From: an uncultured Eubacteriales bacterium
GTDB taxonomy: Bacteria > Bacillota > Clostridia > Christensenellales > Aristaeellaceae
Reading direction: 5' to 3'
DNA length: 61,827 nt
NCBI GenBank assembly: GCA_902785105.1
Contig: CACZXF010000015.1
Coordinates: 1 to 61,827 of the forward strand
Part shown: piece after piece, positions 1 to 61,827 of the stretch
Layout: every line of letters starts with the position of its first letter
Numbering within the stretch: position 1 is the stretch's first letter
Made by a program: the position numbers and the translations under genes
The notes under the pieces: model-generated
Databases searched by the model: none
Told to the model about the DNA's origin: nothing
The model's input: the letters and a program-made list of their open reading frames with translations, nothing else

Positions 1-99
1 TACTTGAATCCATGTTATGATGTAGCGCCGTATACCTGACCGGTACGTACGGTGCAACGGGAGGGGCGAGGGCTATGGCCCTCCTTCTACCCTATTGGG

Positions 100-2478
100 T
101 CAGGGTATGTTTTCAAAGTCGCCAAGGCCGCGAATGATGCGCGTAAGGGTAAAGCGCAGGCGTTCCATGGGGCGCAACCCCCGCAGGAAACGGCGATAGG
201 CGCGGAGACCGAGCTCCACGTTTTCCTTCTTCATCGGGCGTCCACCATAGCGGCTGTAGCTGATGGCCTGGACAAAATCGACGTAATCGGGATTGTCCAG
301 TTCCTTGCAGATCCGCTGGACAAAGGCGTCCGGTGTCTCGCCATTCTGAGGTGACTGTCCCATGTGGGCCAGGAGCGTCAGGTTGGCGCGATAGGCGATC
401 ATCGCGGCCTGCTGGGCGCGGCGGCTCTTGCCGCACAGCGCCATTGGGTCGGAGGCCTCCAGCCGCTTCTTGACCCAAATGGCGGCCAGTATGAGCAGCG
501 CCAGCAGCAATAGCGGAATCAGGAACCAGGGAGTGTTTCCACTCTGGCTTTCCGGATCAGGATCATCCGGTGGCGGCGTTTCATCTTCCTCAGGGGTATC
601 GTTGTTGTCATCCTCGGGGTTTTCCTCCGGATTGTCCTCTGAGTTCTCCTCGTTGTCATCCTCGGTGTCGTTCTCGGAATTTTCCTCGGAATTATTCTCC
701 TCCGGCGGCTCTGAGGCATCGTCCTCGGTTTCACCATCCATGTTTTCAGATTTATCTTCGAAGGGTGTCTGCTCGGTGTTTTCTTCACCTGTGCCAAAGC
801 TGAAGCGCTCCTCGCCGTTCCCGCCGCCGGTGCCAGCATCGCCGTGGCCAGGGCCGCCGTTTGTGGCGTCGAAGGGAATCCAGCCCATGCCTTTGAAATA
901 GACCTCCGCCCAGGCGTGGGCGTCCATGCCGGTGAGGGTGACGGTATCTCCCGCCCCGACGCGGGCGTAATAGCCCTCCACATAGCGCGTGGGCAGTCCC
1001 GCCAGTCGGCCCATTACCGCCATGGCCGTGGCGAAATAGCTGCAATAGCCCTCTTTTGATTCCAACACAAACCAGGAGGCGAAATCCCGCCCCTGCGGCG
1101 GATATTCCACGTCCAGTTTATAGCGCATGTTCCTGCGCAGGTAGCCCGCAATGGCCATGGCACGGTCATAGGCATTGTCCGCGCCCGTGGTCAACTGTGC
1201 GGTGAGCTGCATGAGTCCCGGCTCAACGCCGCTGGGAAGCTGACTGTGGGCGGCGAGTATGGCGTCATATTGGGAATCGTTGGCATTTTCCGCCGCGATG
1301 GCCGCCTGCCGGAACGCTTCGCTGAATATAGGGTTCAGGGATTCCACGCCGTAGACGTCGCCCGTCTGCGCCTCGCGGGCCATGAACATCTCGCCGGAGG
1401 AATTGTAGTAGACCGCGTTGGAGAGATCCATGTCGAAGCGGTTCAACCGCCCCGGCACGAAAAGCGTCGATGTGGAAGAATCCAGAAGCTCTACCTGCCC
1501 GCTGACGGCATCGAAGCCCTGTGTGTTATCGTAATTCAGGTTAAATACCCTGTCGCGGACGGCGCGGTGGGTCAGGTCAAAATAGAGGTAGCGGTTCTTC
1601 GACGTGACGTCGATCCAGGAATACCCGGTGTAGGTGCTGCGTATGGTGCCGCGCAGCAGCAGGTCGCCGTCCGCTGTCACCCGCATCACCGGATTGGGGT
1701 CGGGATTGGCGGGACCGCCCAGCATGGCCACCGGCTGTCCATCCACCTCGCCGCCGTGGTTATAGCCTTCCTCGCTGATGGAAAAGGCGATGCGCTCGTG
1801 GGTGAAGTTGAAATACTGTTCAAAGACGTTGCGTACGCGGTTCGCCAGCTCCTCCATCGGAGGCCAGGTGACGCGGCTCGCGGGGGAGAGCATCAGTGCC
1901 AGCGCCACCGCCAGTATCGAGGGAATCAGCACCCGAAGGGGCAGAGCGTCCCGCGGCCCGAGGTCTGAAAGCGCAAAGGCCATGGCCCCGGCTACCAGTC
2001 CCGGCACCGTCGCGGCGATGGAGGCCCTTGCGGACATGCCGTGGCTGAACACCAGCATCGAAGCCAGCAGCATGATCGCCAGCCCGGACAGCCCCTGCTG
2101 ATACAGCAACAGAAAGAAGAGCATTGCCATCACCAGCGCCGCGCAGATCAGCAGCGTCTCGAGGACGTTCATCTGTGCAGAGCTGACAATGCCCGACTGC
2201 CATGCGGCAAAGAACGCCGGTATGGCCCGCATACCCGGCAGGTGGGACAGGATGTAGCCCCCCGAAATCAGCCCGAGCCCGGCCAGCGCCAGCACCGCCG
2301 AGATGCCGGAGAAGGCCATCAGTCCGCAGGCCGCCGCCCCCAGCGCCGAGGCCAGCCACAGAGGCCGAGCCATGCTCACGCTCAACGCCGAGCCGATGGT
2401 CGTCAGCCCGCTGGCCGAAAACGCCATCGCCATCAGCGCCGTGGTGAGCGCTTTGTAGATTTTGGCTTTGTTACTCAT
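100..2478 (-). CDS. Membrane-bound transglutaminase-like protein (TgpA-type)
   Basis: A 792-residue protein. The N-terminal third holds several hydrophobic segments (about residues 10-190). A transglutaminase core follows, with the classic triad contexts GYCSYFA (Cys), DAHAWAEVYF (His) and WIPFDATNG (Asp). Next comes a roughly 85-residue Glu/Asp/Asn/Pro-rich linker, one more membrane helix (TPWFLIPLLLLALL) and a DUF4129-like cytoplasmic tail. This layout matches the TgpA/YebA family, which is usually encoded with MoxR and DUF58 proteins, as here. The catalytic domain probably faces outside; the substrate is unknown. It is the last gene of the 4841-to-100 minus-strand operon. No clear T-tailed terminator was seen after its stop. 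Confidence 0.88.
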   Translation of the reverse strand: MSNKAKIYKALTTALMAMAFSASGLTTIGSALSVSMARPLWLASALGAAACGLMAFSGISAVLALAGLGLISGGYILSHLPGMRAIPAFFAAWQSGIVSSAQMNVLETLLICAALVMAMLFFLLLYQQGLSGLAIMLLASMLVFSHGMSARASIAATVPGLVAGAMAFALSDLGPRDALPLRVLIPSILAVALALMLSPASRVTWPPMEELANRVRNVFEQYFNFTHERIAFSISEEGYNHGGEVDGQPVAMLGGPANPDPNPVMRVTADGDLLLRGTIRSTYTGYSWIDVTSKNRYLYFDLTHRAVRDRVFNLNYDNTQGFDAVSGQVELLDSSTSTLFVPGRLNRFDMDLSNAVYYNSSGEMFMAREAQTGDVYGVESLNPIFSEAFRQAAIAAENANDSQYDAILAAHSQLPSGVEPGLMQLTAQLTTGADNAYDRAMAIAGYLRRNMRYKLDVEYPPQGRDFASWFVLESKEGYCSYFATAMAVMGRLAGLPTRYVEGYYARVGAGDTVTLTGMDAHAWAEVYFKGMGWIPFDATNGGPGHGDAGTGGGNGEERFSFGTGEENTEQTPFEDKSENMDGETEDDASEPPEENNSEENSENDTEDDNEENSEDNPEENPEDDNNDTPEEDETPPPDDPDPESQSGNTPWFLIPLLLLALLILAAIWVKKRLEASDPMALCGKSRRAQQAAMIAYRANLTLLAHMGQSPQNGETPDAFVQRICKELDNPDYVDFVQAISYSRYGGRPMKKENVELGLRAYRRFLRGLRPMERLRFTLTRIIRGLGDFENIP

Positions 2479-2507
2479 AATCTATTTAGATTTGGACATG
2501 ATCCGTT

Positions 2508-3722
2508 CTAATCGTAGTCGTCATCAAAGTCCCGATCAGCGCGGGTGGAAACGGGGTGATCGATGGTCCAGGGATCCAGCTGCTCCGCCTGCACGCCTCC
2601 CATGCGGAGGCGCTCCAGCATGGTCAGGTTTTCTTCCCGCGCGTCATCGGAGATCCATATCAGCCGCGTGGTGATGCCGGACTGCTGCATCCTCAGCACC
2701 GTGTCCGCGATGCGGGAGGTCAGCCGCGCCGTCACCAGCACCGCGCCGCCGGTGCGCTGGAGACGCGCTTGCATCAGCAACAGTACCTTTTCATAATCAT
2801 AGGGGCTGTCAAATACCACCCGCAGCATGGCGTCCTCGTAGGGCGGGAAGTCGGCGGGGGCCTGGCCTGCCAGCTCAGAGGGATGGGCGTTGGTCAATGG
2901 CATCCGCGTGGGATAGCCCGCCTCAAGCTGGGCCTTCACCGCGTTCAGGCTGGCCTCGCAGACGCAATCCTCGATGGTGAGCTGCTGGTCCTTCAGCGCC
3001 GTCACCTGCTGTAGATCGGGGATGACCAGCGTGTCCGGCCGGGCGCTCTCCTCATAGGTGCGCACCATCAGCTCCCGCTTGCGCAATGACAGCTTCCAGT
3101 GGACCTTCTTTAATTCGTCCCCGTCCTGCCATTTGCGCACGTCCGAGGGCAATGCGTTGTCCTCCGTGGCGGTGGAGCGGAATTCGGGTCCCATATCCGC
3201 GTTTTTCAAAAGCATGGGCTCAATGTCCGTCACCCGCGGGTGGACTTCCATTTTAACCAATTTCAGGTTGGGCCGTCGGGACAAGTCGATCATGCCGAAG
3301 ATATCCGTGACGGTGATTTTTGTCACACCGGCCTCATATACGCCGCGATGGGGACAGTGGATCACCTGTCGAAATGTGCGGGACACAAAGGGCGGCGACG
3401 TGACGTTGACCTCCTGGGTCCCGGAAAAACCCGAGGGCACGCTGAGCTGTACGCGAATGGCCGAAACCGGGAGTATCGACGTGTGGCGCACGGTGAATAC
3501 CGTCATCAGGCTTTCGCCGCGGGTTACCCTTGCCTTGACGCCTTTTAATTCAAATCGAATCGACCAGAGCGTCCACAGGGCGGAAAACAGTCCCAGCGCC
3601 AGCATCATCAGCAGCATGAAGAATACCAGGTAATAGAGCCGCGTCCCCGTGGAAAGTCCCGCTGCCAGCAGCGCCGCCATGCACAGCGCGTAGCCTACGC
3701 GCCGGGCGTTTAGTATGTTCAT
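2508..3722 (-). CDS. DUF58 domain-containing protein
   Basis: A 404-residue protein with two N-terminal membrane segments (about residues 10-55), a beta-rich middle and the DUF58 signature region around 'RKWQDGDELKKVHWKLSLRK'. The C-terminal part is von Willebrand A-like. DUF58 proteins pair with MoxR ATPases and transglutaminases in putative envelope-protein assembly modules, and this gene lies between those two partners, 29 bases upstream of the transglutaminase gene. The role is inferred from family and context; no catalytic residues are known. Confidence 0.87.
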   Translation of the reverse strand: MNILNARRVGYALCMAALLAAGLSTGTRLYYLVFFMLLMMLALGLFSALWTLWSIRFELKGVKARVTRGESLMTVFTVRHTSILPVSAIRVQLSVPSGFSGTQEVNVTSPPFVSRTFRQVIHCPHRGVYEAGVTKITVTDIFGMIDLSRRPNLKLVKMEVHPRVTDIEPMLLKNADMGPEFRSTATEDNALPSDVRKWQDGDELKKVHWKLSLRKRELMVRTYEESARPDTLVIPDLQQVTALKDQQLTIEDCVCEASLNAVKAQLEAGYPTRMPLTNAHPSELAGQAPADFPPYEDAMLRVVFDSPYDYEKVLLLMQARLQRTGGAVLVTARLTSRIADTVLRMQQSGITTRLIWISDDAREENLTMLERLRMGGVQAEQLDPWTIDHPVSTRADRDFDDDYD

Positions 3723-3893
3723 GATTTAAAGCTTTGCTCCATGAGTCTTATTTTTCCAGTGCCAAAGATGAACAAGGATTTATCGAGCTAATGGAAAATA
3801 GATAATGAAAAATGCCTTTGTTTGCGGACGGACTAATCATTCTCCGTTTCCCATTCTCAAACAAATCCCAATTCATCAACGAAATGCTGAACT
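3723..3893. other. MoxR-DUF58 spacer with degenerate repeat ends
   Basis: This 171-base AT-richer spacer inside the operon contains 'aacaaggatttatcg' and, about 90 bases later, 'caaatcccaattcatcaacg'. Both resemble the outer ends of the dispersed intergenic element seen at 34304, 35875 and 54484, with the GC-rich centre missing. No convincing gene was seen. The match is partial, so remnant status is tentative. Confidence 0.35.
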
Positions 3894-4841
3894 TTATTTG
3901 ACCTTCACCGGCACCTGCACCGAGCCCATGACGTTGTTCAGTACCCGCTGGGCGGTCATATTGCGCATCCTTGCCTCGGGACTGAGCACCAGACGATGGG
4001 CTAGCACGGGCTCGGCCATCTTCTGGACGTCCTCGGGGCGCACATAATCCCGCCCCTCCAGCAGCGCGTTGGCCTGGGAGGCCCGCACCAGCGATATGGC
4101 GGCGCGTGTGGAGACGCCAAGCTGTAGCGCGCCGCTGCGCCGGGAGGCCGCCGCGATGGCGGAGACATAGACGCGAATCTCCTTCGCCGCGTAGACCTTC
4201 TCCACCTCCTGCTGGAGCCTGACAATATCCGAGCTTGAACAGATGGGCCGCAGTTCCTCCATGGGGCGGGTGGAACCGGTGTAGCGCTCCAGTATGGCAG
4301 CCTCCTCCTCGGCGGTGGGATAGCCGATGGAGATGCGCATGAAGAACCGGTCAAGCTGAGCCTCGGGCAGGGGATAAGTGCCCACAAAGTCCACCGGGTT
4401 CTGGGTCGCCAGCACGATGAAGGGCTCCGGCATCGGATAGGTCACGCCATCCACGGAGACCTGCCCCTCCTCCATGACCTCTAAAAGCGACGATTGGGTC
4501 TTGGGCGAGGTGCGGTTGATCTCGTCTGCCAGTACAATCTGGCTCATGATCATGCCCGGCCGGTATTCCAGCTCGCCGGTCTTGAAGTTGGCGATGGAAA
4601 AGCCCGTTATATCCGAGGGCGTGATGTCCGGGGTGAACTGTATGCGCTTGAAGGAGCAGTCCAGCGACCGCGCCAGTGCGCTGGCCAGCGTGGTCTTGCC
4701 CACGCCGGGCACATCCTCGATCAGCACATGCCCCCGACACAGCAGCGCGATCATCATCAGCTCCACCGCGCTCTCCTTGCCCACGATCACCTTGCCCACG
4801 TTTTTCGTCAACAACTGCGCAAAGCGCTGCGTTACCTGCAT
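3894..4841 (-). CDS. MoxR family AAA+ ATPase
   Basis: A 315-residue AAA+ ATPase of the MoxR class. Walker A is VPGVGKTTLA, Walker B is LADEINR, sensor 1 is LATQNPVD, and there is an arginine-finger/sensor 2 lid region near the C-terminus. MoxR ATPases act as chaperone-like remodelers for VWA/DUF58 partners. An upstream in-frame ATG exists at 4898, but the start at 4841 is preceded by AAAGGAG at good spacing and begins MQVTQRFAQL. It is the first gene of the operon MoxR-DUF58-transglutaminase, although 171 bases separate it from DUF58. Confidence 0.92.
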   Translation of the reverse strand: MQVTQRFAQLLTKNVGKVIVGKESAVELMMIALLCRGHVLIEDVPGVGKTTLASALARSLDCSFKRIQFTPDITPSDITGFSIANFKTGELEYRPGMIMSQIVLADEINRTSPKTQSSLLEVMEEGQVSVDGVTYPMPEPFIVLATQNPVDFVGTYPLPEAQLDRFFMRISIGYPTAEEEAAILERYTGSTRPMEELRPICSSSDIVRLQQEVEKVYAAKEIRVYVSAIAAASRRSGALQLGVSTRAAISLVRASQANALLEGRDYVRPEDVQKMAEPVLAHRLVLSPEARMRNMTAQRVLNNVMGSVQVPVKVK

Positions 4842-4889
4842 AAATATTGTCTCCTTTAGAATAGTTGACCACAGATTCATCCAATAATA

Positions 4890-4918
4890 AGTATACATTT
4901 TTATTCGCCGTTTTACAA
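4890..4918 (-). promoter_or_regulatory. Sigma-A promoter of the MoxR operon
   Basis: Minus-strand -35 TTGTAA (4913-4918), a 17-base spacer, and -10 TATACT (4890-4895). It lies about 50 bases upstream of the MoxR start. The -35 box overlaps the left arm of the inverted repeat at 4904-4941. Confidence 0.7.
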
Positions 4919-4941
4919 TAAAATCTGTGCAAAACGGCGAA
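4904..4941. promoter_or_regulatory. Perfect 11-bp inverted repeat, candidate shared operator
   Basis: TTCGCCGTTTT at 4904-4914 is mirrored by AAAACGGCGAA at 4931-4941 with 16 bases between. It lies between the divergent MoxR and acpS genes, overlapping the MoxR -35 and lying immediately upstream of the acpS -10. A regulator bound here could control both operons. An RNA hairpin is possible but no T-run follows. Confidence 0.5.
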
Positions 4942-4945
4942 GGTG

Positions 4946-4954
4946 TGCTATAAT
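4946..4954 (+). promoter_or_regulatory. Extended -10 promoter of the acpS operon
   Basis: TGCTATAAT is an extended -10 element (TG-N-TATAAT) 52 bases before the acpS start. No good -35 is visible, which is typical for extended -10 promoters. Confidence 0.55.
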
Positions 4955-5006
4955 ATTAAAAAAACGGCCACAATTTGAACCTGTTCTTAACCGGGAGGGC
5001 GACGCT

Positions 5007-5375
5007 GTGATCAGAGGCATCGGTCTTGATCTTTGCAACATCGAGCGCATGGCGAAGGCCATCGAGAAGGAACGCTTCCTCGAAAGGGTCTTTACGGAAA
5101 TGGAGCGCGAGCGCATCCTTGCGGCATCGGTACTTCGGCGCGGTGAGATTGCGGCTGGTTTGTTTGCCTCCAAGGAGGCCGTGGCCAAGGCGCTGGGGAC
5201 GGGCTTCGACGGCTTCGGCCCCGCCGATATCGAGGTCCTTCCTGATGAGAAGGGCTGTCCCGTCTGCACATTGCATCATGGCGCCGCGGAGCTTTTGGGC
5301 AGCGGGCGAATGTGGGTCAGTATTACCCACGAATCCGGCATGGCCGCCGCAACGGCGATACGGGAGGAGGATTGA
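5007..5375 (+). CDS. acpS: Holo-[acyl-carrier-protein] synthase
   Basis: A 122-residue protein, the usual AcpS length. It transfers 4'-phosphopantetheine from CoA to the serine of acyl carrier protein. The conserved metal-binding Asp lies in GIGLDLCNIER (D8) and the Glu in ASKEAVAKALGTG (E57). The start is GTG, preceded by GGGAGGG. It ends one base before nnr, so the two are co-transcribed; the acpS-nnr order is common in Firmicutes. Confidence 0.95.
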   Translation: MIRGIGLDLCNIERMAKAIEKERFLERVFTEMERERILAASVLRRGEIAAGLFASKEAVAKALGTGFDGFGPADIEVLPDEKGCPVCTLHHGAAELLGSGRMWVSITHESGMAAATAIREED

Positions 5376-5376
5376 C

Positions 5377-6867
5377 ATGAAGCCATTGATCACCCCCGCC
5401 GCCATGCGGGCCATGGAGCGGCGCTATTTTGACGAGACCGGCACGCTGTCCATCGATCTCATGGAGACGGCAGCCCGGTCCCTGTGCGATATCATTCTTA
5501 AAAGGTATGGTCCGGATAAACTGATCGGCTTTGCATGTGGCCCCGGCGGCAACGGCGGCGACGGTTACGCCTGCGCGAGAATGTACCGCGAGGCGGGCGG
5601 AAGGGCATTCATCATATCCACCGGAGAACCGACCTCCCCGGATGCCGCAGAGAATCTTCGCCGGGCGTGTAAGGCGGGAGTTCCGGAGGATTTGGAAGCA
5701 CGCCCGGATATATGGGTGGACGCCCTTTATGGCACAGGATTGTCCCGTGCGCCAACCGGCCTTTCTGCGGAATTGATCGACCGCATCAATGCTGATCACG
5801 CCTCGGGCAGCGCTGTGATCGCCGTGGACATTCCCTCCGGTCTGAACGGCTTGACCGGAATGGCCTATCATCCCTGCGTCCGGGCCGATCTGACCTGTAC
5901 CTTTCAGTACGTCAAGCCAGGGTGCTTTCTGGCGGATGGATTGGATGTGGCGGGGGAGGTACTGACGCTGGACATCGGCATTCCCGAAGCCTTTTATCCA
6001 GCGGACAGTCCCGCGATTATCGACGAGTCCGACATTCATGCCTTTCTTTCAAAGCGCCCCCGGAATTTCCACAAGGGCAACGCCGGTCATCTGCTCATCG
6101 TGGCGGGCTCTTTCGGCATGGCCGGGGCCGCGGCGCTCTGCGCGCTGTCGGCGATGGTCTGCGGCGCGGGACTGGTGACCATAGCCTGTCCGCGCTCCAT
6201 CGTGCCCATGCTGCAAACCCTCGCCCCCTGCGCCATGTGCGTGCCTCTGCCGGAGGCGGACGGCGCGATTTCGGCGGAGGCGGTCGATGTGCTGAAAGCC
6301 ATCCTGCCCGGCAAGGACGCCGTGGTCTGCGGCTGTGGGCTGTCCAGACGGGCGTCGCTGGAAGTGATTCAGACGGTATTGGCCTGCGGCCTGCCCGCAC
6401 TGCTGGATGCCGATGGGCTGAATATCATTTCAGAAAATGACGCATTAAAGGCTATGCTTCATCCCCATCACCTGCTGACTCCCCACCCCGGAGAGGCCGC
6501 GCGGCTCCTTGGAAAAAGGATTGAAAACCCCATAGACGATGCCTTTAAGCTGAAGGTTTTGGGTTGCCAGACACTGTTGAAGGGCTCGGCCACGGTGATT
6601 CCCGTTGGGAATCGTGCGTTACTTTCCGTCAGCGGCACCAGCGGCATGGCGAAGGGCGGCAGCGGCGATTGTCTCTCGGGGGTCATCGGCGCGCTGATGG
6701 CCCAGAATAAGATGTTGACAGGTGATAAATTGGCGATGTGCGCCGCCGTGGGGAGTGAACTGCACGGCCTCGCGGGGGAAGCCGCCGCAAAAAAGCGCGG
6801 GATTCACGGTATGACGCCGCTGGATTTGATCGACGCCCTGCCAGAAGTGTTGAAGCGCTATGAATGA
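5377..6867 (+). CDS. nnr: Bifunctional NAD(P)H-hydrate repair enzyme
   Basis: A 496-residue fusion. The N-terminal NAD(P)HX epimerase domain has GPGGNGGDGY. The C-terminal ADP-dependent (S)-NAD(P)H-hydrate dehydratase domain has LTPHPGEA and KGGSGDCLSG. It repairs hydrated NAD(P)H. The ATG start has GGGAGGAGG upstream. An in-frame extension further upstream overlaps acpS in another frame and is rejected. Confidence 0.95.
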   Translation: MKPLITPAAMRAMERRYFDETGTLSIDLMETAARSLCDIILKRYGPDKLIGFACGPGGNGGDGYACARMYREAGGRAFIISTGEPTSPDAAENLRRACKAGVPEDLEARPDIWVDALYGTGLSRAPTGLSAELIDRINADHASGSAVIAVDIPSGLNGLTGMAYHPCVRADLTCTFQYVKPGCFLADGLDVAGEVLTLDIGIPEAFYPADSPAIIDESDIHAFLSKRPRNFHKGNAGHLLIVAGSFGMAGAAALCALSAMVCGAGLVTIACPRSIVPMLQTLAPCAMCVPLPEADGAISAEAVDVLKAILPGKDAVVCGCGLSRRASLEVIQTVLACGLPALLDADGLNIISENDALKAMLHPHHLLTPHPGEAARLLGKRIENPIDDAFKLKVLGCQTLLKGSATVIPVGNRALLSVSGTSGMAKGGSGDCLSGVIGALMAQNKMLTGDKLAMCAAVGSELHGLAGEAAAKKRGIHGMTPLDLIDALPEVLKRYE

Positions 6868-7324
6868 TCCCTTTGCAAAGCGTCTCAGAGAGACTGTGAG
6901 GGCTGTCTTACCCCAAAACGCATTCCTTCGGCGGGACAGGGGCGACGCGCTATTCATCACTGACGCCCCGCGCCGGGGCATGAATCCCGATTGGGCGTCA
7001 CTGGGCTTTCTCTGTGAGACAAAGGACGGACTGGCACGCATAACCCCCGGTCCCATCTGGCTGAATGCACTGGAATCGGAGTATGCCTTGCCTCCCGACC
7101 GCCTTTGCCGCACATTTGCGCGATTCAAGGGCACGCCATCCCCGGCGTCAATTCAACTGTTCGCTCTGGGCATGAAAATGCTGGATGGCGGGCCTTATGA
7201 TCCCGCCTTTGACCGCAGCCTCCGGCAGACCGCTGCCGAAGCCCTGCGCAAACACGAAAACTGCGGCGGGCTCTATGCCTGCGCGCTTATACACCATCGA
7301 ATAGAGAAGGAGAGATTGAAATGA
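6860..7324 (+). CDS. Protein of unknown function
   Basis: A 154-residue soluble protein that I do not recognise. It starts inside the last codons of nnr and its end overlaps the start of the MBL hydrolase by a few bases, so it is translationally coupled in the acpS-nnr operon. There is no signal peptide or membrane segment. The middle is rich in Pro/Arg/Asp (DAPRRGMNPDW, PPDRLCRTF). The overlapping position supports a real gene; its function cannot be deduced. Confidence 0.7.
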   Translation: MNDPFAKRLRETVRAVLPQNAFLRRDRGDALFITDAPRRGMNPDWASLGFLCETKDGLARITPGPIWLNALESEYALPPDRLCRTFARFKGTPSPASIQLFALGMKMLDGGPYDPAFDRSLRQTAAEALRKHENCGGLYACALIHHRIEKERLK

Positions 7325-7944
7325 AGCTGAAATGGCTGGGACATTCCTGTTTTGAGATCACGCTGAACAACGGCAAGGTGTTTGTCACCGATCCCTACGA
7401 CGACACCGTGGGCTACCCGTCCCTTCACGCCAAAGCGGACGTGGTGCTGTCCTCCCACGACCACTTCGACCATAACTACTTCGCCGCCATCGAGGGCGAA
7501 TATCAGCTCATCAACAAACCCGGCGAATACGAGTGTTTCGGTGCGAAGATCACCGGTGTCCACAGCTTCCACGACGAGGTCCGCGGCGCGAAGCGGGGCG
7601 AGAACGTCATCTTCACCCTTGAAGCCGACGGGGTGAAGCTGACCCACCTGGGCGACCTGGGCCACATGCCCGAGACTGAGGAACAGAAGGCCGCCATCCG
7701 CGGCGCGGACGTGCTGCTCATCCCCATCGGCGGCGTGTTCACCATCACCACCCCCGAGGCCGTGAAGGTCATCGAAGCCTACAAGCCCGTCGCCGCCATC
7801 GCCATGCACTATCGCAACCACCTCTGCAATTTCGATGTGGCCGACAACGCGGAATTCATCAAAGAGACCAACGCCGTCACCCTGCCCAACGAGGTCGAGG
7901 TCTTCAAAGGCGCACTCCAAGGCTGTTATGTGATGGAGATTTGA
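7321..7944 (+). CDS. MBL-fold metal-dependent hydrolase (UPF0173-like)
   Basis: A 207-residue metallo-beta-lactamase-fold protein. It begins MKLKWLGHSCFEI and carries the metal motif SSHDHFDHN, a later HLGDLGH segment and the C-terminal AMHYRNH segment, as in the UlaG/UPF0173 group. The substrate is unknown. It is the last gene of the acpS operon. A degraded intergenic repeat follows it, before cobM. Confidence 0.85.
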   Translation: MKLKWLGHSCFEITLNNGKVFVTDPYDDTVGYPSLHAKADVVLSSHDHFDHNYFAAIEGEYQLINKPGEYECFGAKITGVHSFHDEVRGAKRGENVIFTLEADGVKLTHLGDLGHMPETEEQKAAIRGADVLLIPIGGVFTITTPEAVKVIEAYKPVAAIAMHYRNHLCNFDVADNAEFIKETNAVTLPNEVEVFKGALQGCYVMEI

Positions 7945-7956
7945 AGACGATATATT

Positions 7957-8010
7957 GCTGAATAAGCAGGGAGTCGTCTCCCCTACAAATCCCAATTTAA
8001 TAACAAAATT
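7957..8010 (+). repeat. Degenerate copy of the dispersed intergenic element
   Basis: 'aataagcaggga' followed by 'gtctcccctacaaatcccaattta' joins the two outer ends of the element at 54484-54637 with the whole GC-rich centre missing. It fills most of the space between the MBL gene and cobM, where a cobalamin riboswitch might have been expected. Confidence 0.5.
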
Positions 8011-8033
8011 TGTATATTTTGGAGGAAATGCCA

Positions 8034-8789
8034 ATGGTACATTTTGTCGGCGCGGGCAGCGGCGCTGTGGATCTGATCACCGTGCGCGGCGCGAGGCTGC
8101 TTTCGGAGGCGGACGTCATCATCTACGCCGGATCGCTGGTTAATCCCGAGCTGCTGAAATACGCAAAGCCGGGCTGTGATATTCATGACAGCGCGAAGCT
8201 GACACTGGAGCAGGTCATCGCCATCATAAAAGCTGCCGAGGCCGCGGGGAAGACCACCGTCCGCCTGCACACCGGGGACTCCAGCATCTACGGCGCGGTG
8301 CGGGAGCAGTTTGACGAGCTGGAAAAGCTGGGCATCGAATACGACGTGTGTCCCGGCGTCAGTGCTTTCTGCGGCGCGGCGGCGGCGCTCCGGGCGGAAT
8401 ACACACTGCCCGACGTGTCCCAGTCCGTCATCATCACCCGCGCTGCGGGCCGCACGCCGGTGCCGGATAGGGAGAGCATTCGCAGCTTTGCCCAGCACAA
8501 GGCGACGATGGTGCTGTTCCTGACCACCTCCTTGGCTTATGACGCCCAGCGGGAGCTCATCGAGGGCGGCTATTCCCCGGAGACCCCTGCCGCGGTGGTC
8601 TACAAGGCTACCTGGCCGGACCAGAAGATCTTCCGCTGCACCGTGGGCACGCTGGGCGATACCGTCCGGGACAACGGGCTGACCAAGACCTCCCTGATCG
8701 TGGTGGGCGGTTTCCTGGGCGACAACTACGATCGCTCCAAGCTCTATGACCCCGGCTTCACCACTGAATTCCGGCAGGCTGAAAAATGA
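8034..8789 (+). CDS. cobM: Cobalt-precorrin-4 C11-methyltransferase
   Basis: A 251-residue SAM-dependent tetrapyrrole methylase (CobM/CbiF). It begins VHFVGAGSGAVDLIT, with GDSSIYGAV and CPGVSAFCGAAA typical of the family. It methylates C11 in corrin ring synthesis. The start at 8034 has TTTGGAGGA at ideal spacing. Alternatives at 8028 and 8010 are too near to, or ahead of, that site. It is the first gene of a tight corrinoid operon, and its stop overlaps the cbiG start as ATGA. Confidence 0.95.
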   Translation: MVHFVGAGSGAVDLITVRGARLLSEADVIIYAGSLVNPELLKYAKPGCDIHDSAKLTLEQVIAIIKAAEAAGKTTVRLHTGDSSIYGAVREQFDELEKLGIEYDVCPGVSAFCGAAAALRAEYTLPDVSQSVIITRAAGRTPVPDRESIRSFAQHKATMVLFLTTSLAYDAQRELIEGGYSPETPAAVVYKATWPDQKIFRCTVGTLGDTVRDNGLTKTSLIVVGGFLGDNYDRSKLYDPGFTTEFRQAEK

Positions 8790-9802
8790 GGGCGGCACTG
8801 TTTGCCTTCACCGTAAAGGGCAAGGCCACGGCCCTTCGCATCGCCGCCGCGTTGGACGGCTGGGAGCTGTCCCTTCGCGTCCCTGAAAAGCTGAAGGACG
8901 TTCGATTTGAAGCCTATGCCGGTACCCTGCCCGACTATACAGGGAGAGTCTTTGAACGCGACGCGCTGATATACGTCGGCGCGGCGGGCATCGCAGTGCG
9001 GGCCATTGCGCCCCACGTCGCCAGCAAGCGCTCTGACCCGGCGGTGCTGTGCGTGGATGAGAAGGGGCAGTACATCATCCCCATACTCTCCGGCCACATC
9101 GGCGGCGCCAATCGTCTGGCGCGAAGCCTCGCGGCGGCGCTGGACGCCACGCCGGTGATCACCACCGCTACGGACGTCAACGGACGATTTTCGGTGGACA
9201 CCTGGGCCACTGAGCATAACATGGTCATCACCTCCATGCCCCTGGCCAAGCGCGTGTCGGCGGAGATACTGACCCGTGACATTCCTTTCTGGTCGGACGC
9301 GGAACGTTCCGGAAAACTGGTCGACGGCCTCATCTGGTCAAATGCCGGTTCGCTGGGCGTCTGTGTCTCTATAAGGAATTTACATCCCTTTGAGGATACG
9401 CTGTTATTAATTCCGAAGGTTCTGCATGTGGGTTTGGGTTGCCGCCGCGGGACCCCTGCGGAGGCAATCGACGCAGCGATCGAAAAGGTATTTAATGAAA
9501 ATTACCTGCGCAAGGAGGCTGTGGCCGACGCGGCAAGTATTGACGTAAAATCGGACGAAGTCGGGCTGATAACCTGCTGTCGGAACTATGGCTGGCCCGT
9601 CACCTTCTATACTGCGGAGCAGTTGAACGCGGTGCCGGGCGACTTTGCGAAATCTGAATTTGTGAAAAATACCGTGGGCGTGGACAACGTCTGCGAACGC
9701 GCGGCGGCGGCCCCAGGCGGGCGGATCATCGTCCGCAAGACTGCGTTGAACGGCGTGACCGTGGCTGTCGCGGAAGAGAAATGGGGGATTGACTTTGGCT
9801 AA
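8786..9802 (+). CDS. cbiG: Cobalt-precorrin-5A hydrolase
   Basis: A 338-residue CbiG. It opens the delta-lactone of cobalt-precorrin-5A with loss of the C20 two-carbon unit, a step of the anaerobic pathway. The N-terminal domain has LIYVGAAGIAVRAIAPHV and SGHIGGANRLAR; the C-terminal domain has VGLGCRRGTPAE and GRIIVRKTALNGVTVAVAE. It is coupled by overlaps to cobM upstream and cobJ downstream. Confidence 0.95.
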   Translation: MRAALFAFTVKGKATALRIAAALDGWELSLRVPEKLKDVRFEAYAGTLPDYTGRVFERDALIYVGAAGIAVRAIAPHVASKRSDPAVLCVDEKGQYIIPILSGHIGGANRLARSLAAALDATPVITTATDVNGRFSVDTWATEHNMVITSMPLAKRVSAEILTRDIPFWSDAERSGKLVDGLIWSNAGSLGVCVSIRNLHPFEDTLLLIPKVLHVGLGCRRGTPAEAIDAAIEKVFNENYLRKEAVADAASIDVKSDEVGLITCCRNYGWPVTFYTAEQLNAVPGDFAKSEFVKNTVGVDNVCERAAAAPGGRIIVRKTALNGVTVAVAEEKWGIDFG

Positions 9803-10526
9803 ACTGCGCGTGGTGGGCATCGGCCCCGGCGATTATGAGGAAATGACGATCCGGGCGGTCAACGCCCTGAACGCCTGCGACGTCATCGTGGGCTATCACG
9901 TCTATGTGGACCTGGTGAAGGCGCACTTCCCCGACAAGGAATTCTTCACCACGCCCATGCGGAAGGAGGCGGACCGCTGCCGCATGGCGCTGGACCTGGC
10001 CCGTGAAGGCCGGGACGTGGCGATGATCTGCTCCGGCGACGCGGGCATCTACGGCATGGCGGGCCTGATCTACGAGCTTCGCGGGGAGAATGAAACCATC
10101 GAGGTGGAGGTCATCGGCGGCCTGACCGCGGCCACCTCCGGCGGCTGCCGCCTGGGCGCGCCGCTGACCCATGACTTCGCCGTCATCAGCCTGTCCGATC
10201 TGCTGACCCCCTGGGAGACCATCGAAAAGAGGCTGGATTGCGCGGCGGCGGGCAACTTCGGCATCGCCCTCTACAATCCCCGCAGCATGAAGCGCTCGGA
10301 CTATCTGCAAAAGGCCTGCGACATCGTCATGAAGCATCAGTCCCCGGAGACCATCTGCGGCGTTGTGCGCAACATTGGCCGCGAGGGAGAGGAGACGAAG
10401 GTCATGCCCCTCAGGGAATTGAGGGACTACGAGGCCGACATGTTCACCACCGTTTTCATCGGCAACAGTTTCACCAAGGTCGTGGACGGCAAGATGGTCA
10501 CGCCCAGGGGGTATCGGGATGTCTGA
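9795..10526 (+). CDS. cobJ: Cobalt-precorrin-3B C17-methyltransferase
   Basis: A SAM-dependent methylase (CobJ/CbiH) with LRVVGIGPGDYEEMT at the N-terminus, CSGDAGIYGMAGL and GLTAATSGGCRLGAPL. It methylates C17 and contracts the ring. The start is uncertain between TTG at 9795, with a GGGGG tract upstream, and TTG at 9789; both overlap the end of cbiG. It overlaps the next gene by eight bases. Confidence 0.93.
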   Translation: MAKLRVVGIGPGDYEEMTIRAVNALNACDVIVGYHVYVDLVKAHFPDKEFFTTPMRKEADRCRMALDLAREGRDVAMICSGDAGIYGMAGLIYELRGENETIEVEVIGGLTAATSGGCRLGAPLTHDFAVISLSDLLTPWETIEKRLDCAAAGNFGIALYNPRSMKRSDYLQKACDIVMKHQSPETICGVVRNIGREGEETKVMPLRELRDYEADMFTTVFIGNSFTKVVDGKMVTPRGYRDV

Positions 10527-12519
10527 GCTGTGCGTCTTTGCGGGCACCACGGAGGGCCGGCGGCTGGTGGAATTCCTGGCCGGTCAGCCGGTGCGGGTCT
10601 GCGCCTGCGTGGCGACGGAATATGGCGAGACGCTGATCCCCCAGGCCGACAACGTGGAGGTCCGCGCCGGCCGGCTGGACGGTGAGGCCATGCAAAGCCT
10701 GTTCCATGAACGGCACTTTGACATGGTGATCGACGCCACTCATCCCTTTGCCATCGTGGCATCTGATACCATCGCCGGAGCCTGCGACGCCATGGGCGTG
10801 GAATGCCTGCGCTTAAACCGGGACGGCGGCGGCGCGGACGACGAGGCGGTCGTAGTGGGCTCCATTGCAGAAGCTGCCGCCTTTCTGGCGGAACATCCGG
10901 GTGTCGCGCTGCTGGCGACGGGGAGCAAAGAGCTGACACCCTATACCATAGTTCCAGACTATAAAGAGCGCTTCTATCCGAGGGTGCTGCCCATGGCGTC
11001 CTCCCTCGCAGCTTGCGAGGCGGCGGGGTTTGCCCCGGCCCACATCATCGCCATGCAGGGTCCCTTTTCCGTGGACATGAATGTGGCGACTTTGAAGGCC
11101 ATCGGCGCGAAGTGGCTGGTCACCAAGGAATCGGGCAAGAGCGGCGGTTTCGATGAGAAATTGGAGGCCGCCCGACGCGCCGGGGCGCGATGCGTCGTCA
11201 TCGGCCAGCCGAAGCAGCGGCCGGGGCTGGATTATGCCGGGGTGGCACGTCGCCTGGCAGAGCAATACGGCATAAAGCCCGTGCGAGAGGTTGCCGTGGT
11301 TGGCATCGGCATGGGCTCGCCGGAGACGCTGACCTTCGAGGCGGACGCCGCTCTGCGGGATTGCGAGTGCGTCATCGGCGCGAAGCGCATGCTGGAGGCC
11401 GTGGGCCGCTACGGCAAACCCGGCTTTGCGGAGATCGCCCCGGCGAAGATCGTCGCCTGCATGAACGAACACCCGGAATACCGCCGCTTCGCCGTGGTGA
11501 TGTCCGGGGATTCTGGATTCTACAGCGGCACCAAGAAGCTGCTGCCAATGCTGGCAAGTGACAAAGTCCGCGTGATTCCCGGCCTCAGTTCCCTGCAAGT
11601 GCTGTGCGCACGGTGTCAGACGAGCTGGGACGACGTGAAGGCCATCTCCCTCCATGGCCGGGGAGGCTCCGCCGTGCCCGCCCTCAGGGAATACGGTAAG
11701 GTCTTTGCACTGATGGATGGCGCGGACGCGGTCAAGCATATATGCACGGATCTCATTGCCGCCGGCATGGGGGAAGCACGGGTGTCCGTGGGCGAACGCC
11801 TATCCTATCCTGATGAAAAGCTGACCTGCGGCACGGCGCATGAACTGAAGGATTATGCCTGCGCTCCGCTGAGTGCCATCCTTCTGGAATATCCGACACA
11901 GCCTATGCCGCTGCCGGTGGGTCTGCCGGATGAAGCTTTTCTCCGCGAACTGGGCGGTGACAGCGGCAAGGCCGTGCCCATGACAAAATCCGAGGTCCGG
12001 GCGGTCTCCATCGCGAAATTGCGACTGACCCGTAACGCTGTGGTCTACGACATCGGCGCAGGCACGGGATCTGTTTCCGTAGAAGCCGCATTGAACTGCC
12101 CCGAAGGACAAGTTTACGCCATTGAGTGCCGGGAGGACGCCGCCTCGCTCATTGAAAGGAATATTCAGAAATTCGGGCTGAAAAACCTGACGGTTGTGCG
12201 GGGCATGGCGCCCGAAGCCATGCGGGATCTGCCCACGCCGACTCACGCCTTCATCGGCGGCTCCAGCGGGAATATGAATGAAATCATACAGGCGCTGCTG
12301 GACGAGAATCCAAATGTGCGCATCGTCATCAACGCCATCGCGCTGGAATCAGCGGGGGAGATTGCGGACGCGGCGAAGCGCTTCGGCTTCGAGGACTGCG
12401 AGATCGTGCAGATGAACCTTGCCCGGAGCCGTCGCGCGGGACGCTATCACCTGATGACGGGACTGAACCCCATCTACATCGCCGCCATGCAGCGGCGGGA
12501 GGACGAGCATGAAGATTGA
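10519..12519 (+). CDS. Triple fusion: precorrin-6A reductase / CbiE / CbiT methylase
   Basis: A 666-residue protein joining three corrin enzymes. Residues 1 to about 250 are CobK/CbiJ reductase (LCVFAGTTEGRRL, VIDATHPFA, GPFSVDMN). From about 258 it is CbiE methyltransferase (VAVVGIGMGSPETLTFEA). From about 465 it is CbiT, with the SAM motif DIGAGTGSVS at 511. Together they reduce precorrin-6A, methylate C5 and C15, and decarboxylate. CbiE-CbiT fusions (CobL) are common; the added reductase is less so. Its start overlaps cobJ and its end overlaps cbiC. Confidence 0.93.
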   Translation: MSELCVFAGTTEGRRLVEFLAGQPVRVCACVATEYGETLIPQADNVEVRAGRLDGEAMQSLFHERHFDMVIDATHPFAIVASDTIAGACDAMGVECLRLNRDGGGADDEAVVVGSIAEAAAFLAEHPGVALLATGSKELTPYTIVPDYKERFYPRVLPMASSLAACEAAGFAPAHIIAMQGPFSVDMNVATLKAIGAKWLVTKESGKSGGFDEKLEAARRAGARCVVIGQPKQRPGLDYAGVARRLAEQYGIKPVREVAVVGIGMGSPETLTFEADAALRDCECVIGAKRMLEAVGRYGKPGFAEIAPAKIVACMNEHPEYRRFAVVMSGDSGFYSGTKKLLPMLASDKVRVIPGLSSLQVLCARCQTSWDDVKAISLHGRGGSAVPALREYGKVFALMDGADAVKHICTDLIAAGMGEARVSVGERLSYPDEKLTCGTAHELKDYACAPLSAILLEYPTQPMPLPVGLPDEAFLRELGGDSGKAVPMTKSEVRAVSIAKLRLTRNAVVYDIGAGTGSVSVEAALNCPEGQVYAIECREDAASLIERNIQKFGLKNLTVVRGMAPEAMRDLPTPTHAFIGGSSGNMNEIIQALLDENPNVRIVINAIALESAGEIADAAKRFGFEDCEIVQMNLARSRRAGRYHLMTGLNPIYIAAMQRREDEHED

Positions 12520-13138
12520 ACTGGAACGGGTCGCGCCTATGGAGATCGAGGCGCGGAGCTTTGAAATCATCGGGCAGGAGCTGAACAGGCCCATTGACGA
12601 AAAACTGGCCCCCATCATCAAACGCGTGATCCATACCACCGCGGATTTCGACTACGCGGAAAACCTGTGCTTCTCCGAGGGCGTGCTGGATAAGGCGCTC
12701 AAAGCCATTCAGGACGGCGCAGCCATCGTCACGGACACCACCATGGCCATGTCCGGCATCAACAAGAAGGCGCTGGCGAAGCACGGCGGCGAGGCCTTCT
12801 GCTTCATCGGCGATCCCGATGTCGCAGAGGCGGCGAAGGCCGCGGGCAGCACCCGTGCCGTGCAGGCCATGGAGAAGGCGGCCAAGCTGGACCGCCCGCT
12901 GATCTTTGCCATCGGCAACGCTCCCACGGCGCTGATCCACATCTATGAGATGATCTCCGAGGGTAGGCTCGATCCCCGTCTGGTCATCGGCGTGCCGGTG
13001 GGCTTCGTCAATGTGGTGCAATCCAAGGAACTCATCATGACCGCCGACGTGCCCTACATCGTCGCCCGCGGCCGCAAGGGCGGCAGCAACGTCGCCGCCG
13101 CCATCTGCAACGCGCTGCTCTACATGCTGGGGAGATAA
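12509..13138 (+). CDS. cbiC: Cobalt-precorrin-8 methylmutase
   Basis: A 209-residue CbiC/CobH. It moves the C11 methyl group to C12 to form cobyrinate. Family features include EIEARSFEII near the N-terminus, the catalytic-His region KRVIHTTADFDYA, and DTTMAMSGINK. The start has GGGAGGA upstream and lies inside the end of the fused gene. Family identity is clear. Confidence 0.95.
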   Translation: MKIELERVAPMEIEARSFEIIGQELNRPIDEKLAPIIKRVIHTTADFDYAENLCFSEGVLDKALKAIQDGAAIVTDTTMAMSGINKKALAKHGGEAFCFIGDPDVAEAAKAAGSTRAVQAMEKAAKLDRPLIFAIGNAPTALIHIYEMISEGRLDPRLVIGVPVGFVNVVQSKELIMTADVPYIVARGRKGGSNVAAAICNALLYMLGR

Positions 13139-13143
13139 CCGCC

Positions 13144-14280
13144 ATGCTTCGACATTACATCACCAAGGGCGGCAAGACCATGCGCTGCGGCTACACCACC
13201 GGCTCCTGCGCGGCGGGGGCGGCCATGGGCGCGACCAGGTTTTTATTGACAGGAGAAGCCCCGGAGACCGTGGCGCTGGACACCCCGAAGGGCATAAGGC
13301 TGGCGCTGGAGATTCTGAACCCGGAGGCGGGGGAGGGCTGGGCCAAGTGCGCCGTCCAGAAGGACAGCGGCGACGACCCGGACATCACCAACGGCATACT
13401 GATCTACGCGACAGCGGAAAAGATTGCCGATGGCGTAGAGATCGATGGCGGCGAGGGCGTGGGCCGCGTCACGAAGGAAGGTCTCGACCAGCCCGTCGGC
13501 GCGGCGGCCATCAATTCGACGCCCCGCAGGATGATCGACGAAGGCGTCCGTGCGGTCTGTGCGGAATGCGGCTATCCGGGCGGCATAAAGATCACCATCT
13601 CCATCCCCGACGGCAAAGCGCTGGCGAACAAGACCTTCAATCCCCGCATCGGCATCGTGGGCGGCATATCGGTCATCGGCACCACGGGCATCGTGGAGCC
13701 CATGAGCAACGCCGCGCTGGTGGACACCATTAAACTGGAGCTGAGCGTGCTCTCCGCCGGCGGCGCGAAGGGCGTGTTGCTGTGCCCCGGCAACTATGGC
13801 GAGACCTTCGCGAAGGAGACGCTGGGGCTGAACATGACCCGGCAGGTCTCCGTCAGCAACTTCATCGGCGACGGCATCGAGGCGGCGGTGAGTTACGGCT
13901 TTGAGCGCATACTGCTGGTGGGCCACATCGGCAAGCTGGTCAAGCTGGGCATCGGCCTGCACAACACCCACTCCGCCTACGGTGACGGACGCATGGAGAC
14001 GCTGATCGCCTGTGCCCTGGAGTGCGGCGGCGACGTGGAACTGCTCCGTGAAATTTTGAACTGTGTCACCACTGACGCGGCGCTGGAGGCCATAGACAAA
14101 AGAGGACTTTTGTCCCCCGTCATGTCGGTGCTCGGCAGGCGCATACAGGCGTGTCTCGAACGGAAGGTCCCCGTGGGCACCGAGATCGGCTTCATCTGCT
14201 TTACCAACGCAGAGCCCTGGAAGGGCGTGCTGATGCAGAGCGAAAACGCCGACCGGCTGGCGGAGGAGTGGAAAGCGTAA
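13144..14280 (+). CDS. cbiD: Cobalt-precorrin-5B C1-methyltransferase
   Basis: A 378-residue CbiD, specific to the anaerobic pathway; it methylates C1. It has the N-terminal GYTTGSCAAGAAMGAT motif and the later GTTGIVEPMSNAAL. The start at 13144 follows GGGGAG; a second Met at 13180 lies closer to the usual family N-terminus and is possible. It is the last corrin gene. cbiL, cbiK, cbiA, cbiB and the lower-ligand genes are not in this window. Confidence 0.95.
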   Translation: MLRHYITKGGKTMRCGYTTGSCAAGAAMGATRFLLTGEAPETVALDTPKGIRLALEILNPEAGEGWAKCAVQKDSGDDPDITNGILIYATAEKIADGVEIDGGEGVGRVTKEGLDQPVGAAAINSTPRRMIDEGVRAVCAECGYPGGIKITISIPDGKALANKTFNPRIGIVGGISVIGTTGIVEPMSNAALVDTIKLELSVLSAGGAKGVLLCPGNYGETFAKETLGLNMTRQVSVSNFIGDGIEAAVSYGFERILLVGHIGKLVKLGIGLHNTHSAYGDGRMETLIACALECGGDVELLREILNCVTTDAALEAIDKRGLLSPVMSVLGRRIQACLERKVPVGTEIGFICFTNAEPWKGVLMQSENADRLAEEWKA

Positions 14281-14300
14281 TCACAGAAAGGAGCTCGAAA

Positions 14301-14927
14301 ATGTCCAGGATTCTTTTGCTCAATGGCAGTCCCCATAAAAACGGCTGCATCGCTACCGCCTTTGCTGAAATGTTGCCAATTTTCGCAGAAGAAGGCATCT
14401 ATGCGGAGGTCATACATATCGGCGCTCAGGACATACGGGGCTGCATCGGCTGCAACCGCTGTCAGACCGCCGGAAAGTGCGTCTTTGACGACGCGGTGAA
14501 CGCCTTTGCGCCGAAATTCGAGGCCGCCGACGGCCTGATCGTCGGCTCTCCCGTCTACTACGGCTCGCCCAACGGCACGCTGCTGTCCTTCCTGGACCGC
14601 CTGTTCTACAGCACCTCATTTTCCAAGCACATGAAGGTCGGCGCGGCCGTCGTGAACTGTCGCCGCGGAGGCAATACGGCCTCTTTCGACGTGCTGAACA
14701 AGTATTTCATGATCTCCGGTATGCCGGTGGCCAGTTCCACCTACTGGAACCAGATCCACGGCTTTACCCCGGAGGACGTGCGAAAGGACGCCGAGGGTCT
14801 CCAGACCATGCGCAACCTCGCCCGAAACGCTGCCTTCCTCATCAAGGCCATCGCCGCCGAGAAGGAGAAGGACGGACTGCCGAAGGTAGAATCGGATTTC
14901 TTTACGAGCTTCCCGGACGGAAAATGA
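14301..14927 (+). CDS. NAD(P)H-dependent FMN reductase / flavodoxin-fold protein
   Basis: A 208-residue flavodoxin-fold oxidoreductase. It has LLLNGSPHKNGC (FMN phosphate loop), GCIGCNRCQTAGKCVFDD (a Cys motif common in this NADPH-dependent FMN reductase group) and VGSPVYYGSPNG. The start at 14301 follows AAAGGAG. It lies 20 bases after cbiD and may be co-transcribed. A role in supplying reduced flavin or electrons to cobalt reduction is possible but unproven. Confidence 0.85.
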   Translation: MSRILLLNGSPHKNGCIATAFAEMLPIFAEEGIYAEVIHIGAQDIRGCIGCNRCQTAGKCVFDDAVNAFAPKFEAADGLIVGSPVYYGSPNGTLLSFLDRLFYSTSFSKHMKVGAAVVNCRRGGNTASFDVLNKYFMISGMPVASSTYWNQIHGFTPEDVRKDAEGLQTMRNLARNAAFLIKAIAAEKEKDGLPKVESDFFTSFPDGK

Positions 14928-14937
14928 GATAAAATAA

Positions 14938-14986
14938 GACAATGAAAAACGCCCTCAAACAAGAGCGTTCTTCATTGTCCTTTTCT
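14938..14986. terminator. Bidirectional intrinsic terminator
   Basis: GACAATGAA (14938-14946) pairs with TTCATTGTC (14971-14979), with an inner GCG/CGC extension and TTTTCT after it on the plus strand. It serves the convergent FMN reductase and mutarotase genes. Confidence 0.75.
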
Positions 14987-14991
14987 ATGGA

Positions 14992-15858
14992 TTACATAAA
15001 TTCAATCATATAGGAAATTTCTTTCTTCTCGCCGCCATTCAACCGCTGGATGCCCTTCTTCTGGTCGATGCTGCCCTGGAAGCCCTCGTCATCGGTCCGT
15101 CCAAACCAGGGCTCAAGGCAGATGAACGGCCCCTTGGGATTCGCCCACACGGCCAGCATCGGGAATTGCGCGCAGTTCAGCATGACGTAGGGCTTGCCGT
15201 CGGGCGTCGCGATGCCCACCGATTGAACCTGTCCATCCTCAAAAATCCATGTGTCGGGAATGTCCTCCTGATAGGCATTGCGTCCGTTTTTAAGCGGAAG
15301 TGCTTTCTGCTCAGACAGGGCAAAGCCCGCTTTGCTGGCGTTGATGTAGTGAAGCTCGTCCTTCTCCGGGAAGAGTATGAAACAGTCTTCCTTTCTGATG
15401 CCCTCCGGGAGCAGGAAACCGGGATGTCCGCCGATGGAGTAAAGCATTTCGCCGCTGCCGGTATTCTCAACGGTCCATGAGATGCGCAGACACTTTCCTT
15501 CAAGCCGATGAGTGACGGTCAGGATGAAATCAAAGGGATAATGCTCCCGCGTCCAGTCGTTCGACATCAGGCGGTGACTGATCGAGTCAGCGGTATTTTC
15601 CACGCAGATAAATTCCATGTCCCGGGCAAACCCGTGCTGCGTTTTCATCTCATACGCTTTGTCACCGAAGCGGTATTTCCCATCCATCAGCTTCCCGACA
15701 AAGGGAAACAATATCGGCGCGTGCCGATTCCAGACGGCAGGGTCAGCGGTCCAGATCCGCTCGGCCTGCCTCTTCTTATCATACACACTCGCAAGCTCCG
15801 CACCTGCATCGGCGACCATAACGCGCAAAGCGTCATTTTCAAGGATGTGTTCGCTCAT
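14992..15858 (-). CDS. Aldose 1-epimerase family protein (LacX-like)
   Basis: A 288-residue galactose-mutarotase-fold protein. It has SVYDKKRQAERIW near the N-terminus, FPFVGKLMDGKY, and the sugar-binding region SIGGHPGFLLP. Proteins of this LacX/YihR-like group interconvert sugar anomers; the substrate is unknown. The GGAGG ribosome binding site and its own promoter (TTGTAT-17-TATAAT, minus strand 15901-15929) suggest a single-gene unit. Confidence 0.85.
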   Translation of the reverse strand: MSEHILENDALRVMVADAGAELASVYDKKRQAERIWTADPAVWNRHAPILFPFVGKLMDGKYRFGDKAYEMKTQHGFARDMEFICVENTADSISHRLMSNDWTREHYPFDFILTVTHRLEGKCLRISWTVENTGSGEMLYSIGGHPGFLLPEGIRKEDCFILFPEKDELHYINASKAGFALSEQKALPLKNGRNAYQEDIPDTWIFEDGQVQSVGIATPDGKPYVMLNCAQFPMLAVWANPKGPFICLEPWFGRTDDEGFQGSIDQKKGIQRLNGGEKKEISYMIEFM

Positions 15859-15900
15859 CTTTATGCCTCCTGTATTTGAAAGAAATGGTCATTGTCTATG

Positions 15901-15929
15901 ATTATACCATTTATTTACACAGTATACAA
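15901..15929 (-). promoter_or_regulatory. Promoter of the mutarotase gene
   Basis: Minus-strand -35 TTGTAT (15924-15929), a 17-base spacer and a perfect -10 TATAAT (15901-15906), 42 bases upstream of the start codon. Confidence 0.7.
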
Positions 15930-15934
15930 GCTGT

Positions 15935-15977
15935 AAAAACAAAAGGCGGAGCCGTTCGTTTGAACAGCTCCGCCTTT
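15935..15977 (-). terminator. Intrinsic terminator of the cysteine-type binding protein gene
   Basis: On the minus strand AAAGGCGGAGC pairs with GCTCCGCCTTT (arms at 15967-15977 and 15942-15952), followed by TTTTGTTTTT. It closes the binding-protein unit before the mutarotase promoter. Confidence 0.85.
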
Positions 15978-15990
15978 GTATGGGAAGAAA

Positions 15991-16812
15991 TCAGTCGATG
16001 ACGCCGCCCTCGACCACAAGGTTGTCGGGATTCACCGCGTCGCCGTAGACGTCCTTGAGCGTAGCTTCGTAATCCGCATGGAAGAAATTCTCGGCGGCCA
16101 GGGCCTTTATTTCTTCGTTGATGTAGTTCAGCACGCTCTCATTGCCCTTCTGCACGGCGGGGGCGATGGTGTCCAGACTGCCCAGGGTCTCGATGCCCAC
16201 GGTGAAGCCGGGATTTTCGAGGGCCCAAGCCAGCACCTCGGTGTTGTCGGTGGACAGGGCGTCGCCGCGGCCGTCCAGCAGGGCGTTGAAGGTCTCCGTG
16301 TAGGTGTCGAACTTCAGAAGGTTCACGTCCGGCTCATTGGCGGTGAACCAGGTCTCGGCGGTGGTGCCCTTGGAGACGATCAGCGTCTTGCCCCGAAGCT
16401 CCTCCAGAGAAGAGATCAGCGCGCTGTCCGGGCTGACCACGCCCAGCGCCACCTTCATGTAGGGCAGCGCGAAGTCCACCACCTCGGCCCGCTCGGGGGT
16501 GACGGTGAAGTTGGCCAGTATGATGTCCACCTTGGCGCTGGTCAGGTATTCCACGCGGTTCGGCGCGTCCACGCTCACCAGCTCCAGCTCCACACCCAGG
16601 TCCTCCGCCAGGCGGCGGGCAAAGACCACGTCGTAGCCCTGATATTCGCCGTTCTCGTCCACATAGCCGAAGGGCTTCTTGTCGGAGAACACGCCGATGG
16701 TCAGCTTGCCGCTCTCCTTGATCTCATCCAGAGTCCGCGCCTGGGCGTCCGCCAGCGCCGCGGGGATCAGTGTAAGGGCCAGAACCAGTACCAACGCAAA
16801 CAGCTTTTTCAT
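15991..16812 (-). CDS. Cysteine-type amino acid ABC transporter substrate-binding protein
   Basis: A 273-residue solute-binding protein. The N-terminal signal (MKKLFALVLVLALT...AALADA) has no obvious lipobox. The mature part includes GVFSDKKPFGYVDENGEYQGYDV, VDIILANFTVTPERAEVVDFALPYM and TLIVSKGTTAETWF. From memory this resembles the Campylobacter CjaA/Cj0982 cysteine-binding protein, so cysteine is the favoured ligand; an alignment is needed. The start at 16812 follows AAAGGAG; the upstream ATG at 16851 is rejected. It is transcribed alone from a promoter at 17069-17097 through a Cys-rich leader and attenuator. Confidence 0.88.
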   Translation of the reverse strand: MKKLFALVLVLALTLIPAALADAQARTLDEIKESGKLTIGVFSDKKPFGYVDENGEYQGYDVVFARRLAEDLGVELELVSVDAPNRVEYLTSAKVDIILANFTVTPERAEVVDFALPYMKVALGVVSPDSALISSLEELRGKTLIVSKGTTAETWFTANEPDVNLLKFDTYTETFNALLDGRGDALSTDNTEVLAWALENPGFTVGIETLGSLDTIAPAVQKGNESVLNYINEEIKALAAENFFHADYEATLKDVYGDAVNPDNLVVEGGVID

Positions 16813-16903
16813 GATAAACGCTCCTTTATATTCATGGTTCGATGGGTTCAAGAGTCAGCGCCGAAGCATCGTACATCGCATCATCCTGTTTTCCTCCCTT
16901 CCG

Positions 16904-16944
16904 AATAAAAACAGCGGGACGGATACGCTTCATCCATCCCGCTG
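16904..16944 (-). terminator. Attenuator-type terminator before the binding protein gene
   Basis: On the minus strand CAGCGGGATGGAT and ATCCGTCCCGCTG (16912-16944) form a 13-position stem with one mismatch, followed by TTTTTATTC. It lies between the Cys-rich leader peptide stop and the binding-protein start, 92 bases before the latter. Read-through is required for expression, so it is a likely attenuator. Confidence 0.85.
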
Positions 16945-16963
16945 CTTTCTGCCCTGGCGCACG

Positions 16964-17029
16964 CTAAGGCAGCCGACAGGTCGATGGACGACACCCCCGG
17001 CAAAAGCAACACATACCAAAGAGCTTCAT
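16964..17029 (-). CDS. Cys-rich leader peptide 1 (21 residues)
   Basis: A short ORF reading MKLFGMCCFCRGCRPSTCRLP, with five Cys among 21 residues, including a Cys-Cys pair. AAAGGAGG sits 8 bases before its ATG (GGAGG at 17038-17042), and a consensus promoter lies about 40 bases further up. It precedes an intrinsic terminator and a cysteine-type transporter gene, the layout of ribosome-mediated attenuation: stalling at Cys codons when charged tRNA-Cys is scarce would favour read-through. GCUGC near its stop can pair with GCAGC in the terminator's 5' arm, a possible antiterminator. No known family was recognised; the function is inferred. Confidence 0.75.
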   Translation of the reverse strand: MKLFGMCCFCRGCRPSTCRLP

Positions 17030-17068
17030 ATGGGATGCCTCCTTTCAATTACCTATCAACATACTAAG

Positions 17069-17097
17069 ATTATATGCAATTCAAGGCTGCTTGTCAA
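17069..17097 (-). promoter_or_regulatory. Consensus promoter of leader 1 / binding protein unit
   Basis: Minus-strand -35 TTGACA (17092-17097), a 17-base spacer and -10 TATAAT (17069-17074), a perfect sigma-A consensus. Such a strong promoter with a terminator behind it suggests control by termination rather than initiation. Confidence 0.88.
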
Positions 17098-17102
17098 CCT
17101 GT

Positions 17103-17852
17103 TTACGATTTTTTAATACTATCGAATTCGAAGGTATTCAAGAACTGCCGGGCGCGCTCGGTCTGCGGGTGGTGGAAGAACTGATCCGGGGCGCCCTCTT
17201 CAGCGATGTGACCGCCATCCAGAAAGATCACCCGATCGGCCACGGCCTCGGCGAAGCGCATCTCATGGGTGACGATCAGCATCGTCATGCCGTCCCGCGC
17301 CAAATCCAGCACCACGTTCAGCACCTCGCGCACCATCTCCGGGTCCAGGGCGGCGGTGATCTCATCCAGTAATAACATGCGGGGGTGCATCAGCAGCGCC
17401 CGAACCAGCGCCACACGCTGCTTTTGTCCGCCGGAGAGCTGCCGGGGCAGCGCGTGGAGCTTGTCGGCCAGACCCACCCGTGCCAGCGCTGCTTTGGCCT
17501 CGGCTTCGACCTCCGCCTTCGGCCGCTTCAACGCCTGAACCGGGCCCAGGGACAGATTGCCCAGCACGTCCATGTGGGGGAACAGATCGTAGCTCTGGAA
17601 CACCATGCCGATCTGCCGGCGCACCGCCACCATATCCCCGCCGCCGACGGGCTTGCCGTCCAGCAATATCTCTCCGCCGTCCGGCTGCTCCAGACGGTTG
17701 ATGCAGCGCAGCAGCGTGCTCTTGCCGCAGCCGCTGGCCCCCACGATGACGATCACCTCGCCCTCCCGCACCGAGAAGGAGATGTCGTTCAGCACGCCCG
17801 CGCCGTCAAAGCGCTTGGTCAGATTGCGGATTTCAAGAACGGTCTTTTCCAT
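17103..17852 (-). CDS. Polar amino acid ABC transporter ATP-binding protein
   Basis: A 249-residue ABC ATPase of the GlnQ/HisP class. Walker A is GASGCGKSTLL, the signature is LSGGQKQRVAL, Walker B is MLLLDEITAAL, and the H-loop is in VTHEM. It energises the two permeases encoded just upstream (six bases between its start and the preceding stop). The binding protein lies downstream in a separate unit; the promoter of that unit overlaps or closely follows the end of this gene. Confidence 0.93.
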   Translation of the reverse strand: MEKTVLEIRNLTKRFDGAGVLNDISFSVREGEVIVIVGASGCGKSTLLRCINRLEQPDGGEILLDGKPVGGGDMVAVRRQIGMVFQSYDLFPHMDVLGNLSLGPVQALKRPKAEVEAEAKAALARVGLADKLHALPRQLSGGQKQRVALVRALLMHPRMLLLDEITAALDPEMVREVLNVVLDLARDGMTMLIVTHEMRFAEAVADRVIFLDGGHIAEEGAPDQFFHHPQTERARQFLNTFEFDSIKKS

Positions 17853-17858
17853 GTTAAG

Positions 17859-18527
17859 TCAGCTCCACTTCTTTTCCAGCCAGCCCGCGGCCAGCGATAT
17901 GGGCCAGCAGGCGAAGAAATACAGGAAGAACACCACGGCGTAGATCCACACCGCGGCCTGAGGCGCGTCGTAGCGGGCGGCGTCGATGATCTGACTGCCC
18001 ACCTTCAACACCTCCACCACGCCGATGAGCATCACCAGCGAGGTGGTCTTGATCATGCGGGTGGCCAGGTTGATGGCCTGGGGGATCAACCGCCGGGCGG
18101 CCTGGGGCAGCAGCACGTAGCGCCAGCTTTGCGCTTTGGTGAGTCCCAGGGCGGCAGCGCTCTCCCGCTGATGGGCGGGGATGGAGGTGATGGCCCCCCG
18201 CACCAGATCGCCCATCTCCCCGGCCCCCCAGAATGTGAACACGATCACCGCCGCGGCTTCCCCGGAGAGCTGGAGATTGAAGGTTTTGGCAAGCCCGAAG
18301 TACACCAGAAACAGCAGCACGAGCTGGGGCACGATGCGCACCGTTTCCAGCCACAGCCGCATGAGTGCGTGAATGACGGGATTTTTCAGCGTCATCAGCA
18401 CGCCCACCGCCAGCCCCAGCACCACGGAAAGAGCTACGGAGATCAGGGACAGCTCAAGCGTCACCCCAAGGCCGCCCATCAGGCGCTGAAAGTTGTTGCC
18501 CTTAAACAGCACGGCCAAATCCTGCAT
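17859..18527 (-). CDS. Polar amino acid ABC transporter permease 2
   Basis: A 222-residue inner-membrane permease with several hydrophobic segments. The EAA loop has the form 'ESAAALGLTKAQSWRYVLLPQA', typical of His/Glu/polar amino-acid (HisM-type) permeases. It overlaps the preceding permease by 26 bases and is followed closely by the ATPase, so all three are translated from one message. Confidence 0.92.
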   Translation of the reverse strand: MQDLAVLFKGNNFQRLMGGLGVTLELSLISVALSVVLGLAVGVLMTLKNPVIHALMRLWLETVRIVPQLVLLFLVYFGLAKTFNLQLSGEAAAVIVFTFWGAGEMGDLVRGAITSIPAHQRESAAALGLTKAQSWRYVLLPQAARRLIPQAINLATRMIKTTSLVMLIGVVEVLKVGSQIIDAARYDAPQAAVWIYAVVFFLYFFACWPISLAAGWLEKKWS

Positions 18528-19167
18528 GGCGAAGCCTCCTTTCCAGCAGCGAAAACGCGATGGACAGCGGCAGCAGCAGCGCCAGATAAGCCACCGTCAG
18601 CATCAGCAGCGCCTCGTCGGTTTTGTAATACATGCCGATCAGATCCTTCGCCACGTACATCAAATCCACCAGCGCCACCGCGCTGAACACGCTGGTCTCC
18701 TTGATCAGGAAAACCGCGTTGGCCCCGATGGCGGGGATGGCGGTCGCCAGCGCCTGGGGGAGTATCACAAAGCGCAGATTTTGGGCCGGGGTCAGTCCCA
18801 GGCACAGCCCCGCCTCGTTTTGCACCGGGTCCACCGCCTCCATGCCGCTGCGCAGGGCCTCGGCCATGTAGGCGCCGCCCAGAAAGGTCAGCCCCGTTAC
18901 GGCGCAGGTCTCCGCCGACAGCTTGATGCCCACCTTCGGCAGGCCGAAATACAGAAAGAAGAGCTGGACCAGCAGCGGCGTGTTCCGCGCCAGCTCGATA
19001 TAGGCTCCGGCGACGCGCCGAACTACAGGCACCTTCGCAAACCGCACCCAACAGCACACCGCGCCTACCACCAGCGACAAAAGTATGCCCGCCGCCCCCA
19101 ATCGGAGCGTCAATCCCGCCGCCTTCACGTACATCGGCAGGAATTTCCTCATGAATTCCGTGTCCAT
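18502..19167 (-). CDS. Polar amino acid ABC transporter permease 1
   Basis: A 221-residue permease of the same family, with the EAA loop 'NEAGLCLGLTPAQNLRFVILPQAL' and ARNTPLLVQLFFLYFGLP, a signature of amino-acid ABC permeases. It is the first structural gene after leader peptide 2 and its terminator, and pairs with permease 2 as a probable heterodimer. Confidence 0.92.
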   Translation of the reverse strand: MDTEFMRKFLPMYVKAAGLTLRLGAAGILLSLVVGAVCCWVRFAKVPVVRRVAGAYIELARNTPLLVQLFFLYFGLPKVGIKLSAETCAVTGLTFLGGAYMAEALRSGMEAVDPVQNEAGLCLGLTPAQNLRFVILPQALATAIPAIGANAVFLIKETSVFSAVALVDLMYVAKDLIGMYYKTDEALLMLTVAYLALLLPLSIAFSLLERRLRHAGFGRAV

Positions 19168-19190
19168 AAGCCATGCCCCCTACATTGACA

Positions 19191-19218
19191 AAAGAAAAAC
19201 AGCGGCACGCGGCCGCTG
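19191..19218 (-). terminator. Attenuator-type terminator before permease 1
   Basis: On the minus strand CAGCGGC-CGCGT-GCCGCTG (19200-19218) followed by TTTTTCTTT. It lies between the Cys-codon leader 2 stop and the permease 1 start, 24 bases before the latter, so transcripts must read through it. Confidence 0.87.
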
Positions 19219-19259
19219 CATACTATGCTTGAAAAACATCATCGGCGCGCGGGCATGGT

Positions 19260-19316
19260 TCACCTCATCCCGCGGCAACACGCCTCCGCGTGCGCGAAAT
19301 CAAACTGATACGTCAT
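19260..19316 (-). CDS. Cys-codon leader peptide 2 (18 residues)
   Basis: A short ORF reading MTYQFDFAHAEACCRGMR with a tandem Cys pair four codons from its end. GGAGG (19325-19329) lies 8 bases before the ATG, and a consensus promoter is just upstream. It is followed by an intrinsic terminator and the permease-permease-ATPase genes. CCGCGGG, which includes bases after the Cys codons, can pair with CCCGCG just beyond the stop, giving alternative folds. Attenuation by cysteine supply is inferred by parallel with leader 1; the two peptides share little sequence beyond the Cys pair. Confidence 0.72.
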   Translation of the reverse strand: MTYQFDFAHAEACCRGMR

Positions 19317-19340
19317 AATACCCGCCTCCATTTGAAAATT

Positions 19341-19369
19341 AGTATATCTCTATATACATATTATGTCAA
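19341..19369 (-). promoter_or_regulatory. Consensus promoter of leader 2 / permease-ATPase unit
   Basis: Minus-strand -35 TTGACA (19364-19369), a 17-base spacer and -10 TATACT (19341-19346). The leader peptide start is about 25 bases downstream of the -10. Confidence 0.87.
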
Positions 19370-19463
19370 TGGGTTTATAGAAACTTAATTCGCTGGTATG
19401 ATTGACGGGGTATACACGGTATGTTTCCGCAGGGACGCTATTCAAACATTTTTACGCAGATAC

Positions 19464-19492
19464 TGGACACCACAGTCAAATGGTGATAAAAT
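19464..19492 (+). promoter_or_regulatory. Promoter of the esterase/ATP-grasp pair
   Basis: -35 TGGACA (19464-19469), a 17-base spacer, -10 TAAAAT (19487-19492), 30 bases before the esterase start. Confidence 0.65.
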
Positions 19493-19521
19493 AGCCATAT
19501 TCACGATGAGAGGACGATTCT

Positions 19522-20262
19522 ATGTTCAGAGAAGAATTGACCCATTACAGCCAGTCGCTTGAAAAAGAGATGCACATGATGATCTATGGCGAGGCCGGAA
19601 TGCCGATACTGTGCTTTCCGACCCAGGATTCCATGTGCCACAACTACGAGGACTTCGGCATGATCGACAACCTGTCGGATTTTATCGAGGGCGGTCGGAT
19701 ACAGTTGTTTGTGGTGGACACCGTGGACGCCGAGAGTTGGTCGGCGAGGGGAGCCGACAACAGCCGACGCTCTGCCCGGCAGGAGCAGTATTTTCACTAC
19801 ATCGTGGATGAGGTCCTGCCGCTGATGCACAAGCGCAACCCGGAGGTCCCCGCCGTGACGGGCTTCAGCATGGGCGCGGACCACGCCGTCATCACCTTCC
19901 TGCGCCGCCCGGACCTGTTCCGCGGCCTGATCGCCCTGTCCGGCGTATACGACGCGGACTACTTCTTCGACGGCTGGATGGACCCCACGCTCTACGACAA
20001 CTCCCCGGAGCGCTTCCTGCCGAACATGCCCGTCGATCATCCCTATATCGAGCTGTACAACGCCCGCACCATGATCCTCTGCTGCGGACAGGGAGCCTGG
20101 GAGGAGGACGGCGTGCGCACGCTCAGGAACCTTGAGCGGCAGTTCAAGGAGAAGGGCATCCACGCCTGGTGCGATTTCTGGGGTTACGACGTGAACCACG
20201 ACTGGCCCTGGTGGTTCAAGCAGATGCGCTATTTCCTGCCCTTCCTGCTCGGAGACCAATGA
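19522..20262 (+). CDS. Esterase-family alpha/beta hydrolase
   Basis: A 246-residue alpha/beta-hydrolase of the esterase D/Fes-like group. The nucleophile elbow is GFSMGADHAV; the likely catalytic His is in the C-terminal NHDWPWW segment. No signal peptide is visible, so it is likely cytoplasmic. It lies 15 bases upstream of an ATP-grasp protein gene and shares its promoter. The substrate is unknown; pairing with a ligase suggests they act on the same ester or peptide-like compound. Confidence 0.82.
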   Translation: MFREELTHYSQSLEKEMHMMIYGEAGMPILCFPTQDSMCHNYEDFGMIDNLSDFIEGGRIQLFVVDTVDAESWSARGADNSRRSARQEQYFHYIVDEVLPLMHKRNPEVPAVTGFSMGADHAVITFLRRPDLFRGLIALSGVYDADYFFDGWMDPTLYDNSPERFLPNMPVDHPYIELYNARTMILCCGQGAWEEDGVRTLRNLERQFKEKGIHAWCDFWGYDVNHDWPWWFKQMRYFLPFLLGDQ

Positions 20263-20277
20263 AAAGGATATGATATT

Positions 20278-21459
20278 ATGAATTTCATCTTCATTTCCCC
20301 GCACTTTCCCCACACCTACTGGCAGTTCTGCGACCGCCTGCGCGGCGACGGCGTGAACGTGCTGGGCATTGGCGACGCGCCCTATGACAGCCTCGAGGGT
20401 CCGCTGAAGGCGGCGCTGACGGAATATTACCGCGTGGACAATCTGGAGGACTACGACAAGGTCTACCGCGCGGTGGCCTTCTTCGCCTTCAAGTACGGCA
20501 AGGTGGACTGGATCGAGTCCATGAACGAATACTGGCTGGAGCAGGATGCCCGCCTGCGCACGGATTTCAACGTCACCACGGGCATTCAAAGCGACCGCAT
20601 CGGTTTCATCAAGGAGAAGTCCCTGATGAAGGGCCTCTATCTCCAGGCTGGCATTCCCACCGCCCGCCAGCACGTCGTCTCCAACCGGGAGGCCGGACGG
20701 GCCTTCATCGGCGAGGTGGGCTATCCCGTCATCGTGAAGCCCGACATCGGCGTGGGCGCGACCGATACCTGGAAGCTGGAAAACGACGCCGACTTTGAGT
20801 CCTTCTACGACCACCTGCCCGCCGCGCCCTATGTGATGGAGGAATTCATCCGGGGCGACATCTGCTCCTACGACGCGATACTGGATTCCCACTGCGAGCC
20901 GCTGTTCGAGAGCATGACGGTCTGGCCGCCGGTCATGGACATCGTGAACAAGGATTTGGACCTGATGTATTACACCTGTCCCGACGTGCCCGAGGGCCTT
21001 CGCGCGCTGGGCCGCAAAACCGTCAAGGCATTCGGCGTGGACCGGCGCTTCGTCCACCTGGAGTTCTTCCGCCTGACCGAGGCGCGAAGGGGACTGGGTA
21101 ATGTCGGCGACTTCGTGGCCCTGGAGGTCAACATGCGCCCCGCCGGCGGCTACACCCCGGATATGATGGACTTCGCCCATTCCACCGACGTGTATAAGAT
21201 CTATGCGGACATGGTGGCCTTCGACCAGCGCCGCCTGCCGGAGCCCACCGAGCACTTCTACTGCGTCTACGCCAGCCGCAAGGACGGACACACCTATTCC
21301 CGCACCCATGAGGACATCATGGCCCGCTACGGCGGAAACATGGTGATGCAGGAGGAAATGCCCCCCATGAACTGGCCCCAGATGGGTCGGTACATGTACA
21401 CCGCCAAGCTGCGCACCTTCGAGGAGGCTCAAGCCTTCATCGATTGGGTGCAGGGCTGA
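20278..21459 (+). CDS. ATP-grasp domain-containing protein
   Basis: A 393-residue ATP-grasp ligase-type protein. It has VGYPVIVKPDIGVGATDTW (ATP-binding loop), APYVMEEFIRGDICSYDAIL and LEVNMRPAGGYTPDMM (metal-binding Glu/Asn region). Such enzymes join a carboxylate to an amine or thiol using ATP. The product is not predictable. It is co-transcribed with the esterase and followed by a strong terminator. Confidence 0.85.
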   Translation: MNFIFISPHFPHTYWQFCDRLRGDGVNVLGIGDAPYDSLEGPLKAALTEYYRVDNLEDYDKVYRAVAFFAFKYGKVDWIESMNEYWLEQDARLRTDFNVTTGIQSDRIGFIKEKSLMKGLYLQAGIPTARQHVVSNREAGRAFIGEVGYPVIVKPDIGVGATDTWKLENDADFESFYDHLPAAPYVMEEFIRGDICSYDAILDSHCEPLFESMTVWPPVMDIVNKDLDLMYYTCPDVPEGLRALGRKTVKAFGVDRRFVHLEFFRLTEARRGLGNVGDFVALEVNMRPAGGYTPDMMDFAHSTDVYKIYADMVAFDQRRLPEPTEHFYCVYASRKDGHTYSRTHEDIMARYGGNMVMQEEMPPMNWPQMGRYMYTAKLRTFEEAQAFIDWVQG

Positions 21460-21470
21460 CCCTATAGGAA

Positions 21471-21515
21471 CGCCCCGACGATCATGGAACACGATCGTCG
21501 GGGCGCGTTTTATTT
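21471..21515 (+). terminator. Intrinsic terminator after the ATP-grasp gene
   Basis: CGCCCCGACGATC (21471-21483) pairs perfectly with GATCGTCGGGGCG (21493-21505), followed by CGTTTTATTT. It also lies at the end of the convergent DUF3783 gene. Confidence 0.9.
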
Positions 21516-21884
21516 GCTGCGTCGAAAGGCTTCCCGTTCCCGGCAGAGCTCGGCATAGAGCTGGCAGGCGCTCCAGCCGACATTGGTGGGCGTCAGCACC
21601 GCCTTGAGATCGATCCGGGGCAGGGGAGCGCGGCGCAGGGCTTCAAGGAAGCTGTTGAACTGCTCCTCGTTCAGATTGCACATCACCAACATCGGCTCGT
21701 CGAAATTCTCACTGGCCATGGGTGCCGCGCTGACGGGGATGCCGAGCATGGCGCCCAGCGGCAGCGTGAAGCCCTCTCTGGAAATGGCCTTGCATCGCAG
21801 GCCGAGGGCATTACAGATGGCATTGATACCGGTCAGCGTGGCGGCGTTCAGATTGAACGCCAGTATCATCGGCCCGCCCATCAT
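21510..21884 (-). CDS. DUF3783 domain-containing protein
   Basis: A small protein of about 124 residues. The C-terminal half has the DUF3783 pattern, with LVMCNLNEEQFNSFLEALRR followed by IDLKAVLTPTNVGWSACQLYAEL. The function of the family is unknown. The start overlaps the stop of the upstream DUF4432 gene; ATG at 21884 or 21881 (or TTG 21887) are alternatives. It is translationally coupled with that gene. Confidence 0.75.
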   Translation of the reverse strand: MMGGPMILAFNLNAATLTGINAICNALGLRCKAISREGFTLPLGAMLGIPVSAAPMASENFDEPMLVMCNLNEEQFNSFLEALRRAPLPRIDLKAVLTPTNVGWSACQLYAELCREREAFRRSK

Positions 21885-22936
21885 CAACGCTTATGCGCCC
21901 GGGCGATGAATTCCGCGATGCGCGCCTTGTCCTCGCACAGCTCGATGGTGACGTTGAACTCCCGCGTCTCGCCAGGCTCCAGATAGGTCAGCAGGCCTTT
22001 TTCGCGGCTCTCGGCGCGATTGACCACGCTGCTGGTGGTGGGCTCCAGACCCAGCGCGTATTCGCCCGCCCGCATACACTTCCACTCGCACAGCAGCGGG
22101 AACACGGCCTTGTCATAGCGCACCATGGCGGCCAGCCCCAGCTTTTCATTGTGCAGCATGGCGAATGCTTCTCCATCGGTATGCCCGGTATGGAAATAGC
22201 ACTGCTCGTCGCGGCCGATGCCGGGGGCCTCCATGACGTCGTAGTTGTCCATGCCCTCGGCGGCGAAGTCCGTGCGGGGTTCGATCTCGGTGGTGGAGAA
22301 GTAGGCGCGCGTGCCCTCGTCCAGCATGGGATAGCCGAAGTTGATGTGATACACCAGCATCAGCGGCGAAGTGGCGAAGCCCTGGTTTTCCACGGTATCC
22401 CGGATGTGCAGCTCGTTGCGCTCGGTGTCCAGCCGGAGGCGGCGCTTCATCACCATGTTGGGGCCAAAGACCTCCGCCTCGCGGACCTCGCCGGCCACGC
22501 ACAGCACCTTGTCGTCGCCCTCGTATTCCGCCCAGGCGGAGACCCCGGAGGCTGGCAGGTTGTCAAAGGGACCGTGCAGGCCCAGCGCCTTGCCCTCGTC
22601 CACGCCCGCCGCGCCGGCGTAGGTCAGGCCGCAGGTGGTCAGCATTCCCGCGTAAAACTGTTTGAGGAAGCCGCTGGCCCCGTCCTCCACGTACAGATAG
22701 GGGGAGCGCACGCCCACCTTGTTCAGCAGGCCGATGTTTGTGCCCTTGTAGGAGAGATAGGGGATGTCCAGCCCGCGGTCGGCCAGCGCCGTCAGCTCCA
22801 TGCCCCTGCCGTTCTTCAGCGTCAGAGCGCGCATGCCCCGGTTGGGCCCGTCGTTGAATATGAAATCCCTGATGCCGCACAGCGCCGAGGGATCGCCGCA
22901 CCACTTCCGCAGCTCGAATTCCTGTGATTTCTTCAT
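21884..22936 (-). CDS. DUF4432 aldose-1-epimerase-like protein
   Basis: A 350-residue protein of the mutarotase-fold DUF4432 group. It has GMRALTLKNGRGMELTALADRGLDI near the N-terminus, YHINFGYPMLDEG in the middle and LGLEPTTSSV toward the end. A role in sugar or sugar-acid anomer conversion is inferred from the fold. The start at 22936 follows GGAGG nine bases away; an upstream in-frame ATG at 22966 is rejected. Confidence 0.83.
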   Translation of the reverse strand: MKKSQEFELRKWCGDPSALCGIRDFIFNDGPNRGMRALTLKNGRGMELTALADRGLDIPYLSYKGTNIGLLNKVGVRSPYLYVEDGASGFLKQFYAGMLTTCGLTYAGAAGVDEGKALGLHGPFDNLPASGVSAWAEYEGDDKVLCVAGEVREAEVFGPNMVMKRRLRLDTERNELHIRDTVENQGFATSPLMLVYHINFGYPMLDEGTRAYFSTTEIEPRTDFAAEGMDNYDVMEAPGIGRDEQCYFHTGHTDGEAFAMLHNEKLGLAAMVRYDKAVFPLLCEWKCMRAGEYALGLEPTTSSVVNRAESREKGLLTYLEPGETREFNVTIELCEDKARIAEFIARAHKR

Positions 22937-22986
22937 GTGAGATTGCCTCCGTTTCAGGGTCGTCAACCCATTTCTTAACAGTTATT

Positions 22987-23016
22987 ATTATAAGCAATCC
23001 TGGCCGCCCTTGTCAA
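22987..23016 (-). promoter_or_regulatory. Promoter of the DUF4432-DUF3783 unit
   Basis: Minus-strand -35 TTGACA (23011-23016), an 18-base spacer and -10 TATAAT (22987-22992). Confidence 0.75.
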
Positions 23017-23036
23017 CCGATTTATCACAAACCGGC

Positions 23037-23065
23037 TTGCAGGCGACGAGCGACGGGCGTATGAT
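23037..23065 (+). promoter_or_regulatory. Promoter of the M18 aminopeptidase gene
   Basis: -35 TTGCAG (23037-23042), a 17-base spacer and -10 TATGAT (23060-23065), 28 bases before the ATG. Divergent from the DUF4432 promoter. Confidence 0.65.
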
Positions 23066-23093
23066 AGAATAAGAAATACAATCGGAGGCAAAT

Positions 23094-24380
23094 ATGGACA
23101 ATATAAAGGGATTGAAGGATTTTATCAAGGCGTCCCCGACGGCTTTCCACGCTGTGGACGCGCTCAAAAGGATGCTTTCCACGGCGGGCTTCGAGGCGCT
23201 GGACGAGTGTCAGGCTTGGCGGCTTGAAAGGGGACACAGCTATTATGTGACGCGAAACCTGTCCTCTCTCATAGCTTTTCGCATCCCCGAAGGAAAACTG
23301 GACCATTTTCAGATCACCGCCAGCCATTCCGACTCCCCGGCGTTCAAATTAAAGCCCGCTTCAAAGCGGGACTGTCAAGGCTATGCGGTGCTGAACGTGG
23401 AAAAATACGGCGGGATGATCATGACGACATGGTTTGACCGCCCTCTTTCCATCGCCGGGCGGGTGATTATTGAAACCCCGGAGGGCATGGAGGCGCGGCT
23501 GGTCTCCATCGACCGCGACCTGGCCCTGATCCCCAATATGCCCATCCACTTCAATCGCCAGGTCAATGACGGTGTAAAGCTCAATCCCCAGGTGGACATG
23601 CTGCCCATCATCGGCCCTGCGGGAACGGATCTCAACGCGCTGATCGCCTCGGCGGCGGGCGTTTCCCCCGAGCAAATTCTCGGTGGCGACCTCTTCCTGG
23701 TCAACCGGGACGCGCCGCGGCTGTGGGGCGCGAATAACGAGTATATTGCTTCTCCGCGTTTGGACGACCTGATGTGCGCCTATACCTCCGCCCAGGCGCT
23801 GATTGAGGCAAAGCCATCGGAGCATGTGGATGTGCTGTGCGTTTTCGACAACGAGGAGGTCGGCAGTGGCACCCGACAAGGCGCGGATTCTACGCTGTTG
23901 TTTGAAATATTATGCCGAATCGCCGGAGCAATGGGGGAGGGATTAGAAACAATGTTGGCCCGAAGCTTCATGGTCTCCGCCGACAACGCTCACGCCATCC
24001 ATCCCAACCATCCCGAACAATATGACGCGGAAAACCGGGTCGCCATGAACGGCGGCGTCGTGGTCAAGTTCAACGCCAATCAGAAGTACACCAGCGACGG
24101 CGTTTCCCTGGCCGTCTTTGAAGCCATCTGCAAGCGGGCAGGTGTCCCCGTGCAGCACTTTGCCAACCGCTCGGACATCGCCGGCGGCTCAACGCTGGGC
24201 AACATCGCCAACACCCACGCCTCCATGATCTCCGTGGACATCGGCCTGGCTCAGCTCGCCATGCACTCTGCCAATGAATCCGCCGGGAACAAGGACATCG
24301 ACTATATGATCAATGCTCTCCGCGCTTTCCATGAGACGGAAATCAGGGTTGTAAGAGACGGATTTATACAAATCAGATAA
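23094..24380 (+). CDS. apeB: M18 family aminopeptidase
   Basis: A 428-residue M18 aspartyl-type aminopeptidase, close to the usual length. Metal-ligand and catalytic contexts are visible: ASHSDSPAFKL (His/Asp), FDNEEVGSGTRQGADS (Glu-Glu) and FANRSDIAGGSTLGNI. It removes N-terminal residues from peptides in the cytoplasm using two zinc ions. The start follows CGGAGG. It stands alone, with its own promoter and a terminator shared with the convergent operon. Confidence 0.93.
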   Translation: MDNIKGLKDFIKASPTAFHAVDALKRMLSTAGFEALDECQAWRLERGHSYYVTRNLSSLIAFRIPEGKLDHFQITASHSDSPAFKLKPASKRDCQGYAVLNVEKYGGMIMTTWFDRPLSIAGRVIIETPEGMEARLVSIDRDLALIPNMPIHFNRQVNDGVKLNPQVDMLPIIGPAGTDLNALIASAAGVSPEQILGGDLFLVNRDAPRLWGANNEYIASPRLDDLMCAYTSAQALIEAKPSEHVDVLCVFDNEEVGSGTRQGADSTLLFEILCRIAGAMGEGLETMLARSFMVSADNAHAIHPNHPEQYDAENRVAMNGGVVVKFNANQKYTSDGVSLAVFEAICKRAGVPVQHFANRSDIAGGSTLGNIANTHASMISVDIGLAQLAMHSANESAGNKDIDYMINALRAFHETEIRVVRDGFIQIR

Positions 24381-24418
24381 AAAAACAGCACCGCCGGGTC
24401 AATGAACGGCGGTGCTGT
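24378..24418 (-). terminator. Terminator of the ecf-truA operon
   Basis: ACAGCACCGCCG (24385-24396) pairs with CGGCGGTGCTGT (24407-24418). On the minus strand it is followed by TTTTTTT, so it ends the long minus-strand operon and may act weakly on the plus strand. Confidence 0.88.
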
Positions 24419-24429
24419 AATGCTATTCC

Positions 24430-24717
24430 TCAGAACTCAAAATCGCAGGCGACGGAGGCGCTGCGGACCTCGTGCATGCGCTTTTTGACGGGCATGTGGA
24501 CGGGGTGGGTCTGATAGGCCTGGAAGGATTCCATGCTGTCGAAGGTGGTGATGAGGGCCAGGTCGTAGGAGCGCTCGCTGTGGTAGACGTCCGCGCCGGC
24601 CTCCAGATCCAGCATACCCTCAATGCGGCCCTTCATGCCGTAGAAGTTCTTCACGAGCTGTGGGATCTCATCCTTGAATTCATCCTTGATCTTGAACATG
24701 ACGATGTGACGGATCAT
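24430..24717 (-). CDS. Dabb (stress-responsive alpha/beta barrel) domain protein
   Basis: A 95-residue protein with the Dabb pattern: MIRHIVMFKIKDEF at the start, YDLALITTFDSMESFQAYQTHPVH in the second half. Dabb proteins are dimeric ferredoxin-like barrels of mostly unknown function. The ATG at 24717 follows GGAGG; longer in-frame readings overlap the HAD gene. It is the last gene of the ecf-truA operon. Confidence 0.85.
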   Translation of the reverse strand: MIRHIVMFKIKDEFKDEIPQLVKNFYGMKGRIEGMLDLEAGADVYHSERSYDLALITTFDSMESFQAYQTHPVHMPVKKRMHEVRSASVACDFEF

Positions 24718-24733
24718 TGCGCATACCTCCTGA

Positions 24734-25399
24734 TTATTGTTCGATGAAGCGTTCAAAGCCGTAGAAGTCGTGTACGATGGCGGTGACCTCCGGGATGTCC
24801 TTAAAAGCATCCGCGCCGAGTGTGGTGTCGATGGCGATGATGGACCGGACCCCAGCGCCGATGGCGGACTGCACCCCGGCCAGACCGTCCTCCACCACCA
24901 CGGTTTCCTCGGGCGCATAGCCCAGCTTTTCCGTCGCCAGCCGGTAGATGGCGGGGTCAGGCTTGCCGGGAATGCCCTCGTGGGCATGGAAAACATGGTC
25001 ATAGTCGAACCACCGGTCGATATGGAGCGTGTTCATGTAGAAATCCACATTGGAGCGTATGGAGCCAGTGGCGATGGCGAAGGGCACGCCTCGCGCCTTC
25101 AGCATATCCAGCATCTCCTCCGCGCCGGGGGTCAGCTTTTGAAGGGAAGGATCATCCCAAACGATCTGCCGGTAGAAGCTCTCTTTTTCTTCGGACATCC
25201 GATTGACCACATCCTCCGGCAGGTCATCCCCCAGCATACGGCGGATGATGGCGTCGTTGGGCGGGCCGCACATGTATTTATAGAAGAGCTCCTCCGTAAA
25301 GGGCACGCCGTACTTCTTATAGAACCGCCCCCAGGCCGCCAGGTGCATCGGGCAGTCCTGATATAGCGTGCCGTTGAAATCGAATATGAATGGGCGCAT
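24734..25399 (-). CDS. HAD-superfamily hydrolase with DxN motif
   Basis: A 221-residue HAD protein resembling beta-phosphoglucomutase/phosphatases. Motif I is FDFNGTL, so the nucleophile Asp (D7) is present but the usual second Asp (general acid/base) is Asn. Motif II is ATGS, and the later KPDPAIY and VVEDGLAGVQSA motifs are intact. The missing acid/base suggests altered or slow catalysis. It sits four bases downstream of the ybaK stop in the operon. Confidence 0.85.
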   Translation of the reverse strand: MRPFIFDFNGTLYQDCPMHLAAWGRFYKKYGVPFTEELFYKYMCGPPNDAIIRRMLGDDLPEDVVNRMSEEKESFYRQIVWDDPSLQKLTPGAEEMLDMLKARGVPFAIATGSIRSNVDFYMNTLHIDRWFDYDHVFHAHEGIPGKPDPAIYRLATEKLGYAPEETVVVEDGLAGVQSAIGAGVRSIIAIDTTLGADAFKDIPEVTAIVHDFYGFERFIEQ

Positions 25400-25403
25400 A
25401 GAC

Positions 25404-25877
25404 TTACCTCTTGGTCAGGTCGGCGTATTCCGCCTCGATGAAATCCCGCAGGACGTCTGGCGCGAGGATGATCTGCTGTCCCCGCATCCCGGCGCTGACG
25501 TAGATTTTATCGAAGAGCTGGGCCGTCTCGTCGATCCAGGTGGGATATTTCTTCTTCATGCCGATGGGGGAGCAGCCGCCCCGGATGTAGCCCGTCAGGC
25601 CCAGCAGCTCCTTCACATGGATCATCTCAATCTTCTTATCCCCGGTCACGGCGGCGCACTTCTTCAAGTCCAGCTCCTCCGCCACGGGAATGCAGAACAC
25701 CGACAGGCCCTTCTTGTCGCCCCGGGTCACCAGCGTTTTGAACATGCAATCCGGCTCGATGCCCAGCGCGGCGGCGGCGTGGACCCCGGAGAGGTCGTTC
25801 TCGTCCACCTCGTATTCCGAGGTCTCAAAGGGAATGCCCGCCTTCATCAAAAGGCGCATGGCGTTGGTCGTGGTCAT
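25404..25877 (-). CDS. ybaK: Cys-tRNA(Pro) deacylase YbaK/EbsC
   Basis: A 157-residue member of the YbaK family, which hydrolyses mischarged Cys-tRNA(Pro). Family features include FKTLVTRGDKKGLSVFCIPV, the Lys-rich KKCAAVTGDKKIEM, and GYIRGGCSPIGMKK with the conserved Gly-X-Ser-Pro region. Its ATG overlaps the truA stop as ATGA, so it is translationally coupled to truA. Confidence 0.92.
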   Translation of the reverse strand: MTTTNAMRLLMKAGIPFETSEYEVDENDLSGVHAAAALGIEPDCMFKTLVTRGDKKGLSVFCIPVAEELDLKKCAAVTGDKKIEMIHVKELLGLTGYIRGGCSPIGMKKKYPTWIDETAQLFDKIYVSAGMRGQQIILAPDVLRDFIEAEYADLTKR

Positions 25878-26641
25878 GACATGTTGGCCTCCTTCGGCAG
25901 CTCGTAGAATACCTCCATCAGCGTCAATCCGTGAGCCGGGGCCGTGACGCCCAAGTCCAGCCGGTCGCCGGTTTCGATAGCTTTTTTCAAGGCACCCGGC
26001 TCCAGCTTTCCCGAACCCACGTCCCTCAGCGTCCCGGCGATGATGCGCACCATGTTGTAGAGAAAGCCGTTGCCCTCCACGATCAACTGGACGTCGTGCC
26101 CCTGCCGGGTGACCTCCGCCTTCCAGATTTTCCTGACGGTATCCTTCACCACCGAACCCGATGCGGCGAAGGCGGCGAAATCGTGCGTCCCAATCAGCGC
26201 GTCCGCCTCTTTCTGCATCAGCCGGTCATTCAGTGGATAGATACAGTGGGCATGTGTGAACCGGTTCAGCGCCCCGGCATGATGGTCATCATAAAACAGA
26301 TAGCGATACCGTTTGCCCTTCGTGGAGAACCGGGCGTGAAAATCCGGGGAGACCTCCTCCGAAAACCGAATCCGTATGTCTGGAGGCAGCATAGTGTTCA
26401 CCGCGTAACTGAACTTTTCACCGGGGATGCGGCTCTCCGTGTCGAAGTGGCAGGACTGCCCCAGCGCGTGGACCCCGGCATCCGTGCGGCTGGCCCCGTG
26501 AATTACAATTCTTTCCCGCGTCAGCTTCGACAGCGCCTCTTCAATCACCTGCTGGACCGCCAGCGCGTTGGCCTGCCTCTGCCAGCCGGCGTAATTCGTG
26601 CCGTCGTATTCAACGATCAAATGTATCCGTCGCATAGACAT
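25874..26641 (-). CDS. truA: tRNA pseudouridine(38-40) synthase
   Basis: A 255-residue TruA, which modifies tRNA positions 38-40. It has IVEYDGTNYAGWQRQ and the catalytic-Asp motif GASRTDAGVHALGQ. The start at 26641 overlaps the ecfT stop as TGATG; ATG at 26635 is the alternative. The longer in-frame reading from 26773 lies inside ecfT and is rejected. ecfA1-ecfA2-ecfT-truA is the usual Firmicutes order. Confidence 0.95.
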   Translation of the reverse strand: MSMRRIHLIVEYDGTNYAGWQRQANALAVQQVIEEALSKLTRERIVIHGASRTDAGVHALGQSCHFDTESRIPGEKFSYAVNTMLPPDIRIRFSEEVSPDFHARFSTKGKRYRYLFYDDHHAGALNRFTHAHCIYPLNDRLMQKEADALIGTHDFAAFAASGSVVKDTVRKIWKAEVTRQGHDVQLIVEGNGFLYNMVRIIAGTLRDVGSGKLEPGALKKAIETGDRLDLGVTAPAHGLTLMEVFYELPKEANMS

Positions 26642-27450
26642 CAGAACGGGCAGAACCTGTTGGCGAGTATGACGAGGACGAACAGCGCGACGATGGCGAC
26701 GGCGGCAATGAGGTCGCGGGTCCCGTACTTCAACTGATTCATGCGTGTGCGTCCCGCGCCGCCGCGATAGCAACGGGCGTCCATGGCCAGGGCCAGCTCG
26801 TCGGCCCTTCGGAACGCGCCCACGAACAGCGGCACCAGCAGCGGTATCATCGCCTTGGCCCGCTGGATGAGGTTCCCGGTCTCAAAATTCGCACCCCTCG
26901 CCTTCTGGGCCTTCATGATCTTGTCGGCCTCGTCCATCAGCGTGGGGATGAACCGCAGGGCGATGGACATCATCATGGCGATCTCGTGGGCCGGGAAGCC
27001 CAGCTTCGACGCGGGCCGCATCAGCGATTCCAGCCCGTCCGTCAACGAAATGGGGGAGGTGGTCAGCGTCAAAAGCTGGCTCGCCACCACCAGCAGTATC
27101 AGCCGCGCCGCCATGAAGGTCGCCATGCGCAGGCCGCCCGTGGTGATCTTGATGACCCAGAACTGCACAAGCACCTCGCCGGTCTGCTGGAAAAACACGT
27201 TCAGTATGAACGTGAAGATGATGATGAACATGATGGGCTTTAAGCCCTTGAACAGAAATTTCAGGTGGACGCCCGTGGACAGCGCGGTCAGCAGCACGAA
27301 GGCCGCGATCATCACGAACCCCGCGAACCCGTTTGACACGAACACCACCGCGATCAGCGCGATGGTCGCCAGCAGCTTGGTGCGGGGGTCCAGCTTGTGA
27401 ACGAAGGAATCCCCGGGAAAGTACTGGCCGAGGGTGACGTTTTTAATCAT
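26641..27450 (-). CDS. ecfT: Energy-coupling factor transporter transmembrane protein EcfT
   Basis: A 269-residue EcfT with several membrane helices and the two coupling motifs of the family, ADKIMKAQKARGANFE and the later ADELALAMDARCYRGGAG. It links the two ATPases to exchangeable substrate-binding S components for vitamins or metals. No S component is encoded in the window, as expected for a group II ECF module. It overlaps ecfA2 by four bases. Confidence 0.95.
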   Translation of the reverse strand: MIKNVTLGQYFPGDSFVHKLDPRTKLLATIALIAVVFVSNGFAGFVMIAAFVLLTALSTGVHLKFLFKGLKPIMFIIIFTFILNVFFQQTGEVLVQFWVIKITTGGLRMATFMAARLILLVVASQLLTLTTSPISLTDGLESLMRPASKLGFPAHEIAMMMSIALRFIPTLMDEADKIMKAQKARGANFETGNLIQRAKAMIPLLVPLFVGAFRRADELALAMDARCYRGGAGRTRMNQLKYGTRDLIAAVAIVALFVLVILANRFCPF

Positions 27451-28307
27451 CTGTCGCTCCGTCCTTTCCCGATGTTTTTCACAATATACCCGGCCACGTC
27501 CTCCATGCGGTAGGCGTCCTGTGGAATATCAAACCCCGCCTTCCGCAGCCGCGCCGCCAGCTTGGCGCATTCCGGCACGTCGAGACCGATCTTATTGAGC
27601 TCCTCGCCGTGAACAAATACCTCGGCGGGCGTGCCCTGATAGGCGATTTCCCCATGGGACAGCACAAACAGCCGGTCGCAGTAGCGCCCCACGTCATCCA
27701 TGGAATGAGATACCATGACGATCGTGACCCCGGATTCGTGAATATCGGAAATCAGCTCCAGCATCTCATGACGCCCGGCAGGGTCAAGTCCCGCGGCGGG
27801 CTCGTCCAGCACCAGTATGGACGGCTCCATCGCCAGCACCCCCGCGATGGCGACGCGGCGCTTCTGCCCGCCCGAGAGGTCGAAGGGAGACTTCTTCGCC
27901 CGGGAGGGGTCCAGCCCCACCAGGTGCATGGCGTGGACCACGCGCCGCTCCACCTCCTCCGGGGTCAACCCCAGATTGGTGGGTCCGAAGGCGATGTCCT
28001 TCTCCACAGTCTCCTCAAAGAGCTGATACTCCGGATACTGGAACACCAGCCCCACCGTGCGCCGCACAGCGATCAGGTCGGCGTTCTTGTCGCTCAGATC
28101 GACTCCGTTCACCAGCACCGCTCCCGACGCGCCCCGCTCCAGGCCGTTGAAGTAGGAGATCAGCGTGGACTTGCCGCTGCCGGTGTGGCCGATGATGCCG
28201 ATGAACTCGCCGTCATTGATGGTCAGGCAGATGTCATTCAGCGCCCGGGCCTCGAATGGAGAACCGGGCATGTAGGTGTGGGTCAGATGCTTTATTTCAA
28301 TCGGCAT
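27447..28307 (-). CDS. ecfA2: Energy-coupling factor transporter ATP-binding protein EcfA2
   Basis: A 286-residue ATPase. Walker A is GHTGSGKSTLI, the Q-loop region is FQYPEYQLFEETV, the signature is LSGGQKRRVAI, and Walker B is ILVLDEPAAGL. The QYPEYQLF stretch is typical of EcfA2. It forms a heterodimer with EcfA1. The ATG is preceded by an A-rich stretch with no ideal ribosome binding site. Confidence 0.95.
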   Translation of the reverse strand: MPIEIKHLTHTYMPGSPFEARALNDICLTINDGEFIGIIGHTGSGKSTLISYFNGLERGASGAVLVNGVDLSDKNADLIAVRRTVGLVFQYPEYQLFEETVEKDIAFGPTNLGLTPEEVERRVVHAMHLVGLDPSRAKKSPFDLSGGQKRRVAIAGVLAMEPSILVLDEPAAGLDPAGRHEMLELISDIHESGVTIVMVSHSMDDVGRYCDRLFVLSHGEIAYQGTPAEVFVHGEELNKIGLDVPECAKLAARLRKAGFDIPQDAYRMEDVAGYIVKNIGKGRSDR

Positions 28308-28333
28308 ATTTGCACCGCCGTTTCTGTTGGGAA

Positions 28334-29173
28334 TTACGCATTGCGCAGCTTGACAAGGTTTTCCGCCATTTCCTCAACGGTCATGATGCCGTGGGGCAGC
28401 TTCAGGCCGCTGGCGCGGAGGCGGGCGGAGAGCTTCATCATTTCGGGCACGTCCAGCCCCAGTGAAAGCACCTTGTCCATCTGCGCGAACACCTGATGGG
28501 GCGTGTCCTCCAGGGCGATCCTTCCGTGGTCCATCACGACCACGCGATCCGCCTGCACGGCCTCCTCCATAAAATGGGTGATCCAGACGATGGTGATGCC
28601 CTCTTCCTGATTCAGCTTTTTCGCAAGGGCGAACACATCCCGCCGCCCGATGGGGTCCAGCATGGCAGTGGATTCGTCGAACACGATGATCCGGGGCCGC
28701 ATGGCCAGCACCCCGGCCACGGCCACCCGCTGCTTCTGTCCGCCGGAGAGCATGGCGGGGGAGGAGTGGGCGTGCTTCGCCATCCCCACTGCGTTGAGCG
28801 CCTCATCCACCCGCTTGCGGATCAGCGCGGGCTCCACCCCAAGGTTTTCAAGACCGAAGGCGCAGTCCTCCTCCACGATGGTGGTGACGATCTGGTTGTC
28901 CGGGTTCTGAAACACCATGCCGCAGGACTTGCGAACCTCGTAGCACTCATCCTCGTTCGAGGCTTTGACTCCGTTGACCATGATCTCCCCGGAGGTGGGC
29001 AGCAGCAGGGCGTTCATCAGCTTCGCCAGCGTGGACTTCCCGCAGCCGTTGCGCCCGAGGACGGCCACAAATTCCCCTTCGTAGACCTTCAGCGAAAGGT
29101 GGCTCACCGCGTCGGAAAGCCCGCCCTCGTAGCGGTAGGTCACATTCCGGGCATCTATGATGACATTGTTCAT
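28334..29173 (-). CDS. ecfA1: Energy-coupling factor transporter ATP-binding protein EcfA1
   Basis: A 279-residue ATPase with GRNGCGKSTLAKL (Walker A), FQNPDNQIVTTIVEEDCAFG (EcfA1-type Q-loop), LSGGQKQRVAV and IIVFDESTAMLDP. The Walker B region carries Glu-Ser rather than the common Glu-Pro after Asp, as in other EcfA1 proteins. The start at 29173 follows AAGGAG; the upstream extension to 29278 has no support. It is the first gene of the operon. Confidence 0.94.
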   Translation of the reverse strand: MNNVIIDARNVTYRYEGGLSDAVSHLSLKVYEGEFVAVLGRNGCGKSTLAKLMNALLLPTSGEIMVNGVKASNEDECYEVRKSCGMVFQNPDNQIVTTIVEEDCAFGLENLGVEPALIRKRVDEALNAVGMAKHAHSSPAMLSGGQKQRVAVAGVLAMRPRIIVFDESTAMLDPIGRRDVFALAKKLNQEEGITIVWITHFMEEAVQADRVVVMDHGRIALEDTPHQVFAQMDKVLSLGLDVPEMMKLSARLRASGLKLPHGIMTVEEMAENLVKLRNA

Positions 29174-29356
29174 GGAAGCTATACTCCTTGAAAGGCGGCT
29201 TTTCGACATATTATAGCATGTCATCGTTAAATATGCGACGGGATTGAATGGATTCATGCCGACTTTTGCCGCCCTCACCGCGGCCTTGATTATTTTTGTC
29301 CGTCATGGTATACTTATGATATTATTATTACGCGATAACCCACGGAGGGTACAGGC

Positions 29357-30241
29357 ATGGAGAATTCAACGCTGTTGACGCTGCTGGAGGAGGACAGGGA
29401 GATGATCATGGGCATGCTGCGGGCGGATCGTTCGCCCCAGGCCGCCCAGAGCACCCTTGAAAAGTCGATAGACCGCATCGCCCTTCGATACGCGGAGCAG
29501 TCCTCCGACCCGGCTGAGGGGGACGCGGCACAACTGATTTTGAAGTCGCTCCGGAGCGCGCTGCCGCTGGTGGATTCAGTGGGCGAGGCGCGGCGCTGGG
29601 AGCGGACCACGGGCGAAGCGTCAAAGAAGGGCGTCTGGAAGCCTGCGACGCTGGGCTTTTTAGCGGTGGGCGTCGTGCTGATCCTTTCCGTATTGCTGGG
29701 GCTGGTGATGGTCAACCGAAAGCTCACCGGCCTGCTGACGCTCTTCGAGGCCGCGATTCCGGCGGCGCTGGGCATGGCGGCGCTGTTCTACGCCGGCCTG
29801 CGCCATGGCAGACCCGAAAAGCCTTCAAAGATGGAGGCCCCGGCGGCCCGTGAGGAATTCCTGATCGACCCCGAAAAAGTCTGGCATCACCTTCGCGGCG
29901 CGATCCTGATGGCGGATAACGCCCTGGAGGGCGTCCGCAGCCAGGAGCTGCGCCACAGGGAAATCCCCGCCGCCGACACCACCGGCACAAAGCTGGACGC
30001 GCGGCTGGCCGAGCTGTTCTCGAACCTGTTGGAAACCGCCTACGCCAGAAACGATGCTGACGACCGCGAAATGATAGAGGGCATCGCGTTTTATCTCCAC
30101 GGCGCCGGGATAGAGGTCGTCAATTACGAATCGGGCCGGGAGGCGTGCTTTGAGTTTTTGCCCGCGCCGACGCCCGGCACCCTCCGTCCTGCCCTGATGA
30201 ATGGCGACAGGATCGTCAAAAAGGGCCTCGCGGCGAAGTAA
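29357..30241 (+). CDS. Membrane protein with GrpE-like C-terminal tail
   Basis: A 294-residue protein not recognised as a named family. It has a soluble helical N-terminus (1-90), two membrane segments (about 94-119 and 128-148) and a soluble C-terminal part. The extreme C-terminus (CFEFLPAPTPGTLRPALMNGDRIVKKG) resembles the beta-domain of GrpE, where GD-RVLRPA is typical. It lies 18 bases before a membrane-linked Hsp70-like ATPase gene, so it could be its nucleotide-exchange partner. The resemblance is short and made by eye. The ribosome binding site is GGAGGG. Confidence 0.6.
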   Translation: MENSTLLTLLEEDREMIMGMLRADRSPQAAQSTLEKSIDRIALRYAEQSSDPAEGDAAQLILKSLRSALPLVDSVGEARRWERTTGEASKKGVWKPATLGFLAVGVVLILSVLLGLVMVNRKLTGLLTLFEAAIPAALGMAALFYAGLRHGRPEKPSKMEAPAAREEFLIDPEKVWHHLRGAILMADNALEGVRSQELRHREIPAADTTGTKLDARLAELFSNLLETAYARNDADDREMIEGIAFYLHGAGIEVVNYESGREACFEFLPAPTPGTLRPALMNGDRIVKKGLAAK

Positions 30242-30259
30242 AACACAAAGAGGTTCAGC

Positions 30260-32170
30260 ATGGAAAAATTCTATGGTTTTGATTTGGGCGACGCCGAGAG
30301 CGCCATTGCCCTTCTAAAGGATGGAAACACTGGCCTGCCAGAGATACTTCCTGTGCGGGACGCGGGCAGCTTCATCACGGCTTACGCCAGGCTCGACAGC
30401 GGCGAGCTTTTAATCGGTGAGGGGGCCTGCTATGATACCCACGCCGTGAAGCGCGCCCTGCGCTTCAAGAGCAATTTTCTGACGGACCCGCAGGTGGACA
30501 AGGACATCCGCGCCTTCGCCGGCGGCGTGCTGGGCGAGCTGTACAGCACCGGGCAGCTGGTGAAGAACGACGACAGCTGCTTCTACATCGGCTGCCCCGC
30601 AGGCTGGGACACCGTGGCGCGGGAGCGCTATCGCGCCATATTCGAGGACGTGGGCTATCCACCGGCGAAGATCGTCTCGGAATCCAGGGCCGCGCTCATC
30701 AGCGCGTGCCAGTCGAAGCACTTCCAGGTGGGCTATGACATCATGTCCAAGCCCGTGCTGGTGGTGGACATCGGCTCCTCCACCACGGATTTCGCATTCA
30801 TACTGGGCCGCAAGGAGGTCGAACTGCAAACGGCGGGCGAGGTGCGGCTGGGCGGCGGCATCATGGACGAGCTACTATTAAATGAATCCATCCGCCTGTC
30901 CGAGGACCCCGATCGCATCGAGCGCGCCTTCGAGGCCAGCCCGCCCTGGCGCAGCTACAGCGAATTCGCGGCACGGCGGTTGAAGGAGCAGTATTTTTCG
31001 GATGTGGACTACTGGAAGGGCCGGGAGTGCACCCACACCGTGCGCATACTGGCCGGTCCCATGGCGCGGCTGACCCTGCGGCTCAACGATCACATCGCCG
31101 ACCGGATACTGAACAAGGGGACAAAGCTGCTGGGCGGGAAGTCCTTCTCCCAGGCATTCATCGACAGCCTCAAGGCCGTTCGGAAGAAGATTGGTGAGGA
31201 GCATCCGCCGGAGCTGCTGTTTTTGACTGGCGGCGTGTCCAAGCTCAAGGCCGTTCGCCAGTGGTGTCAGACCGTGTTCCCGGAGGCCGTGGTCATCACC
31301 GGCGCGGAACCGGAGTTCTCCGTGGCGCGGGGCCTGGCCCACAGCGGTCGCATTGATTCGGAAATGCGGGCCTTCCGCCGGGAGGTGGACGACCTGATCG
31401 ATTCCTCCACCGTGGAGCGCATCGTTGAAAACAGGATCGACGACCTCTACCGCCGCATGGTGGACGCGCTGGTGGAACCGATTCTCCGTCAGGTGGCGGT
31501 ACCGGTATTCGAGCGCTGGCGAGACGGCGACATCAAGCGCCTCTCCGACATCGACGGCGCGGTGCAGAAGGAAATCGAGGCGTGGCTCCATTCCGACGAA
31601 GCCCAGGCGCTGATGGTACAGCCTATATCCGACTGGCTCAAGCCCGTGGCTTACGACGTGGAGGAAAAGACCATGCCCATTTGCGTGCGCCACAACGTGC
31701 CCTATAAGGCGCTGAGCCTCAATTCCTACTTTGCCCTCTCTGACATCGACATCCACATCGACGCCCGGGAAGTCTTCGCCGTGGAGGAGCTGACCTGGCT
31801 CATCAACGGTATCATCTCCATCATCGTGGGCTTGGTCTGCGGCGGCAGTGGTCTGGCGATACTGTCCAGCGGCATCTCCGGCATCGTGGCGGGGGCCATC
31901 GGCTCTCTGCTGCTGCTTCTGCTGGGCAAGGACAAGCTCCAGGAGATGTTCATGAATGCGGACATCTTAAAGCCCATGCGGAGGCTCATCCCCCGGGCTC
32001 ACTTCGAGCAGCGCATCCGGCGGCTGACGGAGGAAGTCAAGGCCAGCTTCTACAAAAACCTCGAGAGCGAAAAGAACGCCGCCATCACCGCGCGGCTGGC
32101 CGGGGAGATCTCCCAGCAGATCGAGCAGTGCCTGTCCCGCATGGCGGAGGTGGTGGAGATTCCGCTATGA
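30260..32170 (+). CDS. Hsp70/actin-like ATPase with C-terminal membrane hairpin
   Basis: A 636-residue protein with an Hsp70/actin ATPase core: phosphate-1 FYGFDLGDAES, phosphate-2 VVDIGSSTTDF (D170) and adenosine motif LTGGVSKLKAV (322-). No canonical Hsp70 beta-sandwich substrate domain is evident. Instead there is a helical region, then a Gly-rich hydrophobic stretch (about 511-557, probably two membrane passes) and a charged helical tail. A membrane-tethered chaperone-like or cytoskeletal ATPase is inferred. Its stop overlaps the next gene as ATGA, so it is coupled to the amidotransferase. Confidence 0.8.
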   Translation: MEKFYGFDLGDAESAIALLKDGNTGLPEILPVRDAGSFITAYARLDSGELLIGEGACYDTHAVKRALRFKSNFLTDPQVDKDIRAFAGGVLGELYSTGQLVKNDDSCFYIGCPAGWDTVARERYRAIFEDVGYPPAKIVSESRAALISACQSKHFQVGYDIMSKPVLVVDIGSSTTDFAFILGRKEVELQTAGEVRLGGGIMDELLLNESIRLSEDPDRIERAFEASPPWRSYSEFAARRLKEQYFSDVDYWKGRECTHTVRILAGPMARLTLRLNDHIADRILNKGTKLLGGKSFSQAFIDSLKAVRKKIGEEHPPELLFLTGGVSKLKAVRQWCQTVFPEAVVITGAEPEFSVARGLAHSGRIDSEMRAFRREVDDLIDSSTVERIVENRIDDLYRRMVDALVEPILRQVAVPVFERWRDGDIKRLSDIDGAVQKEIEAWLHSDEAQALMVQPISDWLKPVAYDVEEKTMPICVRHNVPYKALSLNSYFALSDIDIHIDAREVFAVEELTWLINGIISIIVGLVCGGSGLAILSSGISGIVAGAIGSLLLLLLGKDKLQEMFMNADILKPMRRLIPRAHFEQRIRRLTEEVKASFYKNLESEKNAAITARLAGEISQQIEQCLSRMAEVVEIPL

Positions 32171-32835
32171 GCAGGCTGAAAATCGCGATCCCCGTGCTGC
32201 CGGGGGCAAATATCGCCAACTATCTGAACGCGCTGTCCCGTCTGGGCGCGGAGGGCGTCGTGACCGACGGAAAGAGCGCTGAAGGCTATGCCGGTCTGTT
32301 GCTGCCCGGCGGCTGGGACGCCGACCCAACGCTGTACGGTCAGAAAAATGTCGCTTGCCAGCACGTCAACCGCGCGCTGGACGAGATGCAGCTTCGCGCC
32401 ATGGATGTTTTCCTGTCAGCGGGTAAGCCGGTGCTGGGCATCTGCCGGGGCCACCAGATGATCGCCGTCTATTTCGGCGGTTCGCTGATTCAGGACCTTC
32501 CCACCGCCGGCGATCACAGCCGGGACGAGGGCTCCCCGGAGGACAAGGTGCATCTGACGACGGCGGAAAAGGACTCGTTTCTTGAAAGGCTCTATGGTGA
32601 ACGCTTCGCCGTCAACAGCTCCCATCACCAGGGCGTGGACGCGCCGGGCAAGGGTATGCGCATCATTCAGCGCTCCGGGGATGGCGTTGTTGAAGGTATT
32701 GAACACGAAAAGCTGCCCGTCTGGGGCGTGCAGTGGCACCCGGAGCGGATGTGCTTTGACCACGCCCGAACGGACATCGTGGATGGCTCCATCGTCATAA
32801 GAATGTTTTTGAACGAATGTCAAAGGAGGTTGTGA
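32167..32835 (+). CDS. Class I glutamine amidotransferase / gamma-Glu-GABA hydrolase-like
   Basis: A 222-residue class I GATase-fold hydrolase of the PuuD/peptidase C26 group. The nucleophile motif is GICRGHQ and the His-Glu pair is in WGVQWHPERM. It cleaves gamma-glutamyl amide bonds, for example of gamma-glutamyl-GABA. The start overlaps the stop of the Hsp70-like gene; the upstream in-frame reading is rejected. The substrate is not certain. Confidence 0.88.
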   Translation: MSRLKIAIPVLPGANIANYLNALSRLGAEGVVTDGKSAEGYAGLLLPGGWDADPTLYGQKNVACQHVNRALDEMQLRAMDVFLSAGKPVLGICRGHQMIAVYFGGSLIQDLPTAGDHSRDEGSPEDKVHLTTAEKDSFLERLYGERFAVNSSHHQGVDAPGKGMRIIQRSGDGVVEGIEHEKLPVWGVQWHPERMCFDHARTDIVDGSIVIRMFLNECQRRL

Positions 32836-32837
32836 CC

Positions 32838-33017
32838 ATGGCCGGATTGCCGAAGGACCCCATGATACTTTTCAGCGTCATCAACATGAAGCTGCGCGAC
32901 TTCTATCCCTCCCTCGACGCACTGTGCGAAGATATGGACGAGGACAAGCAGGCCATCATCGACACCCTGGCCCGCGTCGGCTTCCGGTACGACCCGGAGC
33001 GCAACGCCTTCGTGTAA
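32838..33017 (+). CDS. DUF4250 domain-containing protein
   Basis: A 59-residue protein with the DUF4250 pattern (MILFSVINMKLRDFYPSLDALC...VGFRYDPERNAF). Found in Clostridia; function unknown. The ATG at 32838 follows AAAGGAGG; an in-frame start at 32817 inside the previous gene is rejected. It lies two bases after the amidotransferase stop, at the end of that operon. Confidence 0.85.
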   Translation: MAGLPKDPMILFSVINMKLRDFYPSLDALCEDMDEDKQAIIDTLARVGFRYDPERNAFV

Positions 33018-33098
33018 AATTATGGAAATAGAGAGTAGTGCCTCAACGGTTGTGGTATAAATACAGTGAATCCAATTACAGAAATGGAGGAAATGAAC

Positions 33099-33638
33099 AT
33101 GGCAAACAAGTATGCGGGCACCCAGACCGAGAAGAATTTGCAGGCGGCCTTCGCGGGAGAATCACAGGCGCGGAACAAGTACACTTACTACGCTTCCAAG
33201 GCCAAGAAAGAGGGCTTTGAGCAGATTGCGGCGCTGTTCCTTAAGACCGCGGACAACGAGAAGGAGCACGCCAAGATGTGGTTCAAGGAGCTGGACGGCA
33301 TCGGCACCACGGCCCAGAATCTGGCCGCGGCGGCGGACGGCGAGAACTACGAGTGGACCGACATGTACGAGGGCTTCGCCAAGACCGCCGAGGCGGAGGG
33401 CTTCGCCGATCTGGCGGCCAAGTTCCGCGGCGTCGCGGCCATCGAAAAGCATCACGAAGAGCGCTACCGCGCGCTGCTGAGTAACGTGGAGATGCAGCAG
33501 GTCTTTGAGAAGAGTGAGGTCAAGGTGTGGGAGTGCCGCAACTGCGGCCACATCGTCGTGGGCACCAAGGCGCCCGAGGTCTGTCCCGTCTGCGCCCATC
33601 CCCAGGCGTATTTCGAGATCAGCGAGGCAAACTATTGA
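33099..33638 (+). CDS. rbr: Rubrerythrin
   Basis: A 179-residue rubrerythrin: an N-terminal diiron four-helix domain ([43 protein letters not shown]) and a C-terminal rubredoxin-type Fe(Cys)4 domain (ECRNCGH...CPVCAHP). It reduces hydrogen peroxide in anaerobes. The start at 33099 has TGGAGG eight bases upstream; the ATG at 33093 is too close. A strong terminator follows. Confidence 0.95.
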
Positions 33639-33643
33639 TCAAC

Positions 33644-33686
33644 AAAACACCGCAGGGACTGCGAAAATGCCGCCCTGCGGTGTTTT
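33644..33686. terminator. Bidirectional intrinsic terminator after rbr
   Basis: AAAACACCGCAGGG (33644-33657) pairs perfectly with CCCTGCGGTGTTTT (33673-33686). The A-rich left and T-rich right ends allow use from both sides, for rbr and the convergent DUF308-like gene. Confidence 0.9.
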
Positions 33687-33699
33687 ATGTTGAACCCTG

Positions 33700-34194
33700 T
33701 CACGCCTTTTTCATTGCCTGCCAGCGCAAGAAGGAATGGACGATGAATTCCGCGCCCAATATGCGCATGTGGAACACGAAGTGCTCCATGGGGTCGTGCA
33801 TCAGCATCACCGAGAGCACGATTTCCACGAGCATCCAGAGGATGGCGAACAGGTGAAATTCCCTTGTCTCATAGATCTCGTTGATCTCCTCGGCGCAGTC
33901 CAGCAGCGTCAGTATGGCCCACAGCACGCCGATGGTGGCCAACGCGCCGCGCCTTTGCAGGAGCGATACCAGGCCCACCACCAGGAAAAGAAGCTGACGA
34001 CCCGGCTTTGCCTCCCTGTCCCCGCTCCTGAATATCATTATGAGGTTAAAACACCCGTACAATATCAGGCCCACGCCCATCACATAGGGCACCACATGCA
34101 CGATGTACTGCGGTATCGCAATCAGCAGCGCGCCGAATACCACCAGCGCGATCAGGATAACAAGATTTTCGATTCTACCAAATAACTTCTTCAT
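33700..34194 (-). CDS. DUF308/HdeD-like membrane protein
   Basis: A 164-residue protein with five to six hydrophobic segments and short loops, beginning MKKLFGRIENLVILIALVVFG. The layout resembles the DUF308/HdeD family of small membrane proteins. Its role is unknown. It stands alone, convergent with rbr. Confidence 0.7.
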   Translation of the reverse strand: MKKLFGRIENLVILIALVVFGALLIAIPQYIVHVVPYVMGVGLILYGCFNLIMIFRSGDREAKPGRQLLFLVVGLVSLLQRRGALATIGVLWAILTLLDCAEEINEIYETREFHLFAILWMLVEIVLSVMLMHDPMEHFVFHMRILGAEFIVHSFLRWQAMKKA

Positions 34195-34303
34195 GGTATA
34201 CCCCCCTATTTATGTTATAACATTTTTCATGGTCAGTGTCAAGTCTATTGTAATTCAAGGCATAGCATCTTCATCAGCATAAAAATTACAGCTCAATTGG
34301 CCC

Positions 34304-34437
34304 AATAAACAGGGATTTATCGGGGAGTTGTCCGCTCTCCTGTAGGGGCGGCGTTGCGCCGCCCGCCGGGTAGTACGATGCGTTTCGTTGGGGGCGGGCG
34401 CCGAGTTTGTCAGCTCGACAAATTCCAATTTATCGCA
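34304..34437 (+). repeat. Dispersed intergenic element, copy A (truncated)
   Basis: It starts AATAAACAGGGATTTAT and contains CTCCTGTAGGGGCGGCGTTGCGCCGCCCGCC, like the copies at 35875 and 54484, but the right-hand CCCCTACA...GACTCCCC part is replaced by a short stretch before the common end CAATTTATCGC. Non-coding, GC-rich centre. Confidence 0.85.
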
Positions 34438-34478
34438 GACGCTGAGTGGTAATCATCATTAAAAATTGAAAAAATCCA

Positions 34479-34507
34479 TTGCAGGATCGTGCGTTAAGAT
34501 GTAAAAT
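34479..34507 (+). promoter_or_regulatory. Promoter upstream of the unknown/REC pair
   Basis: -35 TTGCAG (34479-34484), a 17-base spacer and -10 TAAAAT (34502-34507), 36 bases before the ATG at 34543. Confidence 0.65.
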
Positions 34508-34542
34508 AATTACAGAAATATGTGACGAAGGGGAGAGTAACT

Positions 34543-35037
34543 ATGGCGCACCCGCTGATCAATCGGGCCTTTTACGACGCGATCATCCGCTTTGAGCGGG
34601 ACGAGGCGGCGCAGGAATATTATTACAAGGTCATGGACACGGTCGTCGAGCGCAATGGACGGAGGGAGACGTTGCGCACGCAGATACTGCGCGTTTACGC
34701 CATGCTATTCTGCGACGACATCGGCGCGGAGGCAGGCCACGTCGCAGGACCGGACGAGGTGGAGGCCACCGCGGACCGGCTCCACATCGGCACCATGGGC
34801 TTTGATTCCAAACACTGGTACCGTATGCAGCATCACTTCCCGGTGATCGACGAGGACAATTACGATCGCTTTGCCGCCCTGGTCATCGCGGATCTGAACG
34901 CGGGCCCGCTGCACGACGCGGCAAGGAAGGGGGGAGACATGCTGCTGGTAGGAGAGGCCGACCCCCTGCACATGGACCGCGCCCAGCGTCGGAAGCAGCG
35001 CGTGCGCAGGATCGATTTTGGAGGAGTGGCAAAATGA
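34543..35037 (+). CDS. Protein of unknown function, first of the signalling cluster
   Basis: A 164-residue soluble protein that I do not recognise. It is rich in Asp, Arg, His and Tyr (RDEAAQEYYYKVMD, SKHWYRMQHHFPVIDEDNYDRF), with a basic C-terminus (RAQRRKQRVRRIDF). The ATG at 34543 follows GGGGAG; an in-frame start at 34522 lacks a site. Its last codons overlap the response regulator start by four bases, so the two are co-translated and may act together. Confidence 0.75.
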   Translation: MAHPLINRAFYDAIIRFERDEAAQEYYYKVMDTVVERNGRRETLRTQILRVYAMLFCDDIGAEAGHVAGPDEVEATADRLHIGTMGFDSKHWYRMQHHFPVIDEDNYDRFAALVIADLNAGPLHDAARKGGDMLLVGEADPLHMDRAQRRKQRVRRIDFGGVAK

Positions 35038-35843
35038 CGATACTCGCGGTGGACAACAGCGTGGACGCCCTGAAGCGCGTAGGCGAGATTGTCGCCAGCC
35101 TTCGGCCCGACGCGGAGCTGCTGTGCTATGAAAGCGGCCTGAACGCCCTGGCCGAGGCCCGCAGCCGGGAAATCGACGTGGCCTTTTTGGAGACGGACAT
35201 GCCCGAGCTGAACGGTCTGGAACTGGGAAAATACTTAAAGGACTTAAATCCCCGGATCAATCTGATCTACCTGACCCACGAGCCGGAATACGGCTATCAG
35301 GCCATGGCACTGCACGCCAGCGGCTATCTCATCAAGCCCGCCACACGGTCAGGCATCCAGGACGAGCTGGCGGACCTGCGTCACCCGGAGACGGAGAAAA
35401 GCCGAAAGCGCGTCTTTGCCCAGACCTTCGGCAACTTCGAGCTGTTCGTGGACGGCAAGCCCGTGGACTTCAAATACACCCGCACCAAGGAGATCGTGGC
35501 TCTGCTGATCAACAACCGCGGCGCGCAGACCACCAACGGCGAAATCATTGCCGCGCTCTGGGAGGATGAGGGCGACCCGGAGAAGAAGGCGTCCTATCTC
35601 AGTAACCTCCGCCAGGACCTCCAGAATACCATGACCCGCCTGAACCTTCCCGGGATCATCGTCAAGCAGCGCGGCAGCTTGGGCATCGCCGCCGACAAGA
35701 TAGAATGCGATCTCTACGACTGGCTGGCCAAGAAAAAGGAATCCAAATATAATTACATGGGCGATTATATGAACCAGTACAGTTGGGCCGAGTACGTCCA
35801 CGCCGAGCTGGATGACATCAGCTATGCCATGGATGAGGAATAG
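35034..35843 (+). CDS. Response regulator with Glu in place of phospho-Asp, winged-helix output
   Basis: A 269-residue protein: an N-terminal receiver domain (about 1-115) and a C-terminal OmpR/SARP-like winged-helix DNA-binding domain (about 130-235; FGNFELFVDGKPVDF, NNRGAQTTNGEIIAALW). The site that is normally Asp in 'LLDxxMP' reads FLETDMP, so residue 53 is Glu. D7 and the later Lys of the active site (LIKPA) are present. The Glu may mimic constant phosphorylation. A tail of about 35 residues follows the DNA-binding domain. Target genes are unknown. Confidence 0.85.
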   Translation: MTILAVDNSVDALKRVGEIVASLRPDAELLCYESGLNALAEARSREIDVAFLETDMPELNGLELGKYLKDLNPRINLIYLTHEPEYGYQAMALHASGYLIKPATRSGIQDELADLRHPETEKSRKRVFAQTFGNFELFVDGKPVDFKYTRTKEIVALLINNRGAQTTNGEIIAALWEDEGDPEKKASYLSNLRQDLQNTMTRLNLPGIIVKQRGSLGIAADKIECDLYDWLAKKKESKYNYMGDYMNQYSWAEYVHAELDDISYAMDEE

Positions 35844-35874
35844 TGGCGGGTTGATTCGTTGTGAGTAACACACA

Positions 35875-36024
35875 GATAAACAGAGATTAGTGGGGAGATG
35901 GACACTCTCCTGTAGGGGCGGCGTTGCGCCGCCCGCCGTGTAGGATGATGCGTTTCGTTAGGGGCGGGCGCCGAAACGGCGCTCCTACAGGGTTGGTTTG
36001 ACTCCCCGACAACTTCCAATTTAC
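35875..36024 (+). repeat. Dispersed intergenic element, copy B
   Basis: Starts GATAAACAG, contains CTCCTGTAGGGGCGGCGTTGCGCCGCCCGCC and CGTTTCGTTAGGGGCGGGCGCCGAAACG, and ends GACTCCCCGACAACTTCCAATTTACC. Same organisation as copy C at 54484, with changes in the outer inverted repeats. Confidence 0.88.
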
Positions 36025-36082
36025 CAGATTGTTCTGAGCGCTTTCCCAGCGCTGTTTCTGGGAAATCATTGACATAATTTGC

Positions 36083-36111
36083 TTGCTTTTTTGGCGAATA
36101 TGGAGTATGAT
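36083..36111 (+). promoter_or_regulatory. Promoter of the c-di-GMP/phosphorelay genes
   Basis: -35 TTGCTT (36083-36088), a 17-base spacer and -10 TATGAT (36106-36111). It leaves an unusually long leader of about 245 bases before the start codon at 36362. Confidence 0.6.
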
Positions 36112-36361
36112 ATAAGTGTTGATTTATATGTTTTCACCGCCCGGATAAGCGCGTGTGGAAATGAATAAAACAGTTAGCTTCGGACGTCATGGCGTGCGGA
36201 GCGGTCGTTATATACTAACGGTAGATAAAACCGGTTGCCTGTACCGGTCGTACCGGTTTCTGCCGAAAGGAACGGACTTATAGATGGTACTTGACACAAA
36301 AGCTCTGGTCAGGGAATTAAATAAACAGGCATCATCCAATACAAGCCGGGAGGAATCCAGT

Positions 36362-38065
36362 ATGATAAAGTCCAAGCAATTAAATAAACCGCAGTTGGTC
36401 CTGGTGGTGGACGATCAGGAGATCAACCGCGATGTGCTGGGCATGATTCTGGAGGACTATTATGAAATTATCTATGCCTCCAATGGCATTGAGGCGCTCA
36501 GCCAGATCGAGGCGAACCGGGACGAGCTGTCCGTTGTGCTGCTGGATCTCCTCATGCCGGAAATGGACGGCTTCCAGGTGCTGGAGCGCGTGCGCAAGGA
36601 CGAGCGGCTCAACAGCATCCCCATCATCGTGCTGACGGCGGAAAAGAACGCCGAGCTGCGTGCGCTTCAGATGGGCGCGGCGGACTTCATCACCAAGCCC
36701 TTCGACATGCACGAGGTCATCCTGGCCCGCGTGGGCCGCATCATCGAGCTCAGCGAGGGCCGGCAGCTCATCTCCGCCGCGGAATACGACCGGCTGACCA
36801 TGCTCTACAATCGAAATTTCTTTTTTGAGTATGCCAACCGCATCTATAACTATCACCCCGAGTGGAAAATGGACGCCATTGTGATGGACATCGACCAGTT
36901 TCACATGGTAAACGACATGAATGGCCGGGACTTTGGCGACAATGTGCTTAGGCTACTGGGCAATGAGATTCGCGCCTTTCTGGGTGAGACGGAGGGCATC
37001 GCCAGCCGCTTCGAGGCGGACCGCTTTGACATCTACTGCAAGCATTACGACGATTACCCGGCGCTGCTGGAGCGGTTCCAGGACAAGATCAACGCCATGT
37101 CGAAGGGAGCCAGCATCCGGCTGCGCATGGGCGTCAAACCCTGGAAGGAGGGCGTGGAGCCAGTGCTGCTGTTCGACCGGGCTCGCGCCGCGTGCAGCAT
37201 GGTCCGCGGGAACTATAAATCCCACCTGATGATCTATAACGAGGATATGCGCATGCGCGAGATCCTCAACCAGCGCCTGCTCAACGATCTGCGCCGCGCG
37301 GTGGAGAATCACGAACTCAAGGTGCTCTATCAGCCCAAGTACAACGTCCAGGTGGACCCGCCACGCCTGAGCAGCGCCGAAGCGCTGGTGCGCTGGTGGC
37401 ATCCCGAGCTGGGCATGATCTCACCGGCGTCCTTCATACCGCTGTTTGAAAACAACGGCGAGATCAGCGTGGTGGACAATTATGTCTGGGTGGAGGCCGC
37501 CAGACAGATCGCCGCATGGCGGGACAAGCTGGGCATGACCATCCCGGTGTCCGTCAACCTGTCCCGGGTGGACGTGTTCGACCCGGCGCTGGAGGAGATC
37601 TTTGACAGAATCATCGAGGAGAATCAACTGAGCCACAACTGTCTCAAGCTGGAGGTCACGGAATCCGCCTATACTGAGAATGCCGGGCAGCTCATCGAGG
37701 TCATTGAGAGGCTGCGCAAGAAGGGCTTTGAGATCGAGATGGACGATTTCGGCTCCGGCTATTCGTCGCTTAACATGCTGTCCTCCATGCCCATCGACGT
37801 ATTGAAGATGGACATGGCTTTCATACGAAACATTGAGCACAACGCCACGGATTTCCGCTTGGTGGAGCTGATCTTGGACATCGCCCGCTATCTGAAGGTG
37901 TCCGTGGTGGCCGAGGGTGTTGAGACCGAGGAACAGCTCGCCATGCTCAAAAACGCGGGCTGCGACCTGGTGCAGGGCTACTATTTCTCAAGGCCCCTGC
38001 CGCCCGAGGATTTTGAAAAATTGATCATCAAGGAAAAGAATATTGACAGGGGGAATCAGGCATGA
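36362..38065 (+). CDS. REC-GGDEF(degenerate)-EAL protein, likely c-di-GMP phosphodiesterase
   Basis: A 567-residue protein. The receiver domain (about 10-125) has VVDDQ, phospho-Asp D62 (LLDLLMP) and LTAEK. The GGDEF-like domain has SRFEADRF where GGDEF is expected (218-222), so cyclase activity is unlikely. The EAL domain is intact (E340-A-L in SAEALVRWW, LKLEVTE, DDFGSGYSSL, VAEGVE, VQGYYFSRP), suggesting c-di-GMP hydrolysis. The ATG at 36362 follows GGGAGG; an in-frame ATG at 36284 would add 26 residues but has poorer spacing. It overlaps the Hpt gene by four bases. Confidence 0.9.
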   Translation: MIKSKQLNKPQLVLVVDDQEINRDVLGMILEDYYEIIYASNGIEALSQIEANRDELSVVLLDLLMPEMDGFQVLERVRKDERLNSIPIIVLTAEKNAELRALQMGAADFITKPFDMHEVILARVGRIIELSEGRQLISAAEYDRLTMLYNRNFFFEYANRIYNYHPEWKMDAIVMDIDQFHMVNDMNGRDFGDNVLRLLGNEIRAFLGETEGIASRFEADRFDIYCKHYDDYPALLERFQDKINAMSKGASIRLRMGVKPWKEGVEPVLLFDRARAACSMVRGNYKSHLMIYNEDMRMREILNQRLLNDLRRAVENHELKVLYQPKYNVQVDPPRLSSAEALVRWWHPELGMISPASFIPLFENNGEISVVDNYVWVEAARQIAAWRDKLGMTIPVSVNLSRVDVFDPALEEIFDRIIEENQLSHNCLKLEVTESAYTENAGQLIEVIERLRKKGFEIEMDDFGSGYSSLNMLSSMPIDVLKMDMAFIRNIEHNATDFRLVELILDIARYLKVSVVAEGVETEEQLAMLKNAGCDLVQGYYFSRPLPPEDFEKLIIKEKNIDRGNQA

Positions 38066-38430
38066 CCATTCGCGAACTGTATGCCAACATCGGCGGCAAC
38101 TATGACCACGCCGTTCAGGTGATGAAGATGGAGAAGCTCATCGACCGCTACGTCCGCAAGCTGAAGAACAGCGGGGTGGGGGACCAGTTGGCTGCCGCCG
38201 GCGAGACGATGGACCCCGAGAAGTTGTTTGAGCACGCTCACGCCATGAAGGGCGTCTGCGGCAACCTGGGCCTGGACGACTTGGCCGACGCCGCCAACAT
38301 CATCACCGAGGAGTTCCGCCCCGGCGCGGCTCGCAAGCTCTCCGACGCCGAGGTGAAGGAACAGCTCGCGAAGATCGATGCCATGTACCGCCGCGCCGTG
38401 GATGGCATCGCGGCCTATGAGGCGCAATAA
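38062..38430 (+). CDS. Histidine phosphotransfer (Hpt) domain protein
   Basis: A 122-residue stand-alone Hpt protein. The phospho-acceptor His is H60 in EHAHAMKGVCGNLGL (HxxKG motif). It relays phosphate between hybrid kinases and response regulators. Its ATG overlaps the stop of the REC-GGDEF-EAL gene, and two hybrid kinases lie directly downstream, so it is a good candidate for the shared relay of this island. Confidence 0.88.
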   Translation: MTIRELYANIGGNYDHAVQVMKMEKLIDRYVRKLKNSGVGDQLAAAGETMDPEKLFEHAHAMKGVCGNLGLDDLADAANIITEEFRPGAARKLSDAEVKEQLAKIDAMYRRAVDGIAAYEAQ

Positions 38431-38508
38431 GGCATTTGTTTCAGGGAGCAGGACAAACGTGGGAAGCACAATTGTCGCCAGCTCCCTGTTGCCATAATTC
38501 TGAAGGGA

Positions 38509-41500
38509 ATGGTAAATACGTCTGAAACATCGAGGCGCGACGACCACGGATTGAGGAAGGTGCTGTCGCCGCTGGGCGCGTGGGCACTGGCCTTTGGCTG
38601 CAGCGTGGGCTGGGGCGCCTTTGTCATGCCCGGAACTACCTTCCTGCCCATCGCGGGTCCGCTGGGGACGCTGCTGGGCATAGGCATCGGCGGGCTGATC
38701 ATGCTCATCATCGGGTTGAATTACCACTATCTCATGAATCACAATCCCGATGCCGGCGGCACCTACGCCTACGTCAAGTCCAGCTTCGGCTATGACCACG
38801 GCTATCTGAACGCCTGGTTCCTGATACTGACCTACGTCGCCATCAGTTGGGCCAACGCCACGGCCCTGCCGCTGATCGCCCGGCGACTGCTGGGCGGCAT
38901 GTTCCAGTTCGGCTTCCACTATCAGATCGCAGGCTACGATGTCTATATGGGTGAGGTGCTGCTGGCGCTGGCCGCTATGGGCATTGCGGCCCTGCTGTGT
39001 ATACGGGGGCGTCCCGCCTTCCGGGTGCAGACCGTCTGTGCAATTGTGCTGTTCCTGGGCGTCGTGGTGGGCGTGTTTGCCGCGCTGGTGAAGCATCCCA
39101 CCCGGCTCCAGATGTTTTCCCCGCCCTTCGCGCCGAGCCGTTCACCCCTGTCGGGAACGTTTACCATCATCGCCCTGGCCCCCTGGGCTTATGTGGGCTT
39201 TGAATCCATCTGTCATTCCGCGGGCGAGTTCAATTTCTCCCTGAAAAAATCCTTTGCCGTGATGGCCGCAGCCGTGATTACCGGCGCGCTGGCCTATGGT
39301 CTGCTGGCAGTGCTGGCCGTGACCGTGCTGCCCAAGGGCGTCTCGTCCTGGCCGGAATACATCGGCAATTTGGACAGCTACGAGGGCATACAGAATCTGC
39401 CCACCTTCTTTGCCACGGAGACTCTGCTGGGTACTACCGGAACCGTCCTGCTGGCTCTGACCACGATGGGGGCCATCATCACGGGCCTTGTGGGCAATTA
39501 CATCGCTTCCAGCCGCCTGCTGTACGCGCTGGCCAAGGACGAAATGCTGCCCAAATGGTTCGGCAGACTGGATGGACGGCGGGAGCCGAGGAACGCCATA
39601 ATCTTCCTGCTGCTCGTGTCCGTTCCGCTGCCCTTCTTTGGGCGCACGGCCATCAGCTGGATCGTGGACGTGACCACCGTCGGCGCGACCATCGCCTACG
39701 CCTACGTGTCCGCCTGTGCCTTAAAGGACGCAAAGCACCGCGATAACCGTGTCATGATGGTCTCCGGTATCGCGGGCCAGGTGGTCTCGCTGCTGTTCGT
39801 GCTGTTCTTCCTGGTGCCCAACCTGATGGCGGTCAGCACGCTGTCTGCGGAGTCCTATCTGATATTGGCCTCCTGGGGCATACTGGGCTTTGTCTATTAC
39901 ATGTACCTGTTCCGGCGGGACGACAAGCGGCGGCTGGGCCGCTCCACGGTGACGTGGATCGTGCTGCTTGCGTTGATCATGTTTACCTCCACGGTCTGGA
40001 TGCGTCAGGCTACCGAGAACGCCGCGGCAAGAGCCGTGACGCCAATACAGGAATACTTTATTGACAGGATGGAAGAGGAGGGCATTGACATCACCTCCGG
40101 GGCCACCCAGTCCGCTGATTCCTATCTGAGCAGCGCCCTGGGCAAGGTCGGAGACGTGCTGAACCGAAACAGCATGGTGCAGACCATACTGATCGTGGTG
40201 GCATTGGCGATACTCTTCCGCATCTACGGCCTGATGCAGAAGCGGGAGAAGCAGATCGAGGTGGAAAAGATACTGGCCGAGGAGAGCAGCCGGGCCAAGA
40301 CCAGCTTCCTCTCCAACATGAGCCATGAGATCCGCACCCCCATGAACGCCATCATCGGCTTGGACAACATCGCCTTAAAGGACCCCGACCTGAGCCCCCA
40401 TACACGGGAACAGCTTGAGAAGATCGGCGCAAGCGCCAAGCACCTGCTGGGCCTTATCAACGACATACTGGACATGAGCCGCATCGAGTCCGGCAGGATG
40501 GTGCTCAAGGATGGGGAATTCGCATTCCGGGATTTTCTGGATCAGATCAACGTCATCATCAACGGCCAGTGTACCGACAAGGGGCTGAACTACGAGTGCC
40601 GCATCATCGGCCATGTCAATGATTACTACGTTGGCGACGATATGAAGCTGAAACAGGTGATCATCAACATACTGGGCAACGCGGTCAAGTTCACCAACAC
40701 GCCCGGCTCCGTCACCTTCACTGTGGAACAGATCGCCCAGTTCGAGGGCCACTGCACGCTACGGTTCATCATGAAGGACACAGGCATCGGCATGAGCAAG
40801 GAATACCTGCCGAAGATCTTCGAGGCATTCTCCCAGGAGGACAGCTCCACCACCAACAAGTACGGCAGCACCGGCTTGGGCATGGCCATCACCAAGAACA
40901 TCGTCGAGATGATGAACGGCGATATCCATGTGGACAGCGAGAAGGGTGTCGGCACTACCTTCACCGTCACCGTGACCGTCCGGGCCTCCAGCCGCAGCGT
41001 TCACGGCGAGCACAGCGACGTCCTGCCGCCCGACCTGCGAGCGCTGGTGGTGGATGACGACTCGGTGGCCTGCGAGCACGCCGAGATGGTCGCCAACGCC
41101 ATCGGCATCAAGGCCGACCACTGCTGCAGCTCCGTCGAGGCGCTGGAATGGCTGAAGGCACAGCGCGAGGCGGGCACGCCATACGACCTGATGCTGACGG
41201 ACCTCAAGATGCCTGACATGAACGGCATCGAGCTGACCCGACGCGTGCGGCAGTTTGACCATGGCGAGACCATGGTGCTGCTGTTGACCGGCTATAGCTG
41301 GGACGACATCCAAAACGAGGCTCAGGCTGCCGGCGTGGACGGCATCATGTCCAAGCCGCTATTCACCGCCAGCCTGATGCGCAGCGTTCAGAACATAATA
41401 CAGCGCCGGGAGAACCAGCAGGAGGACGAGACGCTGGAGAGCTCGGACACCGGCTGGAACATCGAGGGCTTCCACGTGCTGGTGGCTGAGGATATGGAGA

Positions 41501-41856
41501 TCAACGCGGAGATCCTCATGGACCTGCTGGACATGGAGGGCGTATCCGCCGAACACGCCGAAAACGGCAAGCTGGCCGTGGAGCTGTTCAACAGCAAGCC
41601 CGAGGGCTATTTCGACGCCGTGCTGATGGACGTGCGCATGCCCGTGATGGATGGCCTCGCCGCCACCCGCGCCATACGCGAGCTGGACCGGCCCGACGCC
41701 AAGCAGATCCCCATCATCGCCATGACTGCCAATGCCTTCGACGAGGATGTGCAGCGCTCACTCCAGGCCGGCATGACCGCCCACCTCTCCAAGCCCGTGG
41801 AGCCCGAGCGCCTCTATGAAACCCTGGATAAGCTGATTCATGCCGCCAAGGCGTGA
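38509..41856 (+). CDS. Amino acid permease fused to hybrid histidine kinase with two receivers
   Basis: A 1115-residue fusion. Residues 1 to about 480 are an APC-type amino-acid/polyamine permease with about 12 membrane segments (GAWALAFGCSVGWGAFVMPG, NPDAGGTYAYVKSSFG). A periplasmic-like segment and another membrane helix follow. The kinase has H606 in SNMSHEIRTPMN, an N-box, and DTGIGM and GLGMAI. Receivers have D898 (LTDLKMPDMNG) and D1041 (LMDVRMPVMDG). The permease is probably the sensor. The ATG is preceded by AAGGGA with almost no spacing, so initiation is weak or the start is misjudged; no better start was found. Confidence 0.9.
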   Translation: MVNTSETSRRDDHGLRKVLSPLGAWALAFGCSVGWGAFVMPGTTFLPIAGPLGTLLGIGIGGLIMLIIGLNYHYLMNHNPDAGGTYAYVKSSFGYDHGYLNAWFLILTYVAISWANATALPLIARRLLGGMFQFGFHYQIAGYDVYMGEVLLALAAMGIAALLCIRGRPAFRVQTVCAIVLFLGVVVGVFAALVKHPTRLQMFSPPFAPSRSPLSGTFTIIALAPWAYVGFESICHSAGEFNFSLKKSFAVMAAAVITGALAYGLLAVLAVTVLPKGVSSWPEYIGNLDSYEGIQNLPTFFATETLLGTTGTVLLALTTMGAIITGLVGNYIASSRLLYALAKDEMLPKWFGRLDGRREPRNAIIFLLLVSVPLPFFGRTAISWIVDVTTVGATIAYAYVSACALKDAKHRDNRVMMVSGIAGQVVSLLFVLFFLVPNLMAVSTLSAESYLILASWGILGFVYYMYLFRRDDKRRLGRSTVTWIVLLALIMFTSTVWMRQATENAAARAVTPIQEYFIDRMEEEGIDITSGATQSADSYLSSALGKVGDVLNRNSMVQTILIVVALAILFRIYGLMQKREKQIEVEKILAEESSRAKTSFLSNMSHEIRTPMNAIIGLDNIALKDPDLSPHTREQLEKIGASAKHLLGLINDILDMSRIESGRMVLKDGEFAFRDFLDQINVIINGQCTDKGLNYECRIIGHVNDYYVGDDMKLKQVIINILGNAVKFTNTPGSVTFTVEQIAQFEGHCTLRFIMKDTGIGMSKEYLPKIFEAFSQEDSSTTNKYGSTGLGMAITKNIVEMMNGDIHVDSEKGVGTTFTVTVTVRASSRSVHGEHSDVLPPDLRALVVDDDSVACEHAEMVANAIGIKADHCCSSVEALEWLKAQREAGTPYDLMLTDLKMPDMNGIELTRRVRQFDHGETMVLLLTGYSWDDIQNEAQAAGVDGIMSKPLFTASLMRSVQNIIQRRENQQEDETLESSDTGWNIEGFHVLVAEDMEINAEILMDLLDMEGVSAEHAENGKLAVELFNSKPEGYFDAVLMDVRMPVMDGLAATRAIRELDRPDAKQIPIIAMTANAFDEDVQRSLQAGMTAHLSKPVEPERLYETLDKLIHAAKA

Positions 41857-41868
41857 TGTGCCCTATAC

Positions 41869-41912
41869 ATGGAGAGTGGAAAAGCAATGCCGGACCACTC
41901 TCCATTTTCGAT
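41869..41912 (+). terminator. Intrinsic terminator between the two hybrid kinase genes
   Basis: ATGGAGAGTGG (41869-41879) pairs perfectly with CCACTCTCCAT (41895-41905), followed by TTTCGATTT. It lies 13 bases after the permease-kinase stop; the next gene starts at 41938, so partial read-through or another promoter would be needed. Confidence 0.7.
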
Positions 41913-41937
41913 TTATGAAACGAAAGGTAAGACTTCA

Positions 41938-43554
41938 ATGAATGAAAATGCCCGCCCCACGGAGATGGCGTTTACAGATGCATCGTTGCGCGAGCTGATG
42001 TGGCTCGGGGACCAGATTCCCGGCGGATTCTTCATCTACCGGGCGGACGGGAGCCAGGAGTTGGTGTACGTCAACCAGGCCACGCTGCGCATTTTCGGCT
42101 GCGTGGATATGGCGGAATTCACCGCGTTGACCGACAACACCTTCCGGGGCATGGTGCATCCCGAAGATTATGACGATATACAGTCATCCATCGATCACCA
42201 GATCACCGCCGGCGGGAGCGATCAGATGGACTATGTGGAGTACCGCATCGTCCGCAAGGACGGCGAGGTGCGCTGGGTGGACGACTACGGCCACTTCGCT
42301 CAGATGCCGGGCTACGGCGACGTCTACTACGTGTTCATCATGGATGTCACCGACAAGCGGCGCATACAGGCGGAAAAGATGCAGGCAGAGATGGCGCTGG
42401 CCCGTGAAAAGCAGGCCAGCGAGCTGAAGGATAGCTTCCTGTTCAACATCTCCCACGACATCCGCACGCCCATGAACGCGGTGATCGGTTTCTCAGAGCT
42501 GGCCCGGCGGCATATGGACGACCATGAGCGGCTGGCGGAATATCTGGATAAGACCACCGCCTCCGGAAAGCAGCTCCTGTCCCTCATCGACGACATGCTG
42601 GAGATGAACCAGCTCAACGACGGCAAGATCGTCCTGAGCGAGTCGCCCGTCGATCTGAAGGTCGAGCTGACCACGACCGCGGAGCTGTTCCGCGGATTGG
42701 CTGAGCAGAAAAACATCATCATTGAAACCAACATCAATCTCCCGGCGATGGAGGTGCTGACGGACTGCAATCGCTTTCGCAGAATCATCAGCAACCTTAT
42801 GGACAACGCGGTCAAGTTCACGCCTGCGAGGGGCAGGGTTGCGCTGTCGGCGCGTCAGATGAGAACCTCGGAAACCGGCGGCTATGCGAGGTATGAATTT
42901 GTCATTCAGGACACCGGCATCGGCATGTCCGATGAATTCATGGGCCGCATGTTCGACGCCTTCGAGCGGGAGGGCAATTCCACCGCCACCGGGATGACGG
43001 GCATGGGACTGGGCCTCTCCATCGTCAAAAGCCTGCTGGACCTGATGGGCGGCACCATCACCGCAAAAAGTAAGAAGGGCGTGGGTACCGCCTTCACCGT
43101 GGCGCTGCCCATGAAATTGGCTTCCGGCGGGGTGAAATATGAAGCGCCTGTCTCCGAGCCCGTTTACAAAAAGGAAGAACGGCGTCTGTTGATTGTAGAG
43201 GATATTGAGCTCAACCGAGAACTGGCCCAGACCTTGCTGGAGGAGGAAGGCTTTCTGGTGGAGGCCGTGTCCGACGGCTGTGACGCTGTGGATGCCGTGC
43301 GAGGACACGGGGCGGGCTATTACGACCTGATACTGATGGATATACAAATGCCCGTGATGAACGGCTATGAGGCCACTCGCGCCATACGCGCTCTGCCCAG
43401 GGAGGATTGCCCACGCATCCCCATCGTGGCCCTGTCCGCCAACGCCAGGGACGAGGACCGCCGCCTCAGCATGGCTGCCGGTATGAACGCCCACGTGGCC
43501 AAGCCCTTCGACATCGACGGGTTGGTGAAGGTTATCAATGGTCTCATTATCTGA
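41938..43554 (+). CDS. PAS-domain hybrid histidine kinase with receiver
   Basis: A 538-residue cytoplasmic hybrid kinase. The PAS domain (about 15-145) has IPGGFFIYRADGSQELVYVNQA and EYRIVRKDGEVRWV. The kinase has H173 in FNISHDIRTPMN, an N-box (ISNLMDNAVKFT), DTGIGM and GMGLGLSI. The receiver has D468 in LMDIQMPVMNG. There is no membrane segment, so the signal is probably internal. ATG 41938 follows GAAAGG; the in-frame ATG at 41869 lies in the terminator hairpin. It is a likely partner of Hpt H60. Confidence 0.92.
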   Translation: MNENARPTEMAFTDASLRELMWLGDQIPGGFFIYRADGSQELVYVNQATLRIFGCVDMAEFTALTDNTFRGMVHPEDYDDIQSSIDHQITAGGSDQMDYVEYRIVRKDGEVRWVDDYGHFAQMPGYGDVYYVFIMDVTDKRRIQAEKMQAEMALAREKQASELKDSFLFNISHDIRTPMNAVIGFSELARRHMDDHERLAEYLDKTTASGKQLLSLIDDMLEMNQLNDGKIVLSESPVDLKVELTTTAELFRGLAEQKNIIIETNINLPAMEVLTDCNRFRRIISNLMDNAVKFTPARGRVALSARQMRTSETGGYARYEFVIQDTGIGMSDEFMGRMFDAFEREGNSTATGMTGMGLGLSIVKSLLDLMGGTITAKSKKGVGTAFTVALPMKLASGGVKYEAPVSEPVYKKEERRLLIVEDIELNRELAQTLLEEEGFLVEAVSDGCDAVDAVRGHGAGYYDLILMDIQMPVMNGYEATRAIRALPREDCPRIPIVALSANARDEDRRLSMAAGMNAHVAKPFDIDGLVKVINGLII

Positions 43555-43663
43555 ACTAAATATTCACCCTGCTTGGAATTTGTCATAGTAAGTTTCAAAT
43601 GGGAAATAGAGACGGTCGCTGTTGCCCAATATATACAGGCATTTTCGACTAACCCATATAAGA

Positions 43664-43705
43664 GTAAAAAAAACGGAGCCATTCGCTGATGAACGGCTCC
43701 GTTTT
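43664..43705 (-). terminator. Terminator of the thioredoxin-like protein gene
   Basis: On the minus strand AAAACGGAGCC pairs with GGCTCCGTTTT (arms at 43695-43705 and 43670-43680), followed by a run of T. Confidence 0.88.
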
Positions 43706-43715
43706 GCGCTAACGG

Positions 43716-45482
43716 TCATTCCTTGGTGATGGCAATGGTGAGTTCGCTGGTATAGTCCTCGGTGTAGAAATCCGAATCCTCGGGGAAGTCGTACTCCTCA
43801 GGCGCGTCAACGACCTGTACGTGGTACTTGGCGGGCTTGCCGGTGAAGGTCACCACGCCGTTTTCGTCGCCCTCAGCCAGGTGGCAGGCAGTATCCTCGC
43901 AGAAGGTCAGACTGACCTCGGGGACGGGGTCGCCGTTCTGGTCCACCACGGTGACAGTGTAGGTCGCCTCGGTCTCAACCGCAGCAGCTTCGGCGGGCTG
44001 GGTTTCGTTCGATTCGACTGTCGTGGAGGCATTGTCCGGCAGCTCATCGACATAGGACCAGGACAGGCCGCTATAGCTTCCAGACGCCTCGTACGCCTTG
44101 ATCATGTCATCGGCGCTTTCCTCGCCCTTGCAGAAGAAAATGTCACCTACCGCCAGGTCCTCTGTGAATACATTGATCTCCAATTGAGCATAGCTGTTGT
44201 CTGTATTGGGATACTCATAGATGAAGGCGTCATCTACTACGGGAAGCTCGGCCAGAAGAACGCCATCGCGGGTAACGCTGTTTACAATCATCGCTGCATC
44301 CGGGTCGACGCTTTCGGCCACATAGATGGCCACCTTCACCTGATCCTCGTTCGACACGTAGAAATATCCGTCTGTCGCTTCACCTTCGATGAGTATGGTG
44401 GCCTGACGCGCGTCCTCGTTGGCAGGCGCCAAATAGGTCTCTTCAGAAACGGGATAGACATTGAGGGCATCCAGCAGCTCGGCAGCTTCATCGCCGGATA
44501 CGAGGCTCATATTGTCAATGCCCACATAGGTGGTTACTCCGTCCGGAATATAGATATCATAGGTGAATTCCGCCTTGTGCTCGCCGGGCTCCAGGGCGAC
44601 GGCCCAGGGCGTCCAGTCGCGGTTCTGCGTGAAATACTTCACATCCACGCCGTCCAGCGTGAATATCAGGGGGCGGACGAGGGCGGGCATGTCGGTGCCG
44701 ACCTCAAAGTAAAGCGCGTCGCCTTCCTTGGAGGTGAAGTTGGCGACCATATGTGCTTTGGAAGTCTCGATCCCCATGTTGCTGGCGAACAGGGCGGTGT
44801 GGTCGCCGCGAGTTTCCGGCACGAAGGGATAGACGCCCTCGGTCTTGTCCACCTCGCAGGAAAGCTCGATGTTCTCTCCGGTCAGCGCAGCGCTGAGCTC
44901 GGCCTCATCGGGATAGGGGACGTTCATCGGCGCGACGGGGATGCTGTCCAGTGTCACGGTCTCCGTATAATCGTCGCCCAAGAAGGTCAGCACAGTGCGC
45001 TCAAAGGCGCCGGCGCTGGGGAACATGCCGGACTCGATAAAGCCCATATTGCCGAAGCGGTCAATGAAAACGTTGGTGGGATACCCGGGAATCGGAACAA
45101 TATCCGTGATGCCCGTGCCCTCTGTCAAACCGAAGTGGAAGGTCAGATCTCTGTCAGCCTTGTACTGGGCCATGATGTCCATGGTATCCTTTGCGTAAGC
45201 GGAGAGGGCCATCAGCTCCATCTGATCGCTGTACTTGTCACAGATTTGCTGCATCGCCGGAAATTCCTTGTCGCAGTAGGTGCAAAAGGAGGCGAAGATG
45301 CTGATCACCACGAGCTGCTTTTCCTTCAGTATCTCGGAAAGCGTCAGCGTGTTGCCATCGGTGTCGGTAAGGGTGAAATCCGGAAGGGGGGAGCCGATCA
45401 TAGGGAATTCCTCCGAGGCCATGGCTGGCAGTGAAGTCACCAGCAGCGCCAATGCCATCAGAATCAAAATAACTCTTTTCAT
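43716..45482 (-). CDS. Secreted thioredoxin-like (redoxin) protein with long beta-rich extension
   Basis: A 588-residue exported protein. The signal peptide (about 1-22, ending PAMAS) is followed by a TlpA/AhpC-type redoxin domain with redox motif FCTYC (C67, C70) and IPGYPTNVFIDRFGNMGF. A long extracellular region of about 400 residues follows, apparently beta-sandwich-like and acidic, ending in a carboxypeptidase-regulatory/SpaA-like domain (YTVTVVDQNGDPVPEVSLTFC). No lipobox or sortase motif was seen. The start at 45482 follows AAGGAGA. Substrate unknown. Confidence 0.8.
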   Translation of the reverse strand: MKRVILILMALALLVTSLPAMASEEFPMIGSPLPDFTLTDTDGNTLTLSEILKEKQLVVISIFASFCTYCDKEFPAMQQICDKYSDQMELMALSAYAKDTMDIMAQYKADRDLTFHFGLTEGTGITDIVPIPGYPTNVFIDRFGNMGFIESGMFPSAGAFERTVLTFLGDDYTETVTLDSIPVAPMNVPYPDEAELSAALTGENIELSCEVDKTEGVYPFVPETRGDHTALFASNMGIETSKAHMVANFTSKEGDALYFEVGTDMPALVRPLIFTLDGVDVKYFTQNRDWTPWAVALEPGEHKAEFTYDIYIPDGVTTYVGIDNMSLVSGDEAAELLDALNVYPVSEETYLAPANEDARQATILIEGEATDGYFYVSNEDQVKVAIYVAESVDPDAAMIVNSVTRDGVLLAELPVVDDAFIYEYPNTDNSYAQLEINVFTEDLAVGDIFFCKGEESADDMIKAYEASGSYSGLSWSYVDELPDNASTTVESNETQPAEAAAVETEATYTVTVVDQNGDPVPEVSLTFCEDTACHLAEGDENGVVTFTGKPAKYHVQVVDAPEEYDFPEDSDFYTEDYTSELTIAITKE

Positions 45483-45512
45483 GATACCATTCTCCTTACC
45501 ATTGATATTTGC

Positions 45513-45541
45513 ATTATACCGGATAAATGCGGCATATTCAA
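45513..45541 (-). promoter_or_regulatory. Promoter of the thioredoxin-like protein gene
   Basis: Minus-strand -35 TTGAAT (45536-45541), a 17-base spacer and -10 TATAAT (45513-45518). Confidence 0.65.
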
Positions 45542-45643
45542 GCGGATTCTTCAAATTTAATTCATTATAATCTCAAAAAGGCTGGTTTGCAGGAGGGAGA
45601 TATGATATTATAAAAAAAATATACATACAGAGGTTTGGAAGCG

Positions 45644-46318
45644 ATGCGAAAGCCTGTCGTCGATTACTCCGATTTTAGATTGTCCCGGATCAATGAGCCG
45701 CGTTTTGCTCATCTCTGGCTGCTGGGCGGCTGGATCGCCTATTTCGTGCTATACTATCTGACGGAGCACTTCATACCCTTTGAGCACTGCCATGTGATCC
45801 ATTGCGCGCTGGACGATGTGATTCCCTTCCGGGAGGAGTTTTTGATATTCTACTGCTACTGGTTCCTGCTGGTGGCAGGTTCGCTGGTCTGGTGTCTGCG
45901 ACATGACGTTCTTTCCTTCAAGCGGCTTCAAATCTACATCATGATCACCCAGCTCGTCGCCATGATCGCCTACATCGTCTACCCCAGCGTCCAGCACCTC
46001 CGCCCTGTGACCTTTGAGCGGGACAATCTGCTGACGCGTCTGATGAGCTTTATCTACTCCGTTGATACGCCCACCGGCGTCTGCCCGTCGCTGCATGTGG
46101 CCTATTCGATAGCCATCGCGTCGGTATTCTGCCATAAGAAGGACGCTTCGCTCCTTGTGAAGGGCATCATGGTGTTATCCGCGGTGATGATATCGCTGTC
46201 CACGGCTTTCGTCAAGCAGCACTCCGTGGTGGACATCGTCATGGCGCTGCCGGTCTGCGCGCTGGCCGAGTGGCTGGTCTTTGGCAACACGCCGCTTCGG
46301 CGCTGGATAGAAAAATAG
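45644..46318 (+). CDS. PAP2 superfamily membrane phosphatase
   Basis: A 224-residue membrane protein with about six hydrophobic segments and the two C-terminal PAP2 motifs: CPSLHVAYS (SxxxH-like) and STAFVKQHSVVDI (the His-Asp pair). PAP2 enzymes dephosphorylate lipids or polyprenyl phosphates, or exchange lipid head groups. ATG at 45644 follows AGAGG at 10 bases; TTG at 45635 is a weaker alternative. Stands alone, ended by a shared terminator. Confidence 0.85.
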   Translation: MRKPVVDYSDFRLSRINEPRFAHLWLLGGWIAYFVLYYLTEHFIPFEHCHVIHCALDDVIPFREEFLIFYCYWFLLVAGSLVWCLRHDVLSFKRLQIYIMITQLVAMIAYIVYPSVQHLRPVTFERDNLLTRLMSFIYSVDTPTGVCPSLHVAYSIAIASVFCHKKDASLLVKGIMVLSAVMISLSTAFVKQHSVVDIVMALPVCALAEWLVFGNTPLRRWIEK

Positions 46319-46326
46319 ACAGAGAA

Positions 46327-46355
46327 GAGGCCGCCTCCGCTTTGGAGACGGCCTC
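46327..46355. terminator. Hairpin between convergent PAP2 and Hsp20 genes
   Basis: GAGGCCGCCTCC (46327-46338) pairs with GGAGACGGCCTC (46344-46355), one mismatch. There is no clear T-run on either strand, so intrinsic termination is likely but weak. Confidence 0.5.
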
Positions 46356-46369
46356 GTGCTGTGTGTGGT

Positions 46370-46837
46370 TTATCCGTTGATCTCAATGGTGTGGGCTTCG
46401 GGCTTCGGCGCGGGCTCGCACTTGGGCAGGGTCAGCTTTAGCACGCCATCCTTGAATTCGGCGCTGATGTCGTTTTCCCGAATGCCCTCGACGTTGAAGG
46501 ACCGGCTCATACTGCCATAGCGGCGCTCGCGATAGACGTACTTGTCTGCCTCGTCCTTCTGCTCGTTGCTCTCATTGTACTCGGCGGAGATGGTCAGAAC
46601 GCCGTCGTTGACCTCCACCTTCAGATCGTCTTTCTTCATGCCGGGCATGTCCGCCTCCAGCAGGTAGTGGTCGCCCTCGTCCTTCACATCCACCTTCATC
46701 GGGCGCTGGTCGGTCATCATGCCGAAGTTGTCCGAGAAGAAGGGGCGAAAGAAGTCGTTGGCAAAGTCCTCAAAGTATCCGCGGTTTTCGCGGCGGGTCA
46801 TATTGTGATTGGTACGATACGGGATAATGCTGAACAT
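46370..46837 (-). CDS. Hsp20/alpha-crystallin small heat-shock protein
   Basis: A 155-residue small heat-shock protein. The alpha-crystallin domain has HYLLEADMPGMKKDDLKVEV, RRYGSMSRSFNVE and the conserved FKDGVLKLTLPK, with a C-terminal IEING (I-x-I anchor). It holds unfolding proteins in an ATP-independent way. AAGGAGG precedes the start. No CIRCE element was seen. Confidence 0.95.
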   Translation of the reverse strand: MFSIIPYRTNHNMTRRENRGYFEDFANDFFRPFFSDNFGMMTDQRPMKVDVKDEGDHYLLEADMPGMKKDDLKVEVNDGVLTISAEYNESNEQKDEADKYVYRERRYGSMSRSFNVEGIRENDISAEFKDGVLKLTLPKCEPAPKPEAHTIEING

Positions 46838-46920
46838 AAATCATACCTCCTTGAATGTCTCATGTATCTATTTTGAACGGCGGTCGGGGTTTCTATCCGT
46901 TCCCCCTGCCGACATTTATT

Positions 46921-46948
46921 ATTATAGTCAAAAGTCAAAGAAAGTCAA
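46921..46948 (-). promoter_or_regulatory. Promoter of the Hsp20 gene
   Basis: Minus-strand -35 TTGACT (46943-46948), a 16-base spacer and -10 TATAAT (46921-46926). The spacer repeats the TTGACT/TTTGACTT pattern. It leaves an 80-base untranslated leader. Confidence 0.65.
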
Positions 46949-47033
46949 TACATCAAATTGGGATTTAACAAAATTAACATTGTTCTTGACATTCCGGCCT
47001 GTATCCATTAAACTGTATCGGGGAGGTGGAGGC

Positions 47034-47747
47034 GTGTATCCAATACAACCGATAATCGAGCGCCTTGAGGCGATGCGAGAATCAAAATACGCGGATTTTA
47101 ACAACGGTCTGATCCCAGGAGTGAGCTGCCATATGCTGGGCGTTCGCGTGCCCGCGCTTCGACAGATTGCAAGAGAGATTGCAAAGGAATCAAACTGGCG
47201 GAATTTCCTGGAGGCCAGCCGCGGCCATGAGCTCTATGAGCTTCGATTGCTTCACGGCATGGTGCTGGGCGGCGCGAAATGCGAGGCAAATGAGAAAATC
47301 GCCATGATAGACGCTTTCCTGCCTTGCATTGACAACTGGGCAATATGCGACGGCACAGTATCCAGCATCAAACCCGGAAAGACTGACGCGGAGCCGCTGT
47401 TTGAATATGCCTGCGCCTGTGCGGAGAGCGATATCGAATTCCGCAAGCGCTTCGGCCTGATACTGCTGATGAGTCGATTTCACGATGAAAAGCACATCGC
47501 GCGAACCATGGAAATCTACCGGCGTTTTAAGCATGACGGATACTACGCCCGCATGGGCGCAGCTTGGGGTCTGGCGACGCTTTGGCTGTCGGATCGTGAG
47601 GGCTGTCTGGGCATTCTGCGGAAAAACCTGTGGGACGAATGGACCCACAACAAGGCCATACAGAAGCTGTGCGAGAGCCGCCGCATCTCCGACGCGGACA
47701 AAACGCTGGCGCGAAGCCTGACCCGTGGAAAGGCAGAGACAAAATGA
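47034..47747 (+). CDS. DNA alkylation repair protein (AlkD-like)
   Basis: A 237-residue all-helical protein of the AlkD/HEAT-repeat DNA glycosylase family. It has GVRVPALRQIAREIAK, LRLLHGMVLGGAK, FLPCIDNWAICDGTVSS and YYARMGAAWGLATLW. It removes N3- and N7-alkylated bases. The start is GTG at 47034, preceded by GGGGAGGT; the upstream in-frame reading runs through the Hsp20 promoter and is rejected. Overlaps the NUDIX gene as ATGA. Confidence 0.85.
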   Translation: MYPIQPIIERLEAMRESKYADFNNGLIPGVSCHMLGVRVPALRQIAREIAKESNWRNFLEASRGHELYELRLLHGMVLGGAKCEANEKIAMIDAFLPCIDNWAICDGTVSSIKPGKTDAEPLFEYACACAESDIEFRKRFGLILLMSRFHDEKHIARTMEIYRRFKHDGYYARMGAAWGLATLWLSDREGCLGILRKNLWDEWTHNKAIQKLCESRRISDADKTLARSLTRGKAETK

Positions 47748-48220
47748 AGGAAACGACACTTTGCTACATCGAACGAAATAATGAATACCTGATGCTCCAC
47801 CGCACCAAAAAGAAAAACGACGCCAACCATGACAAGTGGCTGGGCATCGGCGGCCACATCGAGCCGGGGGAGACGCCCATGGACTGCGTGCTCCGCGAAG
47901 CCAAGGAGGAGACAGGGCTGCTCCTTCTGGACTGTCGTTATCGCGGCATCGTCCACTTCCGTTCCGACCGTTGGGAGGACGAGGAGATGCACCTTTTCAC
48001 CGCCACCCGTTATGCCGGTGAACTCATCACCTGCGACGAGGGCGATCTGGAATGGATCGACCGGGACCGTCTGCTGGCGCTGACCCTCTGGGAAGGGGAC
48101 AAAATTTTCTTAAAGCTCCTTCGGGACGGCACAGAGGGATTCGAACTGACACTGAACTACGAGGGAGAACACCTCGCCGCCGCAAAGCTCAATGGAAAAG
48201 AACTGACGATTGGAGGCTGA
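47744..48220 (+). CDS. NUDIX hydrolase, 8-oxo-dGTP diphosphatase-like
   Basis: A 158-residue NUDIX protein with the full box G-x5-E-x7-REAKEETG (GGHIEPGETPMDCVLREAKEETGL). The sequence (LCYIERNNEYLMLHRTKKKNDANHDKWLGIGGH) matches MutT/YtkD-like 8-oxo-dGTP diphosphatases. It is coupled to the AlkD-like gene, so both may serve DNA or nucleotide repair. Confidence 0.9.
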   Translation: MKETTLCYIERNNEYLMLHRTKKKNDANHDKWLGIGGHIEPGETPMDCVLREAKEETGLLLLDCRYRGIVHFRSDRWEDEEMHLFTATRYAGELITCDEGDLEWIDRDRLLALTLWEGDKIFLKLLRDGTEGFELTLNYEGEHLAAAKLNGKELTIGG

Positions 48221-48225
48221 TTCCC

Positions 48226-48447
48226 GTGCGATGCTCCTGCCATGAATGTGATACTTACATGGTTCATTCAGAGGGACTGGCGCTGGGCTGCGTCTGTCCC
48301 AACTGCGGCTATCGCTGCAAGGCATGTCTCGGCACCGACTCCGTCATCAGCCGGGACAGCCTGAAGAACATACAGTTCAACCCCGTCATTATGGACGACA
48401 TCATGTCCAGCTTCGACGAACCGGAAGAGGATGAGTATTATGATTGA
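48226..48447 (+). CDS. Small zinc-ribbon-like protein
   Basis: A 73-residue protein with two Cys pairs at the start (MRCSCHECD) and CVCPNCGYRCKACLG, which could bind one or two zinc ions, followed by a short acidic tail (EPEEDEYYD). No named family recognised. GTG start at 48226 with TGGAGG nine bases upstream. It lies between the NUDIX and GH127 genes, overlapping the latter, so all are in one operon. Confidence 0.72.
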   Translation: MRCSCHECDTYMVHSEGLALGCVCPNCGYRCKACLGTDSVISRDSLKNIQFNPVIMDDIMSSFDEPEEDEYYD

Positions 48448-50344
48448 TAATGCCATTATAAACGACGGCTTCTGGAACAGCATACGCGACACTGTTGTGA
48501 AGGAGGGCATACCCTACCAGTGGAAGGCTTTGAACGACCAGATACCGGACGCCGAGCCAAGTCACTGTATCCGAAATTTCCGCATTGCCGCGGGAAAGGA
48601 AAGCGGGGGACACGGCGGCTATGTATTCCAGGACAGCGACGTGGCGAAATGGATCGAAGGCGCAGCCTATACGCTGCGCTGGCATCCCGACCCGACGCTG
48701 GAGGATATCATCGACGAGGCCATCGAGACCGTCGCCGCCGCCCAGCAGCCGGACGGCTACCTCGATACCTATTACATCATCAACGGCCTGGACAAGCGCT
48801 GGACCGACCTTCGGGATAACCACGAATTGTACTGCGCCGGGCACCTGATCGAGGCGGCCGTGGCCTATTACCAGGTCACCGGCAAGCGCCGCCTGCTGGA
48901 TGTGGCGCTGAAGCTGGTAGACCATATCCTTGACACCTTCGGAACGGATGAGGGCAGGTTGCCCGGCTATCCAGGGCACCCCATCATCGAAATGGCGCTG
49001 ATGCGGCTGTATGATATAACCCATGATCCGCGCCACCTGGAGCTGGCCCGCTATTTCATCGACCAGCGCGGCCAATCCCCGCTGTACTTCGAGGCGGAGG
49101 GCAGACGCAACGGCAAGCGCTTCTTCTGGGAGGACAGCCCGTTCCGATACAAGTATTATCAGGCGCACATGCCCGTGCGTCAGCAGACCGAGGCCGTAGG
49201 CCACGCGGTCCGCGCCGTCTATCTGTATTCCGGCATGGCGGATGTGGCGCGGGCGACGGGCGACGGGGAGCTGGCCGAAGCCTGTCGCCGCCTGTGGCGG
49301 AACATTACCCGGCGACGCATGTACATCACCGGGGCCATCGGCTCCTCTGAGTACGGCGAATCCTTCACCTTCGACTATGATCTGCCCAACGACACCATCT
49401 ATGGCGAGACCTGTGCCGCCATAGGCATGGTGTTTTTCGCCCGCCGCATGCTCAGATTGGAGAAAAAGGGCGAGTACGCCGACACCATGGAGCGGGCGCT
49501 CTACAATGGCGTCATCAGCGGTATGCAGTTGGACGGCAAGCGCTTTTTCTATGTGAACCCGCTGGAGGTGATCCCGGAGGCCTGCGCGCTGGACTACAAC
49601 AAGCGTCATGTGAAACCCGAGCGCCAGAAATGGTTCGGCTGCGCCTGCTGCCCGCCCAACATTATCCGCCTGTTGGCATCACTGGAGAACTACATCTGCG
49701 ATACTGATCAGGACGCGCTCTACGTCCATCTCTACCTTGGTGGCAAAATCGAGGCCGGTGGTCTGTCACTGAATATTGAAACCCGTTACCCCTGGGAGGG
49801 CAGCGTCAGAATGACGGTCAATGTCAGCTATCCTGTTTCCCGTGATATTGCCCTGCGCATACCCGGCTGGTGCGGGAAAGGGGAGTGGAAGATCAGTGTC
49901 AACGGTGCCTCGGCAGACATTCGGGTGGAGGATGGCTATGCGCATCTCAACCGCGAATGGCGCGATGGGGATGAAATCCGCCTGGAACTGGCACTGCGGC
50001 CCCGTGTGATTCGTGCCAATCCCAGAGTGCGTGAGGATTCGGGCAAGGCGGCTTTGCAATACGGACCTTTGGTCTACTGTCTTGAAGAAGCTGACAATGG
50101 TCCGGCGCTAAATGCAGTGCGCTTAGCGTCGCATTTGAACGCGGTGGCCAAATGGGAGCCCGACCTGCTGGGCGGCATCGTGGCGCTGGAAACCGACGGC
50201 CTGCGGGAGCGCCTCGAGGGTTGGGAGACTTTGCTGTACGCGGAGCGCGAGCCGGAGGTCGAGCCGATTCGCCTGCACTGGGTTCCCTATTATGCCTGGG
50301 CCAACCGTGGCGTCGGCGAGATGCGCGTGTGGGTAAGGCTATAG
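48440..50344 (+). CDS. GH127 family glycosidase (beta-L-arabinofuranosidase-like)
   Basis: A 634-residue cytoplasmic GH127 protein resembling Bifidobacterium HypBA1. It has CIRNFRIAAGKESG, QQPDGYLDTYY, ELYCAGHLIEAAVAYY, MYITGAIGSS and GETCAAIG, then the Cys cluster GCACCPPNIIRLLAS, which supplies catalytic and zinc ligands in the family. It probably removes beta-L-arabinofuranose from plant glycans. Start ATG 48440 follows GGAAGAGG; ATG 48431 is too close. A terminator follows. Confidence 0.92.
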   Translation: MIDNAIINDGFWNSIRDTVVKEGIPYQWKALNDQIPDAEPSHCIRNFRIAAGKESGGHGGYVFQDSDVAKWIEGAAYTLRWHPDPTLEDIIDEAIETVAAAQQPDGYLDTYYIINGLDKRWTDLRDNHELYCAGHLIEAAVAYYQVTGKRRLLDVALKLVDHILDTFGTDEGRLPGYPGHPIIEMALMRLYDITHDPRHLELARYFIDQRGQSPLYFEAEGRRNGKRFFWEDSPFRYKYYQAHMPVRQQTEAVGHAVRAVYLYSGMADVARATGDGELAEACRRLWRNITRRRMYITGAIGSSEYGESFTFDYDLPNDTIYGETCAAIGMVFFARRMLRLEKKGEYADTMERALYNGVISGMQLDGKRFFYVNPLEVIPEACALDYNKRHVKPERQKWFGCACCPPNIIRLLASLENYICDTDQDALYVHLYLGGKIEAGGLSLNIETRYPWEGSVRMTVNVSYPVSRDIALRIPGWCGKGEWKISVNGASADIRVEDGYAHLNREWRDGDEIRLELALRPRVIRANPRVREDSGKAALQYGPLVYCLEEADNGPALNAVRLASHLNAVAKWEPDLLGGIVALETDGLRERLEGWETLLYAEREPEVEPIRLHWVPYYAWANRGVGEMRVWVRL

Positions 50345-50352
50345 GTTATATT

Positions 50353-50388
50353 AAAAACGGAGCCGTTCATACCGAACAGCTCCGTTTT
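50353..50388. terminator. Bidirectional terminator after GH127
   Basis: AAAACGGAGC (50354-50363) pairs with GCTCCGTTTT (50379-50388), extended inward by CGTTC/GAAC. It serves the GH127 gene and the convergent GNAT gene. Confidence 0.85.
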
Positions 50389-50397
50389 CAATGGCAA

Positions 50398-50916
50398 TCA
50401 GCCCCTGCCGCGCTCCCATTCCTCGCGGGTAATGAGCATTTCAGTAACACCTTCGCCTTCGCGCTGAATGTGAAATCCCGCGCGGAGAAACCCACGTATG
50501 GCGGGAAGGTTGCCTGAAGGGAACGCGCATTTCAGGGCAGGGATTTCCTCCCGGCCAAAGGCGTGGTCCGTCAGCAGTCGTATGGCGGCGGCGCTATGGC
50601 CTTTTCCCCGGTGTTCGGCGACGATGAGTATGCCCGCGCTGTAGTCCTCGCCCTCGCGGAACCAGCAGACCTCTCCCACGGGGATGCCATCGCTGAAAAT
50701 AAACGCGGAATAGAAATCCGGCTCGTTGTACAGCCAGACCTGCCGCCACCAGCGCCAGTTTTCTATCGGGAAGTCGATGCAGCCGGTGACGGGGTCGTAG
50801 CCCTCTGCGCCGCCCAGGTCCCGGCCGCGGTTGTGGGCCATGGTAGCGGGGTCGCCCAGCCACGCCTGCCGGGCGGCCATGTCCCGCAGGCCGGGTATCC
50901 TCAATTCAAGGCTCAT
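50398..50916 (-). CDS. GNAT family N-acetyltransferase
   Basis: A 172-residue acetyltransferase. The CoA-binding loop lies around AEHRGKGHSAAAIRLL, and FLRAGFHIQREGEG is a typical C-terminal strand. The acceptor is unknown. Its ATG overlaps the stop of the upstream methyltransferase gene as ATGA, so it is coupled to it. Confidence 0.85.
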   Translation of the reverse strand: MSLELRIPGLRDMAARQAWLGDPATMAHNRGRDLGGAEGYDPVTGCIDFPIENWRWWRQVWLYNEPDFYSAFIFSDGIPVGEVCWFREGEDYSAGILIVAEHRGKGHSAAAIRLLTDHAFGREEIPALKCAFPSGNLPAIRGFLRAGFHIQREGEGVTEMLITREEWERGRG

Positions 50917-52088
50917 TCCATCACCTGCAATATCATGCACTTCAGATATTTCGTTTCCACCGACTGAGGAAGAATGGGGTGGTCGTAGCCCTGGGTCCTG
51001 TATTCCACCAGCCGTATGCGCTTTTTGACGTCCCGCGCCGCCTGATTGATGATGTCCTGGAACATCTCCGGCAGTATGTGCTGGCTGCATGAGCAGGTCA
51101 CCAGGAAGCCGCCGGGACGGGTCAGCTTGAGGCCCCGCAAGTTGATCTCTTTGTAACCGCGAATGGCCGACTGCACCGCCGCCTTGTTCTTGGTAAAGGC
51201 CGGAGGGTCGAGTATCACCACGTCGAACTGCTCATGTTTGTCGTCCAGCTCCCGCAGCAGGTCGAAGCAGTTGTGCGCTTCGAAGGTGACGTTGTCCAGG
51301 CCGTTGATCCGGGCGTTTTCCCGCGCCACCTCCAGCGCCTCCTCGGAGATGTCCACGCCCAGCACCGACGCCGCGCCGAATTTTGCCGCGTGGAGGGAGA
51401 AGCTGCCGTTGTGGCAGAAGCAGTCCAGCACCTTTGCCCCCTTGCAGAAGGGCTTCATGGCGGCGCGGTTCCACTTTTGATCGAGGAAGAAGCCCGTCTT
51501 CTGGCCGTGCTTCACGTCCACCTGGAAGTGTATGCCGTTTTCCACCATGTCCACCTTGTCCGGCACCTCGCCCCGCAGCAGGCCCGTGGTCTGCTCAAGG
51601 CCCTCCAGCCGCCTCACCGGCACGTCGCTGCGCTCCCAGATGCCGACGGGCTTGACCACCTCCATCAGAATGTCGCACAGCATGTCCTTGACGCGTTCGA
51701 TGCCCAGCGACAGCGATTGCAGCACCAGCACGTCCCCGAACTTGTCCACCACCAGCCCCGGCAGAAAGTCTGACTCCGAATAGATCAGCCGGCAGCTCTC
51801 CGGGTCGCACATCAATTTGCGGTATTCCCAAGCGTCCCGCACCCGCTTTTCAAAGAAGGCCCGGTCGCAGGGCTCGTCGTTGCGTGTCAGTATGCGCAGT
51901 GCCAGCTGGCTCACAGGATTATAGAAACCCCGCCCAATGTACTTCCCCCGGAAGTCCGCCACCTCCACGATGTCGCCGTTTTCAAATTCGCCTTCCACCT
52001 TGTCGATCTCCGATGCGTAGATCCACGGATGCCCGCCGCGCACGCGGGTCTCCCTCGTCTTTCGGAGCGTCACCTTTGCCATGCTCAT
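50913..52088 (-). CDS. rlmI: Class I SAM-dependent rRNA (cytosine-C5) methyltransferase, RlmI-like
   Basis: A 391-residue protein. The N-terminal PUA-like domain has RGGHPWIYASEID. The Rossmann methylase domain has KTGFFLDQKWNR, VLDCFCHNGSFSLHAAKFGA (SAM loop), VILDPPAFTK (catalytic motif IV) and VTCSCSQHI. This order is that of RlmI (m5C1962 of 23S rRNA). Start ATG 52088 or 52082; longer forms lack support. Confidence 0.88.
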   Translation of the reverse strand: MSMAKVTLRKTRETRVRGGHPWIYASEIDKVEGEFENGDIVEVADFRGKYIGRGFYNPVSQLALRILTRNDEPCDRAFFEKRVRDAWEYRKLMCDPESCRLIYSESDFLPGLVVDKFGDVLVLQSLSLGIERVKDMLCDILMEVVKPVGIWERSDVPVRRLEGLEQTTGLLRGEVPDKVDMVENGIHFQVDVKHGQKTGFFLDQKWNRAAMKPFCKGAKVLDCFCHNGSFSLHAAKFGAASVLGVDISEEALEVARENARINGLDNVTFEAHNCFDLLRELDDKHEQFDVVILDPPAFTKNKAAVQSAIRGYKEINLRGLKLTRPGGFLVTCSCSQHILPEMFQDIINQAARDVKKRIRLVEYRTQGYDHPILPQSVETKYLKCMILQVME

Positions 52089-52129
52089 CCCTGCTTCCCC
52101 GTTGATTTGATGTCGCTGATCAATTGCCA

Positions 52130-52175
52130 CGATAAATCGGAAGAGGTCGTCTCCTCACCAAGTCCCTGTTTATTC
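52130..52175 (-). repeat. Remnant of the dispersed intergenic element
   Basis: Read on the minus strand: AATAAACAGGGACTTGGTGAGGAGACGACCTC, then CCGATTTATCG. The two ends resemble those of copy A (34304-34437) with the GC-rich centre deleted. Confidence 0.45.
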
Positions 52176-52227
52176 ATGGCGCGAACAGCATCGATTTGAT
52201 AATTTATCATAACATAACTGTGTAAAC

Positions 52228-52256
52228 TTGTCCATCGTATCGATTTGTGATAAAAT
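52228..52256 (+). promoter_or_regulatory. Promoter of the pseudouridine synthase gene
   Basis: -35 TTGTCC (52228-52233), a 17-base spacer and -10 TAAAAT (52251-52256), 38 bases before the ATG. Confidence 0.65.
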
Positions 52257-52293
52257 AATCAGGTACTGTTTAAGTGAGAAAATGGAGTAAAAC

Positions 52294-52998
52294 ATGGAGA
52301 ATAAAAACGGCAAGCGCCTGAACAAATTTATCGCGGACAGCGGCTATTGCTCTCGCCGCGAGGCGGACCGGCTGATCGAAGAGAGGCGAGTGCTGGTGGA
52401 CGGCCGCGAAGGTGTGTTGGGGGATAAAATACTTCCCGGTATGCGGGTGACCGTGGACGGGAAAAGCCTCACTGGTGAAGGCGAAAAGGTCTATCTCCTG
52501 CTCAACAAGCCGAGGGGCATCGTGTGCACCGCCGACCCTCGGGAACCCATGAACGTGGTGGATTATATCAATTATCCAATTCGCGTGTTCCCCGTGGGAC
52601 GGCTGGACAAGGACAGCGAGGGCCTGCTATTGCTGACCTCGGACGGCGAGATCGTCAACCGCATCCTCCGCGCCGCCGGGGGCCATGAGAAGGAATACGA
52701 GGTGACCATCGACCGCCCGGTGACCCCGGAATTTGTCCAGAAGATGATGGCCGGCGTGCCGGTTTTGGACACTGTGACCCTGCCCTGCAAAGTGCGCCGC
52801 ACCGGGGAGCGCTCCTTCAACATCATCATCGTCCAGGGCCTGAACCGCCAGATCCGCCGCATGTGCGAGGCATTGGGGGCAAACGTCACCCACCTGCGCC
52901 GCATACGCATCATGAACCTGAAGCTCGGCGCGATGAAGCCCGGCGAGTGGCGGGAGCTGACCGAAAAGGAGTTAAACGGCCTGACAGCGCAACTTTAA
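52294..52998 (+). CDS. rluB: Ribosomal large-subunit pseudouridine synthase (RluB family)
   Basis: A 234-residue RsuA/RluB/RluF-type synthase. The S4 RNA-binding domain (LNKFIADSGYCSRREADRLIEE) is followed by the catalytic domain with the Asp motif PVGRLDKDSEGLLLLTSDGE and NRQIRRMCEALG. The exact rRNA position modified cannot be fixed from sequence alone (RluB vs RluF). It is 22 bases upstream of the PLD gene and probably shares its promoter with it. Confidence 0.9.
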   Translation: MENKNGKRLNKFIADSGYCSRREADRLIEERRVLVDGREGVLGDKILPGMRVTVDGKSLTGEGEKVYLLLNKPRGIVCTADPREPMNVVDYINYPIRVFPVGRLDKDSEGLLLLTSDGEIVNRILRAAGGHEKEYEVTIDRPVTPEFVQKMMAGVPVLDTVTLPCKVRRTGERSFNIIIVQGLNRQIRRMCEALGANVTHLRRIRIMNLKLGAMKPGEWRELTEKELNGLTAQL

Positions 52999-53020
52999 GT
53001 GCACGCCGAGGAAGAACAAA

Positions 53021-54478
53021 GTGAGTAAAAAGAATAAAAAAAAGAAAAAATCACTGTTTCGGAGGATTCTCCGGGGCATAAAATGGGTATTGATAGTATG
53101 TATACTCTTCAACCTGGGCGCGGCCTACTGGCCGTTCATCCGCCTGCCCGCGCTGTCCGCGGAATCAGCCATGGCGGCGGAGGCTCGGGCAGCGGAGATG
53201 TTTGAGGACCAGGCCACCGGCGACCGGGCGATGATCATTGAATCCAGCGCCGACGCTCTGGACGAGCGCATCCGCCTGATGGAGCAAGCGAAGCAAGAGA
53301 TCATCATCGTCACCTACGAAAACCACGACGGCGAGAGCACACGCGACCTCCTGGCGACGGCCATCCGCAAAGCGGCGGAGGGCGTGCGGGTGCGCTTCCT
53401 GGTGGACGGCATCGCGGGCCGCTTTGACCACATGGGCGGCGACCTGTTCCGCGCGGTGGCAGCCTACCCGAATATCGAGGTGCGCTTCTACAATCTGGTC
53501 CGGCCCCTCACGCCGTGGAAGCACATGGGGCGCATGCACGACAAGTATGTCATCGTGGACGACACCGCTTTCATCCTCGGCGGCCGCAACATGTTCGACA
53601 AGTTCCTGGGCGAGTACACCACCACCAACCGCAGCCTCGACCGCGAGGTCCTGATCTACGATTCCGACGGCGGCGGGGACGGCAGTCTCGGCCAGCTCCG
53701 TGCCTACTTCGAAGGCATGTGGGCGGGGGAGGACACCACGGTTTTCCATTCCCTGCGGGACATCAGTGCCGAGCGTCGGCAGAAGGTGTATGTTTCGCTG
53801 GAGGAGCGCTACGAGAACCTGAAGGCGGCAAAGCCGGAGCTGTTCGCTCCTTACGACTACGAAAAGGTCACCGTGCCCACTCAGGGTGTGTGGCTCATCA
53901 GCAATCCCACGGGCATCTATGCCAAGGAACCGGTGGTGTTCGGCCAGCTCACGGCGATGATGAATCGTGCCACAGACAACGTGGTGATTCATTCGCCCTA
54001 TGCGGTATTGAACGGCTACATGCGCGACAGCCTGAAGCAGGTTGCGGAGAAGGTGCCGCTGACGCTGATGATCAACGCCGTGGAGAATGGCGCGAATCTG
54101 GTGGGCAGCGGGGATTATCTCTACCACCGGGGCGACGTGTTGTCCACCGGCGCGAGCATCCTCGAATACGCCGGGGGCAAGTCCTACCACGGCAAGGCCG
54201 TTGCCATCGACGACTGCCTGTCGGTGATCGGCTCCTTCAACCTCGACCTGCGCAGCACTTATGTGGACACCGAGCTGATGCTGGTGATACGCTCCCCTGA
54301 GATCAATGCCGAGCTTCGGGGCTACATGGAACTGCTCCACGCCGACTGCCGCCGCGTCATCGACGCCCAGAACGCACGGGTGCCCGATGGACTGACATTG
54401 CCTCAGTTCCCCATCTGGAAGCGTGCGATGGTCTATCTCATCGGCCTGCTGATGCAGCCGATCCGAAACCTCGTTTGA
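53021..54478 (+). CDS. Phospholipase D family protein (cardiolipin synthase-like)
   Basis: A 485-residue PLD-superfamily protein. A very Lys-rich start (SKKNKKKKKS) precedes one membrane anchor (about residues 18-38). Two HKD motifs are present: MHDKYVIVDD and YHGKAVAIDD. It likely makes cardiolipin from phosphatidylglycerol or acts as a phosphodiesterase at the membrane. The start codon is GTG with GAGGAA upstream. Only one N-terminal anchor is seen, whereas classical Cls often has two. Confidence 0.87.
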   Translation: MSKKNKKKKKSLFRRILRGIKWVLIVCILFNLGAAYWPFIRLPALSAESAMAAEARAAEMFEDQATGDRAMIIESSADALDERIRLMEQAKQEIIIVTYENHDGESTRDLLATAIRKAAEGVRVRFLVDGIAGRFDHMGGDLFRAVAAYPNIEVRFYNLVRPLTPWKHMGRMHDKYVIVDDTAFILGGRNMFDKFLGEYTTTNRSLDREVLIYDSDGGGDGSLGQLRAYFEGMWAGEDTTVFHSLRDISAERRQKVYVSLEERYENLKAAKPELFAPYDYEKVTVPTQGVWLISNPTGIYAKEPVVFGQLTAMMNRATDNVVIHSPYAVLNGYMRDSLKQVAEKVPLTLMINAVENGANLVGSGDYLYHRGDVLSTGASILEYAGGKSYHGKAVAIDDCLSVIGSFNLDLRSTYVDTELMLVIRSPEINAELRGYMELLHADCRRVIDAQNARVPDGLTLPQFPIWKRAMVYLIGLLMQPIRNLV

Positions 54479-54483
54479 TGTGT

Positions 54484-54637
54484 GATAAACAGGGATTTGT
54501 AGGGGAGTTGCCCGTTCTCCTGTAGGGGCGGCGTTGCGCCGCCCGCCCGGTAGAATGTACCGTTTCGCAGGAGGCGGGCGCCGAAACGGTGCCCCTACAA
54601 GGTTGGTTTGACTCCCCTACAAACTTCAATTTGTCGC
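54484..54637 (+). repeat. Dispersed intergenic element, copy C (best preserved)
   Basis: A 154-base element with nested inverted repeats: outer TTTGTAGGGGAGT (54496-54508) and ACTCCCCTACAAA (54611-54623), perfect over 13 bases; middle TGTAGGGGC with GCCCCTACA; and an inner hairpin around CGTTTCG...CGAAACG, plus GGCGGCGTTGCGCCGCC. No ORF is evident. Copies lie only between genes, as expected for a miniature non-autonomous element or a folded RNA/DNA element. Confidence 0.9.
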
Positions 54638-54695
54638 ATTGAGCAGTTATAGCAGTTATGTGCAATCCTAATGCGAAAGTATTTGCAACTTAACT

Positions 54696-54723
54696 TGACA
54701 AGTGTTAAACTATCTGTATCATA
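54696..54723 (+). promoter_or_regulatory. Promoter of the second amino-acid transporter operon
   Basis: TTGACA, a 16-base spacer and TATCAT, ending about 20 bases before the permease ATG. No leader peptide or attenuator was found here, unlike at the transporter at 15991-19369. Confidence 0.6.
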
Positions 54724-54742
54724 GGTTTATAAAGAGGCTAAT

Positions 54743-55417
54743 ATGACGGACAGAGTTTGGGGCATCTTGGTAGATTCCTTTCCGAAGATACTGTTGCCGG
54801 GACTGAGAATGACCATCCCGCTGACGGTGATCGCCTTCGCGCTGGCGATGGTGATCGCCACGGTGGTGGCGCTGATACAGTTCGCCCATGTGAAGGTGTT
54901 AACCCCGCTGGCGCGGTTTTACATATGGGTGATCCGCGGTACGCCTCTGCTGGTGCAGCTCTTCGTGGTGTTCTACGGTTTGCCAAACCTGGGCGTCTAT
55001 CTCGACGCCTTCCCCGCGGCGGTGCTGGTATTCTCCATCAATGAAGGCGCTTATTGCGCGGAAACCATGCGCGGTGCGCTGGAATCCGTGTCGGTGGGGC
55101 AGATCGAGGCGGGCTACTGCGTGGGCATGAGCTACACCCAGATCATGTGGCGCATCGTGCTGCCCCAGGCATTGCGCACGGCCTTCCCGCCGCTGTCCAA
55201 TTCGTTGATCTCGATGGTGAAGGACACCTCGCTGGCGGCCAACATCACCGTGATGGAGATGTTCATGGCCACCCAGCGAATCGTGGCCCGCACCTACGAG
55301 CCGCTGGCGCTCTATCTGGAGGTGGCGCTGATCTACCTGCTGTTCTCCACAGCCATGACGGCCTTGCAGCGCTGGGGCGAAAAGAAGCTGACGGTGGGAG
55401 GCGCGCTCCATGCTTGA
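54743..55417 (+). CDS. Polar amino acid ABC transporter permease
   Basis: A 224-residue HisM/GlnP-type permease with several membrane segments, IRGTPLLVQLFVVFYGLPNL and the EAA loop 'QIEAGYCVGMSYTQIMWRIVLPQAL'. It overlaps the ATPase gene by eight bases. A single permease gene suggests a homodimer, as in cystine (TcyB-like) and glutamine transporters. Confidence 0.92.
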   Translation: MTDRVWGILVDSFPKILLPGLRMTIPLTVIAFALAMVIATVVALIQFAHVKVLTPLARFYIWVIRGTPLLVQLFVVFYGLPNLGVYLDAFPAAVLVFSINEGAYCAETMRGALESVSVGQIEAGYCVGMSYTQIMWRIVLPQALRTAFPPLSNSLISMVKDTSLAANITVMEMFMATQRIVARTYEPLALYLEVALIYLLFSTAMTALQRWGEKKLTVGGALHA

Positions 55418-56153
55418 TATACGGCATCTGAAAAAGACCTACGAGAATACCCCTGTTCTGAAGGACATCTCCCTCCACGTCAACAAGGGCGACGTCACTG
55501 CCGTCATCGGCCCCAGCGGTTCCGGCAAGACTACGCTGCTGCGCTGCGTCAACTTCCTGACTCCCGCTGACAGCGGCGAGCTGACCTTTGGCGGCAGGAC
55601 CTATGATCTGAGCCGCATGTCCAAGAAGGACATCGCCGCCATACGGATGAACACGGGCTTTGTATTCCAGAGCTTCAACCTGTTCGCCAACAAGACCGCC
55701 CTGCAAAATGTGACCGAGGGCCTGATCATCGCCCGCCACATGCCGAAGGACGAGGCCAACAGCATCGCCACGCAGGCGCTGGAAAGGGTGGGATTAAAGG
55801 ATCGCGCGTCCCACTATCCCAGCCAGCTTTCCGGCGGACAGCAGCAGCGCGTGGCCATCGCGCGGGCAGTGGCGACCAACCCGCAGATCATCTACTTCGA
55901 CGAGCCCACCTCCGCCCTTGACCCGGAGCTCATCGGCGAGGTGCTGGCAGTCATGAAAGACCTCGCGTCCTCCGGCATGACCATGCTGGTGGTGACCCAT
56001 GAGATGCGCTTCGCGCGGGACGTGTCCTCACGGGTGATCTTCATGGAGGACGGCAATATTGTAGAGGAAAATGACAGCCGGGCGTTCTTTGAGGCGCCCC
56101 GGCAGGAGAGAACCCGGCGCTTCCTGCGGACGATTGACCGCAGCGCAATATAG
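55410..56153 (+). CDS. Polar amino acid ABC transporter ATP-binding protein
   Basis: A 247-residue ABC ATPase with Walker A GPSGSGKTTLLRC, signature LSGGQQQRVAI, Walker B IIYFDEPTSALDPE and the H-loop in VTHEMRFAR. It energises the permease encoded just upstream. Co-transcribed with permease and binding protein. Confidence 0.93.
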   Translation: MLDIRHLKKTYENTPVLKDISLHVNKGDVTAVIGPSGSGKTTLLRCVNFLTPADSGELTFGGRTYDLSRMSKKDIAAIRMNTGFVFQSFNLFANKTALQNVTEGLIIARHMPKDEANSIATQALERVGLKDRASHYPSQLSGGQQQRVAIARAVATNPQIIYFDEPTSALDPELIGEVLAVMKDLASSGMTMLVVTHEMRFARDVSSRVIFMEDGNIVEENDSRAFFEAPRQERTRRFLRTIDRSAI

Positions 56154-56171
56154 ATTAAGGAGTGATTTCCC

Positions 56172-56957
56172 ATGATTCGCAAGCTGACTGCCCTGTTGAT
56201 GGCCGCAATGCTGTTGCTGACCGTCACCGCCGTTGCTGAGACCGACCTGCTTGCCGACATACAGGAGCGCGGCAATCTGGTGATCGCCACCGAGGGCGCC
56301 TGGTCTCCTTGGACCTACCACGACGAATCCGACGCGCTGGTGGGCTTCGATGTGGAGATCGCCCGGGCTATCGCCGACAAGCTGGGCGTGAATGCCGAGT
56401 TTGTGGAATGCCCCTGGGAGAGCATCTTTCTGGGCATCGACAGCAAGATGTATGATATCGCCGCCAACGGCGTGGAGATCACCGAGGATCGCGCCGCCAA
56501 GTATGACTTCTCGACGCCCTACGCCTTCCTCCGCACCGCGCTGATCGTCCGGGCGGACAACGAGGACATCCACAGCTTCGAGGACCTCAAGGGCAAAAAG
56601 ACCGCCAACTCCGCCGGCAGCACCTACGCGCTCATCGCCGAGGAATACGGCGCTTCCACCGACACTGTGAGCACGCTGGCCCAGACCCTCGACCTCGTGC
56701 TGGCGGGCCGCGTGGACGCCACGCTGAACGCGGAGCTCTCCTTCTATGACTACCTCAAAGAGCATCCGGAGGCCGAGCTGAAAATCGTCGCCCTGTCCGA
56801 GGAGGCCAGCAATGTCGCCATCCCCGTCCGCAAGGGCGAGGAAAACGCCGCCTTCCTGGCCGCGCTTAACGACGCCATCAACGAACTCCGTACCGACGGC
56901 ACTCTCAAGACCATCTCCGAAAAGTATTTCGAGACGGATATCACCACCGCCCAGTAA
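56172..56957 (+). CDS. Amino acid ABC transporter substrate-binding protein (cystine-type?)
   Basis: A 261-residue solute-binding protein. Signal peptide about 1-22 (MIRKLTALLMAAMLLLTVTAVAE), then LVIATEGAWSPWTYHDE, GFDVEIARAIADKLG, ITEDRAAKYDFSTPYAF and DGTLKTISEKYF. From memory, the order and wording are close to cystine-binding TcyJ/FliY, so cystine is a reasonable guess; other polar amino acids are possible. No Cys lipobox. It is the last gene of the operon. Confidence 0.88.
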   Translation: MIRKLTALLMAAMLLLTVTAVAETDLLADIQERGNLVIATEGAWSPWTYHDESDALVGFDVEIARAIADKLGVNAEFVECPWESIFLGIDSKMYDIAANGVEITEDRAAKYDFSTPYAFLRTALIVRADNEDIHSFEDLKGKKTANSAGSTYALIAEEYGASTDTVSTLAQTLDLVLAGRVDATLNAELSFYDYLKEHPEAELKIVALSEEASNVAIPVRKGEENAAFLAALNDAINELRTDGTLKTISEKYFETDITTAQ

Positions 56958-56981
56958 TCCTTCCGCACAAGGCGGTAACCC

Positions 56982-57074
56982 AAAAGCCTTCCCCTCTGGG
57001 GAAGGTGGCAGCCCGAAGGGCTGACGGATGAGGTCCTCCTCGCCGCGCCACCTTCTCTGTAGGAGAAGGCTTTT
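56982..57074. repeat. 93-bp palindromic intergenic repeat
   Basis: Ends are inverted: AAAAGCCTTCCCCT...GAAGGTGGC on the left and GCCACCTTCTC...GAGAAGGCTTTT on the right, about 28 bases with few mismatches. The centre is GCCCGAAGGGCTGACGGATGAGG. I recognise this motif from memory as widespread in gut Clostridia genomes. On the plus strand the right arm ends in TTTT, so it may also terminate the transporter operon. Confidence 0.85.
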
Positions 57075-57119
57075 GATTATCCTTTCTAAAACAATTTTCC
57101 TCAGAAAGGTACGATACAC

Positions 57120-59432
57120 ATGCCCAAAATCCACTCGGTCAGCGTTCGGACCCTGGCGGAGTTTGCCACGGAGCACGGGGATCTGATGCCCGGCGGCAGC
57201 TATGCCCGTATGCGGGAGGGCGTACGGGGCCACCAGGCGCTTCAGGAGCTACTGCCCTGCAACTGGCAGCCCGAGGCGGCGGTCAGCCGGGACGTCGAGC
57301 TGGATGGGCAGATCCTGAGGATACATGGCCGGGCGGACGCCGTTTACATCGGGCTGGAGCTGGTATGCGTGCAGGAGATCAAGACCACCAAGAAAAACCC
57401 CGCACTGATACTGAAATACGACTATCCCGCCCACTGGGCCCAGGGCGAAATCTACGCGGCGCTGTTCTGCATGAACAACGGCATCGACGCGGCGGAGGTT
57501 CGCCTGACCTACGCACGCCTGGACGGAAAGAAGAACGAGTTTACCGAAGAGTACGACCGGGAGACACTGGAGCGCCTGCTGCTGGGCTATGCCCGGCCCT
57601 ACCTCGATTGGATCGACACCGTGGACGATTGGAAGGATCGTTCGCAGCTTACACTGTCAACCTTTCCCTTTCCTTACAATGACTACCGGGATGGTCAAAA
57701 GGAGATGGCAAAGTCTGTATTCCGCGCCATGAAGCGGGGCGGGGGAGCGCTGATCGAAGCGCCCACCGGCATCGGCAAGACGGCGGCTTCACTGTTCGGC
57801 GCACTGAAGGCGCTGGGAAAGGGCTACATCACCGCCATATTCTATCTCACCGCCCGCACCACGGGCCGTCGCGCCGCCGAGGATGCGCTGGACCGCATGC
57901 GACAGACTGGGTTAGCTATACGTTCGGTGACCATCACCGCCAAGGAGAAATGCTGCCTGTTGGGAGCAAAACCTGACTGCATGGGCTGTCCCCACGCTCA
58001 GGGCTACTACGATCGCCGCCGCGATGTGCTGAAAGCGGCCATGTCGATACAGCGGCTGGACGCCGAGACCATTCATGACCTGGCGGTGGAAAATGACCTG
58101 TGCCCCTTCGAACTGGCTCTGGATCTCTCTGAAACGGCGGATGTCATCATCTGCGATTACAACTATGCCTTCGATCCCCGCGTCCGCATCAAGCGCTATT
58201 TCGACACAAAATCCAGGGCCGGGCTGCTGGTGGACGAGGCCCACAACCTCTCCGATCGTGCACGCGACATGCTCTCGGCAAGCATCTCCGGCTGGCGTCT
58301 GGATACCCTGCGCAAGCAGGTGGTACGCTTCGAAGGCAAGGACAGCCCCATGGCCCAACTGATGAGCCGTCTCCAGCCCCTCCTGAAATGCACGGACGAC
58401 GCCGAGCTGGAGGCCAGCGCCGATCTCCCGGAGGCACTCATCGAGGCTGTAAAACAGTTCGCCGACTCCGCAACGGAGCTTCAGAGCGCGGAGCCGGAGG
58501 TCCGGGACTTCGTCTTTGAGGCACAATGGTTTGTCAACGTCTCCAGACGTTTCGATGAGGACAGCTATCGCGTGATGACGTTCCCCCGGGATGGCTTTCT
58601 CACCGTCCAGCTCTGGTGCTATGATCCTTCAAAGTATTTGCGGCGGGCATTTGATCGGGTGGGCGGCGCGGCGCTGTTTTCCGCCACTCTCGCGCCGATG
58701 TACTTCTATGCGGCACAGTTGGGCGTGGATGGAGAAAACGACGAGACCTTGCAGCTCGAATCCCCATTCCCGGTGGAAAATCTGGCGGTATATCGGCTGG
58801 CCGTTTCGGTGTCCATGAAGGATCGGGAGCGCACACGGCACACCGTCGCCCAGGTGATCCACACCATGGCAGAAGGCCGCCCCGGCAATTACATCGCCTG
58901 TTTTCCGTCCTACGCCTACATGACCCAGGTGTTTCAGCATTACCGCATGTTGTTTCCCTATGAGGACGCCGTCTGTCAGCAGCCCCACATGACCGAGGCC
59001 CAGCGGATGGCCTTCATCGACCGCTTCCAGCCCGCGCCGACCCGGAGTATGGTGGCCTTTATCGTGCTGGGCGGCGTGTTCGCGGAGGGCGTCGATTTGC
59101 CCGACGACCGGCTGGTAGGTGCGGCCATCGTCTCTACAGGCATGCCCCAGCTCAGCTTCGAGCGGGAGACCCTGCGTGAATTGCTTGACGACGCCGACGA
59201 CGGCGGCATGGACGCGGCTTACACCTACCCCGGTCTGCGCCGCGTTCTCCAGGCGGCAGGCCGCGTGATCCGCACGGAGACCGATCGGGGCGTGGTGGTG
59301 CTGATGGATGTCCGCTATCGCCAGCCCAAATATCAGGAGCTGCTGCCGCCCCATTGGGAGGTTCGTGACATCAAAAAACTGAGCGCGCTCAAAGCGGAGC
59401 TCGCTCAGTTCTGGGGAGATACATCACAGTAA
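57120..59432 (+). CDS. Rad3/DinG-type ATP-dependent DNA helicase with nuclease-like N-terminus
   Basis: A 770-residue superfamily 2 helicase. An N-terminal PD-(D/E)XK-like region has GRADAVYIGLE and the E-x-K motif QEIKTTKK (about 60-90). The helicase has Walker A APTGIGKTAAS, an Fe-S cluster-type Cys set (KEKCCLLG, DCMGC, LCPFE), DEAH box VDEAHNL and late motifs QAAGRVIRTETDRG. It likely unwinds DNA 5'-3'. Preceded by the 93-bp repeat; ribosome binding site AGAAAGG. Overlaps the convergent TK gene by nine bases. Confidence 0.88.
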   Translation: MPKIHSVSVRTLAEFATEHGDLMPGGSYARMREGVRGHQALQELLPCNWQPEAAVSRDVELDGQILRIHGRADAVYIGLELVCVQEIKTTKKNPALILKYDYPAHWAQGEIYAALFCMNNGIDAAEVRLTYARLDGKKNEFTEEYDRETLERLLLGYARPYLDWIDTVDDWKDRSQLTLSTFPFPYNDYRDGQKEMAKSVFRAMKRGGGALIEAPTGIGKTAASLFGALKALGKGYITAIFYLTARTTGRRAAEDALDRMRQTGLAIRSVTITAKEKCCLLGAKPDCMGCPHAQGYYDRRRDVLKAAMSIQRLDAETIHDLAVENDLCPFELALDLSETADVIICDYNYAFDPRVRIKRYFDTKSRAGLLVDEAHNLSDRARDMLSASISGWRLDTLRKQVVRFEGKDSPMAQLMSRLQPLLKCTDDAELEASADLPEALIEAVKQFADSATELQSAEPEVRDFVFEAQWFVNVSRRFDEDSYRVMTFPRDGFLTVQLWCYDPSKYLRRAFDRVGGAALFSATLAPMYFYAAQLGVDGENDETLQLESPFPVENLAVYRLAVSVSMKDRERTRHTVAQVIHTMAEGRPGNYIACFPSYAYMTQVFQHYRMLFPYEDAVCQQPHMTEAQRMAFIDRFQPAPTRSMVAFIVLGGVFAEGVDLPDDRLVGAAIVSTGMPQLSFERETLRELLDDADDGGMDAAYTYPGLRRVLQAAGRVIRTETDRGVVVLMDVRYRQPKYQELLPPHWEVRDIKKLSALKAELAQFWGDTSQ

Positions 59433-60416
59433 TTTGGACATCATGATCATGTCGTCAAGAGGTTGACCATTCTCATAGATGGGATTCGGATAGTTTTCCG
59501 CGAAGAAATGCTGACGTAAGCCGTCCTGTCGAAAGCCGAAGCGCTCATAAAAGCCCACGTTGGCCGGACTCGTGCCGACGCGCAGGCGGTTGCACCGGGG
59601 TGCCAGCAGCTTGATGATGTGGTTCATGATTCGGGTTCCATAGCCCTTTCCGCGCATATCTGGAGCGGTGGCGAGGTTCATAAGCTCCCATTCGCTGCCC
59701 CCGGTCCGTCGTATGACCGCAACACAGGCACTCCTGCCGTGAACGTTCAGCGTATATAATTCGCCATCATCCAGATACCGGCGGATCATCATTTCGCTGG
59801 GATCGGCCTCCAACAGGAGGGGGAGGAAGGCGTCTTTGCCGGTGGAGATGCGGCGAATCTCTTCGGAGGCCAGCTCACCCCTGGACCAGTGTCGGCGGCA
59901 CAGGGAAACATAGCTCTCGTTGCCGCCCAGCACGATCTGGGGACCGGACTTGACCACTTCGCCATTGACAATGCGGGCGATCATCGTGGCTTTGCGCCCG
60001 CACCAGCAGACGGTCTTGATCTCCTCGATGGTGTCCGCCCAGGCCATCAGCCACTGGCTGCCCTCAAACAGTTCGCCCCGGAAGTCCGCCCGCAGGCCGT
60101 AGCAAATGACGGGGATGTTCAACTGGTCCACGATGTCCACCAGCTGCTGCACCTGCGCCTTGGTCAGAAATTGGGCCTCGTCCACGATGACGCAGTCGTA
60201 GAGCTTTAAATCGATCTTGTCCAGCTCCTCCACGAAGCGGCAAGGCGCGCTCAGCCCGGAGCGGGAGCCCACAATTTTACCGCCGTCCCGGTTGTCCAAC
60301 TGGGGCTTCAGCATCAGCGCGTTCTGGCCGCGCTCCTGATAGTTATATTGCACCATAATGGCGTTGGCCGTCTTGGAAGATCCCATCGCGCCATAGCGGA
60401 AATAAAGCTTTGCCAT
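59424..60416 (-). CDS. tdk: Thymidine kinase fused to GNAT acetyltransferase
   Basis: A 330-residue fusion. The N-terminal about 190 residues are a type II thymidine kinase: P-loop YGAMGSSKTANAIM, VIVDEAQFL (Walker B/DEAQ), the zinc-binding VCWCGRKA...LCRRHW, and the lasso region. From about 195 a GNAT domain follows, with ATAPDMRGKGYGTRIM (acetyl-CoA loop) and FYERFGFRQDG. The kinase salvages thymidine; the acetyltransferase target is unknown. Start at 60416 follows AGAGG; the longer reading to 60644 overlaps tmcAL antisense and is rejected. Confidence 0.88.
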   Translation of the reverse strand: MAKLYFRYGAMGSSKTANAIMVQYNYQERGQNALMLKPQLDNRDGGKIVGSRSGLSAPCRFVEELDKIDLKLYDCVIVDEAQFLTKAQVQQLVDIVDQLNIPVICYGLRADFRGELFEGSQWLMAWADTIEEIKTVCWCGRKATMIARIVNGEVVKSGPQIVLGGNESYVSLCRRHWSRGELASEEIRRISTGKDAFLPLLLEADPSEMMIRRYLDDGELYTLNVHGRSACVAVIRRTGGSEWELMNLATAPDMRGKGYGTRIMNHIIKLLAPRCNRLRVGTSPANVGFYERFGFRQDGLRQHFFAENYPNPIYENGQPLDDMIMMSKLL

Positions 60417-60524
60417 GTCGAAAACCTCTCTGTTGCAATGAAAGTGACCTTTTGAAATTTCGACATGACAGGCCCTATGACCTGCCGAACACGGCATTAA
60501 ATCCTTGTCAAACGGGGGTACAGC

Positions 60525-61691
60525 ATGAAAATCGCCGGCATCATTGCGGAATACAATCCCTTTCACAATGGCCACGCCTGGCACATCCGGGAAACCCGTC
60601 GCTTGACGGGCTGCGATTATGTAATCGCCTGCGTGGATGGCCATTTCTCCCAGCGCGGAGAGCCATCGCCCTTTTCCAAGTGGAACAAGGCCCGCATGGC
60701 GTTAGCCGGTGGGGTAGACGCGGTATTTGAGTTGCCAGCCCTCTTTGCCGTCCGCACGGCGGACGCCTTTGCCCGTGGCGGCGTGGCGATACTTGGCGGC
60801 CTGGGCGTTGACTGCTTCTCCTTCGGCAGCGAAACCGACGATCGGGGAATTCTCGAAACATTTGCAGAAATCTCAGAAAAAGAACCAAAGTCGGTTATAG
60901 AAGAGACAAAAAAGGGACTTGAACGCGGAGAATCCCATGCCCGCGCCAGGGGCAGCGCCATCGCGGCATACCTGGGTCTTTCCCCGGAGCTGGTCAATCA
61001 GCCCAATCTGATCCTGGCAACAGAGTACATTCGCACTATAAAAAACCTTGGAATGAATATGGAGACTGTGGTTGTAAAGCGCAAAGGCGGCTATCATGAT
61101 TCGGATTTGGGTGAGTTTGCCTCCGCTTCCGCCATTCGCGCAGCCCTGATGCACGATGATACAGACGTCATTTCACGATGTACCCCCGAAGCTTCGCGCA
61201 TGTTTGCGGTTCCGGAAAAGCTGCATGAAATGGATGATCTACTGCTTTATAGACTACGGTCTGTTTCTGCTTCTGAATTGAAAAACCTGCCTGATGTGAC
61301 GGAAGGACTTGAGCATCGCCTCTTTCGTTTGTGCCGCGAAACGGGAACGCGGTCGTCTTTGCTGGAGGCCATGAAGTGCAAGCGCTACACCTATGCCCGC
61401 CTCAGCCGTTTGCTTGCGCACGCGCTGTTGGGCTTTGATAAAGAAATGCTCGCAAAGCATCCCCTGCCGACATATGCCCGTCTGATTGGCTTACGACGCG
61501 GCGCGGAACCACTGCTAAAGGAACTGAACCGCCGGGCATTCCTGCCGATGATGACTTCAACGGCAGACCTTCGCGACGATCCGATTTTTCAACTGGAGTG
61601 TCGCGTCACAGATATCTGGGCATTGCTCCATGACACCGTTTCCCTGCGAATGCCCGGACGGGAGCTGACCGAAAAGTTTGTCAGATTATAA
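60525..61691 (+). CDS. tmcAL: tRNA(Met) cytidine acetate ligase
   Basis: A 388-residue nucleotidyltransferase-fold protein (TmcAL/YlbM). It has the HxGH-type motif GIIAEYNPFHNGHAWHI, YVIACVDGHFSQRGEPSPFSKW and the later FASASAIRAAL. It forms N4-acetylcytidine at the wobble position of elongator tRNA(Met) using acetate and ATP. Divergent from the TK fusion. A strong terminator follows, then a group II intron. Confidence 0.92.
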   Translation: MKIAGIIAEYNPFHNGHAWHIRETRRLTGCDYVIACVDGHFSQRGEPSPFSKWNKARMALAGGVDAVFELPALFAVRTADAFARGGVAILGGLGVDCFSFGSETDDRGILETFAEISEKEPKSVIEETKKGLERGESHARARGSAIAAYLGLSPELVNQPNLILATEYIRTIKNLGMNMETVVVKRKGGYHDSDLGEFASASAIRAALMHDDTDVISRCTPEASRMFAVPEKLHEMDDLLLYRLRSVSASELKNLPDVTEGLEHRLFRLCRETGTRSSLLEAMKCKRYTYARLSRLLAHALLGFDKEMLAKHPLPTYARLIGLRRGAEPLLKELNRRAFLPMMTSTADLRDDPIFQLECRVTDIWALLHDTVSLRMPGRELTEKFVRL

Positions 61692-61693
61692 GG

Positions 61694-61731
61694 AATGCCC
61701 GCAGGCTTCAACAGCCCGCGGGCATTATATT
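61694..61731 (+). terminator. Intrinsic terminator of tmcAL
   Basis: AATGCCCGC (61694-61702) pairs perfectly with GCGGGCATT (61718-61726), with an inner GGC/GCC pairing, followed by ATATT. The group II intron begins five bases after the stem. Confidence 0.85.
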
Positions 61732-61827
61732 GTGTGCCGGGCATGGCACACATCTAACCGGTGAGAGTCCGGTCGCGGGTATTTACCGCCAAGCGTAGCG
61801 AACCGCAAGCCGTTGGTGGCGACGCCA
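61732..61827 (+). mobile_element. 5' end of a group II intron (cut by the window edge)
   Basis: Begins GTGTGCC, the group II 5' consensus GTGYG, and folds at once: GTGTGCC pairs with GGCACAC. It continues with CTAACCGGTGAGAGTCCGGT and the characteristic 'GCCAAGCGTAGCGAACCGCAAGCCG' type of domain I sequence. Only 96 bases are visible; the reverse transcriptase/maturase should lie beyond the window. The site right after a terminator hairpin is typical of class C introns, but class is not decided here. Confidence 0.8.

Follow-up and report, generated by a model that had tools for sequence, protein, structure and literature searches.

Two cysteine-codon leaders with attenuator anatomy on the operon of a putative cysteine importer from an uncultured member of the Eubacteriales

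Attenuation of transcription through amino-acid leader peptides is textbook knowledge in the Proteobacteria, and polycysteine ORFs of mycobacteria are reportedly leaderless, to judge by the title of a 2020 study by Canestrari. For the Firmicutes, the open-licence PMC papers considered describe few cases, for histidine and leucine: histidine leader attenuators with a leader peptide, a terminator and an antiterminator, some of them from Eubacteriales (PMC9413887; PMC2965389), and the leucine leader of the Staphylococcus aureus ilv-leu operon, for which attenuation is experimentally supported (PMC5794164). Leaders with cysteine codons have been described in other groups. In Rhodobacterales the uORFC-8-2 motif upstream of cysS combines an upstream ORF with tandem Cys codons and an intrinsic terminator, and stalling at low levels of charged Cys-tRNA has been proposed (PMC8632094). 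The cys operons of Mycobacterium are preceded by Cys leader peptides, which according to the excerpted text lack conserved terminator hairpins (PMC1262725). In Clostridium perfringens, cysteine T-boxes (specifier codon TGC) are located upstream of cyst(e)ine transporters and cause cysteine-dependent premature termination, and the same source considers that other mechanisms may exist in clostridia (PMC2940859). Among the matches listed for open-licence PMC full text, no Cys leader attenuator was recognised in Firmicutes.

Here, we analyse a 61,827-nucleotide stretch, referred to as the window (contig CACZXF010000015.1 of assembly GCA_902785105.1). Its minus strand encodes, in this order, permease 1, permease 2, an ATPase and, beyond an intergenic region that holds a leader, a family-3 solute-binding protein (the receptor), the start of which was assumed to be the ATG at 16812. 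Together these form an ABC amino-acid transporter operon with two Cys leaders, one before permease 1 (leader 1) and one between the ATPase and binding-protein genes (leader 2) (Table 1). The order permease-permease-ATPase-receptor holds in most related loci in which the contig extends far enough. In two of these, a gene for O-acetylhomoserine sulfhydrylase, above the subfamily cut-off, lies ahead of permease 1 (L039, 422-1726; L092, 1585-2886), and our scan found no permease-1 Cys leader in L092 or in L074, a longer record of the L039 contig. Elsewhere in the window, the plus-strand ORFs at about 9789-14280 resemble a cobalamin biosynthesis cluster, as judged from sequence features in the list of ORFs.

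Table 1. Positions of the operon genes and leader elements in the window.
Feature	Position	Strand	Basis
Promoter, permease-1 unit (TTGACA-17-TATACT)	19341..19369	(-)	11/12 matches
SD site of leader 1 (GGAGG)	19325..19329	(-)	seen in sequence
Leader ORF 1, MTYQFDFAHAEACCRGMR (then stop)	19260..19316	(-)	Cys-Cys leader in same-genus relatives
Terminator of leader 1 with T-run	19190..19219	(-)	scans; seen in sequence
Permease gene 1	18502..19167	(-)	PF00528
Permease gene 2	17859..18527	(-)	PF00528
ATPase gene	17103..17852	(-)	PF00005
Promoter, binding-protein unit (TTGACA-17-TATAAT)	17069..17097	(-)	12/12 matches, sigma-70
SD site of leader 2 (GGAGG)	17038..17042	(-)	seen in sequence
Leader ORF 2, MKLFGMCCFCRGCRPSTCRLP (then stop)	16964..17029	(-)	core kept in 18/18 genus members
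Putative antiterminator strand in leader 2, GTGTCGTCCATC	16983..16994	(-)	leader:5'-arm complementarity
Putative antiterminator partner in terminator 5' arm, GATGGATGAAGC	16927..16938	(-)	leader:5'-arm complementarity
Terminator hairpin, leader 2	16911..16945	(-)	15 pairs, -26.2 kcal/mol (RNAfold)
T-run, leader 2 terminator	16904..16910	(-)	seen in sequence
Solute-binding protein gene, cysteine type	15991..16812	(-)	PF00497; nearest solved chains 1xt8, 2yjp

The substrate of the importer was approached through its receptor. No NCBIfam equivalog scored above its cut-off for this protein, with models for Lys/Arg/Orn and for cystine in the lead. The nearest solved chains are 1xt8 (4e-83) and 2yjp (3.9e-81), the next following only at 4.7e-36. 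The first is described as a cysteine-binding protein of Campylobacter jejuni (PMC4757695) and the second as NGO2014, which serves Neisseria gonorrhoeae as L-cysteine receptor (PMC7170509), so that the nearest solved relatives support cysteine as the probable substrate.

A preliminary description of the intergenic region before the binding-protein gene had listed a perfect promoter, a GGAGG site, an ORF of 21 codons with five Cys codons (two of them adjacent), a terminator hairpin followed by a T-run and, downstream, the gene itself. All of these elements were recovered; only the size of the hairpin was different, as RNAfold gives 15 pairs and not the 13 positions claimed. The five cysteines occupy codons 7, 8, 10, 13 and 18. 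What had been missed is that the same plan occurs a second time, at 19190-19369, where another Cys-Cys leader unit precedes permease 1. In a scan of the full window 14 SD-led short ORFs with a terminator were detected, of which only the two Cys ones were read as leaders.

Within the genus, an orthologous binding protein (88-93% identity) was found in 17 of the 27 other genomes searched. Conservation of the short ORF and its Cys codons in relatives had been named as a check, and the outcome is positive: the Cys-Cys pair of leader 2 is present in all 18 genus members (17 plus the window), the third Cys is replaced in just two of the 18 (by Arg in L039 and by Ser in L043), and Cys-rich leaders recur in other genera. 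The N-terminus is variable. Counted from peptides and DNA, the fifth Cys is kept in 16/18 and the fourth in 3/18. The Cys-codon run is conserved and lies on an operon with a cysteine-type receptor, as in an attenuator. The leaders of L034 and L035 differ in length by one base, which shifts the frame of the tail and takes the last Cys out of it, while the RNA CCTGTCGG is retained; in these two, the tail is preserved more at the level of the RNA than at that of the peptide. At the other end of the operon, a Cys-Cys leader precedes permease 1 in 13 of the 15 same-genus loci with sequence at this position, and the contig ends in two more. A terminator was detected by scan behind nine of these 13 leaders. 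All 15 permease-1 inputs yielded a hairpin ahead of the T-run, with energies between -12 and -22 kcal/mol, by a method that reports the best hairpin in any case.

For the receptor leaders, a fitting terminator was identified by scan in 39 of 41 cases (the window and 40 related leaders), the T-run of L072 being poor as reported; the terminators of L080, for which the scan returned none, and L082, for which it returned a wrong one, were set by hand. In an alignment of 20 leaders from other genera (A3), the covariation score of the terminator was reached by none of 500 shuffles. The preliminary description had pointed out that GCUGC near the leader stop can pair with GCAGC in the 5' arm of the terminator. 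Both motifs are present (GCTGC at 16969-16973, GCAGC at 16941-16945), but GCAGC is absent from the terminator arm of L033, the closest relative, and the pair was rejected as the antiterminator. The sequence comparison gives better support to an antiterminator formed by 16983-16994 and 16927-16938, in which the segment that immediately follows the Cys codons finds its complement in the loop-proximal part of the terminator 5' arm.

When the leaders were paired with their own or with swapped 5' arms, the own pairing was higher (z 4.8, p 5e-5, the floor of 20,000 permutations; 19 representatives chosen from the 41), and for the 3' arm of the same representatives own pairing was not better (p 0.16). 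For single leaders the effect is modest: complementarity to the 5' arm exceeds dinucleotide shuffles (p<0.05) for no more than 10 of the 41 and complementarity to the 3' arm for 2 of 41, and the window itself gives p=0.112, or 0.006 with another score, plain shuffles and 19 sequences. In an unnormalised swap table the cognate advantage is unclear, with several non-cognate arms outscoring the cognate one. In the A3 alignment, 86.5% of the antiterminator cells are paired, compared to at most 54.5% when the strands are slid, and covariation of this element is weak (score reached by 17/500 shuffles). A further hairpin in the same alignment (columns 48-79) covaries, its score being reached by 0/500 shuffles. 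The stop codon of the leader lies inside this hairpin, which would be opened by a ribosome arriving there. When the RNA was folded at equilibrium as far as the terminator loop, it made no difference to 5'-arm pairing in the 41 leaders whether the ribosome sat on the second Cys codon or on the stop (pairing higher for the stall in 20/41; means 0.72 and 0.76). For the permease-1 leaders, cognate pairing showed no gain over swapped pairing (5' arm p 0.999, 3' arm p 0.44). As folding does not discriminate between the two ribosome positions and leader 1 gives no pairing signal, it is the co-evolution seen at leader 2 from which the switch is deduced, and for leader 1 the switch is hypothetical.

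These results bear on whether the ORF could simply be the gene for a small Cys-rich protein that has its own terminator and is unrelated to the gene downstream. Such a gene would account for the promoter, the SD site and the terminator. It would leave unexplained why two such ORFs precede parts of one operon and why the leader co-evolves with the terminator 5' arm. Moreover, in a scan of 16800-19450 the minus strand showed no promoter-like site in the interval from the leader 2 terminator to the binding-protein gene, and the peptide outside the Cys run largely differs among genera. We consider this explanation scarcely credible and treat the ORFs as leaders of the importer genes.

To place the leaders in a wider context, related loci were collected by scanning named genomes with the binding-protein alignment, and the best 80 of 464 confirmed candidates were retained; they include the 17 same-genus loci and two contigs of one isolate (L115 and L116), both of which are counted. 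Named relatives of the importer among these best 80 of 464 matches are mostly Clostridia records. A Cys leader precedes the receptor in 40 of the 80 loci, and the receptor or permease 1 in 51, or 52 if the doubtful L138 is counted, in which a CCC run without a start was found. Since some loci have no sequence before permease 1, 51-52 of 80 is a lower bound; in the remaining 28 or 29 loci no Cys leader was found. Some of the permease-1 leaders were located under a relaxed SD criterion and by visual inspection. When the receptors of the 80 loci and the window were clustered at 80% identity, leaders occurred in 6 of 12 clusters. Leaders from other genera include MKRQMMMCCCMCGSLRPSRRELCLR and MTASSFMMCCVCCFRRPSHLKRCLR, and Anaerocolumna and Herbinix carry permease-1 leaders such as MKFITKQNDIRNIDIKNCCCMCIFCRTE. 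A terminator-like hairpin follows 10 of 11 checked permease-1 leaders of the latter kind, some being weak and the T-run of L094 poor. Between genera, the spacing and number of the cysteines vary, Cys runs are shared, and much of the peptide outside the run differs.

Enrichment was assessed under one set of criteria throughout (an SD match of 4 or more, a length of 8-45 codons and one residue present three or more times within eight). Cys-rich SD-led ORFs were present before the receptor in 35/80 and before permease 1 in 19/67 cases, compared to 4/274 regions ahead of other long ORFs of the same loci; reverse-complement controls gave 2/80 and 1/67, respectively; the loci are related, so these counts are not independent trials. 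Met-rich ORFs were found before the receptor in 16/80 (2/274 in controls). Arg-rich ORFs (41/80 vs 59/274) are common in the controls too. The 40 related receptor leaders were chosen as SD-led short ORFs and thus have open frames by construction, and the promoter scan covers the window. A genome-wide search with the fixed pattern Cys-Cys-x-Cys-Arg/Ser returned 12 matches against 6 in the control, of which only the one in the window was read as a leader.

The composition of the leaders shows further regularities. Many consist of mixed Met/Cys runs (MMMCCCMC, CMCMCMCC). TGT makes up 124 of the 181 Cys codons in the window and 40 related leaders, and of the 38 leaders with a Cys pair, 32 have TGTTGT as their first one. 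For comparison, TGT accounts for 22% of the Cys codons in 45 long window ORFs. The enrichment in both Cys and Met is what might be expected if the nascent peptide could bind soft metals and was itself a sensor of metal or redox state, stalling the ribosome or freeing the mRNA in response to copper, zinc or thiol stress. We regard such a peptide sensor as improbable: the regulated genes encode a cysteine-type importer, the spacing and number of cysteines are not constant while Cys runs recur, and the part further downstream is preserved at the RNA level even where, as in L034 and L035, the last Cys has left the frame.

A palindrome, CCYAY-N7-RTRGG, which overlaps the -35 box or directly follows the -10 box, occurs at position 1412 of L144, in 27 upstream regions among L064-L143 and, with one mismatch, at 19357-19373 of the window. 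By resemblance, it is a candidate operator of an Rrf2-type repressor. A CymR-like repressor could act at the promoter, with the leader and terminator only setting the amount of binding protein relative to the membrane parts. The palindrome is located at promoters in 19/80 receptor and 8/70 permease-1 upstream regions, with 16 matches in 610,022 nt elsewhere, and one of this genome's cysK promoters carries it as well. The genome encodes two Rrf2 regulators above the family cut-off, both below the CymR equivalog cut-off. In the window, however, the site near permease 1 with its one mismatch is the only one, sites of this quality are not above chance there, and neither the Cys runs nor the antiterminator would be accounted for by a repressor. 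Control by a repressor in this form is therefore very unlikely, though a repressor layer and an attenuator layer may coexist. Neither of the two cysK genes above the cut-off in this genome is preceded by a Cys leader.

Taken together, the operon is very probably controlled by ribosome-mediated transcription attenuation keyed to Cys-tRNA. The anatomy, its conservation, the terminators, the co-evolving complementarity at leader 2 and the cysteine-type receptor are what the sequences show. Attenuation of the transporter by a Cys leader, as put forward in the preliminary description, is supported by the conserved Cys pair and the receptor type; we infer that the leaders are translated, that ribosomes stall on them, that transcription terminates there in vivo and responds to cysteine, and that leader 1 acts as a switch at all. 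In the proposed mechanism, when cysteine is plentiful the ribosome would pass the Cys codons, the strong terminator would form and little binding protein would be made. When charged Cys-tRNA is scarce, the ribosome would stall at the Cys-Cys pair, allowing the strand downstream of it to pair with the terminator 5' arm; with this arm taken up, RNA polymerase would read into the binding-protein gene. Leader 1 would place the membrane parts under the same cysteine signal.

What is unusual in these leaders is their Met content, the preference for UGU and the two-site layout. As a tentative and on balance doubtful extension, the two-site attenuator, acting on membrane parts and receptor, might read both sulfur amino acids, with UGU as the slow step, and, in Christensenellales and Lachnospirales (the orders being deduced), replace the cysteine T-box of other clostridia. 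The 41 natural variants allow a comparison of codons, antiterminator and terminator.

With regard to known RNA elements, no T-box, riboswitch or other Rfam family reached the gathering threshold in the window and 39 other sources, with the sole exception of one tRNA in L086. Elsewhere in the genome there are 16 T-box (RF00230) matches, seven of them above the cut-off, so that the organism has T-boxes and, by our reading, leader peptides. Together with the occurrence of leaders in half of the receptor clusters and the cysteine-type importer, this suggests that leader peptides and T-boxes, both of which sense tRNA charge, have been interchanged within the Clostridia.

Similar to the C. perfringens T-boxes (PMC2940859), the control proposed here is placed ahead of a cysteine-type transporter in clostridial relatives; theirs relies on a T-box element with a specifier codon for the tRNA, and a leader ORF is not mentioned in the excerpts of that paper, whereas here we find a leader ORF and, at the Rfam threshold in the window and the 39 other sources, no T-box. 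Like the histidine leaders of Firmicutes, the locus combines leader peptide, terminator and putative antiterminator, but those have histidine codons and precede his genes (PMC9413887; PMC2965389). The ilv-leu leader represents amino-acid leader attenuation in a Firmicute, for leucine and a biosynthetic operon (PMC5794164). Like the leaders of Mycobacterium, as far as the excerpted text describes them (PMC1262725), ours are short ORFs that carry Cys-codon runs and lie ahead of genes of sulfur metabolism; they differ in being SD-led and in having intrinsic terminators. The uORFC-8-2 motif, too, combines an intrinsic terminator with an upstream ORF in which two Cys codons stand in tandem; in its published description (PMC8632094) it belongs to Alphaproteobacteria, precedes cysS and is dominated by UGC, in contrast to the ABC importer, the mostly UGU codons and the two leaders per operon found here. 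The locus thus appears to represent a conserved double Cys leader with attenuator anatomy on the operon of a cysteine-type importer, an instance of ribosome-mediated attenuation, a kind of control that is already known.
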